Positions 1-64,000 of a stretch of 64,000 bases of DNA are shown here, piece after piece. The notes beneath the pieces were generated by a model, which saw only the letters and a list, made by a program, of their open reading frames with translations, was not told the origin of the DNA and did not search any database. Source of the stretch: Prillingera fragicola (lineage: Eukaryota > Basidiomycota > Tremellomycetes > Trichosporonales > Trichosporonaceae); the NCBI GenBank assembly GCA_002335605.1, contig BEDY01000002.1, positions 2,294,001 through 2,358,000 on the forward strand, read 5' to 3'. The number at the start of each line of letters is the position of its first letter. Position 1 is the first letter of the stretch. Made by a program: the position numbers and the translations under genes.

Positions 1-382
1 ATGTGTACAAGCTCTCCCGGGGCTTGGTTGTTTGTGTGTGTATTAGATGTATATACAGAAAGAACACGACAAGACACACACGCAGAGAGGAGGAGCGTCG
101 ACGAGAGCAGCAGGATGAAGAAGAGAATGGATGATGAAGGTGGCGTTGAATGCTCTTGAATTAGCAAAACAACCCTTCGAGAACACCGCCCGCAGCCGAG
201 ATCCATGTGGGGTCTCCACAATGTCTCATTACATCAGCCGTCCACGACGAGCAGCAGCAGCGAAACAGCGAGCAGGGCCGTTGGGCCAGCACCGAAGCAG
301 TCTTGAGCAGCTTCTCAACACTCCAAATAGTCATATGGTTATGAAAATGCATACACGGGATCAACCCTCCCCCAATCTAGAT
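1..382. other. Non-coding left edge
   Basis: No supportable gene is visible here. The short open frames lack codon structure or splice partners, and this stretch lies just downstream of the stop codon of the minus-strand J-protein gene, so it probably holds that gene's 3' UTR. Confidence 0.5.
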
Positions 383-3184
383 CTACAGCACCTCGCCATC
401 GTCAGCCCACTCGACCTCGGGCACGCTCTTCTCCCAGTCCACCTCGCCAGCCTTCTCAGCCGGAATCCACTGGAACCCCATACTCAAAAACGCGCGCGCA
501 AAGCCCGGGAGGTTGGTCTCGGGCAGCTCGGACAGCATCAAGACGTCAAACGTGGGGACGATGCGCCGAAGGACAGTGTCAGCGTAGACTGGCTCGTGGC
601 CGGGCCTGTTCCGCCGCTTCTTTTTTGGCTTGACAGCCTCGAATTCGGCGGGAGAGTCGTTGGGCGTCGCGTCAGAGGTCGGGCGCGAGTAGCCGGGGAG
701 ATACTCTGAGAGGTCGTTGCCTAGCAGTACGACGGGCGGGGAGGCAGCGAGGCGCGGGGTGTAGTTGGTGGCGTAAAAGGACTCGTACAGCGCCTTGGAG
801 CAGTGCGGCATGTAGACCAGGTGTGGCCTTTCGTCGACCCTGTGCTGGCCGCGCAGGTTGTCTTCAATAATGCTGCAGCCGAGGGTGGTTAGGAGCTTGC
901 AGTCTGCGTCCTCAAAGACTGGGTCAAAGGCTTGGATACACCCCGCTGGTGCGCCGAGTGCAGCCGCAAGCTCGATGATGAACGCAAGCTGGATTTTGGC
1001 CGTGCGGTCGCCAAACGGCCTTCCGAGTCCCAAGCAGAGCACGACAAGGTCCCCGACGTTGCCGTCGGCGACATACAGGGCGCGGACCTTGGCCACGAGC
1101 TCGGTCCAGTCGCTTCCCCATTTATCCGTCATCTTCTCGCGGTACGTGTCAATCTCGGCAGCGACTTTGCCAATCTCCTCCAGCCCGACGGGTTTCTCCT
1201 CCACAACGGCGTGCTTGCCCTTCTTTCCACCGCCCTTCTTATCCTTCTTTCCCTTTGGCGCGACAAAGTCCCACCCTTGCGTGGGCTTGCCGCCCTTTGG
1301 CAATGGTGCAGGGGCTGGCGGGGCGTCGCCACGCTTGGCAGCCTTCTTGGCCTCTTTGCGCTGCTCCTTGAACATTGCCTGCTGGGCCTCCTCTTCGGCC
1401 TTTTTCTTTGCCTCACGCGCCCGGCGTTTGTCCCGCTTCGATAGCTCGGGAGCGTTGGACGTCGCAGTCGATCCAGCCGCTGATGCGCCATCATCGTCGT
1501 CATCCACAAACGCGACCTTGGACTTTGGTCGTGATGGCGGCGGCGAGGCGGGGGTAGAAATAGGCTCAGGCGATGGCGAAGGGACGGGCACTTTGGTGTT
1601 CTTCTTCGCATTGACCAGTGACTCCTCCTCTGCGGCGGCCAGCTCGGCTTCCTCAGCCTCAAGCAGCTCGAGCTCCTGCAGCTCATCCGCCAGCTCCTCC
1701 TCATCGAAGTCGGCGCCACTCTCCCCCTCCTCCTCGGCCGGCGTCTCCAGAGGAGTCACAAAGTCGTCCTCCCCAAACTTGCGCGCGTCGGCGCGCATCT
1801 CCTTGGCCATGCGGAATACAGCCTGCTTGTGCTTTTTGCTCCGCTCGTGATTTGTCCAACTGGCCTCACTCTGGAACGTCTTGTTGCAAGCGACGCACTC
1901 CAAGACCTCGCCACCCTCGCCGTCGTCAAAGCGCATCGCCGTGCCGTCGCCCTCCTCGGCGTACTCATCGACGAGCTCCTCCTCGTCATCCGAAAGCGGC
2001 TTGGCCTTTTGCCAGTCCTGCTCTGCAAACGCCGCAGCAGCAGCCATCCGCTCCTCCTCGCGCTTCTTGGCCGCAGCAGCATCGATTTTGGGCGCGTTCT
2101 TCGGCACAGGCGAGCCCGTTCCCGCCGGGCCACGCGCTTTGCGCTCCGCAGCTTGCTTGGCCTGGTGGGCCTTGTATCGCGGGTCACGGTGCTGGATGAA
2201 CATGACGAGATTCCGCACAGTGTCGATATACTCGCGGCGGGCCTCTTCGCGGACCTTTTTGTTTTCCTTCTCCATCAACCGGCGAATGTTGCGGTCCTCG
2301 CCACGTTCGCTGTCCCACTTGGCCACCCACTCGAAGCGCTTCTCGGTTGTAAACTCGCTCCAGGCAATGTAAAAGTCGCGCGCCCACCAGCCCTTGGAGC
2401 GGGCTTCCTTGGACATGCCCGGTGGTGGTGCCCACTGAGTCGTCGAGTTGCCAAAGGGAGGATAATACACACCCGTCGTGCCCTCCGGAGTGTGCAGCGA
2501 CTCATCGGACCCGAGGACATGGAACAGAGTGCGGTAGACGGAGAAGAATCCTTCTTCCGAATCGTCAAACCTGCGCGCGAGCTTGGGATCAAAGAACCGC
2601 ATGAGCTGCTCGACCTTGACACCCGGGTCGCCCTGTCGTCGGTTGTTGAACTTGGACTTGCGGTCGTTGGTCGCGGCGTCTCCAGCGCGGACATGGTCGT
2701 AGAAGTCATCGTCAGTGGTCTCGATGTGGTCGTTGCGGTGGCGGTCGTAGAATGCGCGTTCCTAAAGGTGTCAGCAAAGAGTGGCGATGATTTGCTCACA
2801 TTTGGATCGCTCAGAATCTGCACGGGTCAGCATCTCGCACACTGCACGCGACGCACCTCGTATGCCTGCTGCAGGTCCGCAAACAGCTTGGTCGCTTCCT
2901 CTATACGGTCGGGATTCTTGTCCGGGTGGTTGACAAGCTATCCAGTCAGTCCATGGCTACCTCTTCACCGCTCGTGGCCACCTACAGCGAGTTTGCGGTA
3001 TGATTTCTGTTGCAAAGTGTCAGTATGTACTCTTGCCACCTCGGATCCGAGAGAGTTGGCTCACTTTGATTTCTTCTGGTGTCGCTTCAATGTCTACTTG
3101 GAGGAGTTCATAGTAGTCGACTGGTTTATCTGCTGCTTCTGATGCTCCTCCTCCACCTGTTGATCTTGACTGATCGTTTCCCAT
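383..3184 (-). CDS. JJJ1: Jjj1/DNAJC21-type J protein with C-terminal SRR1-like domain
   Basis: Five exons (3184-3064, 3006-2986, 2937-about 2861, a short exon coding ILSDPN, then 2761-383) give about 870 residues. The J domain starts at [16 protein letters not shown] and carries the HPD signature (NHPDKNPD) that activates Hsp70. Then come the Jjj1 central region, a charged linker and one C2H2 finger (CVACNKTF...HERSKKH). In yeast Jjj1 and human DNAJC21 this module works with cytosolic Hsp70 in late 60S ribosome maturation, recycling Arx1. The last 200 or so residues match an SRR1-like domain ([43 protein letters not shown]), which in budding yeast is found in the separate protein Ber1. The second zinc finger expected in Jjj1 is not seen. 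The start MGNDQS gives the complete J domain. The fusion lies within one uninterrupted exon, so it is not an artefact of joining exons. Confidence 0.9.
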
Positions 3185-3420
3185 GCTGGGCTGCGGGGTA
3201 TCTGTGTCGAGCAGTCGAATGAATGTAGGATTGTTGCAAAAGTAGTAGAGGACTGTGGATGTGGAGGTAGAGGTAATCTACTGATAAGAGAAACAGCGAG
3301 AGTATATTTACACGTCATTCTGTGTTTGGGTGGTGGAGGTTGTCCAGGGCAGAGTCACAATGCATGTAAACAAGTCTAGTAGCAGAGACGACATGCATGG
3401 TAGCGAGCAAGTGAACTGCT
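3185..3420. promoter_or_regulatory. Divergent intergenic region, J-protein gene / coiled-coil gene
   Basis: About 240 bases separate the start of the minus-strand J-protein gene from the candidate start of the plus-strand coiled-coil gene, so promoters for both must lie here or in 5' leaders. No clear TATA box or named site was recognised. Confidence 0.4.
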
Positions 3421-5021
3421 ATGGGTAGTGTGAGCCGTGTCAGTGCGCTACAGGAAACATGGTCCATGCATGTGAGGCTGTTGCAGTGTCACAGTGTGAC
3501 ATGCCGACAAGAACAATGTCAACAATGCCCTTTCACTACTGCAAACTCTGCAAACTCTACCTCTCCCAGTTCTTCATCAAATCGACAAAACAACTCCAAA
3601 AAGAGACATTTGGTATTGGTCCCCCCGTCAAAAGTACTGCTCTCGTCTATTCGAGCATTCCACTGTCTCGACCTCCTCGTCGCAGGGTTGGTGGAAAAAC
3701 AAACACAAACAAGAGTCCACCGACTTTGTGAGCCTCACACCAGTCGTGAGATTGATTCTCACGCAGACCAGCATAGACATAGACGACACCATGCGCGACC
3801 AGGAGAGCGAGATCATTCGAGTTTGTCCCTCTGGCAACCAAACATGGCCTCACTGACTTGCAGCTCGGCAATGAAATCTCATCGTTACGGGAAGAGCTCA
3901 GTTCACGACCCACCGACGATGATCTGAACCGCATGCGCAGCGAATGGCAGACCAGTGAGGCGCTCTTTGCAGAGTCCCAGAGGTGGGTGCTTTCTACAAT
4001 GCAGCAGCTGACGGCAGGGACAACGAGGAAAAGCATAGCACTATTGAGAACATGCGCCAGTACATTCGCGTACGTCCATGGCCGCCGCAGCGATCACTAA
4101 CATGGCAGATACTTGAGGCAAAGCTCGAAGAGACATTTGGCGAGGAATGGAGAGTACGTCCAGCTACGCGTCCCAAACTGACATCAGCACTTCTGCCCGC
4201 TCCCCCTACCCACTGCACCCAACGCGTTCGGCGCATCAACACCACTGCACAAGCTCCGTTCCAGCGCCTCCATCAAGCGAGCCTCTCGCACCTCACGACT
4301 CGTCTCGGCCCCAGAAGCCCGCGCACTCAAAGACCAACTAACCGGACCAGCCGCAACTACAACCCCCGCAGGCGCCCTCCGCACTCTCGAAGGTATCAAG
4401 GAAGCCCCCTCGACCGCGTCCCCCGCAACACCCACTCCGGGGTGTCTCCCCGGCCTCCCCGAACCAGCACTGCGAGTAAACACAGCCAACGTGCCCTTGA
4501 ACGGCAGCTCCGCCCCCCTCTCACCAATACCTTCCGGCGCCTCGACCCGCCTCGCCCCACTCCACACTGGCAGCGTCTCACGCCCCACACCACAGCAGAT
4601 AGTGCACTCCATAGGCCTCGGATCCCCCACGCGCGACGGCGGCTTCCACTTTGGTCCGCCCTCGCGCCAGACGAGCCACACCCAAGCGCACGGCTCCTCG
4701 ACCGCCCGCGCGCCGTCCCCGCAGCTGCCCCCGGACGCGTTGGCGGACCAGCTCGCGTCGCTCTCCTCCCTCCTAGCCGCTCTCCCTGGTACGCTGAGCG
4801 ACTCGCTCCGTGACCGCGACACGCGGAGGCGCGACGGTGAGCGTGTAGCCGAGCGCGAGCGGGAGGCGGCTGCTGGACGGAGAGAAGAGGTGATCCGGGA
4901 GCAGAAGGCTGCGGCGCTCGCCCTGCTTGACGCTTACGAGGGGCGGTGTGCTGCGAGGGAGGTGCGGCTGCAGGGTATGCTCGCCGAGGTCAAGGCTTGT
5001 AGGGGACAGATGGGGTGGTAA
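3421..5021 (+). CDS. Coiled-coil protein of unknown function
   Basis: A spliced frame was assembled: an exon ending at 3634, then GWWKNKHKQESTDF, TSIDIDDTMRDQESEIIR, the helical run from LGNEISSLREELSS to FAESQR, DNEEKHSTIENMRQYIR, ILEAKLEETFGEEWR and a long last exon to 5021. All introns are 34-55 nt GT-AG and the frame stays open. The N-terminal half is heptad-like coiled coil. The middle is Ser/Pro/Thr-rich and disordered. The end is a highly charged helix (REREREAAAGRREEVIREQ) followed by a Cys-containing tail. There are no membrane segments or recognised catalytic motifs. The architecture would suit a cytoskeletal or spindle-pole adaptor, but that is only a guess. The 5' end is uncertain: the ATG at 3421 is merely the first in the correct frame, and another upstream exon may exist. 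Confidence 0.6.
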
Positions 5022-5161
5022 CCCCGCTCCGGCGCCTGGTTTGGCGCTTTGTGAGAATGCGGAAGGGGTGAGTAGATAGAGCCCAGTGGTGGCAGCATGT
5101 ACATACCACGTAGACATGCAAAGCACTAATGTGACACGACCTCCCCCTCCCGTCCCACAGG

Positions 5162-6531
5162 TTAAACATCAACATAGAGCAGGATCGGCTCGCCCACATC
5201 CTCGATTTCTGGAATCACGCATTTCAGGTCAAAGGCCTTTGCGAGCACAATCTTGAAGATTTTCTGCACATTGATCGAGTGCGACGTTGAGCAAAAGATC
5301 TGCGTCGTTAGGGCACTCTATGGGCAGCAGTGGGCGGTGGTCATGCAGGGGATTAACCTCCTCCACCCAGAGTCGAGCGACATATCGGCCTCGGAGGCTG
5401 ACGCCCGCTTCTACGAAACTCACCAGCGGCGCATGCATCGCCTTTGAGAAACGCTTTGCTTGCTTGGTAATCTCCTCTTGTTCGTCGCGGGTCATTTCTG
5501 CAAACTTGTCGTACTTTGTGCCGATGAGCACAGGAATCGCCGTCTGTGGGGTCAGCAGCTGCCAATATGGGCATGGGTAGAGTGCAGGGCGGGCCGGTGG
5601 TGTGGGAGTGAGACGCGGGAGGCTGTCGCCATGAACTGATGTTGCCAGGATCCTGGTGGCTTCATGATGAGGGGTCAGAGGCACGGCGGGATGAAACAGC
5701 CAGCGTTGTGGGCCATTCATGCCGCTGCGGTGGTTCCCACATACCAGCCCCGCACGACGTTCCGTGTGCAGGATATTTGGTTGGTCTCGGCTCTCTGGTC
5801 GATACCGCCCACCTCCACACCACGCAAGAGCAGCCCACGGCACTTTGAAAGACGCACCTTGTTAAATCCCCTTGCCTGGCGGTACCACTCCTTGACACTG
5901 TTGAGCGTGGCTTTTCGTGTCAAGTCGAACATGAAGAGAATCGCGACGGCGTCGTTCGAGACGAGGGGCAGCATAGAGACAAACTCGCGTTGGCCTCCGA
6001 GATCCCATATCTGTGGTGTGAGTGGCAACTCTGCGAAGACGACGTTCAGGTCGTGCAATAGCACTCGTAACACTCACACTGAAGGTGATTTCTGTATTCC
6101 GGATCGTAATCGCCTTCTCCATAAAGTTGACACCCAGTGTCTGAATGTAGTCCTCGCTGCGAGGGGTCAGGGCCATTCTGGCCGCAGGACAGCCACGGAG
6201 TTGCCAACGACAAGCCCACAGCACGCGATAGCGTGTTGCCATGGTTTGTCCGGAGCCCTCGAGCTACTTACTCAAAGCTGCCCTCAACGTATTTGACCAT
6301 CAAACTCGTCTTTCCAATCTGCGAGTCTCCAACCATGCCGACCTTGAGGACGATGCTGCGCTGTCAGGGAGTGTTCCTCTGGTCAAGGAGGAGTCTGTGG
6401 AAATGCTCGTGGATCCGACCAAGGACGCCACTCCACGACGTCTGCCCAACTCACGCGTTCCTATCTCCGCCCTCGCCACCAGACACACGTCCGCTCCCGG
6501 ACCCAGATGAGGCGTATCCCTGGTCTGTCAT
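5162..6531 (-). CDS. SPG1: Septum-initiation Ras-like GTPase Spg1/Tem1
   Basis: Six exons (6531-6455, 6355-6272, 6156-6078, 6010-5858, 5543-5424, 5299-5162) give 216 residues, typical of the family. The G1 loop is [10 protein letters not shown]3 is WDLGGQRE and G4 is GTKYDK. The surrounding blocks ([36 protein letters not shown]) are the hallmark of Spg1/Tem1 rather than Rab or Ras. This GTPase sits at the spindle pole body and triggers the septation initiation / mitotic exit kinase cascade. It ends in ILLYVDV without a CaaX or CC prenylation motif, as expected for Spg1. The N-terminus is a short Gly/Ser-rich leader. The intron at 5544-5857 (314 nt) is much longer than the others. Confidence 0.95.
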
Positions 6532-7076
6532 TGTAGGGTATGGGGTCCTAAGCCTTGGGTATGCAGTCGATGCAGTCTAGATCGTGGAGGTTGTGCGCTA
6601 GTGGCTCAAGACTCTTCGGACGAGTGAGAGTGCGGAGGGGCAAGCCAGTGGGAATGCAAGCTGGTGAAAGGGAGGGCGGGTGTAGTGTTGTGCTGTTGTC
6701 GTGTTGATCGACGGCTGCACCAGGTTGGTAGAGAGAGGGAGAGTTAGGAGGGTGATTGTCGTTGAATAGTCGTATAATAGTCGTTCTATATGCTGTGTAG
6801 GTCGTCGTGATTAATAGAAAAATGAGGAGGAGCAGGAGTGAGAGAGGGTAAGAGTGGTAGTTGATGGTGATGACAACAGCAACAGCAGGGTGCACTGGAC
6901 GCGACTTGGGCAGGGTCCACCACGCGACTTTGCTTCCGTTACTTCCCACCCAGGACAACTTTCCCACGGTGGATGTGAGTTATTTGCTTCCGTCTCCCAC
7001 CAATGTTGTTTCGACCGATATTTGGGTGGGACACTGTCTACTCTCTCACTCGTATCCTCGACAGCAACACTACAGT
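6532..7076. promoter_or_regulatory. Divergent intergenic region, SPG1 / Mmc1-like gene
   Basis: This 545-base stretch lies between two divergent start codons and must hold both promoters and leaders. It is AT-richer than the flanking genes (a run around 6770-6830 is rich in A and T). No coding exon or named site was recognised. Confidence 0.45.
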
Positions 7077-10000
7077 ATGAAGAGGGGAACACGCCTCCTC
7101 TTCGCCCAGCGTGCATACAGGGCACAGCCATCACGCACACCGCTCCTTCTCGCATCAGAATCACGCCCAGTCACACTCGCATCAACAGCTCGTCTCTCGC
7201 CCTCGACGTCATTCAATCTCGGAGCTCGCTCATATGCTAGCCCGGTAGCAGCCGGCGCTCCCCTGCCAGCAAGCGTGGTTCAGGAGGAGGCTATCAACTC
7301 GGCAAACATTATCGGTCCCAGCGCCCAGCGTGTGCGCACGGTTCTTACCGAGACGGCGAGGTTGCTCCAGAACGATGTCGGTGGTTCAGCAAACTGGTAC
7401 AACCACATTGAGGATGCCAGGCTCGACCTCGAAAAGTCAAGGAGGGGACGTCTTGCTGGTATGTGGCCGAGGGCTGCTGGGATAAATTCCCTGCTAGCGC
7501 CGTGAACAAGCGACCACAACTCACACCACAGTGATCGGCGACAAGCTCTCCGGGGCTCACGATGTCGTCTCTGCGCTTCTCCAGGACCCCCTCTCAGACT
7601 CTGACGCAGACCGTGCTGCTCTACTGAACCGCTACTTTGGCACGGGAACGGAAACACTAAACATCCAGTGCGTTCCATGCTCCATGGTGTTGTTTTGTGG
7701 TCAACGGCGTGCGAGTTACTGACATCATCAGGTACGGCGCAACGTATACACGAGCACCAGGACTCATGTCGAGCTCGGCATCGTGGCTCAAAGCATCGGG
7801 GTGCGATGTGGTCGAGGTCGAGGCCAATGGCCGGGACGCGGCGTCGGCGCTGGTGTCGGCTGATGCTGTCGTTGTTGTGCTCGACCCTTATCGTCTCGCC
7901 GCCGTGCCTGCCCTCACCGACAAGATTATTCTGGCACTGGCAAAGGGCAAGGTCCACTTCGTTGTCAACGGAGCGCTCCCTCCTAACGCTACCGAGGGCC
8001 ATCTTCGCGAGACCCTTCTCAAGCAGATCACCAATCTCAAGGTGCCAGGCCTCAAGGGCCCAACTGCCAACTACGATGTCACATTCGTTCGCGCGGAAGC
8101 CGCTCTCGGCGCTCTTGACGCTCTCTCGGCCGGTCTCGCTGACGGTGGTAACCGTGCTCGTGCATTTGACGTGTTCCAGAAGCAGTTTATCAAGTCCAAC
8201 ATGGGTATCCTCCAAGGGACCTTCCTTGCGGCGGTCCCCGCCGACTACCAGCTCCACACTGCTGCGGAGACTGCTCAGACGGCGCTGGCGTATACCTCTG
8301 GTGTCATTGCTTCTGACCGCAAGGTTCTCGATGAGGCCGCCAAGGTCGTGGCCCAACTCCGCTCGGCTGCTGTGGACGGTGCTGCGCGAGCCAAGCGTCT
8401 CTCCGTTGTCGCCAGTGGTATTACCTCTGGCGTCGTCGAGGGAAGCGTTGACGCCAGCATTGCCAACGCTAAGCAGCATCTCAAAGCGCTCTTTGACGGC
8501 CGTCTCTCATGGCTCGGTCTCGTGGCACGTTTGAGGGTCGACGATGTCGGCTCGGACGTTGGTGGCTACATTTCGCGGTCCTTTGGTTCGGACGTAGAGC
8601 AGCAGCTGATCTACGAGGCCGGTCAGCTCCAGCAGCTCCAGTATGAACTCGGTGCTACTGCCGACAAGACTGCTCGCCAGCTCACGTCGCCGTCGAGCAC
8701 TCGCGCCGGACACCCCTTCTCGTCGCCTCTGCTTATCAACCACCTCCAGTCGCTTGCTCTCAGTGTGCCTCCCGTTAGCCCTGCAGCGCTCACTGCGCCC
8801 GTGACGACTCGCAAGGCCCAGCTCCTCGGAACGGCCGTCAACCGCTTGCAAGTTTCAGCCCAGCGCTCTCTCCTAACGACGTACTCGCTTGCCCTCCTCG
8901 GCATCTCGTCAAGCTGGTGCGCGACTGTTCCTCCACTTGAGCTCATCTCGGACAGCACGGGTGTTGGCCTCGGCGCCTTGTCTGCTGTCTCGGCCATGGC
9001 CCTTGGCCAGACCTTTTGGGCGCGTGCCGAGAAGCGCTGGTGGAAGGACTGGGACCGCGTCACGGCCATGCTCAAGGACGACCTTGTGGCCAACTATGAC
9101 AAGGCCGTTGAGGCCCTCGTGCTCGCTCGCCCTCGCGTTGCGGCTGATGGCCTTGACGAACTTGTCGCCAAGCGCGAGGAACGCCTTTCCGACCTCGAGG
9201 GTCGCCTCGCGTCGCTGTCCGCCCAGCTCGGCCACCCTGTCGAGGGCTGGGCGCTCAAGGCCAACGCCAAGGGGGAGCACTTTAACGCCGGCTCGGCCGA
9301 GATGATCCCCACTCTCAACGACTCGCAGCAGGCCGGCCGCGAGTCTCCCGAGGTTGCTGCCGCCCAGACCCGCGCATACAACGCGACCAAGGCCGCTCCC
9401 GGTGCTCGCAGCTTGCACACCTCTGCTCGTACACTCAAGTCGAGCGACAAGAAAGTCGACGATCAGCTGGCCAAGGAGCATGCCCGGGAGAATGCCGCGC
9501 AGAAGAATGACCCTCTGTGGAAGAAGGAGGACGAGCTCGAGGCTGCTGGCAAGGAGACATTTGCCAACGTCAAGGACAAGCTGGGCAACTCGCTCAACGC
9601 CGAGTCTGCGGCTGCGACCCAAGAGTACATCTCCAATAAAGCGCCCAACGCCGCCGCCGCCGCTGAGCGTGGCGCCAAGTGGGTGGGCGAAAAGCTCGGC
9701 GCGATTAAGGACAAGGCCGATGAGTTTGGCGAGGTCGTGAGCGACAAGGCGGCAAAAGTCAAGCAGGGCACGGCCAAGGTGACCGAGGAGTGGAGCGGGA
9801 GCGGCAACGCGCGCGGCACGCTCGATGCGTCGCAGGAGGCCGGGCGCGAGGACTGGGCGACCGCAGCAGCCGAGACCCGCGCCTACCGCGACACGCCTGC
9901 TGGGCCGGGCGCAGGCAAGAGCGGGCTGAAAGCCAAAGCTGAGCGCAAGCTGCACGAGGTTGCCGCCGAGGTCGAGGCGGCGGAGGAGGGGTGGAGCGAG

Positions 10001-10111
10001 CGCGAGAGCCTCAAGGCGAGCCAGCAGGCCGGGCGCGAGGATCCCGCCACGGCCGCGAGGGAGACGAGAAAGTATCGCGACACAAAGGCTGGGCCTGGCG
10101 CCAAGGACTAG
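7077..10111 (+). CDS. Mitochondrial Mmc1-like protein with repeat-bearing tail
   Basis: Three exons (7077-7458, 7532-7667, 7732-10111) give 965 residues. The start has an Arg/Ser-rich, acid-free presequence (MKRGTRLLFAQRAYRAQ) suited to mitochondrial import. The next 650 residues resemble the fungal Mmc1 family, a dynamin-like-derived inner-membrane organising protein, including YGATYTRAPG, a Rossmann-like stretch (VVVVLDPY ... VHFVVNGALP), two hydrophobic helices near residues 590-640 and the closing RWWKDWDRV. The family assignment is from memory of its pattern and is moderate. After residue 720 the protein continues with a disordered, charged tail containing three near-identical repeats of about 31 residues (core SQQAGRE ... 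ETRAYRDTKAGPGA) around LEA-like amphipathic sequence (KEKxG/AxxxKDK type). This tail is not expected in Mmc1. Confidence 0.75.
9313..10111 (+). repeat. Three coding repeats of about 31 residues
   Basis: Inside the tail of the preceding protein three copies start near 9313, 9817 and 10003. They read LNDSQQAGRESPEVAAAQTR, LDASQEAGREDWATAAAETR and LKASQQAGREDPATAARETR, each followed by xYRDTxAGPGA-like sequence. Copies two and three are most alike, suggesting the latest duplication. The spacer between copies one and two holds Lys/Ala/Glu-rich amphipathic helices. Confidence 0.85.
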
Positions 10112-10578
10112 TCGTGCTGAGGTTGATGGCGTAGATAAATTGGTTTTTTATCTTATTAAGAACAGTGTGGTGGGGTGTGCGCCGAGTAGACTATCTTGCT
10201 ACAATGTATCAATCTGAAGCTCACATGCCGAGGCAGCTCTGCCTGCGACGTACGAAGCACAGACGATTAACATCGCGAATCAGTCTAGTCGGGCGGCTTT
10301 ACCCACGCATAGGCAGCCCCACTGGAGTTGCGAGTTGTCACTTCCTGGATCTGGATCAAAGGAGGAGCGCATCTGGCACATATGCAGGCACAGTGCTGTT
10401 GTGTTTTGCACATTCGCCGTCGGGTTGCGATTTTGACAACGGAACCGCCACTTTAAAAGCACTCTACTGCTCCCCACACTCCTCTGCAATGCACTGCATA
10501 TGCTCAATGCTGTCTACCGTATACTCTAACACAGCGCTCACGCTGATGAAAATGCGATGCAAAACTACCCGTCCGCGC
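10112..10578. other. Convergent intergenic region
   Basis: About 470 bases between two convergent stop codons. No gene, repeat or RNA was recognised; it presumably holds the two 3' UTRs. Confidence 0.45.
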
Positions 10579-13500
10579 CTACTTGTCATCAACCCTCCCA
10601 AACCCCTTGGCCTCCTTTTCGCCTCCAAAGCCAAAGCCCTTGCCGAACCCGCTCTTCTTGCCCGCCCGCTTCCCGCCCTCGCCATACTGCTCGGCCCACT
10701 TGCGCAGCTCGGGGAGGGTCCCCTCCTCGCTGCTGCTCGGACGGATCTCGGTGAGGGCGACGTCAAAGTGTTTCTTCTGCAGCGTGCGCTGTGAAAGTGG
10801 GGAGGGGGTCGGTTCGGCGGTGGGTTCCGCGGGGGTCGTGGCTGGCTCGGCGCCGTTGGCGGTGGCAGTCGCGGTGGCGTCGCTTGCGCCGTCGGTGCTG
10901 CTCGACGAGCCCTCTGGGCGCGCAGCGGCGTCGGCCTCGGCGCGTCCCCGCGCCTCGAGCTGGGCAACATACGCCTGCTCAATGACCTTGGCGGCATCGC
11001 TCAGGGCGGCCGCAGCCGGGAACAGCGGCGACTTGCCGTCCTTGCCCAGCACAGGCTCAGCCTCGGCCACGCTCGGTGCGCGGACGGGCTCGTGCTGCTC
11101 GGCCTTGGGCTCGTCCACGGCCAAGCGGACTTCCTCGGGCGCGGGGCCGCTGCCGCCCGGCGCAGCCGCTCCAGTGGCCGACTCTGCGGGTACGGCGTCG
11201 GCAGTCACGCCGGATTTCCACGGCACGTCAATCATGTCCTTGACAGCTGCGAGTGCTGCCGAGACACAGAGATGCTTGAGATCTGAACCCGAAAAGCCCT
11301 CGGTCTTCTTGGCGAGGGCATCCAGCTCGACGTCCTTAGCGAGGGTCTCGTCGCGGAGCAGGATGCCGAGAATGGCCTTGCGGTCAGCCTCGGTCGGCAG
11401 GTCCACCAGGAGGCGGCGCGGCAGACGACGCAGGATGGCGTCGTCGAGATCAAACGGCCTGTTGGTGGCACCGACAACCACAACGCGCTTGTCGCGGTTC
11501 GAGCTGGCGGAACTCAACCCGTCCATCTCCTGCATAAACTCGGTGAGAATCTGGTTGTGCGCCTTGCTGCCTCCCGAGCTGTCACGGGCGCTACGCGCTG
11601 CAAAGAGCGAGTCGACCTCGTCGATGAACACGACACACGGGCTGAGCTTGCGAGCCATGCTGAAGACGGCCTTGACAAGTTTTTCACCCTCGCCAACCCA
11701 CATGTCGTTGACGTCACTGGGCTGGATGGCCAGCATACGCGCACCCGACTCGGCGGCAATGGCGCGTGCGAGGAGCGTCTTTCCTGTTCCTGGAGGACCA
11801 AAGAGGAGCGCACCGCTCGTGACGTGGTCTTTGAGGATACCACCCTTGAATGCGTCTGGGAAGAGCAGGGGTAGCGAGATGACAGTGCGAATGCCATCGA
11901 TAGTCTTGAAGGGGAGATGCACGTCCTTGAAGCTTGCCGTTGCGAGCTTGGTCGCGTCCACGATGCACGGCAGCAGACGCTTCTCGTGCTTGCTGAGACC
12001 CTTGTCTTTCTTGATCGTCTCCACGACAGAGTCGACAGGTGCCTGCTTCTCCTCGGCCGCCTGGCCTGGGGTAGCCTTGCCCTTGCCTGGCTTGAGCAGC
12101 GGGGCGAGATATTGGTCAATAGCGTGGTCAACACCCTCCTCGTGCTCGAGCATTGCGCCGCGAGCAGCCTGAATGTCCGCCCACTTGAGCACAAGCGGCG
12201 CAGTAGCGCTCTCAGCAGCGACCGCAGCCTTGCCCACGGCAGTGGTCGCCAATTCGACTGCTTCGCGCCAACTGACAATGTACTCGCTCCACTCGGGATC
12301 AGGCTCGCGCCAGCGCCGGGCCAGGCGGCGCTTCCGTCCCCGACAAGGGGGCGAGCCAGGTGCGTCGAGCATGGACAGCGGCTCCTCGAGAGTCGCGCCG
12401 AGCTGGCCAACGGCGCGCATCATGATGGCAGCGTTGAGGGCACGACGGCGGAGCATGCGCTCGTGCTGCTCGCCGACCGTGTCGCGCGTGGACGGAATGA
12501 CAGGCAGGGCCTTCCACACCAAACTCGCGTCTGCGGCCGCATCGTCGCGCTTCTTGCCGCGACCCATGAGCATGTCGAGAATAGGGTTGGCTGGCTGTCC
12601 ACCCGAACTGGGAGCTCCTCCGGGTGGGCGGAAGGGGAGTAGTGCATCGGCGCCGTGGTTAAGCACAGCACGCAACCTGCGCTCCTCCCTCCGCTTACGT
12701 CCCGCAGCATCACGCTCGTCGCTCGACCACCAAAGCCGCTCCTCGCCCTTATCTCCGCCGTCGACACTGACGGAGCTCACGCTCGCGCCGAGCGCCTCGG
12801 CGACGCTGCGGATACGCTCCATGCGCTCCTTGTTACCCTCGAGCTCCTCGTCGGCAGCTGGGTCGCTGGCGTCAGCAGTGTGCGGCGGGAGCAGGGAGGG
12901 CGGGATACTCAGCACGACAGTCGTCGGCTGTGTGGTCGTCGGTGGCGGGGGCCGTTTGCCGCGGGGTGAAGGGGTGACGGGTCCGCGCCTGCGACGGCGC
13001 ACAGCCTCGAGAAAGGAAGGCCACCATGTGTCGAATGTCTCGGCCATGGCTGCCGTGCTCTCTAGCAAGATGATGCGCCTCTGCCGAGGCTCACCGACGA
13101 ACGCGTCTTCCGGGAGCTGCATGTTGATGATGCCGCTAAAGAACGAGACCCAGTCCTCTTGACTCGGCTCGTTGCTGCGCTGGGGACCACCCATACCGCC
13201 GGTACCGCCTGCACCAAAGGGCGCCATGGCGAGCATGGGCATGCGTATCACACCGGCGGGCATGTGGCCGTCATCCTCAGCATGGGTGTGCTCCTCGCCC
13301 TCGTCCATCTCCATTGCTGATGCAGGGGGCGGGGACGGCGGCGTCTGGAACACGGGGTTCGCAGTGTGCTGCAGTGGTGGTGCCGAGATGCCTGCATTGT
13401 CAGCTCCAGCCTCAGTCTCCCACCTACCAGTCTCATTGAGGGGCGCAAACGGTCCATCAAAGCCAACACCCAGCGACAAGTCGAGCCTCACAACATCAGC

Positions 13501-14121
13501 CCCAAGGTGTCCCGCGACCTCGTCAACAGCCTTGGCAACATAGTTGTCCCCGCCTTCAAACGGCGTCACAAGCGCAATGACAGGCTCGTCGACAGCCTTG
13601 GCACCCGCGCTCTCATTCTTTCCTCCACCGCCCCGCCCAACCTGGCCAGGCGACACCGGCCCAAGCCCGTGCACCGGCATGCCGGGGATACCCTGCGTGC
13701 GCGCGTCGGCGTCCGGGGCGGGCTGGCAGGGCTGGTTGGGCGTCAAGAACGACGTCGCGAGGTGGTTGAACAGCACATGGTGCTCTGGGCCCAGCGGCGT
13801 CGTGGGCCGCGCCGGGGTGGAGAGCGTAGTCACGATAGAGGGAAAGGAGGGGGTTGGAGGGGCGTCCTCTGGCGACTCGGGGTCCGCGCTCGGTTCGTCT
13901 GTGGCCTCGGTCTTCGGCTCGGCAGCCGGGGTGGCGCTGTGGTCGACGGGGGGGTCGATAACGGTCGTGCTTGATGCTGGCGGTGTCGCGGTCTCTGCGG
14001 TGGGGGAGATGATGAAGCGTCCTCCGCGCACGGGTGTCCGGGGATAAGCGCGTGCAGCTGTGGTTGCTAGTGGGCGTGTATAGGCTGCTGGGACCAGCAT
14101 GCGTGTGCGCAGAGCTGCCAT
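10579..14121 (-). CDS. Mitochondrial AAA ATPase, Msp1/ATAD1-like
   Basis: About 1,180 residues. The start MAALRTRMLVPAAYTRP begins a basic presequence (LATTAARAYPRTPVRGG); an upstream in-frame ATG at 14157 is an alternative. The first 700 residues are largely disordered, with Pro/Thr/Ser-rich segments. One AAA module follows: Walker A GPPGTGKT (about residue 770), Walker B VVFIDEVDSL, sensor 1 GATNRP, and DDAILRRLPRRLLVDLP, which is the Msp1/ATAD1 form of the arginine-finger region. Known Msp1 proteins extract mistargeted tail-anchored proteins from outer membranes; this one looks imported, so a matrix or inner-membrane unfoldase is more likely. A 36-nt stretch near 13386-13425 has splice signals but is also in frame, so the gene may carry an optional intron. 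The C-terminal 200 residues are Ala/Glu-rich and disordered. Confidence 0.85.
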   Translation of the reverse strand: MAALRTRMLVPAAYTRPLATTAARAYPRTPVRGGRFIISPTAETATPPASSTTVIDPPVDHSATPAAEPKTEATDEPSADPESPEDAPPTPSFPSIVTTLSTPARPTTPLGPEHHVLFNHLATSFLTPNQPCQPAPDADARTQGIPGMPVHGLGPVSPGQVGRGGGGKNESAGAKAVDEPVIALVTPFEGGDNYVAKAVDEVAGHLGADVVRLDLSLGVGFDGPFAPLNETGRWETEAGADNAGISAPPLQHTANPVFQTPPSPPPASAMEMDEGEEHTHAEDDGHMPAGVIRMPMLAMAPFGAGGTGGMGGPQRSNEPSQEDWVSFFSGIINMQLPEDAFVGEPRQRRIILLESTAAMAETFDTWWPSFLEAVRRRRRGPVTPSPRGKRPPPPTTTQPTTVVLSIPPSLLPPHTADASDPAADEELEGNKERMERIRSVAEALGASVSSVSVDGGDKGEERLWWSSDERDAAGRKRREERRLRAVLNHGADALLPFRPPGGAPSSGGQPANPILDMLMGRGKKRDDAAADASLVWKALPVIPSTRDTVGEQHERMLRRRALNAAIMMRAVGQLGATLEEPLSMLDAPGSPPCRGRKRRLARRWREPDPEWSEYIVSWREAVELATTAVGKAAVAAESATAPLVLKWADIQAARGAMLEHEEGVDHAIDQYLAPLLKPGKGKATPGQAAEEKQAPVDSVVETIKKDKGLSKHEKRLLPCIVDATKLATASFKDVHLPFKTIDGIRTVISLPLLFPDAFKGGILKDHVTSGALLFGPPGTGKTLLARAIAAESGARMLAIQPSDVNDMWVGEGEKLVKAVFSMARKLSPCVVFIDEVDSLFAARSARDSSGGSKAHNQILTEFMQEMDGLSSASSNRDKRVVVVGATNRPFDLDDAILRRLPRRLLVDLPTEADRKAILGILLRDETLAKDVELDALAKKTEGFSGSDLKHLCVSAALAAVKDMIDVPWKSGVTADAVPAESATGAAAPGGSGPAPEEVRLAVDEPKAEQHEPVRAPSVAEAEPVLGKDGKSPLFPAAAALSDAAKVIEQAYVAQLEARGRAEADAAARPEGSSSSTDGASDATATATANGAEPATTPAEPTAEPTPSPLSQRTLQKKHFDVALTEIRPSSSEEGTLPELRKWAEQYGEGGKRAGKKSGFGKGFGFGGEKEAKGFGRVDDK

Positions 14122-14416
14122 TGCTACTGTGTTTGTATGTCGAATGCGCGAGCGCATCGGATGGTGGTGGTTGTGGTGGTGGATGGATGGGTGGAGGTGA
14201 AAAGAGAATTCAGTGGAAAAGAGACACCTCGTGGCTGTTAGGTGGCAACAAAAATCAACACCAGCTCGAGCACCTTCCACAGCCAACAGCGACAGCGAGC
14301 ACTGCATCGAACGAGTAGAATGACACACAGCGCGCTCTAGACATGGCCCATGCATGACAAAAACCTATGAACTCGATATTCCCACAGCCGTCGCCCAAGT
14401 GTCCAACAACAGCGGT

Positions 14417-16060
14417 TTACTGCTTCTTCTTGCCATCCGCGGCGGCCTTGGCCGCTTTAGCTGCAGCCTTGGCAGCATTCTCTGCGTTTGTCTCCTCAAG
14501 GCGGACAGCAGCAAGCCTCTCTCCAGCATCAGGCTGGGGGCCGTACTCGCGCATACCCCAGTCGGCGCCGGTGAGCCAGGTCGAGAGGCGCTGAATAGGA
14601 CCAGGCACAAAGTCGGCAAAGGGGGTCAGGAAGCGGGCAACCTGGGTGAACAGAGGGATGCGCAAAGTCTTGTGAAGGCGAGTACCGTTGAGGCCGTCCA
14701 CGATGGCGTCGGCCACGTTCACAACCGATAGAGTCGGCGTCAGAAGGTTGATGAGCCAGAGGTGAGACTTGGGGAGGCGGACTTTGCCAAAGAGGGCCGA
14801 GTTGAAGTGGCCAGGAAGGGCCAGAGTTGTGCGGATCAGAGGAGACTCGTAGCTAACGTGTCAGCAAGGTTCAGACAGTGCAAGAGCAGGGCATGCCCAA
14901 ACCCGCTAGAGAACACCTACCGGTAGTCCAGCTCGTGCCTCAAGCTCTCGTGGAACGAAACCATAGCAGCCTTGGAAGCGCAATAGTCGGCTGTAGCGTT
15001 AGCACAGTGTACAGCACACAGCACACTCTACTCACCCATCTGAGCAACTCCGAGGAGACCCATGAGGCTCGAAATGTTCATGATATGGCCCCGGCGTGCC
15101 TTGAGCATGTCTGGGAGAAACTCTTGCACGACATAGAAGGGGGCAATGGCGTTGACCTTGAACGTGCTATCAGGTCAGCGACAGCTCACGGCTTGCGTTA
15201 AGACGTACTTTAGGACGTCCTCCTCCGTGAGGTCGAGGATGAGCTTGCCCTGGACAATGCCAGCGTTGTTGATAATGACATTCGGCGTGCCGACCTACTC
15301 GTCAGCGCTGCATACTAGCAAGCACTTACATCCTTGCGCAGCTTCTTGGCCACAGTCCTCACTGCCTCCCGGTCAGTCACATCGCAGATAAAAGACGTGA
15401 TACCGCCTGGTAGTCAGCACCACTCTCACGATCACTGTGCAGGACGTACTGATGTTCCTGTACTCGGGCGCGGACTTTGTAAGCACAGCGACCTTGGCCC
15501 CCTTGCTGGCGAGCTTGCGTGCCACCTCGGCGCCGAGACCGCTACCGCCTGCAGGATCATGTCAGCCACAAACAGAACGCCAATGTCCGTGCGGATCGGA
15601 ACATGAGCGCCGCTTCATCGAGCAGCAGCAGGGTTCCACGTACCTCCAGTGACAACGATGACTGCCGTCTTGTAGTCAAAGGGAATTGTTTGGGTGTACA
15701 TTGTGTACGCTGCGGGTGTGAGCTGCATGCCCCAGTGGGGTCGTCGCCGGCTATGCTTACCGATGACGACAGGCGGTACAAACACCTGGAAGAGCTCTAC
15801 AATGTCGATGTACCACAGGAACACCATTGCCCCTGTGATGATAATGGCTCCCGCGAGCTTGAACCACTGGTCTGGATGCTGTTAGGTTCTGCTGGGCCGG
15901 GGGTTGGCTCACAGTCATCGCGGCGGAGCAGCCTCGAGTAAGGGGGTGATCCGTTGGTAGACTTGGCATAGTCGAGGAGGGGACGCAGTTCCTTGCGGGG
16001 TTTTTCCTCTATGGGATTCGTGGGCGTCAAGGGCTTGAACTCTTGGAAGAAGAACGACAT
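14417..16060 (-). CDS. Membrane-anchored short-chain dehydrogenase/reductase
   Basis: Nine exons split by short introns start at MSFFFQEFKPLTP (16060) and end ADGKKKQ (14417), roughly 400 residues. A hydrophobic segment (KLAGAIIITGAMVFLWYID) in exon 2 is a likely N-terminal membrane anchor. The classical SDR fold follows: TGGGSGLG for dinucleotide binding, the NNAG motif (VIINNAGIVQGK), the catalytic Ser in HIMNISSLMG and YCASK supplying Tyr and Lys. The order and anchor resemble the RDH10/HSD17B11 group (classical SDRs of ER or lipid droplets acting on retinoids, sterols or fatty alcohols), so a lipid substrate is plausible but unproven. The C-terminus is an Ala/Lys-rich helix. The gene is divergent from the beta-helix gene, 220 bases away. 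Confidence 0.88.
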
Positions 16061-16281
16061 TTGATTGTGCTAGGATGGAGAGAGAGAGAGAGTACAAGAT
16101 GTCGAGCAGGTCATGCTACCCCGCATGGGTCATGTCATTGATAACGGAAGTATATTTCACTGGGTCCCAGGCACGGCGCGTGCTCGAACTTGATCTCTGG
16201 GTGATATTTCATCGCGTCTACTCGTCTTGCTGCACTCTCACAACAGCTACTGCCTCGCGTACAGTGCCAGCGTCAGCAGCC

Positions 16282-18227
16282 ATGGCCCAACATAGCACTG
16301 CTACACCAGCACGTGCCGCCCTCTCACTCCTCCTGGCCACACTCCTCCTCGTCCTCCTCCCCTCCACCCTTGCTGCAGAGCCCAAATGCCTACGCTTTGC
16401 CGACCATGAGATTATCAACCAGGCATTCATCGATGGCGGACCTGGAACGACCGTGTTTCTGTGTCCCGGAAAAGTGTACCCTATCACAGGCACTGTCCAC
16501 TTTACAGCGGCAGACCAGACACTGGCGACTCTTGGATTCCCATCAGACGAGAACCGCGCCGTGCTGCGCGTCGAGTCACCAAAGGTAGCGACGGCAGTGC
16601 AGGGTGACTGCCGGCGCTGCGCAAACATAGCTCTGCGCAACGTTGTCGTCGACGGTGGACGCAGCCGCCACGGCCGTGTGCCAGACGGCCAAGCTGCGCC
16701 GGGTCTCGTGGTCATTGGCGGCAACGACCACCAGCAGGTCACCGACTGTGTCATCCGGGACGCGCGCGGCTTTACGGGCATTCACGTTCGCGAGGGAGAC
16801 AAGCTCGGCTGCCGCCGCGCTGTGATCAAGCGCAACACCATTGGCCCCATCGGTGAAGAGTACGACCCGGCCGTCGACGGTGCGGACCCCGAGTCGTCGC
16901 CCCTCGGCCGCCCGCTCGCGGACGGCGTGAGCATTGCGTGCCGCGACAGTGTGGTGTCTGAGAATACTATTTTTGACGCCTCGGACGCCGGTGTCGTCGT
17001 CTACTGCTCGCCCGGTAGTCGTGTTGAGCGCAACCACATTTCGACCCGCAAGGTCTCTGCCATTGGCGGCATCCTCATGGTCGACGCGTCTCCGTTTGAC
17101 GGCGACTACGGAGGCGTGGTCGTGAGCGGCAACACGCTCGAGGCGGCCGGCGCAGCCATGCGCGTGGGTATTGGAATCGGTCTTTCAGTGCTCAACGACG
17201 ACATTGAGACCATCCTCCGTGGGGGCACCGTCACCTCCAACGTGCTCAAGGGACGGTTCATGGGCTACGGTATCGCTGCTGCAGGTCTCGAGAGCTGGAC
17301 TATCAAGGAGAACTGGTCCGAGGCTAGGCATCAAGGAAAGCGTAGCGCGCGGTGCTGGGACGACCCTATCAACCCCGACCCGTCGGCTTTTCTCGTCAAC
17401 GCGGCTTCGGTCGAGAAGAGCGACTTGCAGGACAACTTTGTCGATCACGACTTTGCATACAGTGAGTCCTGAGGCTCCGCCTGCAGCCCTCGACAGCTAC
17501 TAACTCCCCAGTCGTCTGCATTGACGGTCTGGACGCCCCCGACCCCACAGCCCCGGAAGCCCCCACGCCGGCCTCACCAGAAGGCCGGGCCGAGGCGTCC
17601 GAGTCGGCCGCAGCTGCAGCCGTCGAGGTGGAGGAGGTCGCTGAGGAGGAGGAAGCTGCGCTCTCGACCGGCAACGAAGTCATGGACGGTATACTGCTGC
17701 ACTCGCAGCAACGCATGGTCGAGGCTATTGATGCCTTTGGCGCGCGGTTGGCTGGTCAGCCGCGTGTGGATGTCGTCAAGGGACCGAACACGCAGGTGGT
17801 TGGGTAAGTCTCTGATCCCAGTAGGAGCTGACATCGAAGAAGTGACGCGTTTGTCGGCATTGAAGCCCGCGTACAGACGCTCGAGGCGACGCACCACAGC
17901 CTCATGGAGGGTGTCAAGGGGATGCACTCGGCGTTGAAGGCGTTGCTAGACGGCACGGTCGAGAACAGAGTAAGTCTTCACCCCAAGACGTAAACTAACA
18001 GGCAGCAATGGGAGCACGACGTCCTGGTATCCGTCGAGCAGGAGCTGACACGTACGGCCCCGCGGCGCGGCAAGGCGACACCACGCCCGGCGAGCCCTTT
18101 GCGCGTCAGCGACGGGATGGTGGGTGCGTGGGCGCTACGGGTGGTTGTCGGCGGCGCTGTGGTGGTGGTCGTGCTTGCTGCGCGGCGATGGCGTGGGGCT
18201 CGGGTTGGGCATGCCAAGGCCAAGTGA
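16282..18227 (+). CDS. Secretory-pathway right-handed beta-helix protein with C-terminal membrane anchor
   Basis: Four exons (16282-17461, 17512-17803, 17843-17969, 18006-18227) give 606 residues. A clear signal peptide (ALSLLLATLLLVLLPSTLAA) is followed by about 370 residues of parallel beta-helix type: repeated strands with Asn/Gly/Asp turns (IALRNVVVDGG, VTDCVIRDARGFTGI, ISTRKVSAIGGILMVD, VVVSGNTLEAAG) and paired Cys residues. This fold is common in pectate-lyase-like and polysaccharide-binding proteins, but catalytic residues could not be assigned. After a Pro/Glu-rich acidic linker comes a helical coiled-coil stretch (VEARVQTLEATHHSLMEG-like), then one transmembrane helix (ALRVVVGGAVVVVVLAA) and a short basic tail. 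A type I membrane protein facing the lumen or cell wall is the likely topology. The ATG at 16282 was chosen because it gives the signal peptide. Confidence 0.85.
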
Positions 18228-18691
18228 GCGCAGGCGCGAGTGGCAGTGAGCGCAGACGCGAGTGGCAGTGAGCGCGAGCGTTAGAGATTGCACATGCGCA
18301 GACCTAGAGTAAAGCCTGGCGCGTATAGAGAGCGACAGCAGGGGTAGAGCATAGAGTGTACCTGTAACGTATAGACATGCATGAGCGTATAGACATGCAT
18401 GAAAGATTCGGCCGCCGATGCACTGCCAGTGTCCGCTGAAGGCGGTGCCGAAGCCCACCAACACGCCGTGAATAGTGGAACGATGCCTGTATACCTGGAC
18501 GTCGATTGCGTTGAGGTCGACGTCCGCGGCTCAGCTAGCACCGCCCATGGCCATCAGTGTACTGCGAGAGGTGATACATAAGCCGAGGGCTTGGCGCGCA
18601 GTGTTGTCGCGGAACATAAAGTCAATCACCGTCACCACCGACGACCAACACCAGTCATTCCCCGACCACGACCACCCGTCCGCACGCACGC

Positions 18692-18913
18692 ATGTTTTCA
18701 GCAATACTACACCTCTCACAGACCTGGCCCACTCCTCTGCTAGTAGCAGCCCTAGCCCTCGGCGTGCTCGGTTTGATGCTCTGTTCCCGGCTCGCCATGC
18801 TCGTCTTCCTGCTCAGTCTCGTCCTGGCCCACCCGCGCGTGCTGGTGGATTCACCCAGATCGGTACCGGGTGCGCGCCTGCGTGGGCTGGCACCTTCTCG
18901 CCGACGGGAGTGA
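18692..18913 (+). CDS. Possible small membrane protein (73 residues)
   Basis: The frame begins MFSAILHLSQTW and contains two hydrophobic stretches (LLVAALALGVLGLMLC and AMLVFLLSLVLAH), then a basic tail ending PSRRRE. No family was recognised. A short protein with two membrane segments in an otherwise empty interval could be real, but in GC-rich DNA it could also arise by chance; there is no splice or conservation evidence. Confidence 0.3.
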   Translation: MFSAILHLSQTWPTPLLVAALALGVLGLMLCSRLAMLVFLLSLVLAHPRVLVDSPRSVPGARLRGLAPSRRRE

Positions 18914-19317
18914 GACCCGAAACGAGACCTATGCGTGGTCTTCATTGTGCTTGTGCTGTGGTGGACATGGCCACCGGTCTCAATGGTCAAGCCCTGTACC
19001 AGTAGCGACTATTCTGGCCAGGCTGGACAATCTGCACAAGGTGTAAAAATGTTCTAGATTCAGGCCAAGCATCTCGCATGTCGGCATGCGCATGCATGGC
19101 AGCGGCTACGGGCTGAATGGCCGCTGCGGCGGCGTGCGGCTTGGGGCCTCGACTGTGGGCCTGGGGGAGGCTCGGTCTCGGCGCCTAGTGTGATGGTTTG
19201 GGTGGGGTGCCTGCTGCTTCGACGACGAGGCTGCGGCTGGAACCGGCGGCGGCGGCGGCGTTGTAGCCCTGTGACTGCGTGCATGCATGGGGGAGGGGAG
19301 TGTGTATGCATGTGTAC

Positions 19318-19319
<2 letters not shown>

Positions 19320-19349
<30 letters not shown>
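19320..19349. repeat. CAG trinucleotide run
   Basis: About ten CAG units in a row on the plus strand, in sequence that does not appear to be coding, 5' of the disordered-protein gene at 19691. Confidence 0.9.
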
Positions 19350-19350
<1 letters not shown>

Positions 19351-19690
19351 GAGCAAGAGGCGGTGATTCCCATGCAGCAGCAGCCAAGAACATGTGCGGG
19401 AGGAGGAGGATGAGTGGAGGTGCACAGCATTTCTCTTCATCGTCGTCGTCTTGCTGGCACTGTCACTGTCATCCACTCTCTCTGTCATCCATATACCCAT
19501 CCTAGACACTCTCACACTCCTCTGCATCGTCTAGACACTCGTCGACACTCTGCTCACCCATGCTCGCCGCCCACTGAGCATATCCCACACCCACATTCTC
19601 CCCCACACCCCGCCCCCGCCAGCATCAACCCCGCACCGCCACCACCCTGCCCTTACAAACCACCACCACACCCCCTCTTCACCCGACTCC

Positions 19691-21214
19691 ATGCCCTCTC
19701 TTCCTCCTCAGAAACACTACAGCATGCCTACGCCCCATGCACTACCACCGACACCACCGACCAAGATGGCCTCGTTGCCAGTGACCACGGCGTCTGCAAA
19801 CGCCAAGTCCCCGGCACCTGTACCCGCCCAACCCCTCCCGCGCCAGACGCGTGCAGCCGCTGCACCGCAGCGCAAGCTGAGCATCTCGCCACCGGCACCC
19901 GCAGGACCGCGTCGTGCAAGCTATGCCTCCATGGACAGCACTGTGTCGCGCGCAGCGTCCACAGACATGCATCAGCAGCAGGCTGCACAGGTTCAGCCAG
20001 GGCTGCCCAGCCGCACCCAGTCTCAGTCGCTGTCGTTCACCGCCGTGTCCCAAGCCGCGTCCGCAGACGGACACACCCACCCAGGCCACGCGCAGTTCGT
20101 GCCAGTGCCGCCGCAGCGCCGCGCCAGCCAGCCCCTAGCCCGCGACGCACTTGCCCGCGACGCCGCACGGCGCGTCACCACTGAGCTCGGACACGACACG
20201 ATGGGGTCACGCGAGCATGCCGTGCTCAACGAGCAGGCTCGCGACGAGGCCATGGCGATGCGTGCTGAGCGTGAGCGCGAGCGCCGTCACCAGCGCGAAG
20301 GCAGCGGCGGTAGTGGCCGCGTCGCGTCCAAGCGCGACCTCGGCCATGTCGTTGATCTTTCCCAGCGCGTCGACCATGCGCCGACGCACAAGCCGACGCG
20401 TAGCGATGTCGGCCAGCACGCTCCCGTCAACAAGGCTGCGCACAAACCCTCGCTCAGCCTCGCGCACTATGCCACCATGCCGATGCCGTCTACCGTGGTC
20501 GGCCCCGCGCCGCCTCCCGGAGCCGCGCCGCCAGTCGTCCCACGGCCCCCGCGTCTCGCTACCCTCGCGCCGTCGCCCCCGCCCCGCCGCCAGTCGGTTG
20601 GCACGGCGCGTGGATACAGCGATAACGGCTATCGCGCCCTCTCGGTGCCCGGGTCTCCGCTCGCGCCCGCGCCCGCCAACTCGCCCCTCAACCCGTCGCC
20701 GACCAACACCCAGGCGCGTCTCGTAGCTGACAGGCAGCAGCCCCGCCGCTCGTCCTCGGCGCAGCCGCCTTTCGACGCCCTCGAGCTTGACGCACCGCGT
20801 CGCGACTCGCTTCCAGCTCCCATGCTGACCATGCGCGAAAGGGCGCGGCCCACCTCGCAGCGCGGCGAGAAACGCCTCCCCTCGCCACCCGAGAGCGGCG
20901 CCCTCGCCGCCCTCATCGCGGCCGCCAACCCCGTAGCGCGCAGCGTTGCGCGCCCCGTGCCCGTCCCCAACGTGGGCTTGCCGGGCCTCACCAACTCGGC
21001 CTCGATCGGCTCGAGCATCTCGAGTCTCGGGGAAGTGAGCCCCTCGTCGTCCTCGGGCGGATCAGGCGAGATGCGCGTCCGCGTCCGCGGCATCACCGAG
21101 GTCGACAGCGAGTGCGACTGCGGCATCTGTGTCCGCGAGCGCCGCAAGGCGAGCCTCGAAATGGCGCGCAAGCACCACGCAATCGCTATACCCAACGGCG
21201 CCATCATGGCCTAG
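19691..21214 (+). CDS. Disordered Pro/Ser/Arg-rich protein with a small Cys motif
   Basis: A single-exon frame of 507 residues starting MPSLPPQKHYSMPTPH. Nearly all of it is low-complexity: Pro/Ala/Ser/Arg-rich, with many SP and RRxS-type sites that basic-directed or proline-directed kinases could use. The only compact-looking portion is the last 45 residues (VRVRGITEVDSECDCGIC, then VRERRKASLEMARKHH), with three close cysteines that might bind metal. No family was recognised. Long intronless Pro-rich proteins of this type are often signalling scaffolds or RNA-binding regulators in basidiomycetes, but that is only an inference. Codon choice is strongly C/G-ending in this frame, and the opposite-strand open frames lack that pattern. 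Confidence 0.7.
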   Translation: MPSLPPQKHYSMPTPHALPPTPPTKMASLPVTTASANAKSPAPVPAQPLPRQTRAAAAPQRKLSISPPAPAGPRRASYASMDSTVSRAASTDMHQQQAAQVQPGLPSRTQSQSLSFTAVSQAASADGHTHPGHAQFVPVPPQRRASQPLARDALARDAARRVTTELGHDTMGSREHAVLNEQARDEAMAMRAERERERRHQREGSGGSGRVASKRDLGHVVDLSQRVDHAPTHKPTRSDVGQHAPVNKAAHKPSLSLAHYATMPMPSTVVGPAPPPGAAPPVVPRPPRLATLAPSPPPRRQSVGTARGYSDNGYRALSVPGSPLAPAPANSPLNPSPTNTQARLVADRQQPRRSSSAQPPFDALELDAPRRDSLPAPMLTMRERARPTSQRGEKRLPSPPESGALAALIAAANPVARSVARPVPVPNVGLPGLTNSASIGSSISSLGEVSPSSSSGGSGEMRVRVRGITEVDSECDCGICVRERRKASLEMARKHHAIAIPNGAIMA

Positions 21215-21494
21215 CTACTCCCACGCAGCTAACCCACCCACAAACAAACACGTGTTCCGCGTCCTGCACTCGACCCCATTGAGCGAACACTGCAGTCATC
21301 CGTTGTCCCCTTCTCTGTATAGACTATCTACCCGCAGCTTGTGTGTATATCCCCCTTTGCCAGTGTAACGCTTTGTACTAGACATACATATGATGCGATG
21401 AGCCGTCGCTCCTACCACCACACAAGCAAGAACAACAAGATGCATCCTAGACAAGCTACTGACCAGACGACTCGTACCGTTCCTTTGTCTGCCG

Positions 21495-24311
21495 TCAGCG
21501 CCACCCATGAAAATACCAACGCACGAGATCCTCCCTCCGCCGCTCCCACCCGCCTTTCCCCTCCCACCGCCCGGCCTCGCGGCCCTTTGCCGCGCCGAGC
21601 CCCGCCCGCTGCTCAAACTGCTGCACGGCCACGGGCTCGGCGCGCCCAGCGCCATCAGCGCCGAGCCCGCCGCCCGCCGCCCAGCCCATCTTGGCGAGGA
21701 GCTTGTTCCCGACGTTGGCGGCGTCGACGCCGGGCGCGACGGCCGGCGGCGGGGAGGGAGAGCGCTTGCGGCGGGCTGGGGGCGCGCCGGTCGTGGGGAG
21801 CGGGCGCCGGAGCTTGCCGGCCCCCGGGGGCAGGCGCGGGTTGTCTGGCTGGTGGTGGACTTGGCGGCGTTCGGCGGCGCGGTCCCGGTACGTGTTGTCC
21901 GTGGAGGAGAGGAGGAGGTCTTTGCGGTTGCGGCCGGCTAGGCGCGTGGATTCCGTTGCGAGGTTAGTCTGTTGGTTGAACCACGGACGCAGGGTAGAGG
22001 GATACAGGTGGTTGACAGGTTAAGGATAGGTAGATTCCATGTTGGGTTCCAGAGGTTGCGGTTCAGCATGATACAGTGGCGGAGATACAGTTACGTTGAG
22101 GTTTATTATACACACGAGGCGTCGTGGATTGGAATGATCGTTTGAATAATTGAGAGAGTTTAGATGTAAAGGAAGTCATGTCAGTCCCCATCCGTGCCGG
22201 ACCTACTACGGTCCAGAAACATGTAATGCGAGCCTTGTGGAGGTCGCTCTGCGCGACGTGTTTCCGCAGAATGTCTTCGGATTTGAACTGGCGCTGGCAC
22301 AAGAGGCACGCGACCTTGCCGGTGGTTTCAAAGCTTGACGTGTCCGTGTAGTCAAAGTCGTCCCCGTGGGCGGACACAGTTGGCGGGGTGGTCGACGACG
22401 ACGCGACCGAGCTGACGTTGGGCGACGGCACGGCTGCGGGCTTGAGCGGTGCGGCATTGGCGGCGGACACGCCTTTCGGCGGCCCGTTCTTGGTAGCCGG
22501 CCCTGGGGCCGCCAGCTCGGTCTGCTTCGTGTTCCACTTTGAAATATTGCTCATAATCTGCCATGAGCATCTCGCGGGGTGAGGGGGTCAAGGCGGGGGA
22601 CTCTACCTTGCGACTTGTGCTCGTTGGCGGGATCATGTGGGCGCCCTTGGCTAGACTGTCAGCTCGGTTCAACGCAGGACTCACTTCTTGAGAGCAGCTT
22701 GCTGTCCTGGCCAATAAGGTCGACCTCGTCGTCGTCGCCGAGCACATTCTTATTGATAATCGGTATCATGACATCTTCCTCTGCCTGCTTCTTCTTCTTC
22801 GCTGGTCCGCCGAGGGAGCCTCCAAGGTTGATGCCAATCTTGATCGGGCCCGTGGTGCCAGAAGCGTCACTGGAGACGGGTTTCTCGCTCGCCGGAGCTG
22901 GTGTTGGGACCGGTCCCGTGGGAGGTATCCACGGGCCAGCAAGGGTTCCGAGGAAGAGTCGGGTCGTCTGCGGGATGATGACCGGCTCGCCTCGGACGGG
23001 GATGGGCACCGCATCGCGGGGAACATTCTCGACGGCGCCAGCAGCCTGGTGCCAGTACGCGACGTACTCGCCATCCTGGGTGGCAATTGTCTCGGCGCCA
23101 ATGCCCCCAGCACCTGCCGCGCGCAGCAGGTACTGTCCGCCGAGTGGCCCAGCGGGGGTTGGCACAAACGACGCCGCTGCGGCAAAGCTTGCTGCAACAG
23201 GCACGCCGGAGATAAGAAAGCCGTTTGGCTGGTGTTGAGGGGACAGCAAGAACGGGAGGAGCGCACCAGCGAGCTCGGTCGTGACGAGCTCGACGAACGC
23301 GTATCCCCAGCCGAGCGAGGACACGCGATCGACAATGATAGCCACACGGGTTATAGCCTCGGCGCCACCATGTGCGCGGCCAACCATACGCGCAATCTCC
23401 TCGCCTATGCGGCGTGAGATTTCCGTAGCATACGTCCCGGGGTCGAGACCGCGGAGCAGCAGCACACGGCCACCAGCGCCAGGCTGGCCGATATCCCGTG
23501 TGCCGTCCTCGGCATGCGATGGGCCGTGGGGTTCGGGCCGGTCCTCGCGGCGGCCGGCAAAGTCAATCTTGACACGGCGCGGCTCCGAGTGTGCGTACAG
23601 CGCTGGCATGGTGACCGTGGGGTAGCTTTCGTCAGTGCTGGCTTGCAGTCAAACTCACTTGGCCTTGATGAACCGCTCGGCATCCTGGAGGCTGACAAAG
23701 GCGGCAAAGCCAAACCCTTTAGACAGCCCGGTGCTCCGCTCGCGCACAATCTTGGCAGACTCGATACGTGATCCAAACTCGGTACGCAGAAATCCCGCGA
23801 GCTCATTCTCTGACAACTCGGGATCGAGGCCGAGGAAGATGACATCCCTCGACGGGTCGGAGGGGGGACCATTGTCGCGCTCGTAGTCACGGCCGCGGCC
23901 CGGCGCTCGGTCTCCGCGGTCATAATCACGGCGGTCCCCATCCCTGTCGCGGTCATGGTACTCGCGACGGTCCCACTCCCTCTCCCTCGGCTGATCGCGA
24001 TCTCCTCGCTCCGGCTCGCCCCACATATCCTCCGCACGCCCCCTGCGCCTCGGCGGCTCGCGCTCAGGCTCACGCTGCCTCGGCGGGGGCACACGCTCGT
24101 ACTCGTACTCGCGGCTGTGGTCCTCGTACCCGCGCGGCGGGCGTTCGTCGTACTGCCGCGGTGGTGGCGGGGGACGGTCGTCCCGGCGCGGAGGTGGTGC
24201 GTGGTCGTACTCGCGTCCGTTGTGTCCGGTGGGGTACGGGGCTGGGTGAGAGGGGCTGTAGGCTCGCTGCCGCTGTGGTGAGCGTGAGCGGGAGCGGGGG
24301 TGCCAGGACAT
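21495..24311 (-). CDS. RBM5/RBM10-like splicing factor (RRM-RRM-C2H2-G-patch)
   Basis: Spliced from MSWHPRSRSRSPQRQ (24311) to a stop at 21495. Exon 1 has an RS/RD-rich N-terminus, then a first RRM (DVIFLGLDPELSE with RNP1-like KGFGFAAFV). A short intron leads to a second RRM (RVLLLRGLDPG, GWGYAFVEL), the block YVAYWHQ and a Lys-rich linker. After small exons comes a C2H2 finger of the RBM5 type (ACLLCQRQFKSEDILRKH), and the last exon holds YRDRAAERRQ and a G-patch (NKLLAKMGWAAGGGLG). In animals this architecture controls early spliceosome assembly and alternative splicing, with the G-patch stimulating the helicase DHX15. The junction between the zinc finger and the last exon is unusual: homology predicts HK joined to TNL, which needs a GC donor near 22233, while a GT donor near 22192 would add about nine residues. 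Confidence 0.85.
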
Positions 24312-24665
24312 GCTTGTGGTGGTGGTGGTGGTGGTGGTGATGGTTCAGTGATGATTGCTCTGGTGATAGGTCGTTTGGGTGGAGAAGTTTATTCGAGTGT
24401 ACCGTTAGTGGGTGTAGGATGGGTGGTTTTAGTGGCGGCAACAGTGTTCAGTGTTCAGACTTTCAGAGCTGGTTGTATGCATTCCTAATAGAGCATAGTT
24501 TATGGACTGGTCTCTGAGAGTGCTGCTCAGCTGCTCGAGGTTTGACGTTATCAATGTCCATAACATCTGCGTTGGAATCCATCTACAAGATCAACAGACT
24601 GTGTTCAAATAAATGAATTAATTCTACTCTGTCAGAGTCCATCTCATCCTCACTCGCCGACATCC
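24312..24665. other. Intergenic region with GGT/CCA run
   Basis: A GTGGTGGTGGTGG-type run lies at about 24312-24340 immediately 5' of the splicing-factor start, hence in its leader as CCA repeats. The remainder is AT-richer with no gene recognised. Confidence 0.55.
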
Positions 24666-26447
24666 TCACAACGCAGGCATATCCTCCACAGTGTAAATAG
24701 CCCTCACAACCTGCACAAAAGTGCGGAACGACATGGTGACCTTTGGATTCCCACCCCAGACACCATTACCCGTCCCGCCACCAATCTTCTGCTCCGGGTT
24801 GGTCGCCCACGGGTTGATGACAGTGATGCGCGCAGTCTCCAGAGTCGTGTCGCCAGTGAGTGGCCAGTCCGAGCTCGCAACCGCGTCAAACGCATAAGCG
24901 TGGAGATTGACCAGCGTCACGGCAGTAGAGTACTTTCCCGTCTGGTCGCGCTGGTCGAAGTCAATAGCCGTGAACGTCTTTTCATTGCTAGGCGCATCAG
25001 CAGCCACCATCCCGCTAGTGGTGCCCGAGACGAACGCGTCGCCGCTCCCCTGCGGGTTGAGCCAGACGACGCCAAACTGGTCCTTTGTCCCGAGTCCCTC
25101 GAGCGCCGTGCTGCCCGTGTCGATCACGCAGGGCGCGGCGCTCCGCATGCAGCCGATGGCAGCGATGAGGATCCCGGGGTCAAAGCCCGCGCGCGTGCGC
25201 CAGGTGACCTTGGGCTTGCCGCCGGTGAGGGCTGCGAGGGCATAGTCTGGTCGAATGCCGGGAAGGGCAGAGTAGCCTGTGCCCGTGGCCGAGGAGCTTT
25301 TCCAGTCTGGGTTGTTGTCGAGAAACTTTGCGAATGCCTTTTCGAGCAGGGGCATGAAGAAGATGGGCGTCGGTGGGTAGTGGCCGTTTGCGTCGGGTTT
25401 GGCTGCGTCGTCGACGGGCTGGAAGCCGGGGTACGTCCAGCAGTTGGGGTTGGCGTTTGTGAGTGTCGGGAGCTGGTCGTCGATGACCGAGGCTTGGGTG
25501 ACGCCGTCTTTCTGGAAGACGGCGATCATGTTGCGGTCACCAGGGTTGGGATAGTCGAAGCGCTTGATAAACCTGGACGTGAGGTGCTTGATCCACCCGT
25601 TGTTGGCCAGAGAGATGACCGAGGCCCCGAGACCGCAGTCGCCAATACCCCCTTGCTTGATATCGGCTGCGACGAGGTCGACATACCCCTCGAGCGCCCA
25701 CAAGTCACCAACGGGGGTGGTACCGCCACCACCAAGCACATGCGCGTAGGTGTACTCGCACCGGTCCTTTGGCTCAGCCTTGGGGATGAGCAAGTCGGGG
25801 TTGACGGCCGGATCGGTCATGCGGGCTCCATAGTCGATATCGCCCTGGATAAAGTACGACGGCGCGTCGCCGACAGTGGGCGCGTTGACGTTTGTGCCCT
25901 GCTCTGGACCAAACTGGCCCGTGATGGAGGTGGCTGCTCCGTCGTTCTGCGCGGGGAGGGTGTCGTTGGAGGCGGTAGGTGTGTTGGGGTCTACGATGAC
26001 GGCGCCGCTGTCCACCATGTCGCCGATCGTTCCGTTGTTGACGGTCGGGAGGTCGTCGTGGGTCGTAGTGTTGGCGTCGTTGATGATGGTGTCGACCACA
26101 GGGTCGGTGGTCTTGCCGTCGGTACCAGGTGTCTTCTCGCCCCCACCCTCCTCACTGGAGTCATGGCCATCTTGGCCTCCAAGATCCTTTCCACCCCCAC
26201 CCTGGTCCTTGCCGCCATGATCGCCTCCGTTTCCACTGCCGTGATGACCATCATGCCCGTCATTGCCGCCATCCCCAGTTCCCCACCCCCACCGCCCGCT
26301 GCTATGACGCACACTGCCATACTCGCAGCTACCGCTTCCACCATGCGTGGCCGCTGGACGACTACAGCGCGGATCCAGCTCGATGCGGAGGACGGCACCA
26401 AAGGCCTGGTGGGCGAGGAGCGTAAAGAGGAGGAGGTTGGGTAGCAT
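24666..26447 (-). CDS. Secreted calpain-family (C2) cysteine protease-like protein
   Basis: Single exon, 593 residues from MLPNLLLFTLLAHQAFG, a good signal peptide, to VEDMPAL. Residues 30-200 are a Gly/His/Asp/Thr-rich low-complexity spacer. The calpain core follows: DIKQGGIGDCGLGAS holds the catalytic Cys, in the position of the classical QGxLGDCWFLA; VNLHAYAF supplies the His; and TVINPWATN supplies the Asn. The Trp and Phe normally following the Cys are Gly and Leu, and the oxyanion Gln is present, so activity is plausible but not assured. Calpains are usually cytosolic and calcium-regulated; no EF hand or C2 domain is visible here. An in-frame ATG 26 codons upstream (26525) would bury the signal sequence, so the later ATG is preferred. 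The role is unknown; extracellular or vacuolar processing is an inference. Confidence 0.85.
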   Translation of the reverse strand: MLPNLLLFTLLAHQAFGAVLRIELDPRCSRPAATHGGSGSCEYGSVRHSSGRWGWGTGDGGNDGHDGHHGSGNGGDHGGKDQGGGGKDLGGQDGHDSSEEGGGEKTPGTDGKTTDPVVDTIINDANTTTHDDLPTVNNGTIGDMVDSGAVIVDPNTPTASNDTLPAQNDGAATSITGQFGPEQGTNVNAPTVGDAPSYFIQGDIDYGARMTDPAVNPDLLIPKAEPKDRCEYTYAHVLGGGGTTPVGDLWALEGYVDLVAADIKQGGIGDCGLGASVISLANNGWIKHLTSRFIKRFDYPNPGDRNMIAVFQKDGVTQASVIDDQLPTLTNANPNCWTYPGFQPVDDAAKPDANGHYPPTPIFFMPLLEKAFAKFLDNNPDWKSSSATGTGYSALPGIRPDYALAALTGGKPKVTWRTRAGFDPGILIAAIGCMRSAAPCVIDTGSTALEGLGTKDQFGVVWLNPQGSGDAFVSGTTSGMVAADAPSNEKTFTAIDFDQRDQTGKYSTAVTLVNLHAYAFDAVASSDWPLTGDTTLETARITVINPWATNPEQKIGGGTGNGVWGGNPKVTMSFRTFVQVVRAIYTVEDMPAL

Positions 26448-27334
26448 TCTGGCTCTGTGAGCAGATATGAGAGTGTTGGGGACGTTTGTGCCTTGACAAA
26501 TGCATGTTATATTCCCAGCAGGCATAGTTGTTTCGCTCTCGGGACGCTGTTCGGAGATGATCAGATGTTATCAGCTGCGCACAGCCCAGGGGATCTGGGC
26601 CGTCGGCCTTGCAGTGTGAGTGAGCGGATGGCTGTGGGTGGGCGGAGGCTGTGGCGTGTTCCTGTGCTCTCAGACTGCACCACCGAGTATACAATGCTGG
26701 GCTATGAATTGACCTTGAATGCCTTGGCGTTGGAGATCCATGGACAGAAAGAGTGTAGAAAGTAGATCTGAAAGAGAATATGCTGTAGAGATCTCGGTGC
26801 CACACTCAAATGCGGTGTGGGTTGTTCGCTTCGGGCCATGCTCGCCACCCTCGCTGCTCACTGCTCACGCTCCTGTGCTCATGTCATTGCCCAAGCCTCA
26901 GCATGTTTATCAGTACACTCGCTCAATGCCCGTACAGGAGGAATGTGGGTGCGAGTGGATGCAGGCGAGATGGGTTCAGCTGCAGAGACTTGTCAGACTT
27001 GGGTGCAGTGCTGAGACGGTCAATGCCGATGGCCATTGTCCATTCCATGGACAGTTCTGATGAGATATACATGTGGCCAGGATGATATGATCAACTTTCT
27101 ACTCCGCCTGGAGACTCTGGAGCAGTGTCCCGCATGCTACGATCGTTGCTCACCACCATCAACACGTTCGTCGGCATCAGCAGCCCCTAGACCCTTGTTT
27201 ACGTAATATCTCTTCTCCCCACATGCCCCGCATCATTGACGTACGCCGCCCATCCCCGAGCCCATGCTGGTCATTATCACTTGCATCACGCGTTCCCTCT
27301 TCTTGCTCACCCCATTACTCACTCCCAACCGACA
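26448..27334. promoter_or_regulatory. Divergent intergenic region, calpain-like / sucrose-transporter-like genes
   Basis: Nearly 890 bases between divergent starts, without a recognisable exon. It contains the 8-base palindrome TTACGTAA at 27199-27206, about 130 bases before the transporter start, which fits a bZIP-type site. Nothing else could be named. Confidence 0.45.
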
Positions 27335-29707
27335 ATGGGCACACCACGAGATACCTCCCACCCACCACCATCCCCATCTCCGAACGCCAGCGGCGGCCGC
27401 GCGTTCGGGCAGCAACCCATCGGCCTCGGCGCGCCACCCGCCCAGCCCGACACCCCCACGCGCCCCTCGGGGAGCATCCGATACACGTCCCTCTCGACAC
27501 TGCTCAAGTCGCCCGAGAACAGTCCCAAGACGCGCGATCGCAACGTGTCGTCGGGCTGGCACCTGCCGAGCGTCGACGGGGGGTTGCCGCGTAGTCCGTT
27601 GAGTCCGCACAGTCCGGGCCGCGACGAACAGGACTATGGCGCAACGGGGAGTGGAGCAGGAGCGAATGGGAATGGCAAGAATGGGAATGGGCATGGTGCG
27701 AGGAGGTGGAGCAATGTGGACGACGAGAGGCCGAGCTTCAACCGCCCCCTGGTGCATGTTGCGCCTTCGCCACCGACAACGCGGAAGCGGCTCGGCCTGT
27801 GGAGGCTGATTGCGCTTACAGTGGCCATGGGTGGAAGTCAGGTGAGCACGCCGCCGTGAGCGGGATTGCTGACGGCAGATTGTGTGGACTGTCGAACTCG
27901 GCTACGGAACGCCATACCTGCTCGAACTCGGTCTGTCGGAGCAGCTCACGTCCCTGGTATGGCTCGCCGGGCCTATTTCAGGCCTGGTTGTGCAACCCCT
28001 CATTGGAGCCATTTCAGACTCGTCGACCAGCAAGTACCGGCGCAGGTTCTGGATCGTAGCGTCTACGGCGCTTATCGTGTTCGCCGAGCTGGGCTTGGCG
28101 TTCACCGAGCCGATCGCCAAAGCGATCGTGGATCTGTACGGCGGCGGACAGGGTGACTGGGATCCCAAGACGGGTGAAATGGTGCGTTTGTGAATGACGG
28201 GCAATGCTGACGGCAGGTGCGCAGCACAGCCATTATCATCGCAGTGTTCTGCTTTTACTGCCTCGACTTTGCGCTCAACGGACTGCAAGCGTCGCTGCGC
28301 AACCTGGTATTCGACGTCACGCCGTCTGAGCAGATCAATTCGTCCAACGCGTGGAACGGCCGATTCAACCACATTGGCAGCATCGTCGGTTTTGCCATGG
28401 CGTCGATAAATCTCAATGGTATCCCGCTCGTGCGCTGGATTGGCGGCGAGCAGTTCCGCAAGCTCTGCGTGCTGTCCCTCATCATTGTCGTCATCACGGT
28501 CTGGATCCCCTGCTGAAACTTTGAAGAGGATGAGAGCCCAACATTGCTCGCCAACCGCCGATCCAAGCTTCGTGACATGATAAACACCATCCACGATGCG
28601 GTGCGCAGCCTGCCTCGACCGGTGCGCAGAATCTGCATGGTGCAGATTGCAGCGTTCATGGGCTGGTTCCCGTTCCTCTTCTACTCGACGACCTATGTTG
28701 CCGAAGTTATGGGACATGAGCAAGGCCGCCCAGCCGATCGCAACGACGCCACACGTGTCGGGTCGTTTGCGCTGCTGATATATTCGTTTGTCGCCATTAT
28801 CGCTGGAACGGTCCTCCCTCACCTCTCGGAGCGCGACCAGCGCCTGTTACGCCCCAAACGCGACAATGACGATGACGGCGAGGACGAGGACCACGACGCA
28901 GAGGTTGAGCGCATACGCAGCATGGTTCGCCAGTGGCGCGTCGAGGACCGCAAAATCAAGCTCCCTCGCATGCCGTTCATGCTCCGCAACATTTGGACGT
29001 CGTCGCTTGTCCTGTTCTTCGTTCTCATGATGTCGACCTTTATCATCTCAAAGGTGTGGCAGGCGACCATTATGATTTCACTCGTGGGCATCTGCTGGGC
29101 TGTCGCCTGCTGGGTGCCGTTTGCGATGATCATGGAGTTTCTCAAGGAGATTGAGGCCAGGCAGAACAAGCAATCCGACTCGTCCATTTCTCAGCCAGGA
29201 GCAAGTCTGCGTAGCTCATCGCTCGGCAGTGCGTGGCGCTCCACCCCCACGTCCCCGACAGTGGGCCGCGGCGAGACGAATTCGTCGTACAACAACCCAG
29301 ACGAGCGCACGGCGCTTACCCGCCCTCCGCCAATGCTGAGGAGCTACTCGGCGGCCGACCTCGAGGGTGCGACCGTTGAGAACCACATGGGCCAGGGTCC
29401 TGTTGCTGGTGGCACTATCATGGGTATCCACAACCTGGCGATCGTTCTGCCTCAATTCATTGTCGCCATTGCTGCCTCGATCATCTTCCAGCTCGCCGAC
29501 GGCGGCAAGGAGAGCAAGGAAGCCCACCCTGGGTTTACACCCGACGCCGAGCTGAAGAATGGGACAGCGTGGGTGTTGCGCTTTGGCGGCCTGATGGCGC
29601 TTGTTGGAGCGGCCATCTGTCGTCGCGTGCCGCCGACCAAGACTGAGAAGGCCATGAGGCGGCGGTTGGCCGAGATGCGGGAGGAGGCGGATGAAGACTT
29701 GCAGTAG
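27335..29707 (+). pseudogene. SUC/SLC45-type sugar transporter interrupted by an in-frame TGA
   Basis: Exon 1 (MGTPRDTSHPPPSPS) is a disordered cytosolic N-terminus leading into the first membrane helix. Two short introns follow, with perfect GT-AG ends and CTGAC branch points. The body is a twelve-helix MFS carrier of the glycoside-pentoside-hexuronide / plant sucrose carrier type: WTVELGYGTPYLLELG, LAGPISGLVVQPLIG, SDSSTSKYRRRFW (the conserved RxGRR-like loop) and FNGLQAS-like DFALNGLQASLRN. After helix 6 (VVITVWIPC) the frame meets TGA at 28514-28516, then continues perfectly (NFEEDESPTLL) through helices 7-12 to 29707. No intron can remove the stop. It may be a nonsense mutation, a sequencing error or a readthrough site. 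If intact, the carrier would import sucrose or maltose with protons, as S. pombe Sut1 does. Confidence 0.85.
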
Positions 29708-29963
29708 GGAGTGCTGTCTTTGTAGTTTGGGACCCATGGATCTGTTGTCACGACCTGGCTTCTGTGTTAAAGAAAGCAGGCTACAGTGAGGAGAACCTGG
29801 TAGAGCAAGATGATGAATGGCTCATGACTTCTGCCGCGGTTGTCTCACCCCCTCCACCAGTCGCGTCCAACATCTCTCCATCTTGTCATTCTTTGCACTC
29901 ATTGTTTTTTCTCTGTTCATTCTATAAAGCATACTCTAATACGTCCTCACCCTGTTGTTCGTG

Positions 29964-31298
29964 ATGCACAATCCACCCGTGAGTGACTCGAAACACGCCA
30001 CAGCTCACGTCCAGGAGTCACCTCCGACAGATTCACCCTCCTCATCCTGCACCACGACCCACCCTTCCTCCTCTTCACTCAATCCCAACCCCAATCCCCA
30101 GGCCAACCTCACCAACCTAGCCTTTGACGCGCTCTCCCCACGCAAGCTCTCAACACTGCACGCAGCCCACGCAGCCGCCTCACCCGATAAACGCACGCGC
30201 CTCCAAATCGAGCTCCAAGCTGCACTCAAGCGGCGCCGCGACCGCGTGCGTGCGCGCCACCATACCTCGTCCTGGATGAAGTGCGGATTGAGTGGGAGTG
30301 GCGGATGGGGGGATTTGTCGCTGGATCACGACGGTGGCGACGGCGTCGGCTGTGTGCAGGAACTGCGCGAGTGCGACGCCGGGAAGGATGAGGGGGAGGA
30401 TGAGGGCGTTGTCGGGGGCGACGCTGTCAGTGACAAGAGCCAGGAGCTCGGGTACACGACCGACGACTTTACGCTCTTCCTCGACAACGACCGCGTTCCG
30501 CGTGCTGAGCGAGGAGATGATACCGATCTCAGCACTTTTTTCCCTTCCCGTGATACCGCCACAGACTCTGGGGTCGCTCTCGACACGCTCTCCCTCAACG
30601 GCACGACCGATACCGACAGTGTGGTCACACCGTTTGGTACCCCACTGGCCAAGGATGGAAGAGAGCTGGAAGCTGTTGAATTTGCCGACATGGACAGCGA
30701 TGGATTCCTGGCAACAGCTACGCCTTTCAGCACACCAACTCCCAAGGCGCCGATCAAGTCGAGCGTCGCCGTGGACTTGTCAGGCCAGCCTCTGGTATAC
30801 GATTCAACTCCTGCGAGCAAATCTGAGCTGGAACACCATTCCATCCCCGCCATTCGACTGTTTCGAGGACATACCCGATCCGCAACAGTCAGCACAGAGT
30901 ACGAGTCGGACGCCATCACAGAGGCGACAGACACGGCGAGCGTCGACTCGGCGGGCCTCCAGAACATGTACGCGTCGCAGTACGAGCTCAACCGCCGCGT
31001 CGTCAGTAACCTCTCCACCACACCGCTGTCTACAGAGCCTGAACCACCACACACCCCTATCGCGGCCTTTTCCGCCGCAGTCGCCGAGCTCTCACCACAA
31101 CCGGAGCCAGAGCCACCATGCGAGCTTCTCGCCTCGATCCACGCCCGCCTCCTCCGCGGATGCGTCACGGTCTTGACCTCCAACCAGGCCACGGTGCTTC
31201 GCATCGAGCAGCTCCTCCGTGGAGCCGACGTGCTGTTTGACGCCGAAGTCGAAGAGCTGCTGCGTGCTTGGGATATAGGGGCCGGGCTGTGCTGGTGA
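29964..31298 (+). CDS. Acidic disordered protein of unknown function
   Basis: Single exon, 444 residues from MHNPPVSDSKHATAHV. A short helix-forming region near residues 50-95 (FDALSPRKLSTLHAAHAAAS, then RLQIELQAALKRRRDR) is basic. The rest is Ser/Thr/Asp/Glu-rich and disordered, with many acidic-directed phosphosite-like motifs. The last 60 residues (ASIHARLLRGCVTVLTSNQ, ATVLRIEQLLRGADVLF, EVEELLRAW) look like a compact helical bundle and are the most likely folded part. No family was recognised. C/G-ending third positions support this frame rather than the opposite-strand frame. Confidence 0.65.
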   Translation: MHNPPVSDSKHATAHVQESPPTDSPSSSCTTTHPSSSSLNPNPNPQANLTNLAFDALSPRKLSTLHAAHAAASPDKRTRLQIELQAALKRRRDRVRARHHTSSWMKCGLSGSGGWGDLSLDHDGGDGVGCVQELRECDAGKDEGEDEGVVGGDAVSDKSQELGYTTDDFTLFLDNDRVPRAERGDDTDLSTFFPSRDTATDSGVALDTLSLNGTTDTDSVVTPFGTPLAKDGRELEAVEFADMDSDGFLATATPFSTPTPKAPIKSSVAVDLSGQPLVYDSTPASKSELEHHSIPAIRLFRGHTRSATVSTEYESDAITEATDTASVDSAGLQNMYASQYELNRRVVSNLSTTPLSTEPEPPHTPIAAFSAAVAELSPQPEPEPPCELLASIHARLLRGCVTVLTSNQATVLRIEQLLRGADVLFDAEVEELLRAWDIGAGLCW

Positions 31299-31629
31299 TG
31301 CCGGCCGAGAGACAAATGGGCAGTAACGACGCGAGACTTGGAAGTGATGACTGTTGTTTGTTGAGACGAGTCTTGTACGACTAGAGCACGCAAGGTGCCC
31401 CTACATGCATGCAAGTGTAGCCTGTACCCTCAGTATCGCTTGATTCGTCAATCACTACTGCGTTCATAAAAACTTAGATTTCGTCAATAACAGCCAAAGG
31501 AGTGCCACACGAGCGCAGAGAGCGACGACACACCCCAGCATGGCGCGGCCAGCACCGTCACCACGCGCGATCTGACAACTGTAAATGCATGTGTACAATG
31601 ATAAAATGCTAGCATGATATATTCTGATT
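31299..31629. other. Convergent intergenic region
   Basis: About 330 bases between two convergent stops. AT-richer than the genes, with no exon or RNA recognised; presumably 3' UTRs. Confidence 0.45.
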
Positions 31630-34600
31630 CTAGATGGCGTGTACAGCCGGTGCGCGCTCCTCGGCATTCGCAGCAATGACCTCCTCTCGTGAAATGTTGG
31701 AGCGATCACACAGTTCGCGGAACAACCCCCCCTGGTCGAACAACGACAACGGTGTGTCAAACGAGTCGACCTCGCCCGCGTTCATGACGAGAATCCTGTC
31801 CCAGCCAATGATGGTGCGCAGGCGGTGCGCGATGCAGAGGAGGGTGCGGCCGGTGAATTCTGAGCGGATGGTGCGCTGGATCTGCGCGTCGGTCGACAAG
31901 TCGACGGCAGCCGTTGCCTCGTCGAGGACCACAATCTTCGAGTCCTTGACCAATGCACGTGCAAGCGAGACGAGACTCCTCTCGCCAATGGAGAGGTTTG
32001 AGCCGCCCTCCTCGATTGGCGTGTCGAGGGTGTAGTGACGCGAGCCATCGGCTGCGGGGCCCAAGCATGCTCGCTGCAGAGCGTCATACAACGCCGCGTC
32101 TTGGTGCTGGTGGAACGGATCCAGGTTGGACCGCAACGTTCCGCTGAACAGCACAGGGTCCTGGGGAATGACTGCGATGCGCGAACGCAGGTCACGAAGA
32201 CCGAGCGTGGCAATGTCGGCGCCGTCGACGTAGATGTTGCCCGATGAAAGCTCGGCGAGGCGGTAGAGCGCAACGGTGATCGAAGTCTTGCCGGCACCTG
32301 TTCGCCCGATGATACCAACCTTCTCCCCGGCCCGGAACTCGGCACTGATGCCCTTGAGGACAGGAGGAAGTCCCTCGCGGTAGGACATGACCACATTCCG
32401 GAAAGTGATTCGTCCCTGCTGCGGCCAGTTGTCTCCCGGGTCGGTGTTGGGGTCCTCGTACGCCGCTTCTTGCGGGAGCTTGCCGTCCGAGTAAAACATG
32501 AGCCTCTCCACGCTCGATAGGGCGTTCTCCACCTCTGCAGATTGACGACTGCGAAATATATCAGCACGTTGAAGCGCAGCAAGATGTCACAAGAAACTTA
32601 CGTGACCATTCCAAGGACTTGAGTGATCTGGGTCATGTACGTCAGACACAGCGCAATCTGTGCTGGGCCAATGCCGCCGCCTCCCTTGGCAGCCATGACG
32701 CCGACGGCGAACACGAGACATGCGCCGAGGAAATCGAGGCGAACGGCCAACCAGCGCTGGTTACCCGCTGTCAGGAGGTAGGCGCGATCCTCGAGGTCCA
32801 TGTAGTAGGCGTTGTCGTTGACAAACCGATTGGTCTCGCCGTAGGCGCGGATAGTGGCAAGGCCAGAGAGAGACTCGGAGAAGTGGGCGTAGAGAAGACC
32901 ACGGAGCATGCCGTCCAGGCGCTTGACCTCGCGCGCTGATGTGCGATAGAAAAGGGCAAAGTAGTAGTACCCAATGCCAACGACAAAGATGACAGCGACA
33001 AAGACGGGGAACCAGACGGAAATGACGATCACCGAACCAATGAGGGAAATAAGAGTCATGGCCTGCATGCGCAGAGCCTCGGCGAGCTGGTTGTCGACCG
33101 TGTCGACGTCCTTGCCGAAAATACCCATGATGCGACCTAGCGGGTTGGTGTCGAAAAAGCTCATGGGAGCAAAGAACACGCCCTTGAGCGCGCTGCCGTA
33201 CAGGTTGCGACTCGCAAAGTAGTTCATGAAACCCATCGACATACCGAGGCCAAAGGTGAAAACAGCCTGGGACAGACCCAACAAGGCGTAGATACCTTGG
33301 TAGAAGGGGAGCGACTGCTGGAACTTGTTGGACTCCCAGTAGGTAAGCCAGACACTGGAACGTTAGCGGTACTCGACCAAGTGGCACGTCCGGCACAACG
33401 CCACTCACGTCGACATGACTTGGGCAGTCTGCATTGTAGCAGCAAAGATGAGCACAAGAGGACCCGTGATCTGAGCCTTGCCTGCGCGCAAGTATGCAGC
33501 GTACACCTCCTTGCCGACCGAGCCCGTCTTGCGCTTCTCGGAAACCATAAGACGACCCTATTATGTCAGCTGCGATCACACAAGCGTCGATCACTGGTTA
33601 CTCACCTCGAGCTTTCCGGTGCCAGCAGCCTTATTCTTCTGCTTGGCAGCCTTGACGGCCTTTTCCTGCTCCTTTGGTGGCATCTCAGCGATAGCGGCCT
33701 CTTCCTCCTCTTCCTCCTCCTCCTCCTTCTCGGCACCCGCGCCGCCAAACTCCTCCATGAGCTCGTGGAACGCACCCTCGGTGCTCATGAGCGCCTCGTA
33801 CGTTCCCTCTTCGACAATCATGCCGCCATCAATGGTGTAGATGTAGTCGACCTGGGGGAGAAAGTGGAGCGCGTGAGTGACGAGCAGGACCGTCTTGCCC
33901 TTTGCGCGCAGGCCCATGATGGCGTCTTCGAACAGCGACTTGCCGACGTGTGCGTCGACGGCACTCAGAGGGTCGTCGAACAGCACAATGTCAGAGTCAA
34001 AGTACAGCGCGCGCGCAATGTTGACGCGCTGCTTCTGGCCTCCACTAAGCGAGACGCCCTTCTCTCCAATCTCGGTCAAGTCGCCGTCGGCCATGATCTC
34101 GAGGTCGGGGATGAGGCATGCCTTTTGGATGCATTCCCAGTAACGTTCCTCGTCCCACTTTTGGCCAAACAGAATGTTGTCGCGCAGAGTAGCGTTCTGG
34201 ATCCACGCCGACTGCTGGCAGTACCCGAGACTGCCGCCAAAGGCGACCGTGCCGCCCAAGGAGCGCATCTCGCCGAGGAGACCCTGCAGGATACTGCTCT
34301 TGCCGCTGCCGACAGGACCGACGATGGCGACGAGCTTGCCACGCTGGACCTCGAGGTTGAGGTGCTCGACCGCAAAGGGCTCGCCGGCCGGGGCTTCAGG
34401 CTTGGCCTCGACGGGCTTGCCGTCCTTGTCCTTTTTCCTCCTGCGAAGAAGCTTGCGCATACCGCGCTTCTCCTTCTTGCCGCCCTTGCCACCTTTGCCC
34501 TTTCCACCCTCGAGGCTCTCGGGCTCCTGGACAACGGCCCACTTGAAGCTCGCGTCCTTGGCGCGAACAGCGACGTCGAGCGTGGGGTCGACGAGTGAAC

Positions 34601-36944
34601 GCTCGGGAGCGACCTCGGCGTCGAACAGCTCTGTCAGACGCTGAATGGCCGTCTGGGCGTCGGTGAGGGTGCTAAGAGCTCGGGGGAAGAACATGAGCGG
34701 TTGGCGCAGCAGATTGAAGAATGCGAGCGAGGTGAAGATGAGCGCGGGGTCCATGCCCGCGTGGGTAGCCGAGTAGACGGAGAACGAAAGCACTGCAGCG
34801 AGAGCGGGGATACTGAATGCCATTGCCTGGTTACCAGCGCGAATGAACAGAATCTTGCGAATGGCGTGCATCTCGTTCTTGCGCACGTCGGCGAGGCGCT
34901 TGAGAAACGGAATTTCGTAGGTGAACACCTTGATGACCTGCATTGACGCGAGCAGTTCTTGGAGGAGGTTGCTTCGTCCGTCTGTCCACTTCATACTCGC
35001 CTTGCGAACCTTGAAGGCCGTCTTCATAAAGTATGTTTGCAATGGTGCAAGGAGGATGAACATTGCGAAACCGAGAATGGCCGAGGGGCCGATCTGCAGA
35101 CACAGAAGAATAAGACACAAGGCGAGCTGGATCGGGGCCGTCCAGATGGCGTGGAACCACTGGGCACAAAAGTCGATACGACTAATGTCGCTTGAGAGAT
35201 ACGCCATGAGCTTGCCGTTGGGCTGCTTGCTTCGTGCGCCGACAGAAAGCTTGAGGGCGCGCTTGTAGGTGGCCGAAATGAGGGCAGCGCGGGCGAGCGC
35301 ACCGGTCTGCATGGACCGGAAGAAGAACTGGTGCTGGCACACCGACTGCATGAGGGTCAAGCAAAACAGACCAATCGCCAGTCCAATACCGCGGCCAATG
35401 TTTGGTTCTGCGGGGCGGTTCTCCTCTGGTCCATGAGTCGCAGCGTACGTCTCCTTGCTAAAGTTGATGAGCGCCTTGATGAGCAGCGGACCCATCATCT
35501 GCGCGACATCCGACGCCACCTTGAAGATACCTGTCGTCAGCAAGCTCACAGCGTCTAGGTCACTCACCTCCATACCAAAAGTTGGGAAACGTGTCGTTGA
35601 GTGCCCACGTAATGCTGCCCGACATTTTTCCACTCTTTGCGCGCCACTCGGCCTCAAGCGTCGCCATGCGCGCGGCATACGTCTCGTCCGTGCCATACTC
35701 CTTGAAATTGGCAGGCAACGTCCGCTTCGTCCGCGCAGTGTACGCCCACTTGACACGCACTTTCCAGCTGGGAAGCACGTCGGCGAGGTAGATGTTCCAC
35801 GCAGCGGCGGCCGCCTGGCGCTTCTCGAGGTGTGCGAGAAAGATGGTCGACAAGTGGTTGGCTGGCATCAGTCCTGCTTCACCGGAATAACTCACCCTCG
35901 CGCGTCTCGTCGACCTTCCACAGATCAGTCGCCTGCAGAGGACGCTGGTATCCCAACCGCATAAGCGGCGAGACCCACTGGAGTCGTCAGCCACACGCAC
36001 GCCAGAAGCGGGCAGCGCCGCACGTACGTGAAAAGTGAGCATGGACCACACATTTGCGTTCGCGAGCGGCGTGACTGGTGCATCGGCGAGGCTCTTTCTC
36101 GGTCGTGGAGGATAGTTCTTTGGACGCCAGAGTTGCCTGTAAAAGCGTAAGCGACCGTGGCGAGCGCCTCCACTCGTCAGCCGACGGGGGGCTCGGGATG
36201 GCGCCGAGACGGTTTTTACCGCGCCGCTCCTTGCAGTGCATGCGCAGAGCACTGCTGGTGCTCCTCCGACTGTTCAGCGAGCCCAAGAGTCGTCATGCAC
36301 GGAGACATGGCCCTCGACGGCGCCGGTAGCGCTCGGAGACTTGGGCACGCGACACTGCCTTCTTGGCGGCAAAGTTTGTGCTGCCCCGCAGCGAGCTCCG
36401 ACCAACACAGACACTCGCTGCAGCGCAGCATAATCCACGCTGAAGCCCGTCTAGACGGCCCAAACCCCCCCAAGAAGCACGCCGGCACAAGGACTCACCA
36501 CCACTGCTCCCTCTTCAATCCCGGAAACTCGACATTCTCCTCTCCCAGCTCGCGCATACGCATCGCCCCAGGCTCGTCCTCGAGGGTATCGCTATCGCCG
36601 TCGACATCTTTCCCCTTTACATCGACCTCGACATCCTTGTCGCTCACGACGGGAGCGTGCGGCGGCGGCAATGGGGCGGAGGGGGCGACGACGGTCGTCG
36701 CCGGGCTGTGCGGGGGGCTGCCATTGGCGTACATGACGACGCCAGAGAGGTATGCCGGGGGCTCGTCTGTGCGTCCTAGAGGATGTGGCACGGGAAAGCC
36801 TATGGGGGAAGAGAGGGGGAGGTTGTTGAACCCATCGTCTTTGAGTTGTTGCGACTGGGGGGAGAGTGGCTCGAGTTCGTCATTGCCCGCAAGTTGGACG
36901 TATCGGCCTTGTCCGCCTGCTGCGCGCGAGGACCATGCGGACAT
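31630..36944 (-). CDS. ABCC-family (Yor1-type) multidrug ABC transporter
   Basis: Spliced from MSAWSSRAAGGQG to APAVHAI, about 1,500-1,600 residues. A disordered acidic N-terminus precedes TMD1 (WSMLTFHWVSPLMRLGYQ, typical ABCC entry), NBD1, TMD2 and NBD2. NBD1 has Walker A GPVGSGKS, Q-loop CQQSAWIQNAT, signature LSGGQKQR and Walker B VLFDDPLSAVD, where Asp replaces the catalytic Glu, the normal ABCC asymmetry. NBD2 has GRTGAGKT, signature LSIGERS and LDEATAAVD, the competent site. A Lys-rich insert precedes NBD1 and a Glu run (about nine residues) follows it. The block YREGLPPVLKGIS resembles Yor1, a plasma-membrane exporter of oligomycin-like drugs and organic anions. There is no TMD0. The first intron (36137-36496, 360 nt) is unusually long for this window; the others are 40-70 nt. 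Confidence 0.92.
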
Positions 36945-37784
36945 GGTGGCTGTTGATGGGCGGGAACGCTGTGGAGCTGCTCGTTTTCTTTCGGCTCGCG
37001 TGGGGCTGTCGACGACCTGCAAGTGCAGCTGACCCAGAAGAGGTGGTCTTGGGGTGGTCAAGTGTGGGTACGGTGTGGATGATGGCGGTCGGGCAACAAT
37101 GTGGGTTTCCCATATATGAAGCCTCGTCTACAGCGCCGGACACTTTTGCGCTGCATGGCTCGCACAGCTCTCTCTGCGGGTACGGGGTGGGTGTGCCTTG
37201 TATAACATTGCATTGGCTACTTTGCTTGGCATGTTGCACAGGATCACAGGATGAAGAGCACTGCGGTGGGTGGAACAGCAGGGGTCGGACAGATATCTGC
37301 TATCAGGCTCTCTGCAAGTCTCCGAGGTCGCATGTTAATCTGTCTCACGGCGGCCGCCTAGGTCTTGAGTGTTGCTCTGCACTGGTAAACTGATGCAGTT
37401 CAGATAGCCCAAACAGGCAGCTTTGCGAGTTTTGTTTGATAGCATTCGTGCGGCTCGTGTAGGAGATGTGGTGGTAGTTGATATACATGATGAACATGCC
37501 CAGGTGCCTGACTGAGCGACCGGTGGCAGTCAATTGACGACGATCACCACGCCCCTGCGAGCACCTGCAACTGCCCACTTGCATTGCAGCGTACTGCAGT
37601 GCTACAGCCTACAGCCTCTCTGCACGATAGTTGGACTGCTCAGGAGCAGTTAACAGCCCGTCATGTCCGCTCGAATGTCGGTTTAGAGCTCAGGACCAGT
37701 ACATCGTAGTCGCCGGTCACCATAGCCAAACTGACCCAGAAATGCATCCCCATGCCCATTCTCACCTCGTACTCTCCTACAGCC
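36945..37784. other. Gene-free stretch, 840 bases
   Basis: Upstream of the ABC transporter start and downstream of the ribokinase stop. I see no splice-supported coding frame, RNA gene or repeat. It should contain the transporter promoter; no pleiotropic-drug-response-like element could be named with confidence. Confidence 0.4.
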
Positions 37785-38929
37785 CTACTGACCAGCAGCA
37801 AGCTTGGCGACAACCGCCGCCAAGTCTGGGATAGACTCCATAGCCCCCGCCCGGGACACGGTAATCGAGCTGGCAGTCAAGCACGTGGGGAAGATGTCGG
37901 CCAACGGCGCGTCGTCCCCCTTGTCCATGAGCATGGCGACAAAGTATCCCGCAAACGTGTCGCCGGCGCCGGTCGTGTCGACGACCTTGGTCTTTACGGC
38001 GGGATAAGCCGAGATCTCGGGCTTGCCGCTCCTGGGATCGAGGGCGAGGACGCCCTCTGGACCGATGGTGGTTGTGATGATAATCCTCTCGTTGAACCCC
38101 TTGGCGCGGTGCAGGGCGTGCATCGCTGCGGTCGAGGCCTCTGCGACAGAGAGCTCCTTGGAGAGCGGCGTGTCGTCGAACGCAGCGAGGATGGCCGCCA
38201 GCTCGCCCTCGTTGACGATCAGGTGCGACAGGCAGTCCCACGGGAACGCCCGCAAGACGTCCTTGCTCGGCATCGGCGACGGGTTGTACACTGTCGTAAC
38301 GCCTGCAGCCCCCGCGGCCCGGAGGTACGCGAGTGTGTCGTCGAGGGGGATCTCGTTCTGGATCAGAAGGTGGGTGAAGCCCGCGAGGTCGACTTTGGAG
38401 CCGCCAGGCGGTGTGTACTGGTTTGCGCCGCCGTGGAGGACAATGCTGTTCTCGCCGTCGTCGGAGCGCTGGATGATTGCACGGCCTGTGACCTGGGCGT
38501 GTTAGTACGGGCGTAGGGCACAGCAGTCGAGCGGCGAGGGCGGACCGAAGGTGACTGCCTGACCAGTCCATCCCCGCACAGCGACGCTCGCTGCCGCATC
38601 CACCTCCCAACTCACCTCATCCTTGACCTCCCTCACCCGGCCAACATCCACGCCCCCCGAGGCAATCTCCTCGACGACAGCCTTGCCGTCCGCCCCAACA
38701 TACGCATCAAGGACGACCCGCCCGCCACCGCGCCCAACAGCGTAGGCCTGGTTGGCGCCCTTTCCGCCCGTCTTCCGCGAGAAGCCCGTTGACGCGATCG
38801 TCTCCCCGGGCTTGACGATGTGGGGGATGTAGTAGAACTCGTCAATGTCTGGTTGTCAGCTGTGTCCTGCCGAAGAGGGGTGGGGGACGTACTGATCGAG
38901 CCGCGAACGAGACACTGCTTGCTGGTCAT
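37785..38929 (-). CDS. RBK1: Ribokinase (PfkB family)
   Basis: Three exons: a short first exon (MTSKQCLVRGSI), 38616 upwards to about 38840, and 38492-37785, with a 123-nt intron at 38493-38615 that ends in a CTAAC branch point and CAG. The protein is about 320 residues, the usual size. N-terminal PfkB signature: NIDEFYYIP then GGKGANQAYAVGR. C-terminal signature with the anion hole and catalytic Asp: DTTGAGDTFAGYF. It phosphorylates D-ribose with ATP to ribose 5-phosphate, feeding the pentose phosphate pathway and nucleotide synthesis; cytosolic. No membrane or targeting sequence. Confidence 0.93.
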
Positions 38930-39265
38930 GACGAAAATAGTGAGTTGGAGAGCAACAGCAAAGACGATTGGGGAGGGAGTGGCTGCAAAAAGGTGGCTTG
39001 GCAGTACAAAAGTGCTCGTTACATGACGTCGGGTGCGCAGGCGGGGTGGACGGCGACTTTTCGGTTGTGGTGGGTGCCGAGTGCAGAAAAATCAAGTCGC
39101 CGGCCGGTGACCTAGTGCTTTCTTGTTTACCGTTTCCTGCTCTACTGTACATCCATGCATGAGATGGTGTTATACATACAAGCTGTATCTCGTATTCTCC
39201 CTCGAGATATGCACTCTATCTTTTCTTGAAACATGCGGAACGTCCTGTGCCTGCCTCGCGACCCG
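38930..39265. promoter_or_regulatory. Ribokinase promoter / ATG14 3' region
   Basis: About 335 bases between the ribokinase start and the Atg14 stop, both on the minus strand. No named site or gene was recognised. Confidence 0.4.
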
Positions 39266-40722
39266 TTACGAGGGTAACGCCGCGTCCATCTCCATCAGAT
39301 CCCATCCCTCGCTCAGCTCCTCCTTGCCTGGACGTCTGCCCCAGCGCGCATCTTCTGGGTCAAGCACAGCGCCGACAACCTTGCTCACATCCAGGCCAAA
39401 CTTCATGTGTTTCACAACCTCGGTTGTTCCTGGCTCGTGGCCTCGTATGCCGAGTTTTGTCGACTCGGAGATCCGGTGGAGCAGGTCTAGCACTGCGGTG
39501 GCCGAGACGAGCACACCGTCGTCACCGCCCATAAAGGAGGCTGTTGGCGGGGGCGTGCGTGCGCCTTCGTCGTCCGAGTCGCGCGCTGATGGAGCTCCGT
39601 AAATGCCAACCCCGTTCACACCTTGCGACCAGGCGAGGTAGGCCACTGAATGCGCCAGCAGCGCAAACGCAATTAGCGTCGCGCGGTGCTTCAAGGACGA
39701 TTTGGCCAAAACAGCCGCCACAGCCGCTCTATGGGCTGTCGCTGACGTCCCCTTGGCTCGCACGGGTACGACTGCACTGCTCGACATCCACAAAACGTAG
39801 CCGCTGCGCCAGCGCGACGTTGTGGGGAAGGGCAGGTTGGCAAACATGACCGGTCTGCCGACGTGCGGCAGGTGGAGCGGTGCCGGTGGCGTTGGCTCAA
39901 AGGGGATTGATATTGAGAGATAGCGAGTGACGAGCGACAAAAAGTGCACAGTGTGCATGAGCGCGGCGTTAATGTCCTTGTATGGGAATTCTGCACGTCA
40001 GCCTTGACCACGACTTTGCCACTCACGCCTGAAGGCCTCTGGGGGCGGCAACAACATGCCAGCAATCTCCCAGTTTCCGTCTGGACGCTGCCTGATGCCA
40101 AACACCTCGACAGCTTCACGATACAGCAGGCGGCGCGCATGTATCACCCGCTTGCCGACCTCGTGCTGCTTTCGGCGCACAAAGGCGATCTGCGCCTGGA
40201 GGTCGGCCGGTGTGAGCCGGCTCCGGCGAGCGGCCTCGACGTTCTCCTCGCGTGACCGCACGTCTGACCTGGCAACAGCGTCGCGAGCTGGTCGTCAGCA
40301 GTGCTTAACAGCAACGGGACCCACCTCTCTTGATGTCCTTGCTCTTTGCGCGGACCTCTGCTCGCAGTGCCGCTACGCGGTCCTCTGTAGCAGCGACTTG
40401 AGCGCGCAGCTGCCGCCACTCATTGACGCCGCGGGTGGTGCGGTCCTTGTCCAGGCGCACTGGCCCTGCGAGACACTGCTCGGCGATGGCAACTGCATGG
40501 TCTGCCTGGCTCCGAAGTGTCTGGCCTAGTTGGTTGTGTGTTGCTACGCTGTAGGTTTGGCACGGGTCAGTTCACATGAAAGATGCAGGTTGTGGCAAGG
40601 GGAAGAGGGGGAAGGTGGAACGCGGCCAGTAAAGCGCGCTGATGAATCACGTACCCCTTGCACAGACATTCGGCGCAGTAGAGCTCCTTTTTCTGGAGCT
40701 CGCAGCATGGACACCTAAGCAT
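39266..40722 (-). CDS. ATG14: Atg14-type subunit of the autophagy PI3-kinase complex
   Basis: Four exons. Exon 1 starts MLRCPCCELQKKELYCAECL, the paired CxxC zinc-binding motif at the extreme N-terminus that marks Atg14/Barkor. Exons 2 and 3 form a long coiled coil (WRQLRAQVAATEDRVAALR, DVRSREENVEAARRS, LQAQIAFVRRKQHEVGKR). The conserved UVRAG/Atg14 region follows (EVFGIRQRPDGNWEIAG, FPYKDINAALMHTVHFL, VTRYLSISIPFEP). The coiled coil normally binds Vps30/Beclin 1 and directs Vps34 lipid kinase to the phagophore site. A Vps38/UVRAG paralogue is the main alternative, but the N-terminal cysteines favour Atg14. Length (about 410) is normal for fungal Atg14. It is divergent from SHO1 with a 540-base gap. 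Confidence 0.88.
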
Positions 40723-41261
40723 GTTGGCGGCGGCGTGTGGGGGTAGTTGTAGTTAGGCCATGCTGTATGATGCTTGCGGTCACAAGAGTAGAATGGATGA
40801 TGAGCAAGAGGCAAAGTGGAGGAGGAAGACGAAACGACGCTGGCGTCATGGCCGGCAGAGAGGGGCGCAGCATGCCTCAGGGTCCACTGGAACTTCAGGG
40901 TCCACAAGCTGTGTGTGTCCCTGAGTGTGTGCGGTGGGTGGCAACGGAATCAAAACATGACTGGAGTTTATTCAGTCCCTGGTTTTAGACACTGGTTCCC
41001 ACCGCCGAGCGAGGGCGCAGACACGCGCACAGACCCTACGCCCCTTCTGACCACGCGCCGGGCGTGGGACCCGAGGGCTGTGGCTGCTGCGCCCTCTTTA
41101 CAGTGTGTGTTCTGCGCCCCCTCGACGCCCCTCGCACCTCCTACGACGACAAAGACATCTGTGCGACTTTTAGTGGAATCAATCTTGATATCGCACAACA
41201 ACATACCCACCACTACATTCATACAAAGACCACTACACCCCCCCTCCCCATCTATCCCACC
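40723..41261. promoter_or_regulatory. Divergent promoter region, ATG14 / SHO1
   Basis: About 540 bases between divergent starts. Near the SHO1 side it becomes rich in C and T (CACTACACCCCCCCTCCCC), a pyrimidine tract common before fungal start codons. No other site was named. Confidence 0.45.
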
Positions 41262-42498
41262 ATGCTCGACACTGGCTCGAACATTGGCGCCGTCTTTAGG
41301 CACCCCATCCTCCTCGGCACATTCGTCCTCGCCGCCGTCGGATGGCTCACCGCGTTCATCGGACAATGTGCTTTTGAGGCTACATGTGCGTCATTGGTTC
41401 ACCTCTTGGCTAGTACAAAGCCGTGCTCACACTCTTTACAGTCGTAGGCAACAATGTCGGCGTACTGTGGTTCTACATCTGGGTCCAGCTGTGAGTAGTG
41501 GAGGCCAGCGACGCGCTGCTGCGCAATGTTGAGCGTGTAACACGCGTCATTGACATAGTAACTGACGCTGTCTCAGGTTTATCACTGTTGCTCTCTTGTG
41601 CGTTTTAATGACTCCTGTCTGCAGCAATCACCCCACTAACCTTTCCCAGCCTCGTCCTCGGCACTGGCTCCTTTGGCTCGCACCGCCTCCAGATCTGCTG
41701 CTTCCTCGTCCTTGCCACCACCGGCTCCGTCACCGGTGTGCAGGGCTTCATCTACCAGCCGAGCTCGTCTGGCAAGGCTACCGGCGCCGGGTGGCTTATT
41801 TGCGCGTTTGTCAACGTGTGTACCGTCTCCCAGCCTCCCATGCATTGTGCGTTCTGACCCAACACAGCTTATTTGGCTCCTCATCTTCTCGTCCGAGGAG
41901 GGCACGGCGATTCACAGCATCTTCAACCGCTTTGGCGGCGGCATCGGCGGCTGGGGCTCTTCGAGTGGTCGCCGCTCGTCGACGCGCCACGGATCCCACC
42001 ACGTCGAGCAGGGCGTCTACCCCTCGGAGCACAGCGGCCTCCGTAACGGTGCCGCTGAGCGTGGCATGTCGTCTCACGACATTCCTACCAACGGCGGCTA
42101 CCCTATGAGCGGTTACGCGCCGGCGCACGACCAGATGGGTGCCGCCCCCTCGCTCACCAAGATGCCCGTCTCGGTCTCGCGAGACGACTTTAGCACCGTC
42201 GGCCAGTCTGTTGACAACGTCACGTTCAAGCACCGCGCACGGGCAAACTATGCCTACTCGGCGAGCCCAGATGACCCCAACGAGGTCTCGTTCGCCAAGG
42301 GCGACGTTCTCGAGGTCGTCGACGCGACCGGCAAGTGGTTCCAGGTCCGCACACCTAGCGGACAGATGGGAGTGAGTACAGAGCACCTGGGCCGGGTGGC
42401 GACCAACGCCGTTTGACAACAAGCACCGCCCCGGCCGCGCCGCAGCAGCACACTAACATCCCCAGATCGCGCCCTCCAACTACCTTACGTTGCTGTAA
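41262..42498 (+). CDS. SHO1: High-osmolarity sensor Sho1
   Basis: Six or seven exons with short introns, starting MLDTGSNIGAVFRHP. Four membrane helices come first (ILLGTFVLAAVGWLTAFI; VLWFYIWVQLFITVALL; ICCFLVLATTGSVTG; GWLICAFVNLIWLLIF), then a Ser/Gly/His-rich cytosolic linker. The SH3 domain opens with ARANYAYSASPDDPNE, includes SFAKGDVLEVVD and ends GIAPSNYLTLL. This is the canonical Sho1 layout. Sho1 sits in the plasma membrane and, through its SH3 domain, binds the MAPKK Pbs2 to activate the Hog1 pathway under osmotic stress; it also serves filamentous-growth signalling. The last nine or so codons are in a separate exon. The exon ending IWVQ/L and the tiny FITVALL exon are supported by conserved helix 2. 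Confidence 0.93.
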
Positions 42499-42784
42499 GC
42501 CGCCCCGAGGTATCTCCGCTGGATACGGAGCCACCCCATCCCCTGGCGCGCGCGGCGCTGCGCGACACCCCCACCCTTCTCCCCCCTACACCACAAGACG
42601 AACACGACCCTTTAGCAAGAAAAGGGCATGTACCTGACGAAATCAACCTTGGTATGATGAGCGACACCCACACCAACCACCACGCCGGAGATGTTTAATT
42701 TCTGTAATACTGCTGGGTCGTATGCATGACGGCTTGCGCGATGCTCCCGTTTCTACTCTACTGACTCCCCTGCCCCTGGCGCGA

Positions 42785-45700
42785 CTACTTTTTCTTCCCC
42801 TTCTTCTTCTTCTTCTTCTTCCCCCCGCCCCCACCGCCAGTCGCAGGCGTACTCTCACCAGTAGCAGGCGAGGGCGCGCGCGAGGGCTCGGTCGACTCGA
42901 CCGGCGTGTCCCCTGGCGTCTCGGCGCCGGCGTCGGCTTCGGCTTCTCCGGCAGCGGCGGGTATCGATTCTGGAGGCGCAGGTTTGGCCTCTACGGCCGA
43001 CTCGGGTGCGTCTGGTACCGGTTCTGGGTGCACAGACTCTTCGGACGGGTTTGCCGGTGTTGATGCGGTGTCTGGCACAGCCGGTGGGGCGTCTGTCTCA
43101 AGGACTTTGGGTTCCGCTGCAAGGGGCTCGGGGGCAGGTGGTTCAGCGACTGCTGGCTCCTCGGTGCTAGCAGGCGCTGGCGCCTCAACAGGTTCAGCAG
43201 GCTCAGCAGGCTCAACAGGCTCAGCTGGCTCAGCAGGCTCAGCAGGCTCAACAGCCTCAACAGCCTCAACAGCCTCCACAGGCTCAGCAGGTCTGGCAGG
43301 CTCGGCAGGCTCGGCAGCCTCAACAGCAGTAACCTCCTCGCCCGAAGCTTTCTCAGCCACAAACTGGGGCACGGACACCTCGGCCTCAGGCAACGCCAGC
43401 GCCTCGACCTCTTTCTCGATATCCGGCGTCGCGATCGCCAAGCCAGCCACGTCATCGGGGACAGCGAGCGTGTCCAGGTCCTTTAAGTGCTCGGCGGCGA
43501 TTTCGGCGGCAGATTTAGGCGTAGGGGCGACTATTGCTGGGGGCTCCAGCGGTGCCGGCTCTGGCTCGGGTGAGGCGGGGGGTAGAGACTCCTCGACGGG
43601 CGCGGCGATTGCTGCAGGAGTTTCTGTCTCGGGTTCTGGTGCTGGCTCTGGTGCAGGCTCCGACGCGGGCTCCGACGCGGGCTCGTCGGCCAGCACGAGA
43701 GGCTCCTCGCTGGCGCCGTTGGCAACGAGCGCTTCAATGGCACGTTCCGCCTCCGCCTCCTCCTCCCCAGTGTCCGCCGCGACTGCAGAAGCCGTAGCCG
43801 CAGCTGACGCAGCGGCGACCCCCGCTATCAAGGCGTCGGCCTCAGCGACGGCGTCCTCGGGGCTCTCGGCCCGCGCAATCTCCTCCATTGATCGCCTTGG
43901 CAAGGCCTCGGCCTCAGCGACCAGGCCATCCTCCTCCTCGCGATGCACGTGCAGTGGTGTGCTTGCGCCGGAAACACTGGGCGTGCCGCGCTGGCTTCCG
44001 CCGTTCATACGCGCCTTGCTGGGTGAGACCATGGGGGAGGCCTTTGGCGATCCCTTGGCCATCTCGATTGATAGAGGCGCGGCGTGGGCCTGCTGGTCGT
44101 CGACCCAGGCTTTGAGCGACTCGAGATTTTCGCGCAGCTCGGTGGCCTGGTCAGTGCCGTCGGCCTCGCCATCGTACACTCCACGATCGAGTGCGTCCTT
44201 GAGCAGCGGGCAGACAACACGCACCCAGGTATCCGCGAATGCGACGCAGACCCACTGTGTCTCCTTGCGACGCGCTGAGCGGGCCTCGGGAGTGAGAAGC
44301 GAGTCCGAGTTGCGGCGGACGAGATGCGCGCGGCCAGAGTTGCGACGGACGTGCTCGGGACGCCCGCTGCTGTCAGAGCCCTGGGTCGGGTCGGCAACGG
44401 CGACGGCTTGGCGCACATATCGTGCGATGGCGTGGGTGCACGAGAGAAGGGACGATGCCTGCGCGGCGGCAAGCTTGGGGTACAGGTGCAAGGGTGCAAG
44501 CAGGCGAAGCGAGTTGAGAGCGTTGAGATGGTGATTGATGAGCATGGCGAGGGGTGGGAAGCGCGACAGCTCGGAGGGGAGGGTCTCGTAAGTGCCGTCC
44601 CACTTGATGAATTCGAGGGGTGAATCGCTGGCGAGCAGAGATGCCAAATACTCGTGTGCAATGATGATCTGCGACGGGCTGCCGTGAGACTTTGCGGCCT
44701 GGTTAAGCGTGGCCGTCATCTCGGTTGTGCCTGTGTTGATGGTCTCGGTGAAGGCGGACATGACGGCGTCGCTGAATGGCCCTGTAATGAGAGCAGCAAA
44801 GTCGACACCAACACGCGCAAATGCAAGCGAGCAGTAGCCGAGTTGAACCAAGATGGACGACAGCGATGCCGTGTCGTTGGTCATCTTGGGCACATAGTCG
44901 CTGACCAGGGTGACAAGATCGTTGACGCACTGACCTACAAACGAGGCCAGTTGTGTTGCCGCGACGCCCGAGTTGGGGCCGTCCAGAAAGATGGCCGTAA
45001 ACTGCGAAATGATATCAAAGACGTGTTCACGGAACAGGTCGACATACTTGCGCACGTAGCGCACTGGGTCGGCCTTGTCGCGTTCCAAGCCGTTCAAATG
45101 TGTGCCAAAGTTGGCCAAGCGAGCGACAAGGAATACTAGTCCGAGCTCGGACTCGTCAACGGTGCCGAGGCGGCGCAGATATCCAATAGTCTTGACCAAC
45201 GCCGGGAGCTTAATGGGCTCGCGAAGAAGGGCAAGCAGTTGCGCCAGCATGAGCTGAAGCACACCGTCTACCTCTTTGGCAACGTCCTGCACAAGCTCGA
45301 CGTTGCCGTACCGGCTGACCAGCGAGTCGGTGTGAGCTGACAGCTCGAGTGCCTCCTTGTAGTAGCCATTGCGCACACAAGTGTCCATGAGCTGAGGGAT
45401 CTCGAGGAGATCGAACAGCTTGTCCGAGTACTCCTGAACTAGCGCAGCCTTCCCTCGAGCCTTCTGGACGCCGCTTGTCGCCTTGACAAAGGTGCGGCAC
45501 TCCTCCTCGAGTGCTGGAACGGCATCGAGCAAGCTGCCAAGACTGCTAGAGAAGTCGTCAAATGCCGATGTCACGGCAGACGAGCAGTTGTGGACCGAGA
45601 TGAATGTTGGGTATTCGCGGTAGCACAAGTTGGTGAGCTCGTTTTCGACGTTTGAGGCCTCGGTGGAGATGACGGCTGCTTCATCGAGAAGCGCTTTGAG

Positions 45701-45880
45701 TGGAAGAGAGAGTAGTTCGTCCAGGTATGTCCCTGCTGCGTCTGATGAGAGGTCTGGCGCGGGGACATGCTTATCCAAGGCTGTCGCCTGGAGGAGGTCT
45801 ACCAGAGACGGGGCCGGCTCTGAGAGTGTTAGTAGGTGCGGCGAGAGACTAGAAATGAGCCTACCTTCGGCCTCCTCCAT
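42785..45880 (-). CDS. COG8: Conserved oligomeric Golgi complex subunit 8, with long acidic tail
   Basis: From MEEAEG (45880) to the poly-Lys end. Residues 1-600 match Cog8: YLDELLSLPLKALLDEA, the NLCYREYPTFISVHN block, RNGYYKEALELSAHT and the helical rod through KADPVRYVRKYVDLFREHVFD. Cog8 is part of lobe B of the COG tether, which captures retrograde vesicles at the Golgi. The 430-residue C-terminal extension is disordered: Ala/Glu/Pro-rich, including a run of EPAEPAEPVEAVEAV-type repeats, and it closes with a Lys stretch (GGGGGKKKKKKKGKKK). Yeast and animal Cog8 lack such a tail. A 45-nt segment right after codon 5 (45823-45867) has excellent splice signals though it is open in frame, so it is probably an intron; the product would then be about 1,016 residues. 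Confidence 0.88.
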   Translation of the reverse strand: MEEAEGRLISSLSPHLLTLSEPAPSLVDLLQATALDKHVPAPDLSSDAAGTYLDELLSLPLKALLDEAAVISTEASNVENELTNLCYREYPTFISVHNCSSAVTSAFDDFSSSLGSLLDAVPALEEECRTFVKATSGVQKARGKAALVQEYSDKLFDLLEIPQLMDTCVRNGYYKEALELSAHTDSLVSRYGNVELVQDVAKEVDGVLQLMLAQLLALLREPIKLPALVKTIGYLRRLGTVDESELGLVFLVARLANFGTHLNGLERDKADPVRYVRKYVDLFREHVFDIISQFTAIFLDGPNSGVAATQLASFVGQCVNDLVTLVSDYVPKMTNDTASLSSILVQLGYCSLAFARVGVDFAALITGPFSDAVMSAFTETINTGTTEMTATLNQAAKSHGSPSQIIIAHEYLASLLASDSPLEFIKWDGTYETLPSELSRFPPLAMLINHHLNALNSLRLLAPLHLYPKLAAAQASSLLSCTHAIARYVRQAVAVADPTQGSDSSGRPEHVRRNSGRAHLVRRNSDSLLTPEARSARRKETQWVCVAFADTWVRVVCPLLKDALDRGVYDGEADGTDQATELRENLESLKAWVDDQQAHAAPLSIEMAKGSPKASPMVSPSKARMNGGSQRGTPSVSGASTPLHVHREEEDGLVAEAEALPRRSMEEIARAESPEDAVAEADALIAGVAAASAAATASAVAADTGEEEAEAERAIEALVANGASEEPLVLADEPASEPASEPAPEPAPEPETETPAAIAAPVEESLPPASPEPEPAPLEPPAIVAPTPKSAAEIAAEHLKDLDTLAVPDDVAGLAIATPDIEKEVEALALPEAEVSVPQFVAEKASGEEVTAVEAAEPAEPARPAEPVEAVEAVEAVEPAEPAEPAEPVEPAEPAEPVEAPAPASTEEPAVAEPPAPEPLAAEPKVLETDAPPAVPDTASTPANPSEESVHPEPVPDAPESAVEAKPAPPESIPAAAGEAEADAGAETPGDTPVESTEPSRAPSPATGESTPATGGGGGGKKKKKKKGKKK
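43180..43330. repeat. Coding minisatellite in the COG8 tail
   Basis: Nine-base units of the form CAGGCTCAGCAGGCTCAACAG, repeated with small changes, encode alternating Glu-Pro-Ala and Glu-Ala-Val triplets on the minus strand. The unit count is likely to vary between strains. Confidence 0.85.
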
Positions 45881-46279
45881 GATGCTGGACCTGTCGGTTT
45901 TGAGGTGGTGGGGTGAGAAAGGAGGGGAGGGAGTGAGTGGCTTGTGGTTGCGTTCGAGGAAAGAGGTGTAGTCGTGTTGGACCAAGTGACGCGTAGTGGT
46001 GATCACGCACGCCTAGAAGAAATATGATAGGCGCACAAACCCACACAGTCTTGATAGGCGTCCAACAGCGTTGTTTGCACGCCTATCCCTATTCCAGTTG
46101 AGGTCATACTCATTGGCTGGTGAGGATACTCTCCCGCTGAATGTAACGGGTGAGTCCACGTGCATCTCGGCCGCCAACATCGCCGGATCGATTCCTTCTA
46201 CTCGACCAAAAGTCAACCTGCAAGGTTAAAAGTCACATCGTACTCCACCAAAGTAGTCTTTCAACTCCCCCACTCAATC
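45881..46279. promoter_or_regulatory. Divergent promoter region, COG8 / ILV3, with repeated GATAGGCGT motif
   Basis: About 400 bases. GATAGGCGC at 46026-46034, GATAGGCGT at 46053-46061 and the same motif inverted at 46079-46087 lie within 60 bases. An inverted CCAAT box (ATTGG) lies near 46110. The spaced recurrence suggests a transcription-factor site; the factor is unknown. Confidence 0.55.
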
Positions 46280-48301
46280 ATGCTCGGCGCAACATCAGGA
46301 AACATTCTCCGCGCAAACCAGAGGCAGGCCCGTCGTGGCTTTGCCTCGTCGGCTGCTTCGGCCCAGGCTGGTCTCAACAGGTACTCCAAGGTCATCACCC
46401 AGCCAAAGGCTCAGGGCGCTTCGCAGGTGAGTGCAACTCATTTGTGTTTACTGTGAGCTGCATAGACTGACATGCACGCAAGGCCATGCTTTACGCTACC
46501 GAGGGCATCGACTCGATCGAGGACCTTGCCAAGCCCATGGTCGGTGTTGCCAGTGTCTGGTGAGTGGAGATGGAAACGGACTGCGGAGACGACCGAAAGA
46601 ACGGGTGACTGACGCGGCTTTTAGGTACGAGGGAAACCCGTAAGCATCAACAACTGGAGGGCTAGGTCTAACGTGCAGATGCAACGGCCACATTCTCGGC
46701 CTTGGACAGCGCATCAAGCAGTCACTCACCCGCGCCGGCGTCACTGGCTACCAGTTTGGTACCGTCGGTGTCTCGGACGGTATCTCGATGGGTACCCGTG
46801 GAAGTTAGTTGCCGGCAATGTTGACCTGGACAGCACCGCTGACAGCGCAGTGACCTACTCGCTCCAGTCGCGTGACCTCATCGCTGACCAGGTCGAGACC
46901 GCTGCCGGCGGCCACTGGCTCGACGGCATGGTCGTCGTCCCCGGTTGTGACAAGAACATGCCCGGTACCCTCATGGCTCTCGGTCGCTTGAACCGCCCCG
47001 GACTCATGGTCTACGGTGGTACTATCCGTCCCGGTCACTGCGGTGGCGGCGACACTGGCCGCCCCGAGGAGGTTGTTGACATTGTCTCGGCGTTCCAGTC
47101 GTACGGAAGGTACCTCCAGGAGGGCCAGACCGAGGAGGCTGAGAAGACTCGTTACGAAACTATCCGCAGCGCATGCCCCGGTTCGGGTGCTTGCGGTGGC
47201 ATGTACACTGCCAACACTATGGCATCGGCCACCGAGGCTCTCGGTATGGCTCTCCCTGGCTCGTCGTCGTTCCCCGCCGAGTACCCCGAGAAGCTCGCCG
47301 AGTGTGACGCTGTTGGAGAGGCGATGGTCAACCTCCTGCAGAAGAACATTCTTCCCCGCGACATTATGACTCGCGAGGCGTTTGAGAACGCCATGGTCCT
47401 GACTATGGCTCTTGGTGGCTCGACCAACGCTGTACTCCACCTGATCGCCATTGCCCACTCGGTTGGCATCAAGCTCACCATCGACGACTTCCAGTCGGTC
47501 TCGGACCGCACTCCCTTCCTTGCCGATCTCAAGCCCTCGGGCAAGTACGTCATGGAGGACGTTTACGCCATTGGCGGAACCCCCTCGGTCATGCACTACC
47601 TGATCAAGGAGGGACTCATGACCGGCGACCAGATGACCGTTACCGGCAAGACTCTCGGCGAGAACTGTGAGGCATGGATGGAGAAGTACGGCGCCAAGTG
47701 GGAGGGCCAGGATGTTATCCGCCCCGTGTCCAACCCCATCAAGGAGACTGGCCACCTCCGCATCCTCCGCGGCAACCTCGCCCCTGGCGGTGCCGTTGCC
47801 AAGATTACCGGCAAGGAGGGTCTGTCGTTCCACGGCCGCGCCCGCGTCTTTGATGACGAGGACTCGTTTGTCGCCGCCATCGAGGCCGGCTCGATCAAGA
47901 AGGGCGAGAAGACTGTCGTCGTCCTCCGCTACCTCGGCCCCAAGGGCGGCCCTGGCATGCCCGAGATGCTCAAGCCCACCTCGCTCATCATGGGTGCCGG
48001 TCTCGGCTACGACGTCGCCTGCATCACCGACGGTCGCTTCTCGGGCGGCTCGCACGGTTTCGTCATTGGCCACGTCGTGCCCGAGGCTCAGGTCGGTGGA
48101 CCTATTGCCATTGTCCGCGACGGCGACATGATCCACATTGACGCCGAGGCAAACACCATGAGCATGGACGTGTCCGACGAGGAGATTGCCGCACGTACCG
48201 CCGCATGGACCGCGCCCCCTCTCAAGGTCAACAACGGTACGCTCCTCAAGTATGCGCGTCTCGTGTCCGACGCCTCGTTGGGCTGCGTCACCGACGCCTA
48301 A
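46280..48301 (+). CDS. ILV3: Dihydroxy-acid dehydratase, mitochondrial
   Basis: Five exons (46280-46426, about 46482-46559, 46625-46639, 46679-46803, 46851-48301), near 600 residues. The presequence [24 protein letters not shown] is typical for mitochondrial import with an RxFAS cleavage region. Enzyme hallmarks: [12 protein letters not shown] with an iron-sulfur ligand Cys, [12 protein letters not shown] (second Cys and catalytic Lys region), [17 protein letters not shown] (third Cys) and [19 protein letters not shown] near the C-terminus. It dehydrates dihydroxyisovalerate and dihydroxy-methylvalerate to keto acids in valine and isoleucine synthesis, using an Fe-S cluster and Mg2+. Strong C-ending codon bias indicates high expression. 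The third exon is only 15 nt, and its reading across both introns restores the family sequence exactly. Confidence 0.97.
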
Positions 48302-48710
48302 ATAGTTTAACAAAAAAGTCTGTCAAGTCTAGTCGAGATAGACAGGAGAGCCGCACGATGACGGCGGATTAGGACTACGGATGTATTGCATGATGACTCC
48401 TTTTATCTAATCAAGGGAGCGGTTGGTGCGAGAGGCGGCAGTGCATGCGGGGCAGTGATGTGCTCGGTATGGGCTGCGGCTGCCCTGTGGGTCCCCGGCG
48501 CCTCGTCCGTGGAGGACGGAGGTGCATGAGAGGAGGTCCGGCAGTGGCGTGGCAGTCGAAATGAAGATGTCACGATTACAATTAAGCTTCCTCACCGAAC
48601 TGAGCCTCATGTTCGGGCACAAAAAGTACAGCAACGTGAACCACAGGTCCAGGGCTACATCTAAGTGTAAGAAAAATGCAAGCATGGTGCAGAGCGAGGT
48701 GCGTGAGGGA
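48302..48710. other. Intergenic region between ILV3 and tRNA-Gln
   Basis: Presumably the ILV3 3' UTR plus spacer. No exon or repeat was recognised. Confidence 0.45.
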
Positions 48711-48711
48711 C

Positions 48712-48717
48712 AAAAAA
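48712..48717 (-). terminator. RNA polymerase III terminator
   Basis: Six A on the plus strand, so TTTTTT on the minus strand, five bases downstream of the tRNA 3' end. Confidence 0.8.
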
Positions 48718-48722
48718 GACGA

Positions 48723-48793
48723 GGTCCGACTGGGAATCGAACCCAGATTACGAGAATCAGAATCTCGTGTACTAACCGTTATACGATCAAACC
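48723..48793 (-). tRNA. tRNA-Gln (anticodon CUG)
   Basis: The minus strand folds as a complete cloverleaf: acceptor GGTTTGA pairs with TCGGACC allowing G-U pairs; the anticodon stem ACGAGA/TCTCGT encloses the loop TTCTGAT with anticodon CTG; the T arm is CTGGG-TTCGATT-CCCAG, which also forms the B box. The variable loop is short and no intron is present. It reads CAG codons, which are favoured in this GC-rich genome. An oligo-T terminator follows. Confidence 0.95.
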
Positions 48794-48941
48794 CTCGATG
48801 TCGTTCACATTCTTGTTCGTTCTTGTGCAGCGCCAAACGTTGCCCCACGGAAACACTCCACATGTACCATGTTCCTGCACTGCACGCTGCGAAACACAAA
48901 GCGCAGTCTATGCATACCCACTGACAAGGACAAACCCCACC

Positions 48942-49952
48942 CTAGTCCCTCCGCAACATGTCCAGTCGGCGCTGGAGGTCGTCCTCGTCCCCACCGCCTC
49001 CGCCGGGGGGAGGCGTGGGCGCGCTGGGGGGTCCGCCCTCGGCGACGGCAACACGCGAGTTGGCGAGCGGCTCATTGGCCATGAGGTTGGCCGTTGGCGC
49101 GGCAGTGAGCTGCTCGGTCAGTACCGACGCCAAAGAGGGAGGGGAGAGGGAATACACACCGAGTCGCTCATGTTCATTCCAATCTCGTCGAGGACCTCCT
49201 TGAGAATCTTGTCGCTCTCGACCTCTTCGCCCTCGCCCTCGTCTTCGTCCTCCATTGCGTCGTCGACGGCGTCTGACATGAGCTCCTCTTTCATGTCCAT
49301 TGTCGAGGACTCTTTCTCAAACTCGTTCATGATGCGCTGGATCTGTGGTTGTCAGTGCTGGGACCCGCCTGAGTTGAGAGACGTACCTGAGGAAGGTTGA
49401 GACTCCTGTTCATCTGTCCCATTGCCTGCAAGGGTTAGTACACAACACCCAACAGGAGATCGTACCTTTGTCGCTCCCTTCATCGCGGCAGCCATCTGCT
49501 CGTTGCTGCGCAGCGTCTGCATCCGCATCGACACGGCCTGCAGCTGCACGCGCATTTGTGTAAACTTTTGCATGTAGCGGCGAGTGCGGACAAGATCCTT
49601 TGCGAGAATCTTGCATGCGTTCTGCGTAGTGGTTAGCGACCTAGTCAACAGAGCATCAGAGGTGTGCACCATGTTGCCCGACTTTGCATTCTTCTTGATA
49701 TCGGCCATGGTCTTCTTCTCCTGTTGCTCGAGTTTTGCGCGCTCACGCTCCAGCTCTCGCTGAGCTTTCTGGATCGAGCGCTGGTGCTGCCTCAGCCGCT
49801 CTGCTGGCGAGACTCGGCGCCCAAAGAGGGTGTCCTGATAATGACGACATGGATGGTGGTGCGGAGGGGCGTGGCGGTGGCAGCAAGGGAGAAGATGGGG
49901 TCAGCAGTCATCAACGCAGAAGTGCCATGGGTGAGCTCACAAGAATGTTCAT
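48942..49952 (-). CDS. VPS2: ESCRT-III subunit Vps2 (CHMP2)
   Basis: Spliced from a 12-nt first coding exon (MNIL, 49952-49941) to an exon starting DTLFGRRVSPAERL at 49834, then several short exons. The Snf7-domain sequence follows: DIKKNAKSGNM, RTRRYMQKFTQMRVQLQAV, MAAAMKGATKAMGQMNRSLNLPQIQRIMNEFE. The acidic second half (DAVDDAMEDEDEGEGEEV) is autoinhibitory in the family. The C-terminus DLQRRLDMLRRD is a classic MIM1 motif that recruits the Vps4 ATPase through its MIT domain. Vps2 caps and remodels ESCRT-III filaments for multivesicular body formation, membrane repair and abscission. A Gly/Pro-rich linker before the MIM1 is longer than in yeast. Divergent from the PDI gene, 300 bases away. 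Confidence 0.95.
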
Positions 49953-50252
49953 GGTGGTGCAGATGTGTGGATAGATTGAGCGTTGAAGCAGACGAGAGAT
50001 GGAGAAGGGCCTGGCTGTTCATTGCTACAGGTTGCCCGGCCGAATGAATCGCCACCCAAGTTTACGTAATTTGATTCCGTCACCGGTGAATGTTGGTGGA
50101 GAGCATCGACCTCCACGGGCCCAGGGTGGGTGGACACTTTGTGGACTACTACGCGTCCCGCATGGCTCTTGGCCTTGCTCCATTCACTCCGCATCTTGTT
50201 CATTCACTACAAACGATAGAGAGCACGTCTCGCGGCAGAGTGCAAACGCAGC
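49953..50252. promoter_or_regulatory. Divergent promoter, VPS2 / ER PDI, with TTACGTAA palindrome
   Basis: 300 bases between divergent starts. TTACGTAA at 50062-50069 is a perfect bZIP-type palindrome about 185 bases before the PDI start; its ACGT core fits an unfolded-protein-response element, which would suit an ER foldase gene. Confidence 0.45.
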
Positions 50253-52361
50253 ATGTTCATCACACGAGCTCTGGCGCTCGTCTTGGCGGCTACCACGGCA
50301 TTCGCAGCCGCAGAAGCACCAGTCGCCGCCAAAGCACCAGAGGCAGAAGTCGAGGATTTGCGCCAGCTCACCGTCGATACGTTCACGGCGTCCACCGCAC
50401 ATGGCGCTTGGTGAGTGGTACTGCTTGGCGCAAAACTAACGTGCCCAGGTTGGTGGAGCACTTTTCCCCTCGATGTAAGTCGCCGTACAGGAACACTTGC
50501 ACGCAGAGCTGATTCATCAGGTGGCCACTGCCGTGCTTTTGCGCCGACATGGGCAAAAGTAGCCAAGGAGAAGGAGGGCTTGGAGCGTCTCGCTGGGTTC
50601 CACATGGCCCAGGTCAACTGCCTGGCACAAGGAGGTAGGCATGCGATCAATTGCATTGCTGACCAGCAGATTTGTGTAACACCAACAACATTAAAGCCTG
50701 TACGTGTTCCTGGAATGCGGCGAACATTACTGACCCTATGTGAAGACCCTCAAATCATGCTGTACGTGCTCCAGCGAGCCGTTTCGGACAGTGCTGATCT
50801 GCAGGTACATTGACGGCAAGGAAGTTACCGAGTACAAGCAGGACCGAAACTACGACTTCCTCGTCAAGTGGATTGACGATGAGTCGGACAAGTACTACAA
50901 GAGCAGGATGGCCGAGCGTGGCGAGGTGGCCAGCCCTTTGAACAAGAGGCCCAATCCCGACGGTGTCATTGCCGAGCTCAACGAGAAGACCTACGACGAG
51001 CTCAAGGCCCAGGGACCCATGCTCGTCGAGTTCTTTGCGCCATGGTGTACCCAGTGAGTGCGTCCAGCTGAGGTAATGCTGATTTCCTCGCTAGTTGCAA
51101 AAAGCTCCGTCCCATCTATGAGACTCTGGCCACCGAGATGAGGGGCAAGATCAACATTGCTGCGGTCGACTGCGTGGCCAACAGCGCCTTTTGCCGCGGA
51201 CATGGCATTGCTGGCTTCCCTACCATCAGGCTCATTGATGGCGAGGCATCGACAGACTACGCTGCGGCTCGCACACTGGCCAAGATGTCTGCGTTCCTCA
51301 CAGACAAGATGAAGGCGTGAGTAAACCAAGGAGCGACTCGTCTGACCAGCAGTGCCACTATTCAGCAGATTGCGTCGTCGGACGAGTTGGAAGAAATCGT
51401 CAAGCACGAGAACCAGTTCTTCCTTTACTTGACCAACTTTGACACGACGGCCGAGGAGAAGGTATGTTTACGCTAACGAGCGCGCTGACCCCATAGGCTC
51501 AAGTGGAGAGCACACTCAAGCCGTTCATGTACTCGATCCCCACGTACACTGCCTCTGACCCCGTCATCTATGAAGGCCTGAACGTGGCCAACCCACCACC
51601 GACCTCGGTTCTTGTCGCCTTCTCGGGCCACAACCTCAAGCCCGAGGGCATGTTCCCTCTTCCTGCCGCCGACGATCAGCTGCGCCGCTTCATCAACAGC
51701 CACCGCTTCCCGACCCTTGTCGACCTGAACCCAGGCAACTTCAAGGAGGTCATGCAGAGCCCCGAGCACGCGCTCGTCGTCCTCGGAGCCATCCATACCG
51801 ATGGCCGCGAGCTGCAAGAGCGTGACACGCTCCTCAAGATTGCGCGAGCTTGGAAAAAGGGCGGTAGGCCCTTTACCCAGCCTGTGTGGTTTGCCGCTGT
51901 CGACGGCGAAAAGTGGCGCGGGTGGATGAAGCGTACCCTCGGCATCAGGCCGGCCGACATGCCCACTCTTGTGGTCATTGACACCGAGATGCAAGAGTAC
52001 TACGACATCACGATTGAGGGCCACCGCGCAAAGTTCAACGGCATCGATGCGTTCTCCGTACTCGAGGGCGTGTACCAGCACTTCCTCAAGCCCAAGAAGA
52101 TTGAATCCATGATGGCTTATGGCTCAAGGAGCGCGACCCTCATGATGATGGACCTCGGCGTGAGTCTCCCGGCCCTTACACGCACTGACCCCACAGCAAT
52201 GGAGCTCTGAAAACCCCGTCAAGTCCATGTTCGCTCTCATTGCCGCGGTAGCAATCTTTGTGCTCCTCCTCTCGCGCTGCGTCGCGCGCGACCTGAGTAA
52301 CCGCGGGGGGTACATGAACGAGAAGGGCGTGCACCGTCCCAACGACCAGCGTCTCGACTAG
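50253..52361 (+). CDS. ER transmembrane protein disulfide isomerase (TMX3/Eps1-like)
   Basis: Ten exons, several very small (26, 30 and 16 nt), with the frame confirmed by the thioredoxin folds. Signal peptide MFITRALALVLAATTAFA. The first thioredoxin domain carries CGHC (FSPRCGHCRAFAPTW), assembled across an intron. The second carries CTHC (FAPWCTHCKKLRP), with the His codon split by an intron. Two further thioredoxin-like regions without active cysteines follow (FFLYLTNFD; TLVVIDTEMQEYYD). A C-terminal membrane helix (SMFALIAAVAIFVLLLS) leads to a cytosolic tail RDLSNRGGYMNEKGVHR. There is no KDEL. The protein should catalyse disulfide formation or isomerisation for membrane-associated clients in the ER. 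Length, about 590, is typical for basidiomycete members. Confidence 0.92.
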
Positions 52362-52811
52362 GCGCAGACACGAGCAGATGTACGAGAGAGAGCGAGTAGC
52401 TAGATTTGACATACCCCGCGTTTCATGCATGGCACTGGCCCGGTATGTGCGCTGAGGTGTGGCGTGGATCATGGCTTTGCTTTCATGCGACTGGCACGTC
52501 TGGCTAGCTGACACATGTATGGCGGGACAAGGTGGCTCGAGAAGAATTAATGATATTGAATTAATTTCATGTCAAGGCCGGCGCTGCTCACAAATGCATC
52601 ACGCATCACGCATCACGCATCCAGCACCAACTGTAGCACTGTCGCCTTAACGAGGAAGGCTACGGCCACAGTCCAATTGAAGCAGATCGTAGTATCGTAA
52701 CTCATAGATGTACATGACTGTCTCAATATCGCTGGCACAGTCCTAGCTCTTCGATTCACGCTTACAACGCTGCCTGTTTCTGCTCACACTTGGACAAAGA
52801 CCCCTCATTTC
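52362..52811. other. Left border of the Myb/SANT-like array
   Basis: About 450 bases between the PDI stop and the first array gene. It contains an AT-rich patch (near 52540-52575) and a short direct repeat, CATCACG three or four times at 52593-52620. No gene was recognised. Confidence 0.5.
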
Positions 52812-53273
52812 CTAGTCTTCCTCATCGCGCTTCACATCCTTACCGCCATCCTCCTCCCCCTGCCCCCCAGCGCCAGCCCCACCCTTCCCCTCACCCATCC
52901 GCTTAACCTATCAATCAGCCCCTGCCACAAAAAAGAACTCACAAGCGCCTTCCAGCGATACTTGACCCCAGTCGCGCCCCGCTGGACAAGCTCGGGATGC
53001 TCCTTGGCCGCCCCCCACAGCCCGGCAGTGAGGACCTTGTCAATGGCGGAAAGGAGGAGGGCGTCCTCATGCGGTGTCCATTTGGTGTATGTCTTACGTG
53101 GCTGGGTGTCAGTTTGAGAGAGGGTGGGAGATTACTTTGGTGGATTTGGTGGATTTGGTGGGTTTGGTTGGTTTGTACTCTGGTTGAGCTGTTGTGGAGC
53201 GGGAGCGGGTGGTGCGTTTCACTCGTCGTGGTTTGTTGTCCTCGTCTGAAGTGGTGGTGCGCTTTGGTGGCAT
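52812..53273 (-). CDS. Myb/SANT-like single-domain protein, array member 1
   Basis: Starts MPPKRTTTSDEDNKP with a Lys/Arg/Thr-rich disordered leader (KPTKPTKSTKSTK), then a phase-0 intron (GTAATC ... CCCAG). The domain exon begins PRKTYTKWTPHEDALLL and ends GVKYRWKAL: three predicted helices with Trp-spaced hydrophobic core, as in Myb/SANT or MADF-like DNA-binding folds. A second phase-0 intron leads to the tail VKRMGEGKGGAGAGG and an acidic end. About 120 residues. It is one of nine related genes in this region and belongs with members 5, 8 and 9 (GLW or HLW, then GVKxxW). DNA or chromatin binding is inferred from the fold pattern only. No catalytic motif. Confidence 0.8.
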
Positions 53274-53585
53274 TTGGGGTTTCTGGTGATATGAAGAATG
53301 GATGTGAAGTGGCCGTGGATGAGAGGGCAACATGAAGAGAATGTTCTCGGGACTGGGTGCTCGGCTTTTGTGAAGTGTTCTTTTGAGCTTGCTCTGTATT
53401 GCCACAAGGCGCCGCCCTCGAGACACAAAGTGGGAATGCAGAGAACTGCAGGAGAGCATGACATCTTTAAGGCCAGCATTCAGTGACAGAGCTACATACA
53501 TACGAAAGCACAGCTGATTCAAGAGCGTCCACCCCAAGAGCAACTTCTCTCATGTCCACGCCACACTGACAATCTCCCATTGTAA
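53274..53585. other. Spacer between array members 1 and 2
   Basis: About 310 bases upstream of member 1 and downstream of member 2. It should hold the member 1 promoter. No other feature was recognised. Confidence 0.4.
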
Positions 53586-53956
53586 TCACTCCTCTTTGGC
53601 ACTCTCCTTTCCAAGACCCCGCGCCTAGAATCAGTGCTGCACTCATCCTCAACAAGACTCACAACACCCTTCCACCTCCGCTTCACATGCGGGCTCTTCC
53701 GCCCCTTGAGCACTGCGTCCCCGCGAATCTCTTCAGTGAGATACTTGTCCACCACGCGGTTCACTGCCGCGATGAGGTGGGCGTCTTCTTCGGGGGTCCA
53801 GCGGTTGATTTGGCGGCGGGTGGGTTTGGGTTTGGAGTCGGTTGGGAGTGGCTCGGTCTTGGGGACCGGAGACGGGGTGGTTGACGAGGGTCGACGACGG
53901 GTGGTGGGCTTGGTTTCTTCGTCGGAAGAGGAGAGCTGCCGCTTGACTCTGGGCAT
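53586..53956 (-). CDS. Myb/SANT-like single-domain protein, array member 2
   Basis: Starts MPRVKRQLSSSDEETKP. The leader reads straight into the domain (RRQINRWTPEEDAHLI ... KSPHVKRRWKGV), so this copy lacks the first intron present in all its relatives. The second intron (GTGAGTCTTG ... TTCTAG) is retained and joins the short tail ARGLGKESAKEE. About 110 residues. Belongs with members 3, 4, 6 and 7 (KRRW or KxRW, then a small Lys-rich tail). Putative nuclear DNA-binding protein; no family name recognised. Confidence 0.8.
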
Positions 53957-54117
53957 GGTGGTGTGGGTGGTGTGAGAATAGTGATGGGATGAGCACACAC
54001 TGATAGCTTGACAGGGCACATGCATTACAGCGCTCGCACTCGATATGATCACACATGCTGCACACTGCAAATGCGGTCACATCTCAAAGCTGGCCAGAAC
54101 TACAACTGCATGCCTAG

Positions 54118-54503
54118 CTAGCTCTTCTTGGTCAAAGCGAGCGACTTGGCCTACCCGTCAGCGCACCCCGACACAGGACTCACAATGGTCCTCCACCGGC
54201 GCTTGGTTTCAGAAACCCCACGCTTGGCGAGTACGTGATTGGCCTTGACCCTGTCGCCGAGCGCTTCTTCCACCAGCGCAGTCACTTCCTTGATGAGCTC
54301 GGCGTCCTCCTCTGGAGCCCAGCGGTTGAGGGGTTGGCGGGGTTTTGGCTGGGGATTAGTTTAGGTGATGTGGTGAGGCTGACTTCTGTGTTGCGTTTTG
54401 GGGGTTTGGTGTGCTTTGTTGGCTTAGAGTCTTGCTCTTCTGAGTAGGGCTGAGACCGTTTGAGGATGGGTTTGTAGTCTTGCGGCTCTGGTGAGGATGA
54501 CAT
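54118..54503 (-). CDS. Myb/SANT-like single-domain protein, array member 3
   Basis: Starts MSSSPEPQDYKPILK, with leader DSKPTKHTKPPKRNTE. An intron (GTCAGC ... CCCAG) leads to the domain exon PKPRQPLNRWAPEEDAEL ... GVSETKRRWRTI. A second intron leads to the tail AKSLALTKKS. About 105 residues. The first intron has the less usual donor GTCAGC. Closest to member 4 by the leader, the NRW entry and the tail (AKSL versus AKGL), suggesting a recent tandem duplication. Confidence 0.8.
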
Positions 54504-54670
54504 GGATGGATGAGAATGATGGTGAGTTGAGAGGAGTGTGGCGCACAATGACACTTCACATCGACTCTGAAGGGCGACACTCAGTGGTCAGGCGCTGGCT
54601 TTCACTGTGCGGAGAGGAAGAAAAATACATGTACAGTACAGAACTCTGCTGCTCACTTCTCATCAGTGCA

Positions 54671-55064
54671 TCACTTGGACCCCTTCGCGTTCGGCGCCAG
54701 CCCTTTAGCCTCTCCCATCAGCCTCCCATATCGCAGCTTCTCAGTCACTCACAATGGTCTTCCACCGCCGCTTAATCTGCCACACACCGCGATTAGCCAG
54801 CAGCGGGTCGTTGGGAATCCGCTGGCTCGTGAGGTGTTCTTCTACAAGGGCATTAACAATCTCGACCAGGTGTGCGTCTTCGGCTGCTGTCCAGCGGTTG
54901 GAACTGGCGCGGGGTTTGGACTGGGGTCAGTGGGGTGGGGTGGGCTTGGTGGCGTGGCGTACTGATTTGGTGTCTTTGGGCTTTTTAGCTGGGGTGTCTC
55001 CGTCGGGGGAGGGTTCGTGTTTGAGCTTTGGTTTGATTTCTTGAGTGTCTGGTGAGGATGGCAT
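54671..55064 (-). CDS. Myb/SANT-like single-domain protein, array member 4
   Basis: Starts MPSSPDTQEIKPKLK, leader SPDGDTPAKKPKDTK. The domain exon SKPRASSNRWTAAEDAHL ... NRGVWQIKRRWKTI is flanked by two introns; the tail AKGLAPNAKGSK ends at 54671. About 105 residues. The acceptor before the tail could be two bases away, but only the AKGL reading matches the neighbouring copy in sequence and stop position. It is divergent from member 5 across about 340 bases. Confidence 0.8.
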
Positions 55065-55403
55065 TGTACTCGATTGCAGCGTGGGTGTAGTGGTGATGAG
55101 AAGAGCTGAGGAGTGTTCTCATAGCAAGTTGGTGTGTCCACTGGCGGCGGGATGAATGTGTGCCATATTCCTGCACGTTTGGGCACCATAGTCAGTACAG
55201 CAGTCTAGGCCTGCTTCTGTGGTGTGATGCTCGCCCTTTGTTCTTGCACGCTGTGTGCTGACAACACTGTGTGTCTGTCAAGAGGTGTGCTTACCACACT
55301 TGTGCTCGCAATCAGTGCTCTACAAATCCCAAGTAACTTTCTCACTCCACTTCTTTCTCCCCTTGCACTCCCACTCTACTGCACGACTATACACTACCAC
55401 ACA
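55065..55403. promoter_or_regulatory. Divergent promoter between array members 4 and 5
   Basis: About 340 bases between divergent array genes, the point where orientation flips. It holds both promoters; the member 5 side is pyrimidine-rich (TTCTTTCTCCCCTTGCACTC). No inverted-repeat structure is obvious. Confidence 0.5.
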
Positions 55404-55796
55404 ATGGTCAAGCGCTCACTCTCCACCGACTCCGAGTCTCAGGACGACTTCAAACCAGTAGTTGACAGTGACAACGACAAGCCTACGAAGAGTGCTCGCA
55501 AAACCAAGGGCAAGGTGCACCTCCCCATCATTCCATGTGCTGATGCCAGGCCACACCCCAGCGCAAAGAACGCAAGGAATGGACACAGGCCGAAGAGACT
55601 GCTTTCCTTGCAGCCCTCGACAAAGTTGCCCAGCAGCATTTGTGGGAGGTGCTCAAGGGCCATCCCGTGGTGGGTGGGAGGAGGAGTAATGGTGTCAAGA
55701 TGCATTGGGCGGCCATGGTGAGTCTCCTGAGCAGGCAGCATGGTGGCTAACTGGAGCCAGTACCGCAAGATCCAATCGCAGTTCTTGACCAAGTAG
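55404..55796 (+). CDS. Myb/SANT-like single-domain protein, array member 5
   Basis: Exons 55404-55514, 55550-55717 and 55761-55796 give 104 residues, all junctions in phase 0. Leader MVKRSLSTDSESQDDFKP, Lys-rich end ARKTKGK. The domain exon runs RKEWTQAEETAFLAALD ... SNGVKMHWAAM, followed by the tail YRKIQSQFLTK. The aromatic-basic start of the tail (YRK) matches FKR in member 8 and FRR in member 9, so the tail helix is part of the conserved fold, not a random end. E-E replaces the more common E-D after the Trp. Confidence 0.82.
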
Positions 55797-56139
55797 CACT
55801 ATTGCAAGCACTCTTGTATAGATTGAATGACCGCTGTGTATGCATGCAACCTGCGCGGCGAGTGATGGTTTCGGCAGAGCCTCAAAGCACAAGATGTGTG
55901 CCCTCCTCGCCGGTCACCCAACAACCGGTAACGTTCAGCGACAAACTCACGTCCTCCCTCAACAATCAGCATTGTACAAACTACACTCCTCTCTTTCTCG
56001 CACATCATGTTGTAACATCTCAGTCAATTGTGACACACTCCAGCCATCCTCTGCTACTCCCGATTCCATTCCCACCGTCACAAACGCAACACCTCCACTT
56101 CCAACTCTCATTCTCAAGGACGACAACTGGCAGCAAACA
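55797..56139. other. Spacer between array member 5 and orphan gene
   Basis: About 340 bases that are open in one frame without codon bias. The part just before 56140 is a pyrimidine-rich leader ending CAAACAATGG, a good fungal start context. If the orphan gene starts earlier, part of this would be coding. Confidence 0.4.
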
Positions 56140-57121
56140 ATGGGGCGTTGGTGGAGTCTTCCATGCTGCTTGACTAAGTCGTCTCTTCTGTTAGAAGACG
56201 TAGACGAACAACACCCACCCAAGCACAGGTCCAGCTGCCTCTGCATGTCATGCTGCGGCAACGACCTGGAACACGACTGGCCACAACCGACCAAGGCTGA
56301 TCGGCCGCTCACGCCTTCTAGATGCACTTCCAGCCTCACAGTGAGCCCTCTCCCCTCAGCTACATCTCAAGCTAACGTCCCAGCCCCCCTCCCCGGTCGA
56401 ACAACCCCTCATCTCAACAAGCTCCTCACCGACCAACTCGCTCCCCACCGAATCCTCGGACGGGCGGACCCCAACACCTCTCGTCGGCATTCTCAAATTC
56501 CGCCCCCACCTTACCCCAGCCGAGCGGGACAACGCAACCTGGGCAGCAGCACACATGCTGCAAATCGCCCACGAGATCACTCGCCTACACCCCAGCACGG
56601 GGGACACGCGTATCCCCGCAGCCCTCCGCGATCGATTCGCCGACACGCTCCGCCACGCCGCGGCGGCAAAGGGGCGCCTCACAATGGTGTTTCCTGCCGA
56701 AACGTATGCCTTCTCTCACATGCTTGAGGAAGCTGCTCGAGCAATGTTCACCTGGCCGCTGAGCCACGGTGAACTCGTGTTCTCCATAGACGAGCGATAC
56801 TGGCTCGTCCTCGTCCTCCGCACCGCCGCGTGGTATCTCAACCCCGACCCCGACGTGGCCGCTGGCGTGCCGAGCCCCCCGCCAGCGTCGTTTGGGCACA
56901 AGACGGCCGAGCTGTATTGTATCTGGATGGAAGTCGAGAGTGATCCTGGGTCGTATGAGGCGGCGGTGTCCCTTGTGGAGGAGAGGTTTGAGCAGCGCAA
57001 CAGCTGTGTTGTCGAGGAAGAGCCCGAGGTGCATGTTAGTTTTGCTGCGGAGCCGGTGAGGCCGGTCAAGGATACGAGGAGGCGGAAGTGGTTTTCTAGG
57101 ACTCTGGAGCTACTCTACTAG
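56140..57121 (+). CDS. Orphan protein inside the array
   Basis: Two exons: about 56140-56340, beginning MGRWWSLPCCLTKSSLL, and an exon from about 56384 to 57121, joined over a 43-nt intron with a CTAAC branch point. About 310 residues. The second exon has the strong C/G-ending codon pattern of real genes: GILKFRPHLTPAERDNATW, AALRDRFADTLRHAAAAK, DERYWLVLVLRTAAWYL, YCIWMEVESDPGSYEAAV, closing DTRRRKWFSRTLELLY. It looks like an alpha-helical globular domain. The N-terminus is Cys-rich and Gly follows Met, so lipidation is conceivable. No family was recognised and no Myb-like motif is present. The start is uncertain; upstream in-frame ATGs exist. Confidence 0.55.
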
Positions 57122-57346
57122 AGTCCATGGGCGAGGACAAGCTATACATAGTTTTTGCATGCTGGGTTGCTAGGTCTATAGCGCGATGAAGTACACGACA
57201 CGAACCATCTCCCGTGAGCACCTTTGGCAGCCTCAACTTAGGGCGCTGGCCGCTGCTCACAAGATACAGCCACACACCAAGACATCAACTCACAACCTCA
57301 TTCCCACACCACTCTACCCTCCTCATCCAATAATACCAACATCATC

Positions 57347-57812
57347 ATGCCAGAGAAACGCGCGCTGCCTCCAGCCACCGACACCAAGCCCCCTCTCACC
57401 AGTTCCGAACAAAGCGACGCCACGATCAAGCCCGAGCCCTCCTGGCAGCCCACATCCGACTTCGTCGTCAAGCCCGCGAAACGCGGTCGCGGCCGTCCCC
57501 CGAAGGACAAGACCAAGCCAATTGTGAGCCAGCTACGTCGGTGAAGCGTGAGTCCTCTGACAGCAGGCAGAAACAAACGATTCGCAAACCATGGACACCC
57601 CTCGAGGACGCCCACCTCCTCGCTGCGGCGGATAAGCTCATGGCGAGCTCGCTGGACGTCAAGGGCGACGCTGTACTCGCGGCCCGGGGTATGACTATGG
57701 CCAAGCAGCGGTGGAAGACTCTTGTGAGTCTGGTTCTGCTTGGGAGGCTGATGGGTAGTCGAGGCGTATTGCTGCTGCTGGCGGCGCGGACAAGGTCAAG
57801 GCTGAGGAGTGA
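57347..57812 (+). CDS. Myb/SANT-like single-domain protein, array member 6
   Basis: Exon 1 starts MPEKRALPPATDTKPP and ends with AT-hook-like GRGRPPKDKTKPI. A phase-0 intron ending CAGGCAG leads to the domain exon KQTIRKPWTPLEDAHLLAA ... MTMAKQRWKTL, and a second intron to the tail SRRIAAAGGADKVKAEE, stopping at 57812. About 125 residues. The RGRPPK core is a minor-groove (AT-hook) motif seen in chromatin proteins, the best direct hint in the array that these proteins bind DNA. The helix 1-2 loop is shorter than in the other members. Confidence 0.82.
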
Positions 57813-57922
57813 CCTCCATAGTGCATGCTGCTATATGTACAACTCGCTGCCGTCTAGCTCCCTAGCCCACTTCACTGTACAACGCTGTTCCAATGTCACA
57901 CTGCTGAGTTCACGAACACACC

Positions 57923-58132
57923 TCATTTCACCTCGCCGCCGGCTCCGCTCATCGTTCCCTCCAACTTGCCCTCTGGGGCTACCACTTTTGGTGAGCAGCG
58001 GCGCTCCCAGAGCGACATGTGCTCGTCATAGGCCGCCCGCCATTTGGGTCCATCCGGCGGGGCTAGCGCCTGCTCGAGAGTTGCAGGGAGGGCATCATCC
58101 AAAGAGCGCTCCGAGATCCCGACCGCCGGCAT
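57923..58132 (-). pseudogene. Copia-type reverse transcriptase N-terminal fragment
   Basis: A 69-codon frame (MPAVGISERSLDDALP) includes LEQALAPPDGPKWRAAYDEH, then MSLW and a VVAPEGK-like end. This matches the well-known start of the Ty1/Copia reverse transcriptase domain (pattern EAL..PD...W..A...E...L, then V..P.GK). Nothing after it continues the reverse transcriptase, and no integrase or LTR is seen around it, so it is a truncated relic or an exapted short gene. It is complete from ATG to stop, which leaves open that it is expressed. Confidence 0.5.
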
Positions 58133-58550
58133 TGCTGTGGCAGCGAGAGTGAGAGTAGGATGGGTGGATGGAGGAAGGAACCATGGACGCTGAGAGAGGC
58201 CAGCTTTTGTGTGGCTGATAACAATCTGCTTCCGTTGACAACAAAAGTTAATCGCCTAATCGTTTGATGTTGGCAGGTGTAAAGACAGAGGTCGTACACA
58301 GACGTTGTAACGTCGTAAACGATGCACAGATGCGAAAGACCCATGAAGCGTGGAGAGAATCACAGTTTGAAATAGATCTTTCTAGAGTTCCCCGGCGCTG
58401 TGTTTTTGTCCACTCAGCAAGCGAACTCCTGTACCACGGTGAAAGCCACAATGCGCCTCTCGCACACAGCATCCGAGCTGGCATGTCAGCAAACACGAGC
58501 ACACAACTCTGCCCAACACACCAACCTCATTCTCACACCACCTACTCATC
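58133..58550. promoter_or_regulatory. Spacer before array member 7
   Basis: About 420 bases holding the promoter of member 7. Just before its start lies CAACCTCATTCTCACACCAC, nearly identical to the leader of member 6. No other gene was recognised. Confidence 0.5.
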
Positions 58551-59142
58551 ATGTCAGTCAACCGCGAACCCACCCCAGCCACCCTCGACGACATCAAGGA
58601 CCTAATCGCGTCGTCTCCCGAGCCAAGCCCGTCTCCGGAACCTCGGACATCTCCCGAGCCTGGATCCACGCCAGAGCCAGTCTCGGACAAGGAGGATTCC
58701 GAGTTTCGTCCCAAGCCTGACAGTCCCTTTGACCTCAAACTCGAGTCCGAGTCCGAGTACGTCGAGGAGAGTGACGAGGACGTCAAGCCCAAGAAGCGTG
58801 CGCGTACGAGCCCCAAGTCCGAGAAAAAACCTAGGGCCTCGGTGCGTTTACTTCCTGGCCAAACAAAGCTGATGGCATAGAATGGAGGCGGCGGCGGTCG
58901 CAACCTGTGGACCGCGGAGGAGAATGCCTGTCTTCTTGAAGCTGTTGACCGCCTTGTGGCCGCCGGCCTCCAGAGTGAGGTCAAGAAGAATCCAATGCTA
59001 GCCAAGCGCGGTGTCAAGCGGGCTAAAGAGCGCTGGAGGCTGATGGTGCGTTTTTCTGTATAGCGGGGGGCTGGTGCTGATGGGATAGTCAAAGCGTTTC
59101 ATGTTGTCTGTTGGTGCTGGGACCGTCAAGGGTCAGAAGTAG
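58551..59142 (+). CDS. Myb/SANT-like single-domain protein, array member 7
   Basis: Exon 1 (58551-58841, 97 codons) is the longest leader of the array: MSVNREPTPATLDDIKD, then SP/EP-rich acidic repeats (SPEPSPSPEPRTSPEPGS) and a basic end KPKKRARTSPKSEKKPR that resembles a nuclear localisation signal. The domain exon NGGGGGRNLWTAEENACL ... GVKRAKERWRLM is flanked by phase-0 introns; the tail is SKRFMLSVGAGTVKGQK. About 170 residues. E-N replaces E-D after Trp. A polyglycine stretch joins leader to domain. Confidence 0.82.
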
Positions 59143-59319
59143 TTGATGGTACAGCTAGCACGTCGCAAGAACAGTCATGTACCATATGCTATCATGCTAT
59201 CCAATGGTACAGAAATGCCCAAGATTGAGCTCTGGACAGCGGCTCTGGCTTTTCACTCATCTGTAACCCTGCCATGCATGTCATGCGCATCTGTATAACG
59301 CGGCTTCGCTGATGATTGT

Positions 59320-59761
59320 CTAGCTAGGCTTGGGCGCGGCAAGACGCTTAAACTGGCCATCAGATACTGTGACGAAAGCAAACTCACAGCTGCCTTCCAA
59401 TGAGCCTTGATACCAGCATTCTGACGGGAAGCAAGTCCAGGATCCTCCTTGAGAACACCCCAGAGATGCTCAGAGACAATCTTGTCGATCGCAGCATAAA
59501 ACTTTGCGTCCTCCTCGGCGGTCCACTGACGCGGAGCTTGACCTTTGGCCTTCTTGGGGTTCTGGCGGTTAAGCTATGGGGAGGCCCTTGCCGACTTGGG
59601 AATCTCACCTTGGGGGCCTTGTTGCCAGTGGTCTTGATCTTGGGTTTCTCCTCGTCCATGGAATGGGACTCGGGCTTGATGTTGTCATCACCATTGCCGA
59701 CACCAGTGGCGCTGCGAGCCTCCGGCGAGAAGGAGGAGGAAGCGGGTCGCTTGGGCGGCAT
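59320..59761 (-). CDS. Myb/SANT-like single-domain protein, array member 8
   Basis: Starts MPPKRPASSSFSPEARS, the same MPPKR opening as member 1. Leader ends TTGNKAPK. The domain exon LNRQNPKKAKGQAPRQW, TAEEDAKFYAAIDKIV ... NAGIKAHWKAA is followed by an intron and the tail FKRLAAPKPS. About 125 residues. Very close to member 9 (both KAHWKAA; EHLW followed by KE(D/N)P), so these two are a recent tandem pair. Confidence 0.82.
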
Positions 59762-60049
59762 GATTTTGGATGAAAGAGAGAATAAGAATGATATGAAACT
59801 GTCAAGATTAAGCGACAAAAGCCTGGAGGGATAGTGGGAAACAAGTTCTTGTCAGGATGATGTGAGTGTGGCCGTCGGCAATTTGTGCCTTGTGTGACCA
59901 GCTGGTAGACTTCATAGGCAACCTCAGACAGCTCCAGTCGGCAACTGATAGGCTTATGAGGGCACCGTCAGCTATGAAGCACTGTCCGAGTAACAGAGCT
60001 ATGCATCCTGGCAACCACAACTCCGCCAGGCTACCTTGCGTGCGACTGG

Positions 60050-60450
60050 TCAGGTTTGGAAGTCATCCTCCGAAACTCCCCAGTCAGCGCCACAGTATGA
60101 GGGACAACTCACAGCAGCCTTCCAGTGCGCCTTGACACCAGCCGAGAGCCGCGCAGCGAGAGCGGGATTCTCTTTGGCCTTTTCCCAGAGATGCTCCTTG
60201 ACGATCTCGTCGACGAGGCCGTAGAAGAGGTCGTCCTCGGATTGCGTCCACGGGCGGTGGGTTTGCTTGGTGCCGGTTTTTTTGGTCTGTGGTCTCAGTT
60301 TGATTGGGAAGGCAGGCTCACCTTGCCTTTGGCGCTGTGGGTGGTTTCTGTATCCGAGACTTCAGACTCGGACTCGTGGTGACGGTCGCCGTGGTCGACT
60401 CCCTCGGCGGTGGTGTGAGGGTGTGAGCGAGGAGTGCGAGTCGCGGGCAT
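60050..60450 (-). CDS. Myb/SANT-like single-domain protein, array member 9
   Basis: Starts MPATRTPRSHPHTTAEG, leader ends THSAKGK. The domain exon TKKTGTKQTHRPWTQSED, DLFYGLVDEIVKEHLW ... AGVKAHWKAA is flanked by two introns; the tail is FRRMTSKP. About 110 residues. It is the right-hand end of the array on the present evidence; no further copy is seen up to 64000. Confidence 0.82.
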
Positions 60451-61162
60451 GTTGAGCTCAGTGTAGTTCTGATGTCAAGTCTTCAACGTGAGAACTTTGG
60501 AAGTTGTCAGACTGCCATAACGTCTCAACATCGGGACTTTGTGGGCACGAGGGCTTTCGGGATTTGGAGGAAGCACGTCACCAATGTATGTAGCACTGTA
60601 CTCGTGGGCTGTCTCGACCTGTGTGCAACAGCTGAGTTGAGGCAATGAGTTACAGTCTAGTGGTGTGTCATTGCTAGTTTGCGTGTACAGAGAAGGGGGA
60701 GTGAGGAATCGAGAAGTGAACGATGCAGCAAGAGGACACAGAACCCAGCACTCGTGCCGGCTTGACGATGAGAGCCGGTGATGGAGTCTGTTCCCAAGAA
60801 GTCTTCACGCACACACTCTTGTAGTCCCAACTGTGCAGCACAAGCCACTCCCAGTCCCGCCACGAGTTTCCTTCGTACTGTGGGCTTACCACTACGTACA
60901 AGTTCACGCCCAGTTAATGCACTTTGTGGGGTTCGTTGTGGAAGATATGCAGATCTGACATGTGATTCTGTTTATATAAGATGATGCACATGCTGGTTCT
61001 GGGAGTTGGTGCAGCCAATGTGTGTCGCTCGCACGAGAGGAGGATGGTTAGCTGATGTGTGTGTGGCGCCACACATTCCCCAGCCCACCATGGGAACCCG
61101 ACTTGTTATCATCCTCTCATCCTGTCATCCTCCCACTCTCCAGTCATTCTACCACTTGAACC
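60451..61162. other. Gene-free stretch, about 710 bases, right of the array
   Basis: No splice-supported frame was found. It separates divergent array member 9 and the Cys-motif gene and so should hold both promoters. A TTTATATAA run at about 60971 is a possible TATA-like element. Confidence 0.45.
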
Positions 61163-62031
61163 ATGAGCAGCGACCACTTTCCTGACCCGCCGTCCCCAGT
61201 GATTGCACCTTCCAACGCCATGGTTCGCCCGGCCCGTTATCAGCAAGCTGCCACAGCCTGCACCGACGATGACGATATCATCATGATCGACACCGACCAC
61301 CACAGCGCCGACATCAATCCCATCATTCCCACCAGTCGCCGTCTAATTCACCGCTCTCCTACACCTGACCTCCCAGCCCTTCTCTCTCCCCGCCTGAGAC
61401 CCCTCGACCAGGCCCCCAAGCCACCCAAGAACAAACGCCAACACTCCCCTCCAACCGCCACCCACCGCAAACGCCCAGCCCGCACCGAGCCTCTGTTCCT
61501 GCCGGACCAAGACAGTGACATAGAAATCACAGGAGGTGCCCCAGGATCCAGCCGCCAACCCCCTCCCGAGCACATCACGGACCTGACCCACCTGGCCTCA
61601 GACGACGACGACGACCCGCCTCTGCGCGCCGTGACGACTGAAGAGCGTAAAGCCGCGCGCTCCCAGGCGCTCTACCTGGCGCCGGAAGAGGAACGCTGCG
61701 ACTTGTGCGGCTGCTCCTACCGCGTCTCGGGCGTGCGTGGGCGGGGCGCGGGCAGTCGTGTGCTCACCCCGCAGGTGCGCGGGAATCTTGCCTGTGAGTG
61801 GCACACCACTCGCCATGCTGACGGGTAGTTGTGCTGCTTGGTGGTCAGAAGGCTGGGGTGCAGTCTCAGCCGCTGGCGCATATTCGTGCTATTCATAAGG
61901 ATCTGGAGAGCTGGAAGGACGTGGCCGAGTTTGTTGGCGCGGGCGCGGAGGAGGCCGAGAGGGTTGCCAAAGCTGCTGCTGGGATCATGAAGGATATCCC
62001 GGTTGGCATGGCGCGGGGTGACTTTTACTAG
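61163..62031 (+). CDS. Disordered protein with a small Cys motif
   Basis: Two exons (61163 to about 61793, about 61829-62031) around a 35-nt intron with a CTGAC branch point; about 277 residues. Starts MSSDHFPDPPSPVIAPS. The first 170 residues are disordered, with acidic runs (DDDDIIMID; SDIEIT; ASDDDDDPP) that resemble SUMO-interacting motifs (hydrophobic core beside acidic residues). Then comes a compact end: EERCDLCGCSYRVSG, with three close cysteines, and a helical C-terminus (HIRAIHKDLESWKDVAEFV, AERVAKAAAGIMKD). No family was recognised. The acidic/hydrophobic motifs and basic patches would suit a nuclear protein, but this is inference. Confidence 0.65.
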
Positions 62032-62171
62032 CGTTCATGCAGAATGGTTAGCAGTAGCTGCAGCTCGTCCAGGCTGGATTGAGCCGTTCATGATACATAT
62101 GCAGTCTGTGTCATGACTCCAGTCTCGCTGCATGGACGTCTACACACGATCTCAGTACAGACAAAACAAAA

Positions 62172-63611
62172 CTACAACTTGCTCTCCCTCCCGGCATAGA
62201 CCCCAGCAGCATGCCCAACAGCCGTCTCTCCCGGGACATCGACGACGCCAGAGTCCTCCTTGTTGTAAATATCACTGTACCGCGCAACGGCAGCCTTTTC
62301 GAGATCCGCGTCCTTTTCCATCCTAAACCGCTTGGGATCGAGTGCAAACCGGAGCTCGCGCTCCGTCGTATCAAGACCAGGGGCTTGAATCCCCGTAGCC
62401 TCGAGAATCTCACGCGCGAGCACCCCGACGCCTCCAGCAGCGTGCGTGACCCACAGCCCCACGGCGCACCACAGCCCCTCGTTGGCGGCCGACCCCCGGC
62501 GGGTACCCTTTGCGTCGCGCCCCCCCTCGATGCGGCCCACGAGCGGCACCCCGTCCGGCGTGACGGTGAACAAGCCGTTGAAGCCCCACGACCTGCTCTC
62601 CCAGCTCTGCACGCCGTCGGGGGCATGCACTACGCGGCCCTCGAACCGCCCCGCCGTCGCTGGGGGAAGACACTTGACAGCCCTGTCGAGACCAGCCCCG
62701 ATCCTGTCCTCCCACGCGACATACGCCTCCTTCAACCCCGCGACATATCCCATCGGCACCCGCACCCCCGGGTGGTCATAGCTGCCCACCCCGTCGCGGT
62801 CCCCGTGGTCGCGCGCATAGTGGTGCTCGACCGGCCAGCGGATCCACGGTTGCTGCCCCGACCCCGTTGCGCCCGCCATGCGTGGGCGGGGTGCGCGCGT
62901 CGCGCTGAAGTGGTAAGGATGCTTGACGGCCACGCACCGCCCGGCGAGGTTGGGGCACAGCTGCCCCGCCCACGCGCCGGTGCAGAGGACAATGTGCGGG
63001 GCGGTGAATGCCCTCTCGCCCGCGGCGGTACGTGTGTGCACGACGTAGCCGGCCGGGTCGGGGTCGTGGTAGGACTCGGAAGGTGGCGGCGGGGCGCGCT
63101 GGACGGCCAGTACGTCGGCGTCGATGAGCGCCGCCCCGTGCTGTGCCGCGACGGCCTGCCCGTGCCGCGCACAGACTTTGGCGTACGCGACGCCGTCGGC
63201 TGGGAAATGCAGCCCACCAGCGTTGGTGCGTGGCACGAAATCCGGCGCAAGGGCCGCAGCGTCCGAGGACGACAGGAGCTTGTTCGGTAACCCGTAGCCT
63301 TCCGCCAGCGCCGCGCGTTCGGCCAGCACGCCCTCTGTCCCAGCTACGGCGGCGATTTCGAGGCCGCCCCGCGCGTCCCAGCCGTTCGGGATCGAGGCAT
63401 AGTACTTTACGCTCCGGCGGGCCAGCTCGGTCAGCACGGGCAGCACGTTGAGCTGCCCCACGATGCCGGGCGCGTGGCCTGTCGCTCCTGGGAGAGCGTG
63501 TACGCTGCGGTCTAGAACGAGAACGTTCATGTGCGGTGCGAGGAGGCCCGCGAGCGTGCTGCCCGCGATGCCTGCGCCGATGATGATGAGGTCGTACGCG
63601 TCGTTTGCCAT
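62172..63611 (-). CDS. FAD-dependent oxidoreductase of the DAO family
   Basis: Single exon, 479 residues from MANDAYDLIIIGAGIAGS to GRESKL. The N-terminus is a textbook FAD-binding beta-alpha-beta unit (GAGIAGSTLAGLLA, followed by VLVLDRS). GATGHAPGIVGQLN matches the DAO-fold loop of dimethylglycine/sarcosine dehydrogenases and related enzymes (SxxSAGIVG/N type). IVLCTGAWAG and a C-terminal GFNGLFTVTPDGVPLVGRI with HAAGGVG complete the FAD site. The GcvT-like folate domain of true dimethylglycine dehydrogenase is absent, so this is a stand-alone amine or amino-acid oxidase of unknown substrate. The C-terminal SKL is a canonical peroxisomal targeting signal, so the enzyme should act in peroxisomes, where the hydrogen peroxide it makes can be removed. 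Confidence 0.88.
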   Translation of the reverse strand: MANDAYDLIIIGAGIAGSTLAGLLAPHMNVLVLDRSVHALPGATGHAPGIVGQLNVLPVLTELARRSVKYYASIPNGWDARGGLEIAAVAGTEGVLAERAALAEGYGLPNKLLSSSDAAALAPDFVPRTNAGGLHFPADGVAYAKVCARHGQAVAAQHGAALIDADVLAVQRAPPPPSESYHDPDPAGYVVHTRTAAGERAFTAPHIVLCTGAWAGQLCPNLAGRCVAVKHPYHFSATRAPRPRMAGATGSGQQPWIRWPVEHHYARDHGDRDGVGSYDHPGVRVPMGYVAGLKEAYVAWEDRIGAGLDRAVKCLPPATAGRFEGRVVHAPDGVQSWESRSWGFNGLFTVTPDGVPLVGRIEGGRDAKGTRRGSAANEGLWCAVGLWVTHAAGGVGVLAREILEATGIQAPGLDTTERELRFALDPKRFRMEKDADLEKAAVARYSDIYNKEDSGVVDVPGETAVGHAAGVYAGRESKL

Positions 63612-64000
63612 CTCGGGGTTCGGCGTCCAGGTGTTCAAGCTGAAGCTGGGCAGGGAGAAGCCTTGGAGACGCTGGAGATGTTGCTAAGAAGCGCCGGGCG
63701 GAGGTAGAGACGACTGGCTGGCGTTGTTGACAACTTTGGCGGTGACGGTCAGCAGAACAACCTGGTTGGTGGGAAGAAGTCTCTTGTCATCTCGGTTGAT
63801 AAGTACTGTCGCCGAGTGCAGTGCCAGTGGTCATGGTCGTGCTGATTACCGTGTGAGACGGCCAAGTCCGGAGAAGTGCGGATTGGACTGGCGAGTCAGA
63901 TGATCAGTCGTGGTCAGCTGAGATGCTGCGCTGGGTGGGCGGGCATCGGCGGTGGCTTGGGATGCCGATGAGAACCGTTGTTATTCCGTCATGTTGTCTG
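63612..64000. other. Right edge, promoter side of the DAO oxidoreductase
   Basis: About 390 bases upstream of the oxidoreductase start. No exon, RNA or repeat was recognised. Confidence 0.45.

Follow-up and report, generated by a model that had tools for sequence, protein, structure and literature searches.

A cluster of nine small genes, each for a single Myb-like domain, in Prillingera fragicola

The locus and its gene models

The window analyzed here, a stretch of 64,000 nucleotides from the genome of Prillingera fragicola, contains between positions 52812 and 60450 nine small genes that are predicted to encode proteins of 102-169 amino acids (aa), each with one copy of a common Myb-like domain. 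The initial annotation had placed nine genes in this interval, and its ends agree with the gene models, position 52812 being the final base of the stop codon of g1 and 60450 the initial base of the start codon of g9. Genes g1 to g4 are on the minus strand, g5 to g7 on the plus strand, and g8 and g9 again on the minus strand. The array is flanked by a thioredoxin-like gene, of which the last large exon is 51497-52207, and by an FAD oxidoreductase gene (62175-63683). Splice sites were predicted from GT-AG borders, reading frame and homology; the E value given with each model below is that at which a profile built from the other eight members recovers the gene.

Gene g1 (52812..53273, 130 aa, E 6.1e-19) has, under the splice model, exons 53136-53273, 52943-53101 (the Myb-like domain) and 52812-52907. 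In g2 (53586..53956, 110 aa, E 4.7e-19) leader and domain lie together in exon 53663-53956, without intron 1, and are followed by exon 53586-53624. The exons of g3 (54118..54503, 105 aa, E 6.8e-16) are 54384-54503, 54184-54348 with the domain, and 54118-54150; those of g4 (54671..55064, 102 aa, E 2.8e-19) are 54963-55064, 54753-54920 with the domain, and 54671-54709. On the plus strand, g5 (55404..55796, 104 aa, E 1.4e-16) consists of exons 55404-55514, 55550-55717 (domain) and 55761-55796, and g6 (57347..57812, 127 aa, E 1.9e-14) of 57347-57523, which encodes an AT-hook-like GRGRPP, 57571-57723 (domain) and 57759-57812. The largest member, g7 (58551..59142, 169 aa, E 3.9e-18), begins with a long acidic Ser/Pro/Glu leader of pI 4.7 (58551-58841), continues with the domain (58881-59045) and ends with exon 59089-59142. 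The array is completed by g8 (59320..59761, 119 aa, E 9.9e-22), with exons 59609-59761, 59388-59561 (domain) and 59320-59352, and g9 (60031..60450, 115 aa, E 3.4e-19), with exons 60322-60450, 60113-60286 (domain) and 60031-60075.

The nine genes do not form an uninterrupted row. The array is split on the plus strand by an unrelated ORF, probably a two-exon gene at about 56140-57121, of which the start and splicing were read by eye; the pieces 56345-57118 and 55831-56724 have no Pfam match, and the former has one match in the whole genome. A possible short ORF on the minus strand (57923-58132), which may not be a gene, is likewise not a member, and 57923-58255 is without a Pfam match.

Homology, gene structure and age of the nine members

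The domain pattern common to the nine genes is not a product of chance. Leave-one-out profiles built from eight members recover the ninth at E values from 1.9e-14 to 9.9e-22 when the window's 1560 six-frame ORF pieces are searched, and the full nine-row profile detects no tenth copy there, the best match beyond the nine having an E value of 0.38. The pattern originally noted, W...E...R-x5-K-x2-W, can be refined to W-x3-E-x15-L-x(10-13)-R-x5-K-x2-W, in which six alignment columns (W, E, L, R, K and W) are identical in every member; the last W is followed by K or R in eight of the nine.

A common gene structure had also been proposed, and it holds with one exception: eight of the genes have three exons and two phase-0 introns, intron 2 occupying the identical place in all nine and intron 1 an equivalent place in all except g2, from which it is missing. 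In the domain, dN is lower than dS in all 28 pairs with a computable dS. In 8 of the 36 pairs, however, dS is undefined, in many others it approaches or has reached saturation, and the third codon position is not always the most diverged one (its identity between g1 and g9 is 0.67, vs 0.57 and 0.61 at the others). Together, gene structure, profile homology and dN < dS bear out the earlier view that these are old duplicates, probably under constraint at the protein level. The tree groups g1, g5, g8 and g9 at 0.914 and g2, g3 and g4 at 0.909, with a weak grouping of g6 and g7 at 0.585.

When six of the nine domain exons were searched against the genome, every match fell in the cluster except one of 21 residues, at a stretch encoding an ordinary Myb. 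Since these searches place the family at a single site, it has the appearance of a private set of gene or chromatin regulators that expanded locally. Among proteins of a collection with Trichosporonales in it, a search with g8 alone yielded 9 candidates, none at E<=0.1, and one with the nine-protein alignment yielded 3485 candidates, none at E<=1. The Cog8 gene of the same window, used as a control, gave 249 matches, and the best 120 of these 249 were led by Apiotrichum porosum, Vanrija albida, metagenome proteins, Trichosporon asahii and Cutaneotrichosporon, from which it follows that the collection covers the order; Cog8 is nevertheless long and conserved, an unmatched control for a short and fast-changing protein, and such a search covers annotated and less diverged relatives. 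As far as could be searched, the family would thus be restricted to this lineage of the Trichosporonales. A literature search in which subscription journals were thinly covered found no published account of such an array among the papers listed. The sequence family appears to be new, although its kind, Myb-type, is already known, and the initial statement that no named family fits remains valid, given the absence of homologues at E<=1 and of Pfam matches over the cut-off where bit scores were given, other E values being too weak.

Confinement to one locus also bears on the thought that the nine genes might be relics of a mobile element, of the PIF/Harbinger type or another, whose Myb-like accessory genes have become fixed. 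Small single-Myb proteins are known from such elements, and two of the nine members match Myb_DNA-bind_4 (PF13837) at E<=10, with a best E of 0.01. Yet the genome searches point to a single locus, no transposase match was obtained in a sample of 20 window ORFs, and the members have open frames, a conserved gene structure and dN < dS, all of which makes such an origin very improbable. The resemblance to Trihelix proteins goes no further than these weak PF13837 matches, which are too weak for its 27-bit cut-off, whereas the genome's own matches to this family, at three places, all lie outside the cluster.

The Myb-type assignment

In searches against profiles of solved structures, Myb proteins led the matches, with MYB21 at 7e-6, SNAPC4 at 1.3e-4, c-Myb at 0.0023 and TRF2 at 0.027. 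The best stretches for MYB21 and SNAPC4 cover the first helix alone; when the spliced tail was added, the alignments to c-Myb R3 and TRF2 extended to almost the entire domain (E 0.0017-0.0055) and the best Myb match was 1e-4. Profile comparison thus upholds the original call of a Myb-type domain. A different helical fold, such as a hairpin of helices, that resembles Myb only in the W-T-x-x-E-D of the first helix is in our estimation improbable. A profile of the family, applied to ten stretches, picked out ordinary Mybs of the same genome, with a best E of 6e-7 in that tiny set.

The relation to the Myb/SANT superfamily (PF00249, PF13921) is one of shared features at some distance. The array members have in common with it a domain of ~50 residues, the W-T-x-x-E-D of the first helix and the R-x5-K-x2-W of the third, in addition to the leading place of Mybs in the profile search. 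All nine match PF00249 at E<=10, the best at 2.3e-4 (~22 bits, estimated by reference to 18.2 bits at E 0.0028), but the pieces for which scores were given, 12.8-18.2 bits for five pieces and 13.8 and 15.4 for the first member, do not reach the curated cut-off of 24.4 bits, and the cluster is absent among the 15 PF00249 matches of the genome. Matches to PF13921 span the domain in two of five pieces. The Myb tryptophan pattern is retained in part: the first and third W are present in every member, but the second in four of nine, being replaced elsewhere by T, G, Q or a gap, next to an invariant Leu. Structure prediction, proposed earlier as a check on a helix-turn-helix, was not in its favor. 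Two AlphaFold models made from the nine sequences without the tail exon contain two or three helices, with a long first helix and no recognizable Myb bundle, and their comparison with known Mybs (VIA-align) gave TM values of 0.32-0.38, rmsd above 10 A and no Foldseek E below 0.97. We do not take this as a refutation, given the input of nine sequences without the tail exon, and the Myb fold is a putative one.

The weakened tryptophan core, the models without a classical Myb and the acidic leader of g7 could all be accommodated if these were SANT-like protein-protein modules, small proteins that bind histones or complexes and have no DNA binding of their own. DNA-binding Mybs are basic in the domain and in helix 3, unlike SANT domains, and it is to the former that the array members conform: the domain is basic in all nine (pI 8.4-10.6), and helix 3, typically K-x-[RH]-W-K-x-x-x-K-R, has a net charge of +4 to +6. 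Moreover, the better-scoring solved chains are DNA-binding domains of Myb and TRF proteins, whereas Chromo domain-containing protein 1 (Chd1), which carries a SANT-slide unit, appears at an E of about 0.5 over 12 residues only. We consider SANT-like modules unlikely.

TRF-type Mybs and the possible mode of action

A role in binding repetitive DNA had been suggested for these proteins, and it retains a weak lead. With the C-terminal half of the domain as query, all 11 matches are TRF1, TRF2 and Terfa chains (E 0.11-0.56, not significant by themselves), and almost the entire spliced domain aligns with TRF2 chains (E 0.0028-0.0055 for six of these), with R-x5-K-x-R-W-R/K at equal spacing. The members might be copies of a degenerate Myb of the TRF/Tay1 type that have turned to other repeats or to subtelomeric sites. 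An exact DNA pattern for VDLKD[KR][WF] has no match in the genome, so no standard telobox is seen to fill the telomere role, although with zero mismatches allowed a variant or intron-split telobox would escape. Against this, the telobox core, for which the consensus is K-D-[KR]-[WF], is found in helix 3 of none of the nine, its aspartate being missing throughout and the members differing from each other there; nor does Pfam return a TRFH domain for any of the nine proteins at E<=1, and no member has a second Myb. Tay1, by comparison, has two Myb domains, and TRF1 and TRF2 bind as homodimers (PMC7952879, PMC4839565). TayL1 of the Glomeromycota is, like the array members, a small fungal protein with little beyond its Myb repeats, but it is described as close to Tay1; it has Myb in two copies, and its TTAGGG-binding residues are conserved (PMC7952879), which sets it apart from proteins with one domain and no KD core. 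The telomere binder was set aside as the lead reading because the telobox core is missing, and a repeat- or telomere-related role by descent from a TRF/Tay1-type Myb seems unlikely to us. A subtelomeric location of the array is not supported, as ~273 kb separate the locus from the end of its contig (2.63 Mb).

We think it somewhat probable, on balance, that the nine are small, basic and probably nuclear proteins of an old family, duplicated locally and private to the lineage as searched, and that they act as short binders through a single Myb-type helix-turn-helix. The basic third helix would sit in the major groove of DNA, and the disordered Lys/Ser/Pro leader, with an AT-hook-like stretch in g6, might add contacts or affinity. 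A leader motif [DEQ][DEQ]x(0-2)KP, picked after looking, is present in seven of nine members (shuffle mean 0.74, with none of 20000 shuffles reaching seven); homology of the leaders by pairwise alignment, where 8 of 36 pairs give z > 2, was set aside. As no dimerization or catalytic domain was recognized, each protein is proposed to be a short lone binder, which might prefer certain sequences and compete with, recruit or tune larger factors at its sites. The plant R3-MYBs (CPC, TRY, ETC and TCL) provide an analogy in the way they work, being very short proteins with mostly one Myb repeat and several paralogues; they include a tandem pair, ETC2/TCL2 (PMC3986520), and offer a precedent for negative regulation by a lone Myb. 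They differ in belonging to another kingdom and in their bHLH-interaction signature, [DE]Lx2[RK]x3Lx6Lx3R (PMC3986520), which occurs in none of the nine array members; a repressor of the plant R3 type was rejected on this count. An EAR-type repression motif is also absent from all nine.

Should the nine prove to be active DNA binders, this small yeast genome would have evolved a compact regulator family of its own at a single locus, for which no relative turned up elsewhere. The array would then make it possible to test how a lone Myb without dimerization or activation domains stays useful, and how fast DNA specificity changes after tandem duplication. There is also a gain for annotation, in that genes of three short exons with sub-threshold Pfam scores are easily overlooked.

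A more elaborate scheme, which we regard as quite doubtful, is that one Myb was duplicated in place with its fold and its backbone-gripping R, K and W kept and its base-reading positions changed, such that the nine proteins would read nine different DNA words and form a private combinatorial set for regulation or silencing, perhaps acting on their own CACACCA-rich promoters. Within helix 3 (16 columns, 44-59 of alignment A3), the most variable columns are 46 and 50, which we take to be the base-contacting positions of known Mybs, but columns 5, 26 and 62, beyond helix 3, vary as much; the variability of helix 3 is therefore no evidence of diversification, and this signal was dropped. The cluster has 11 CACACCA sites in 8.3 kb, vs 12 in the other 55.7 kb of the window, which makes the word about six times denser there (Poisson p 3e-6), but it was picked among many k-mers after looking and the background is mostly coding, so that it serves as a lead only. 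Nine of the 11 cluster sites are upstream of a member and at most 250 bp away from it, and they serve six members, with one site common to g4 and g5.

Structure and divergence of the array

Splicing of the nine genes at window positions 52812-60450 (g1-g4 on the minus strand, g5-g7 on the plus strand and g8-g9 on the minus strand) from the DNA sequence predicts proteins of 102-169 amino acids. Eight of the genes consist of a leader exon, a domain exon and a short tail exon separated by two phase 0 introns, the exception being g2, in which the first intron is missing; the 17 introns of the array measure 33-47 bases each. The second intron lies three residues past the last tryptophan, the tail exon opens with (A/F/S/V/Y)-(K/R)-(R/G/S/K), and the domain residues W, E, L, R, K and W are invariant in all nine. 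Profiles built from eight domain exons recovered the ninth in every case (E 1.9e-14 to 9.9e-22), and the full nine-row profile found no further match below E 0.38 in the window. The nine-gene array sharing one domain that was proposed in the initial annotation is thus real and well above chance.

Pairwise identity between the domains ranges from 16% to 59%. Since dN is smaller than dS in all 28 domain pairs with a computable dS (undefined in 8 of 36 pairs, and at or near saturation in many), constraint at the protein level is likely, with a dN/dS ratio that is rough. With that qualification, and with g2 set apart in gene structure, the earlier description of old duplicates kept under selection stands. 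A tree of the domains built on 52 columns groups g1, g5, g8 and g9 (support 0.914, or 0.965 without g1) and the neighbors g2, g3 and g4 (0.909). The pairing of g6 with g7 is weakly supported (0.585); their leaders, the parts preceding the domain, are alike (z 5.1), and a 20-base stretch, 95% identical, found upstream of g6 (57293-57312) and g7 (58522-58541) is possibly a shared promoter element.

Nature of the domain

Searched against 177,635 solved sequences, the domain-exon profile matched Myb proteins first (MYB21, E 7e-6; SNAPC4, 1.3e-4; c-Myb, 0.0023; TRF2, 0.027), the best stretches of MYB21 and SNAPC4 being restricted to helix 1. Once the profile included the spliced tail, c-Myb R3 and TRF2 aligned nearly end to end (E 0.0017-0.0055). 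The domain is basic in all nine proteins (pI 8.4-10.6), and its third helix (R-x5-K-x2-W) has a net charge of +4 to +6. These matches and this basic character argue for a Myb-type DNA-binding domain as the best reading of the sequence. The Myb-like call made initially is therefore sustained by the profile but not by single proteins compared with Pfam PF00249, whose printed bit scores all fall under the 24.4-bit cut-off; the best E among members without printed bits (2.3e-4) corresponds by estimate to ~22 bits.

The C-terminal half of the domain alone gave 11 matches, weak but one-sided (E 0.11-0.56), all to TRF1, TRF2 or Terfa, which makes TRF-like repeat binding the next lead. However, the telobox core KD[KR]W of the TRF telomere Mybs is absent from all nine proteins, and no dimerization domain is visible in them, whereas single-Myb telomere proteins bind as homodimers (PMC4839565). 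An exact DNA pattern search of the whole genome for the telobox V-D-L-K-D-[KR]-[WF] gave no match; the telomere Myb of this yeast either has a variant core or an intron-split telobox, or is absent.

Because a Pfam scan of the nine proteins recognized no dimerization, catalytic or other domain, each would most likely serve as a short competing or accessory factor, binding DNA through its third helix and basic leader. Plant R3-MYBs, which have <120 amino acids and consist for the most part of a single Myb repeat, can act as negative regulators (PMC3986520); they carry a bHLH signature that is found in none of the nine array proteins, so the likeness is an analogy.

The leaders are rich in Lys, Ser and Pro; when they are aligned two by two, only 8 of 36 pairs score above z 2. 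The motif [DEQ][DEQ]x(0-2)KP, chosen after looking, occurs in seven of nine (shuffles averaged 0.74, and 0 of 20000 reached seven). The g6 leader contains an AT-hook-like GRGRPP, the g7 leader is long and acidic (pI 4.7), and g4, g6, g7 and g8 each have one or two psi-K-x-E sites. Such features fit disordered, modifiable nuclear tails, of which they are no proof. The sequence CACACCA is denser at window positions 52400-60700, with 11 occurrences, mostly upstream of family starts, than in the remaining 55.7 kb of the window (12 occurrences) or the next 20 kb (5).

Confinement to one locus and surroundings

Six of the nine domain exons served as genome queries, with counts that are lower bounds: at least nine, eight and seven places at E<=1, and at least eight, six and ten at E<=10. 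All places but one lie inside the array. The sole outside match (21 residues, E 0.049) is on contig C3 (300222-301306), in a stretch with three ordinary Myb matches in 1.1 kb that was the top scorer against the family profile among ten Myb stretches compared. A PF00249 genome search (E<=0.1) matched at least 15 places, none of them in the array. With the nine-protein alignment as query, no relative at E<=1 was found in a protein collection holding Trichosporonales, in keeping with the initial annotation, which recognized no named fungal family. Among the papers listed by the literature searches, none was on such an array. By sequence the family appears new; its kind, a lineage-specific tandem expansion of Myb type, is already known.

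The window (60% GC) covers bases 2294001-2358000 of the 2.63-Mb contig C2, in a 20.25-Mb assembly of 17 contigs, and the array lies ~273 kb from the contig end. Among the matches listed for a Cog8 protein near the array, the closest named protein is from Apiotrichum porosum (55% identity over 88%), and Vanrija albida, Trichosporon asahii and Cutaneotrichosporon are also represented, a pattern that points to a member of the Trichosporonales. An ORF inside the array (56140-57121, plus strand; splicing tentative) has a Cys-rich start followed by a 258-residue open frame; it had no match in a Pfam scan, and its main frame no second copy in a genome search. Directly past the array, an ORF at 61160-61825 (plus strand), likewise without a match in a Pfam scan, begins with acidic/Pro-rich sequence and contains a CxxC...C-x-W-H stretch. 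At 386-2761 (minus strand), a single 792-residue open frame combines three domains, Zuotin-like, C2H2 (jaz) zinc finger and SRR1; it may represent either the fusion of a Jjj1-like protein with SRR1 or two separate genes taken for one.
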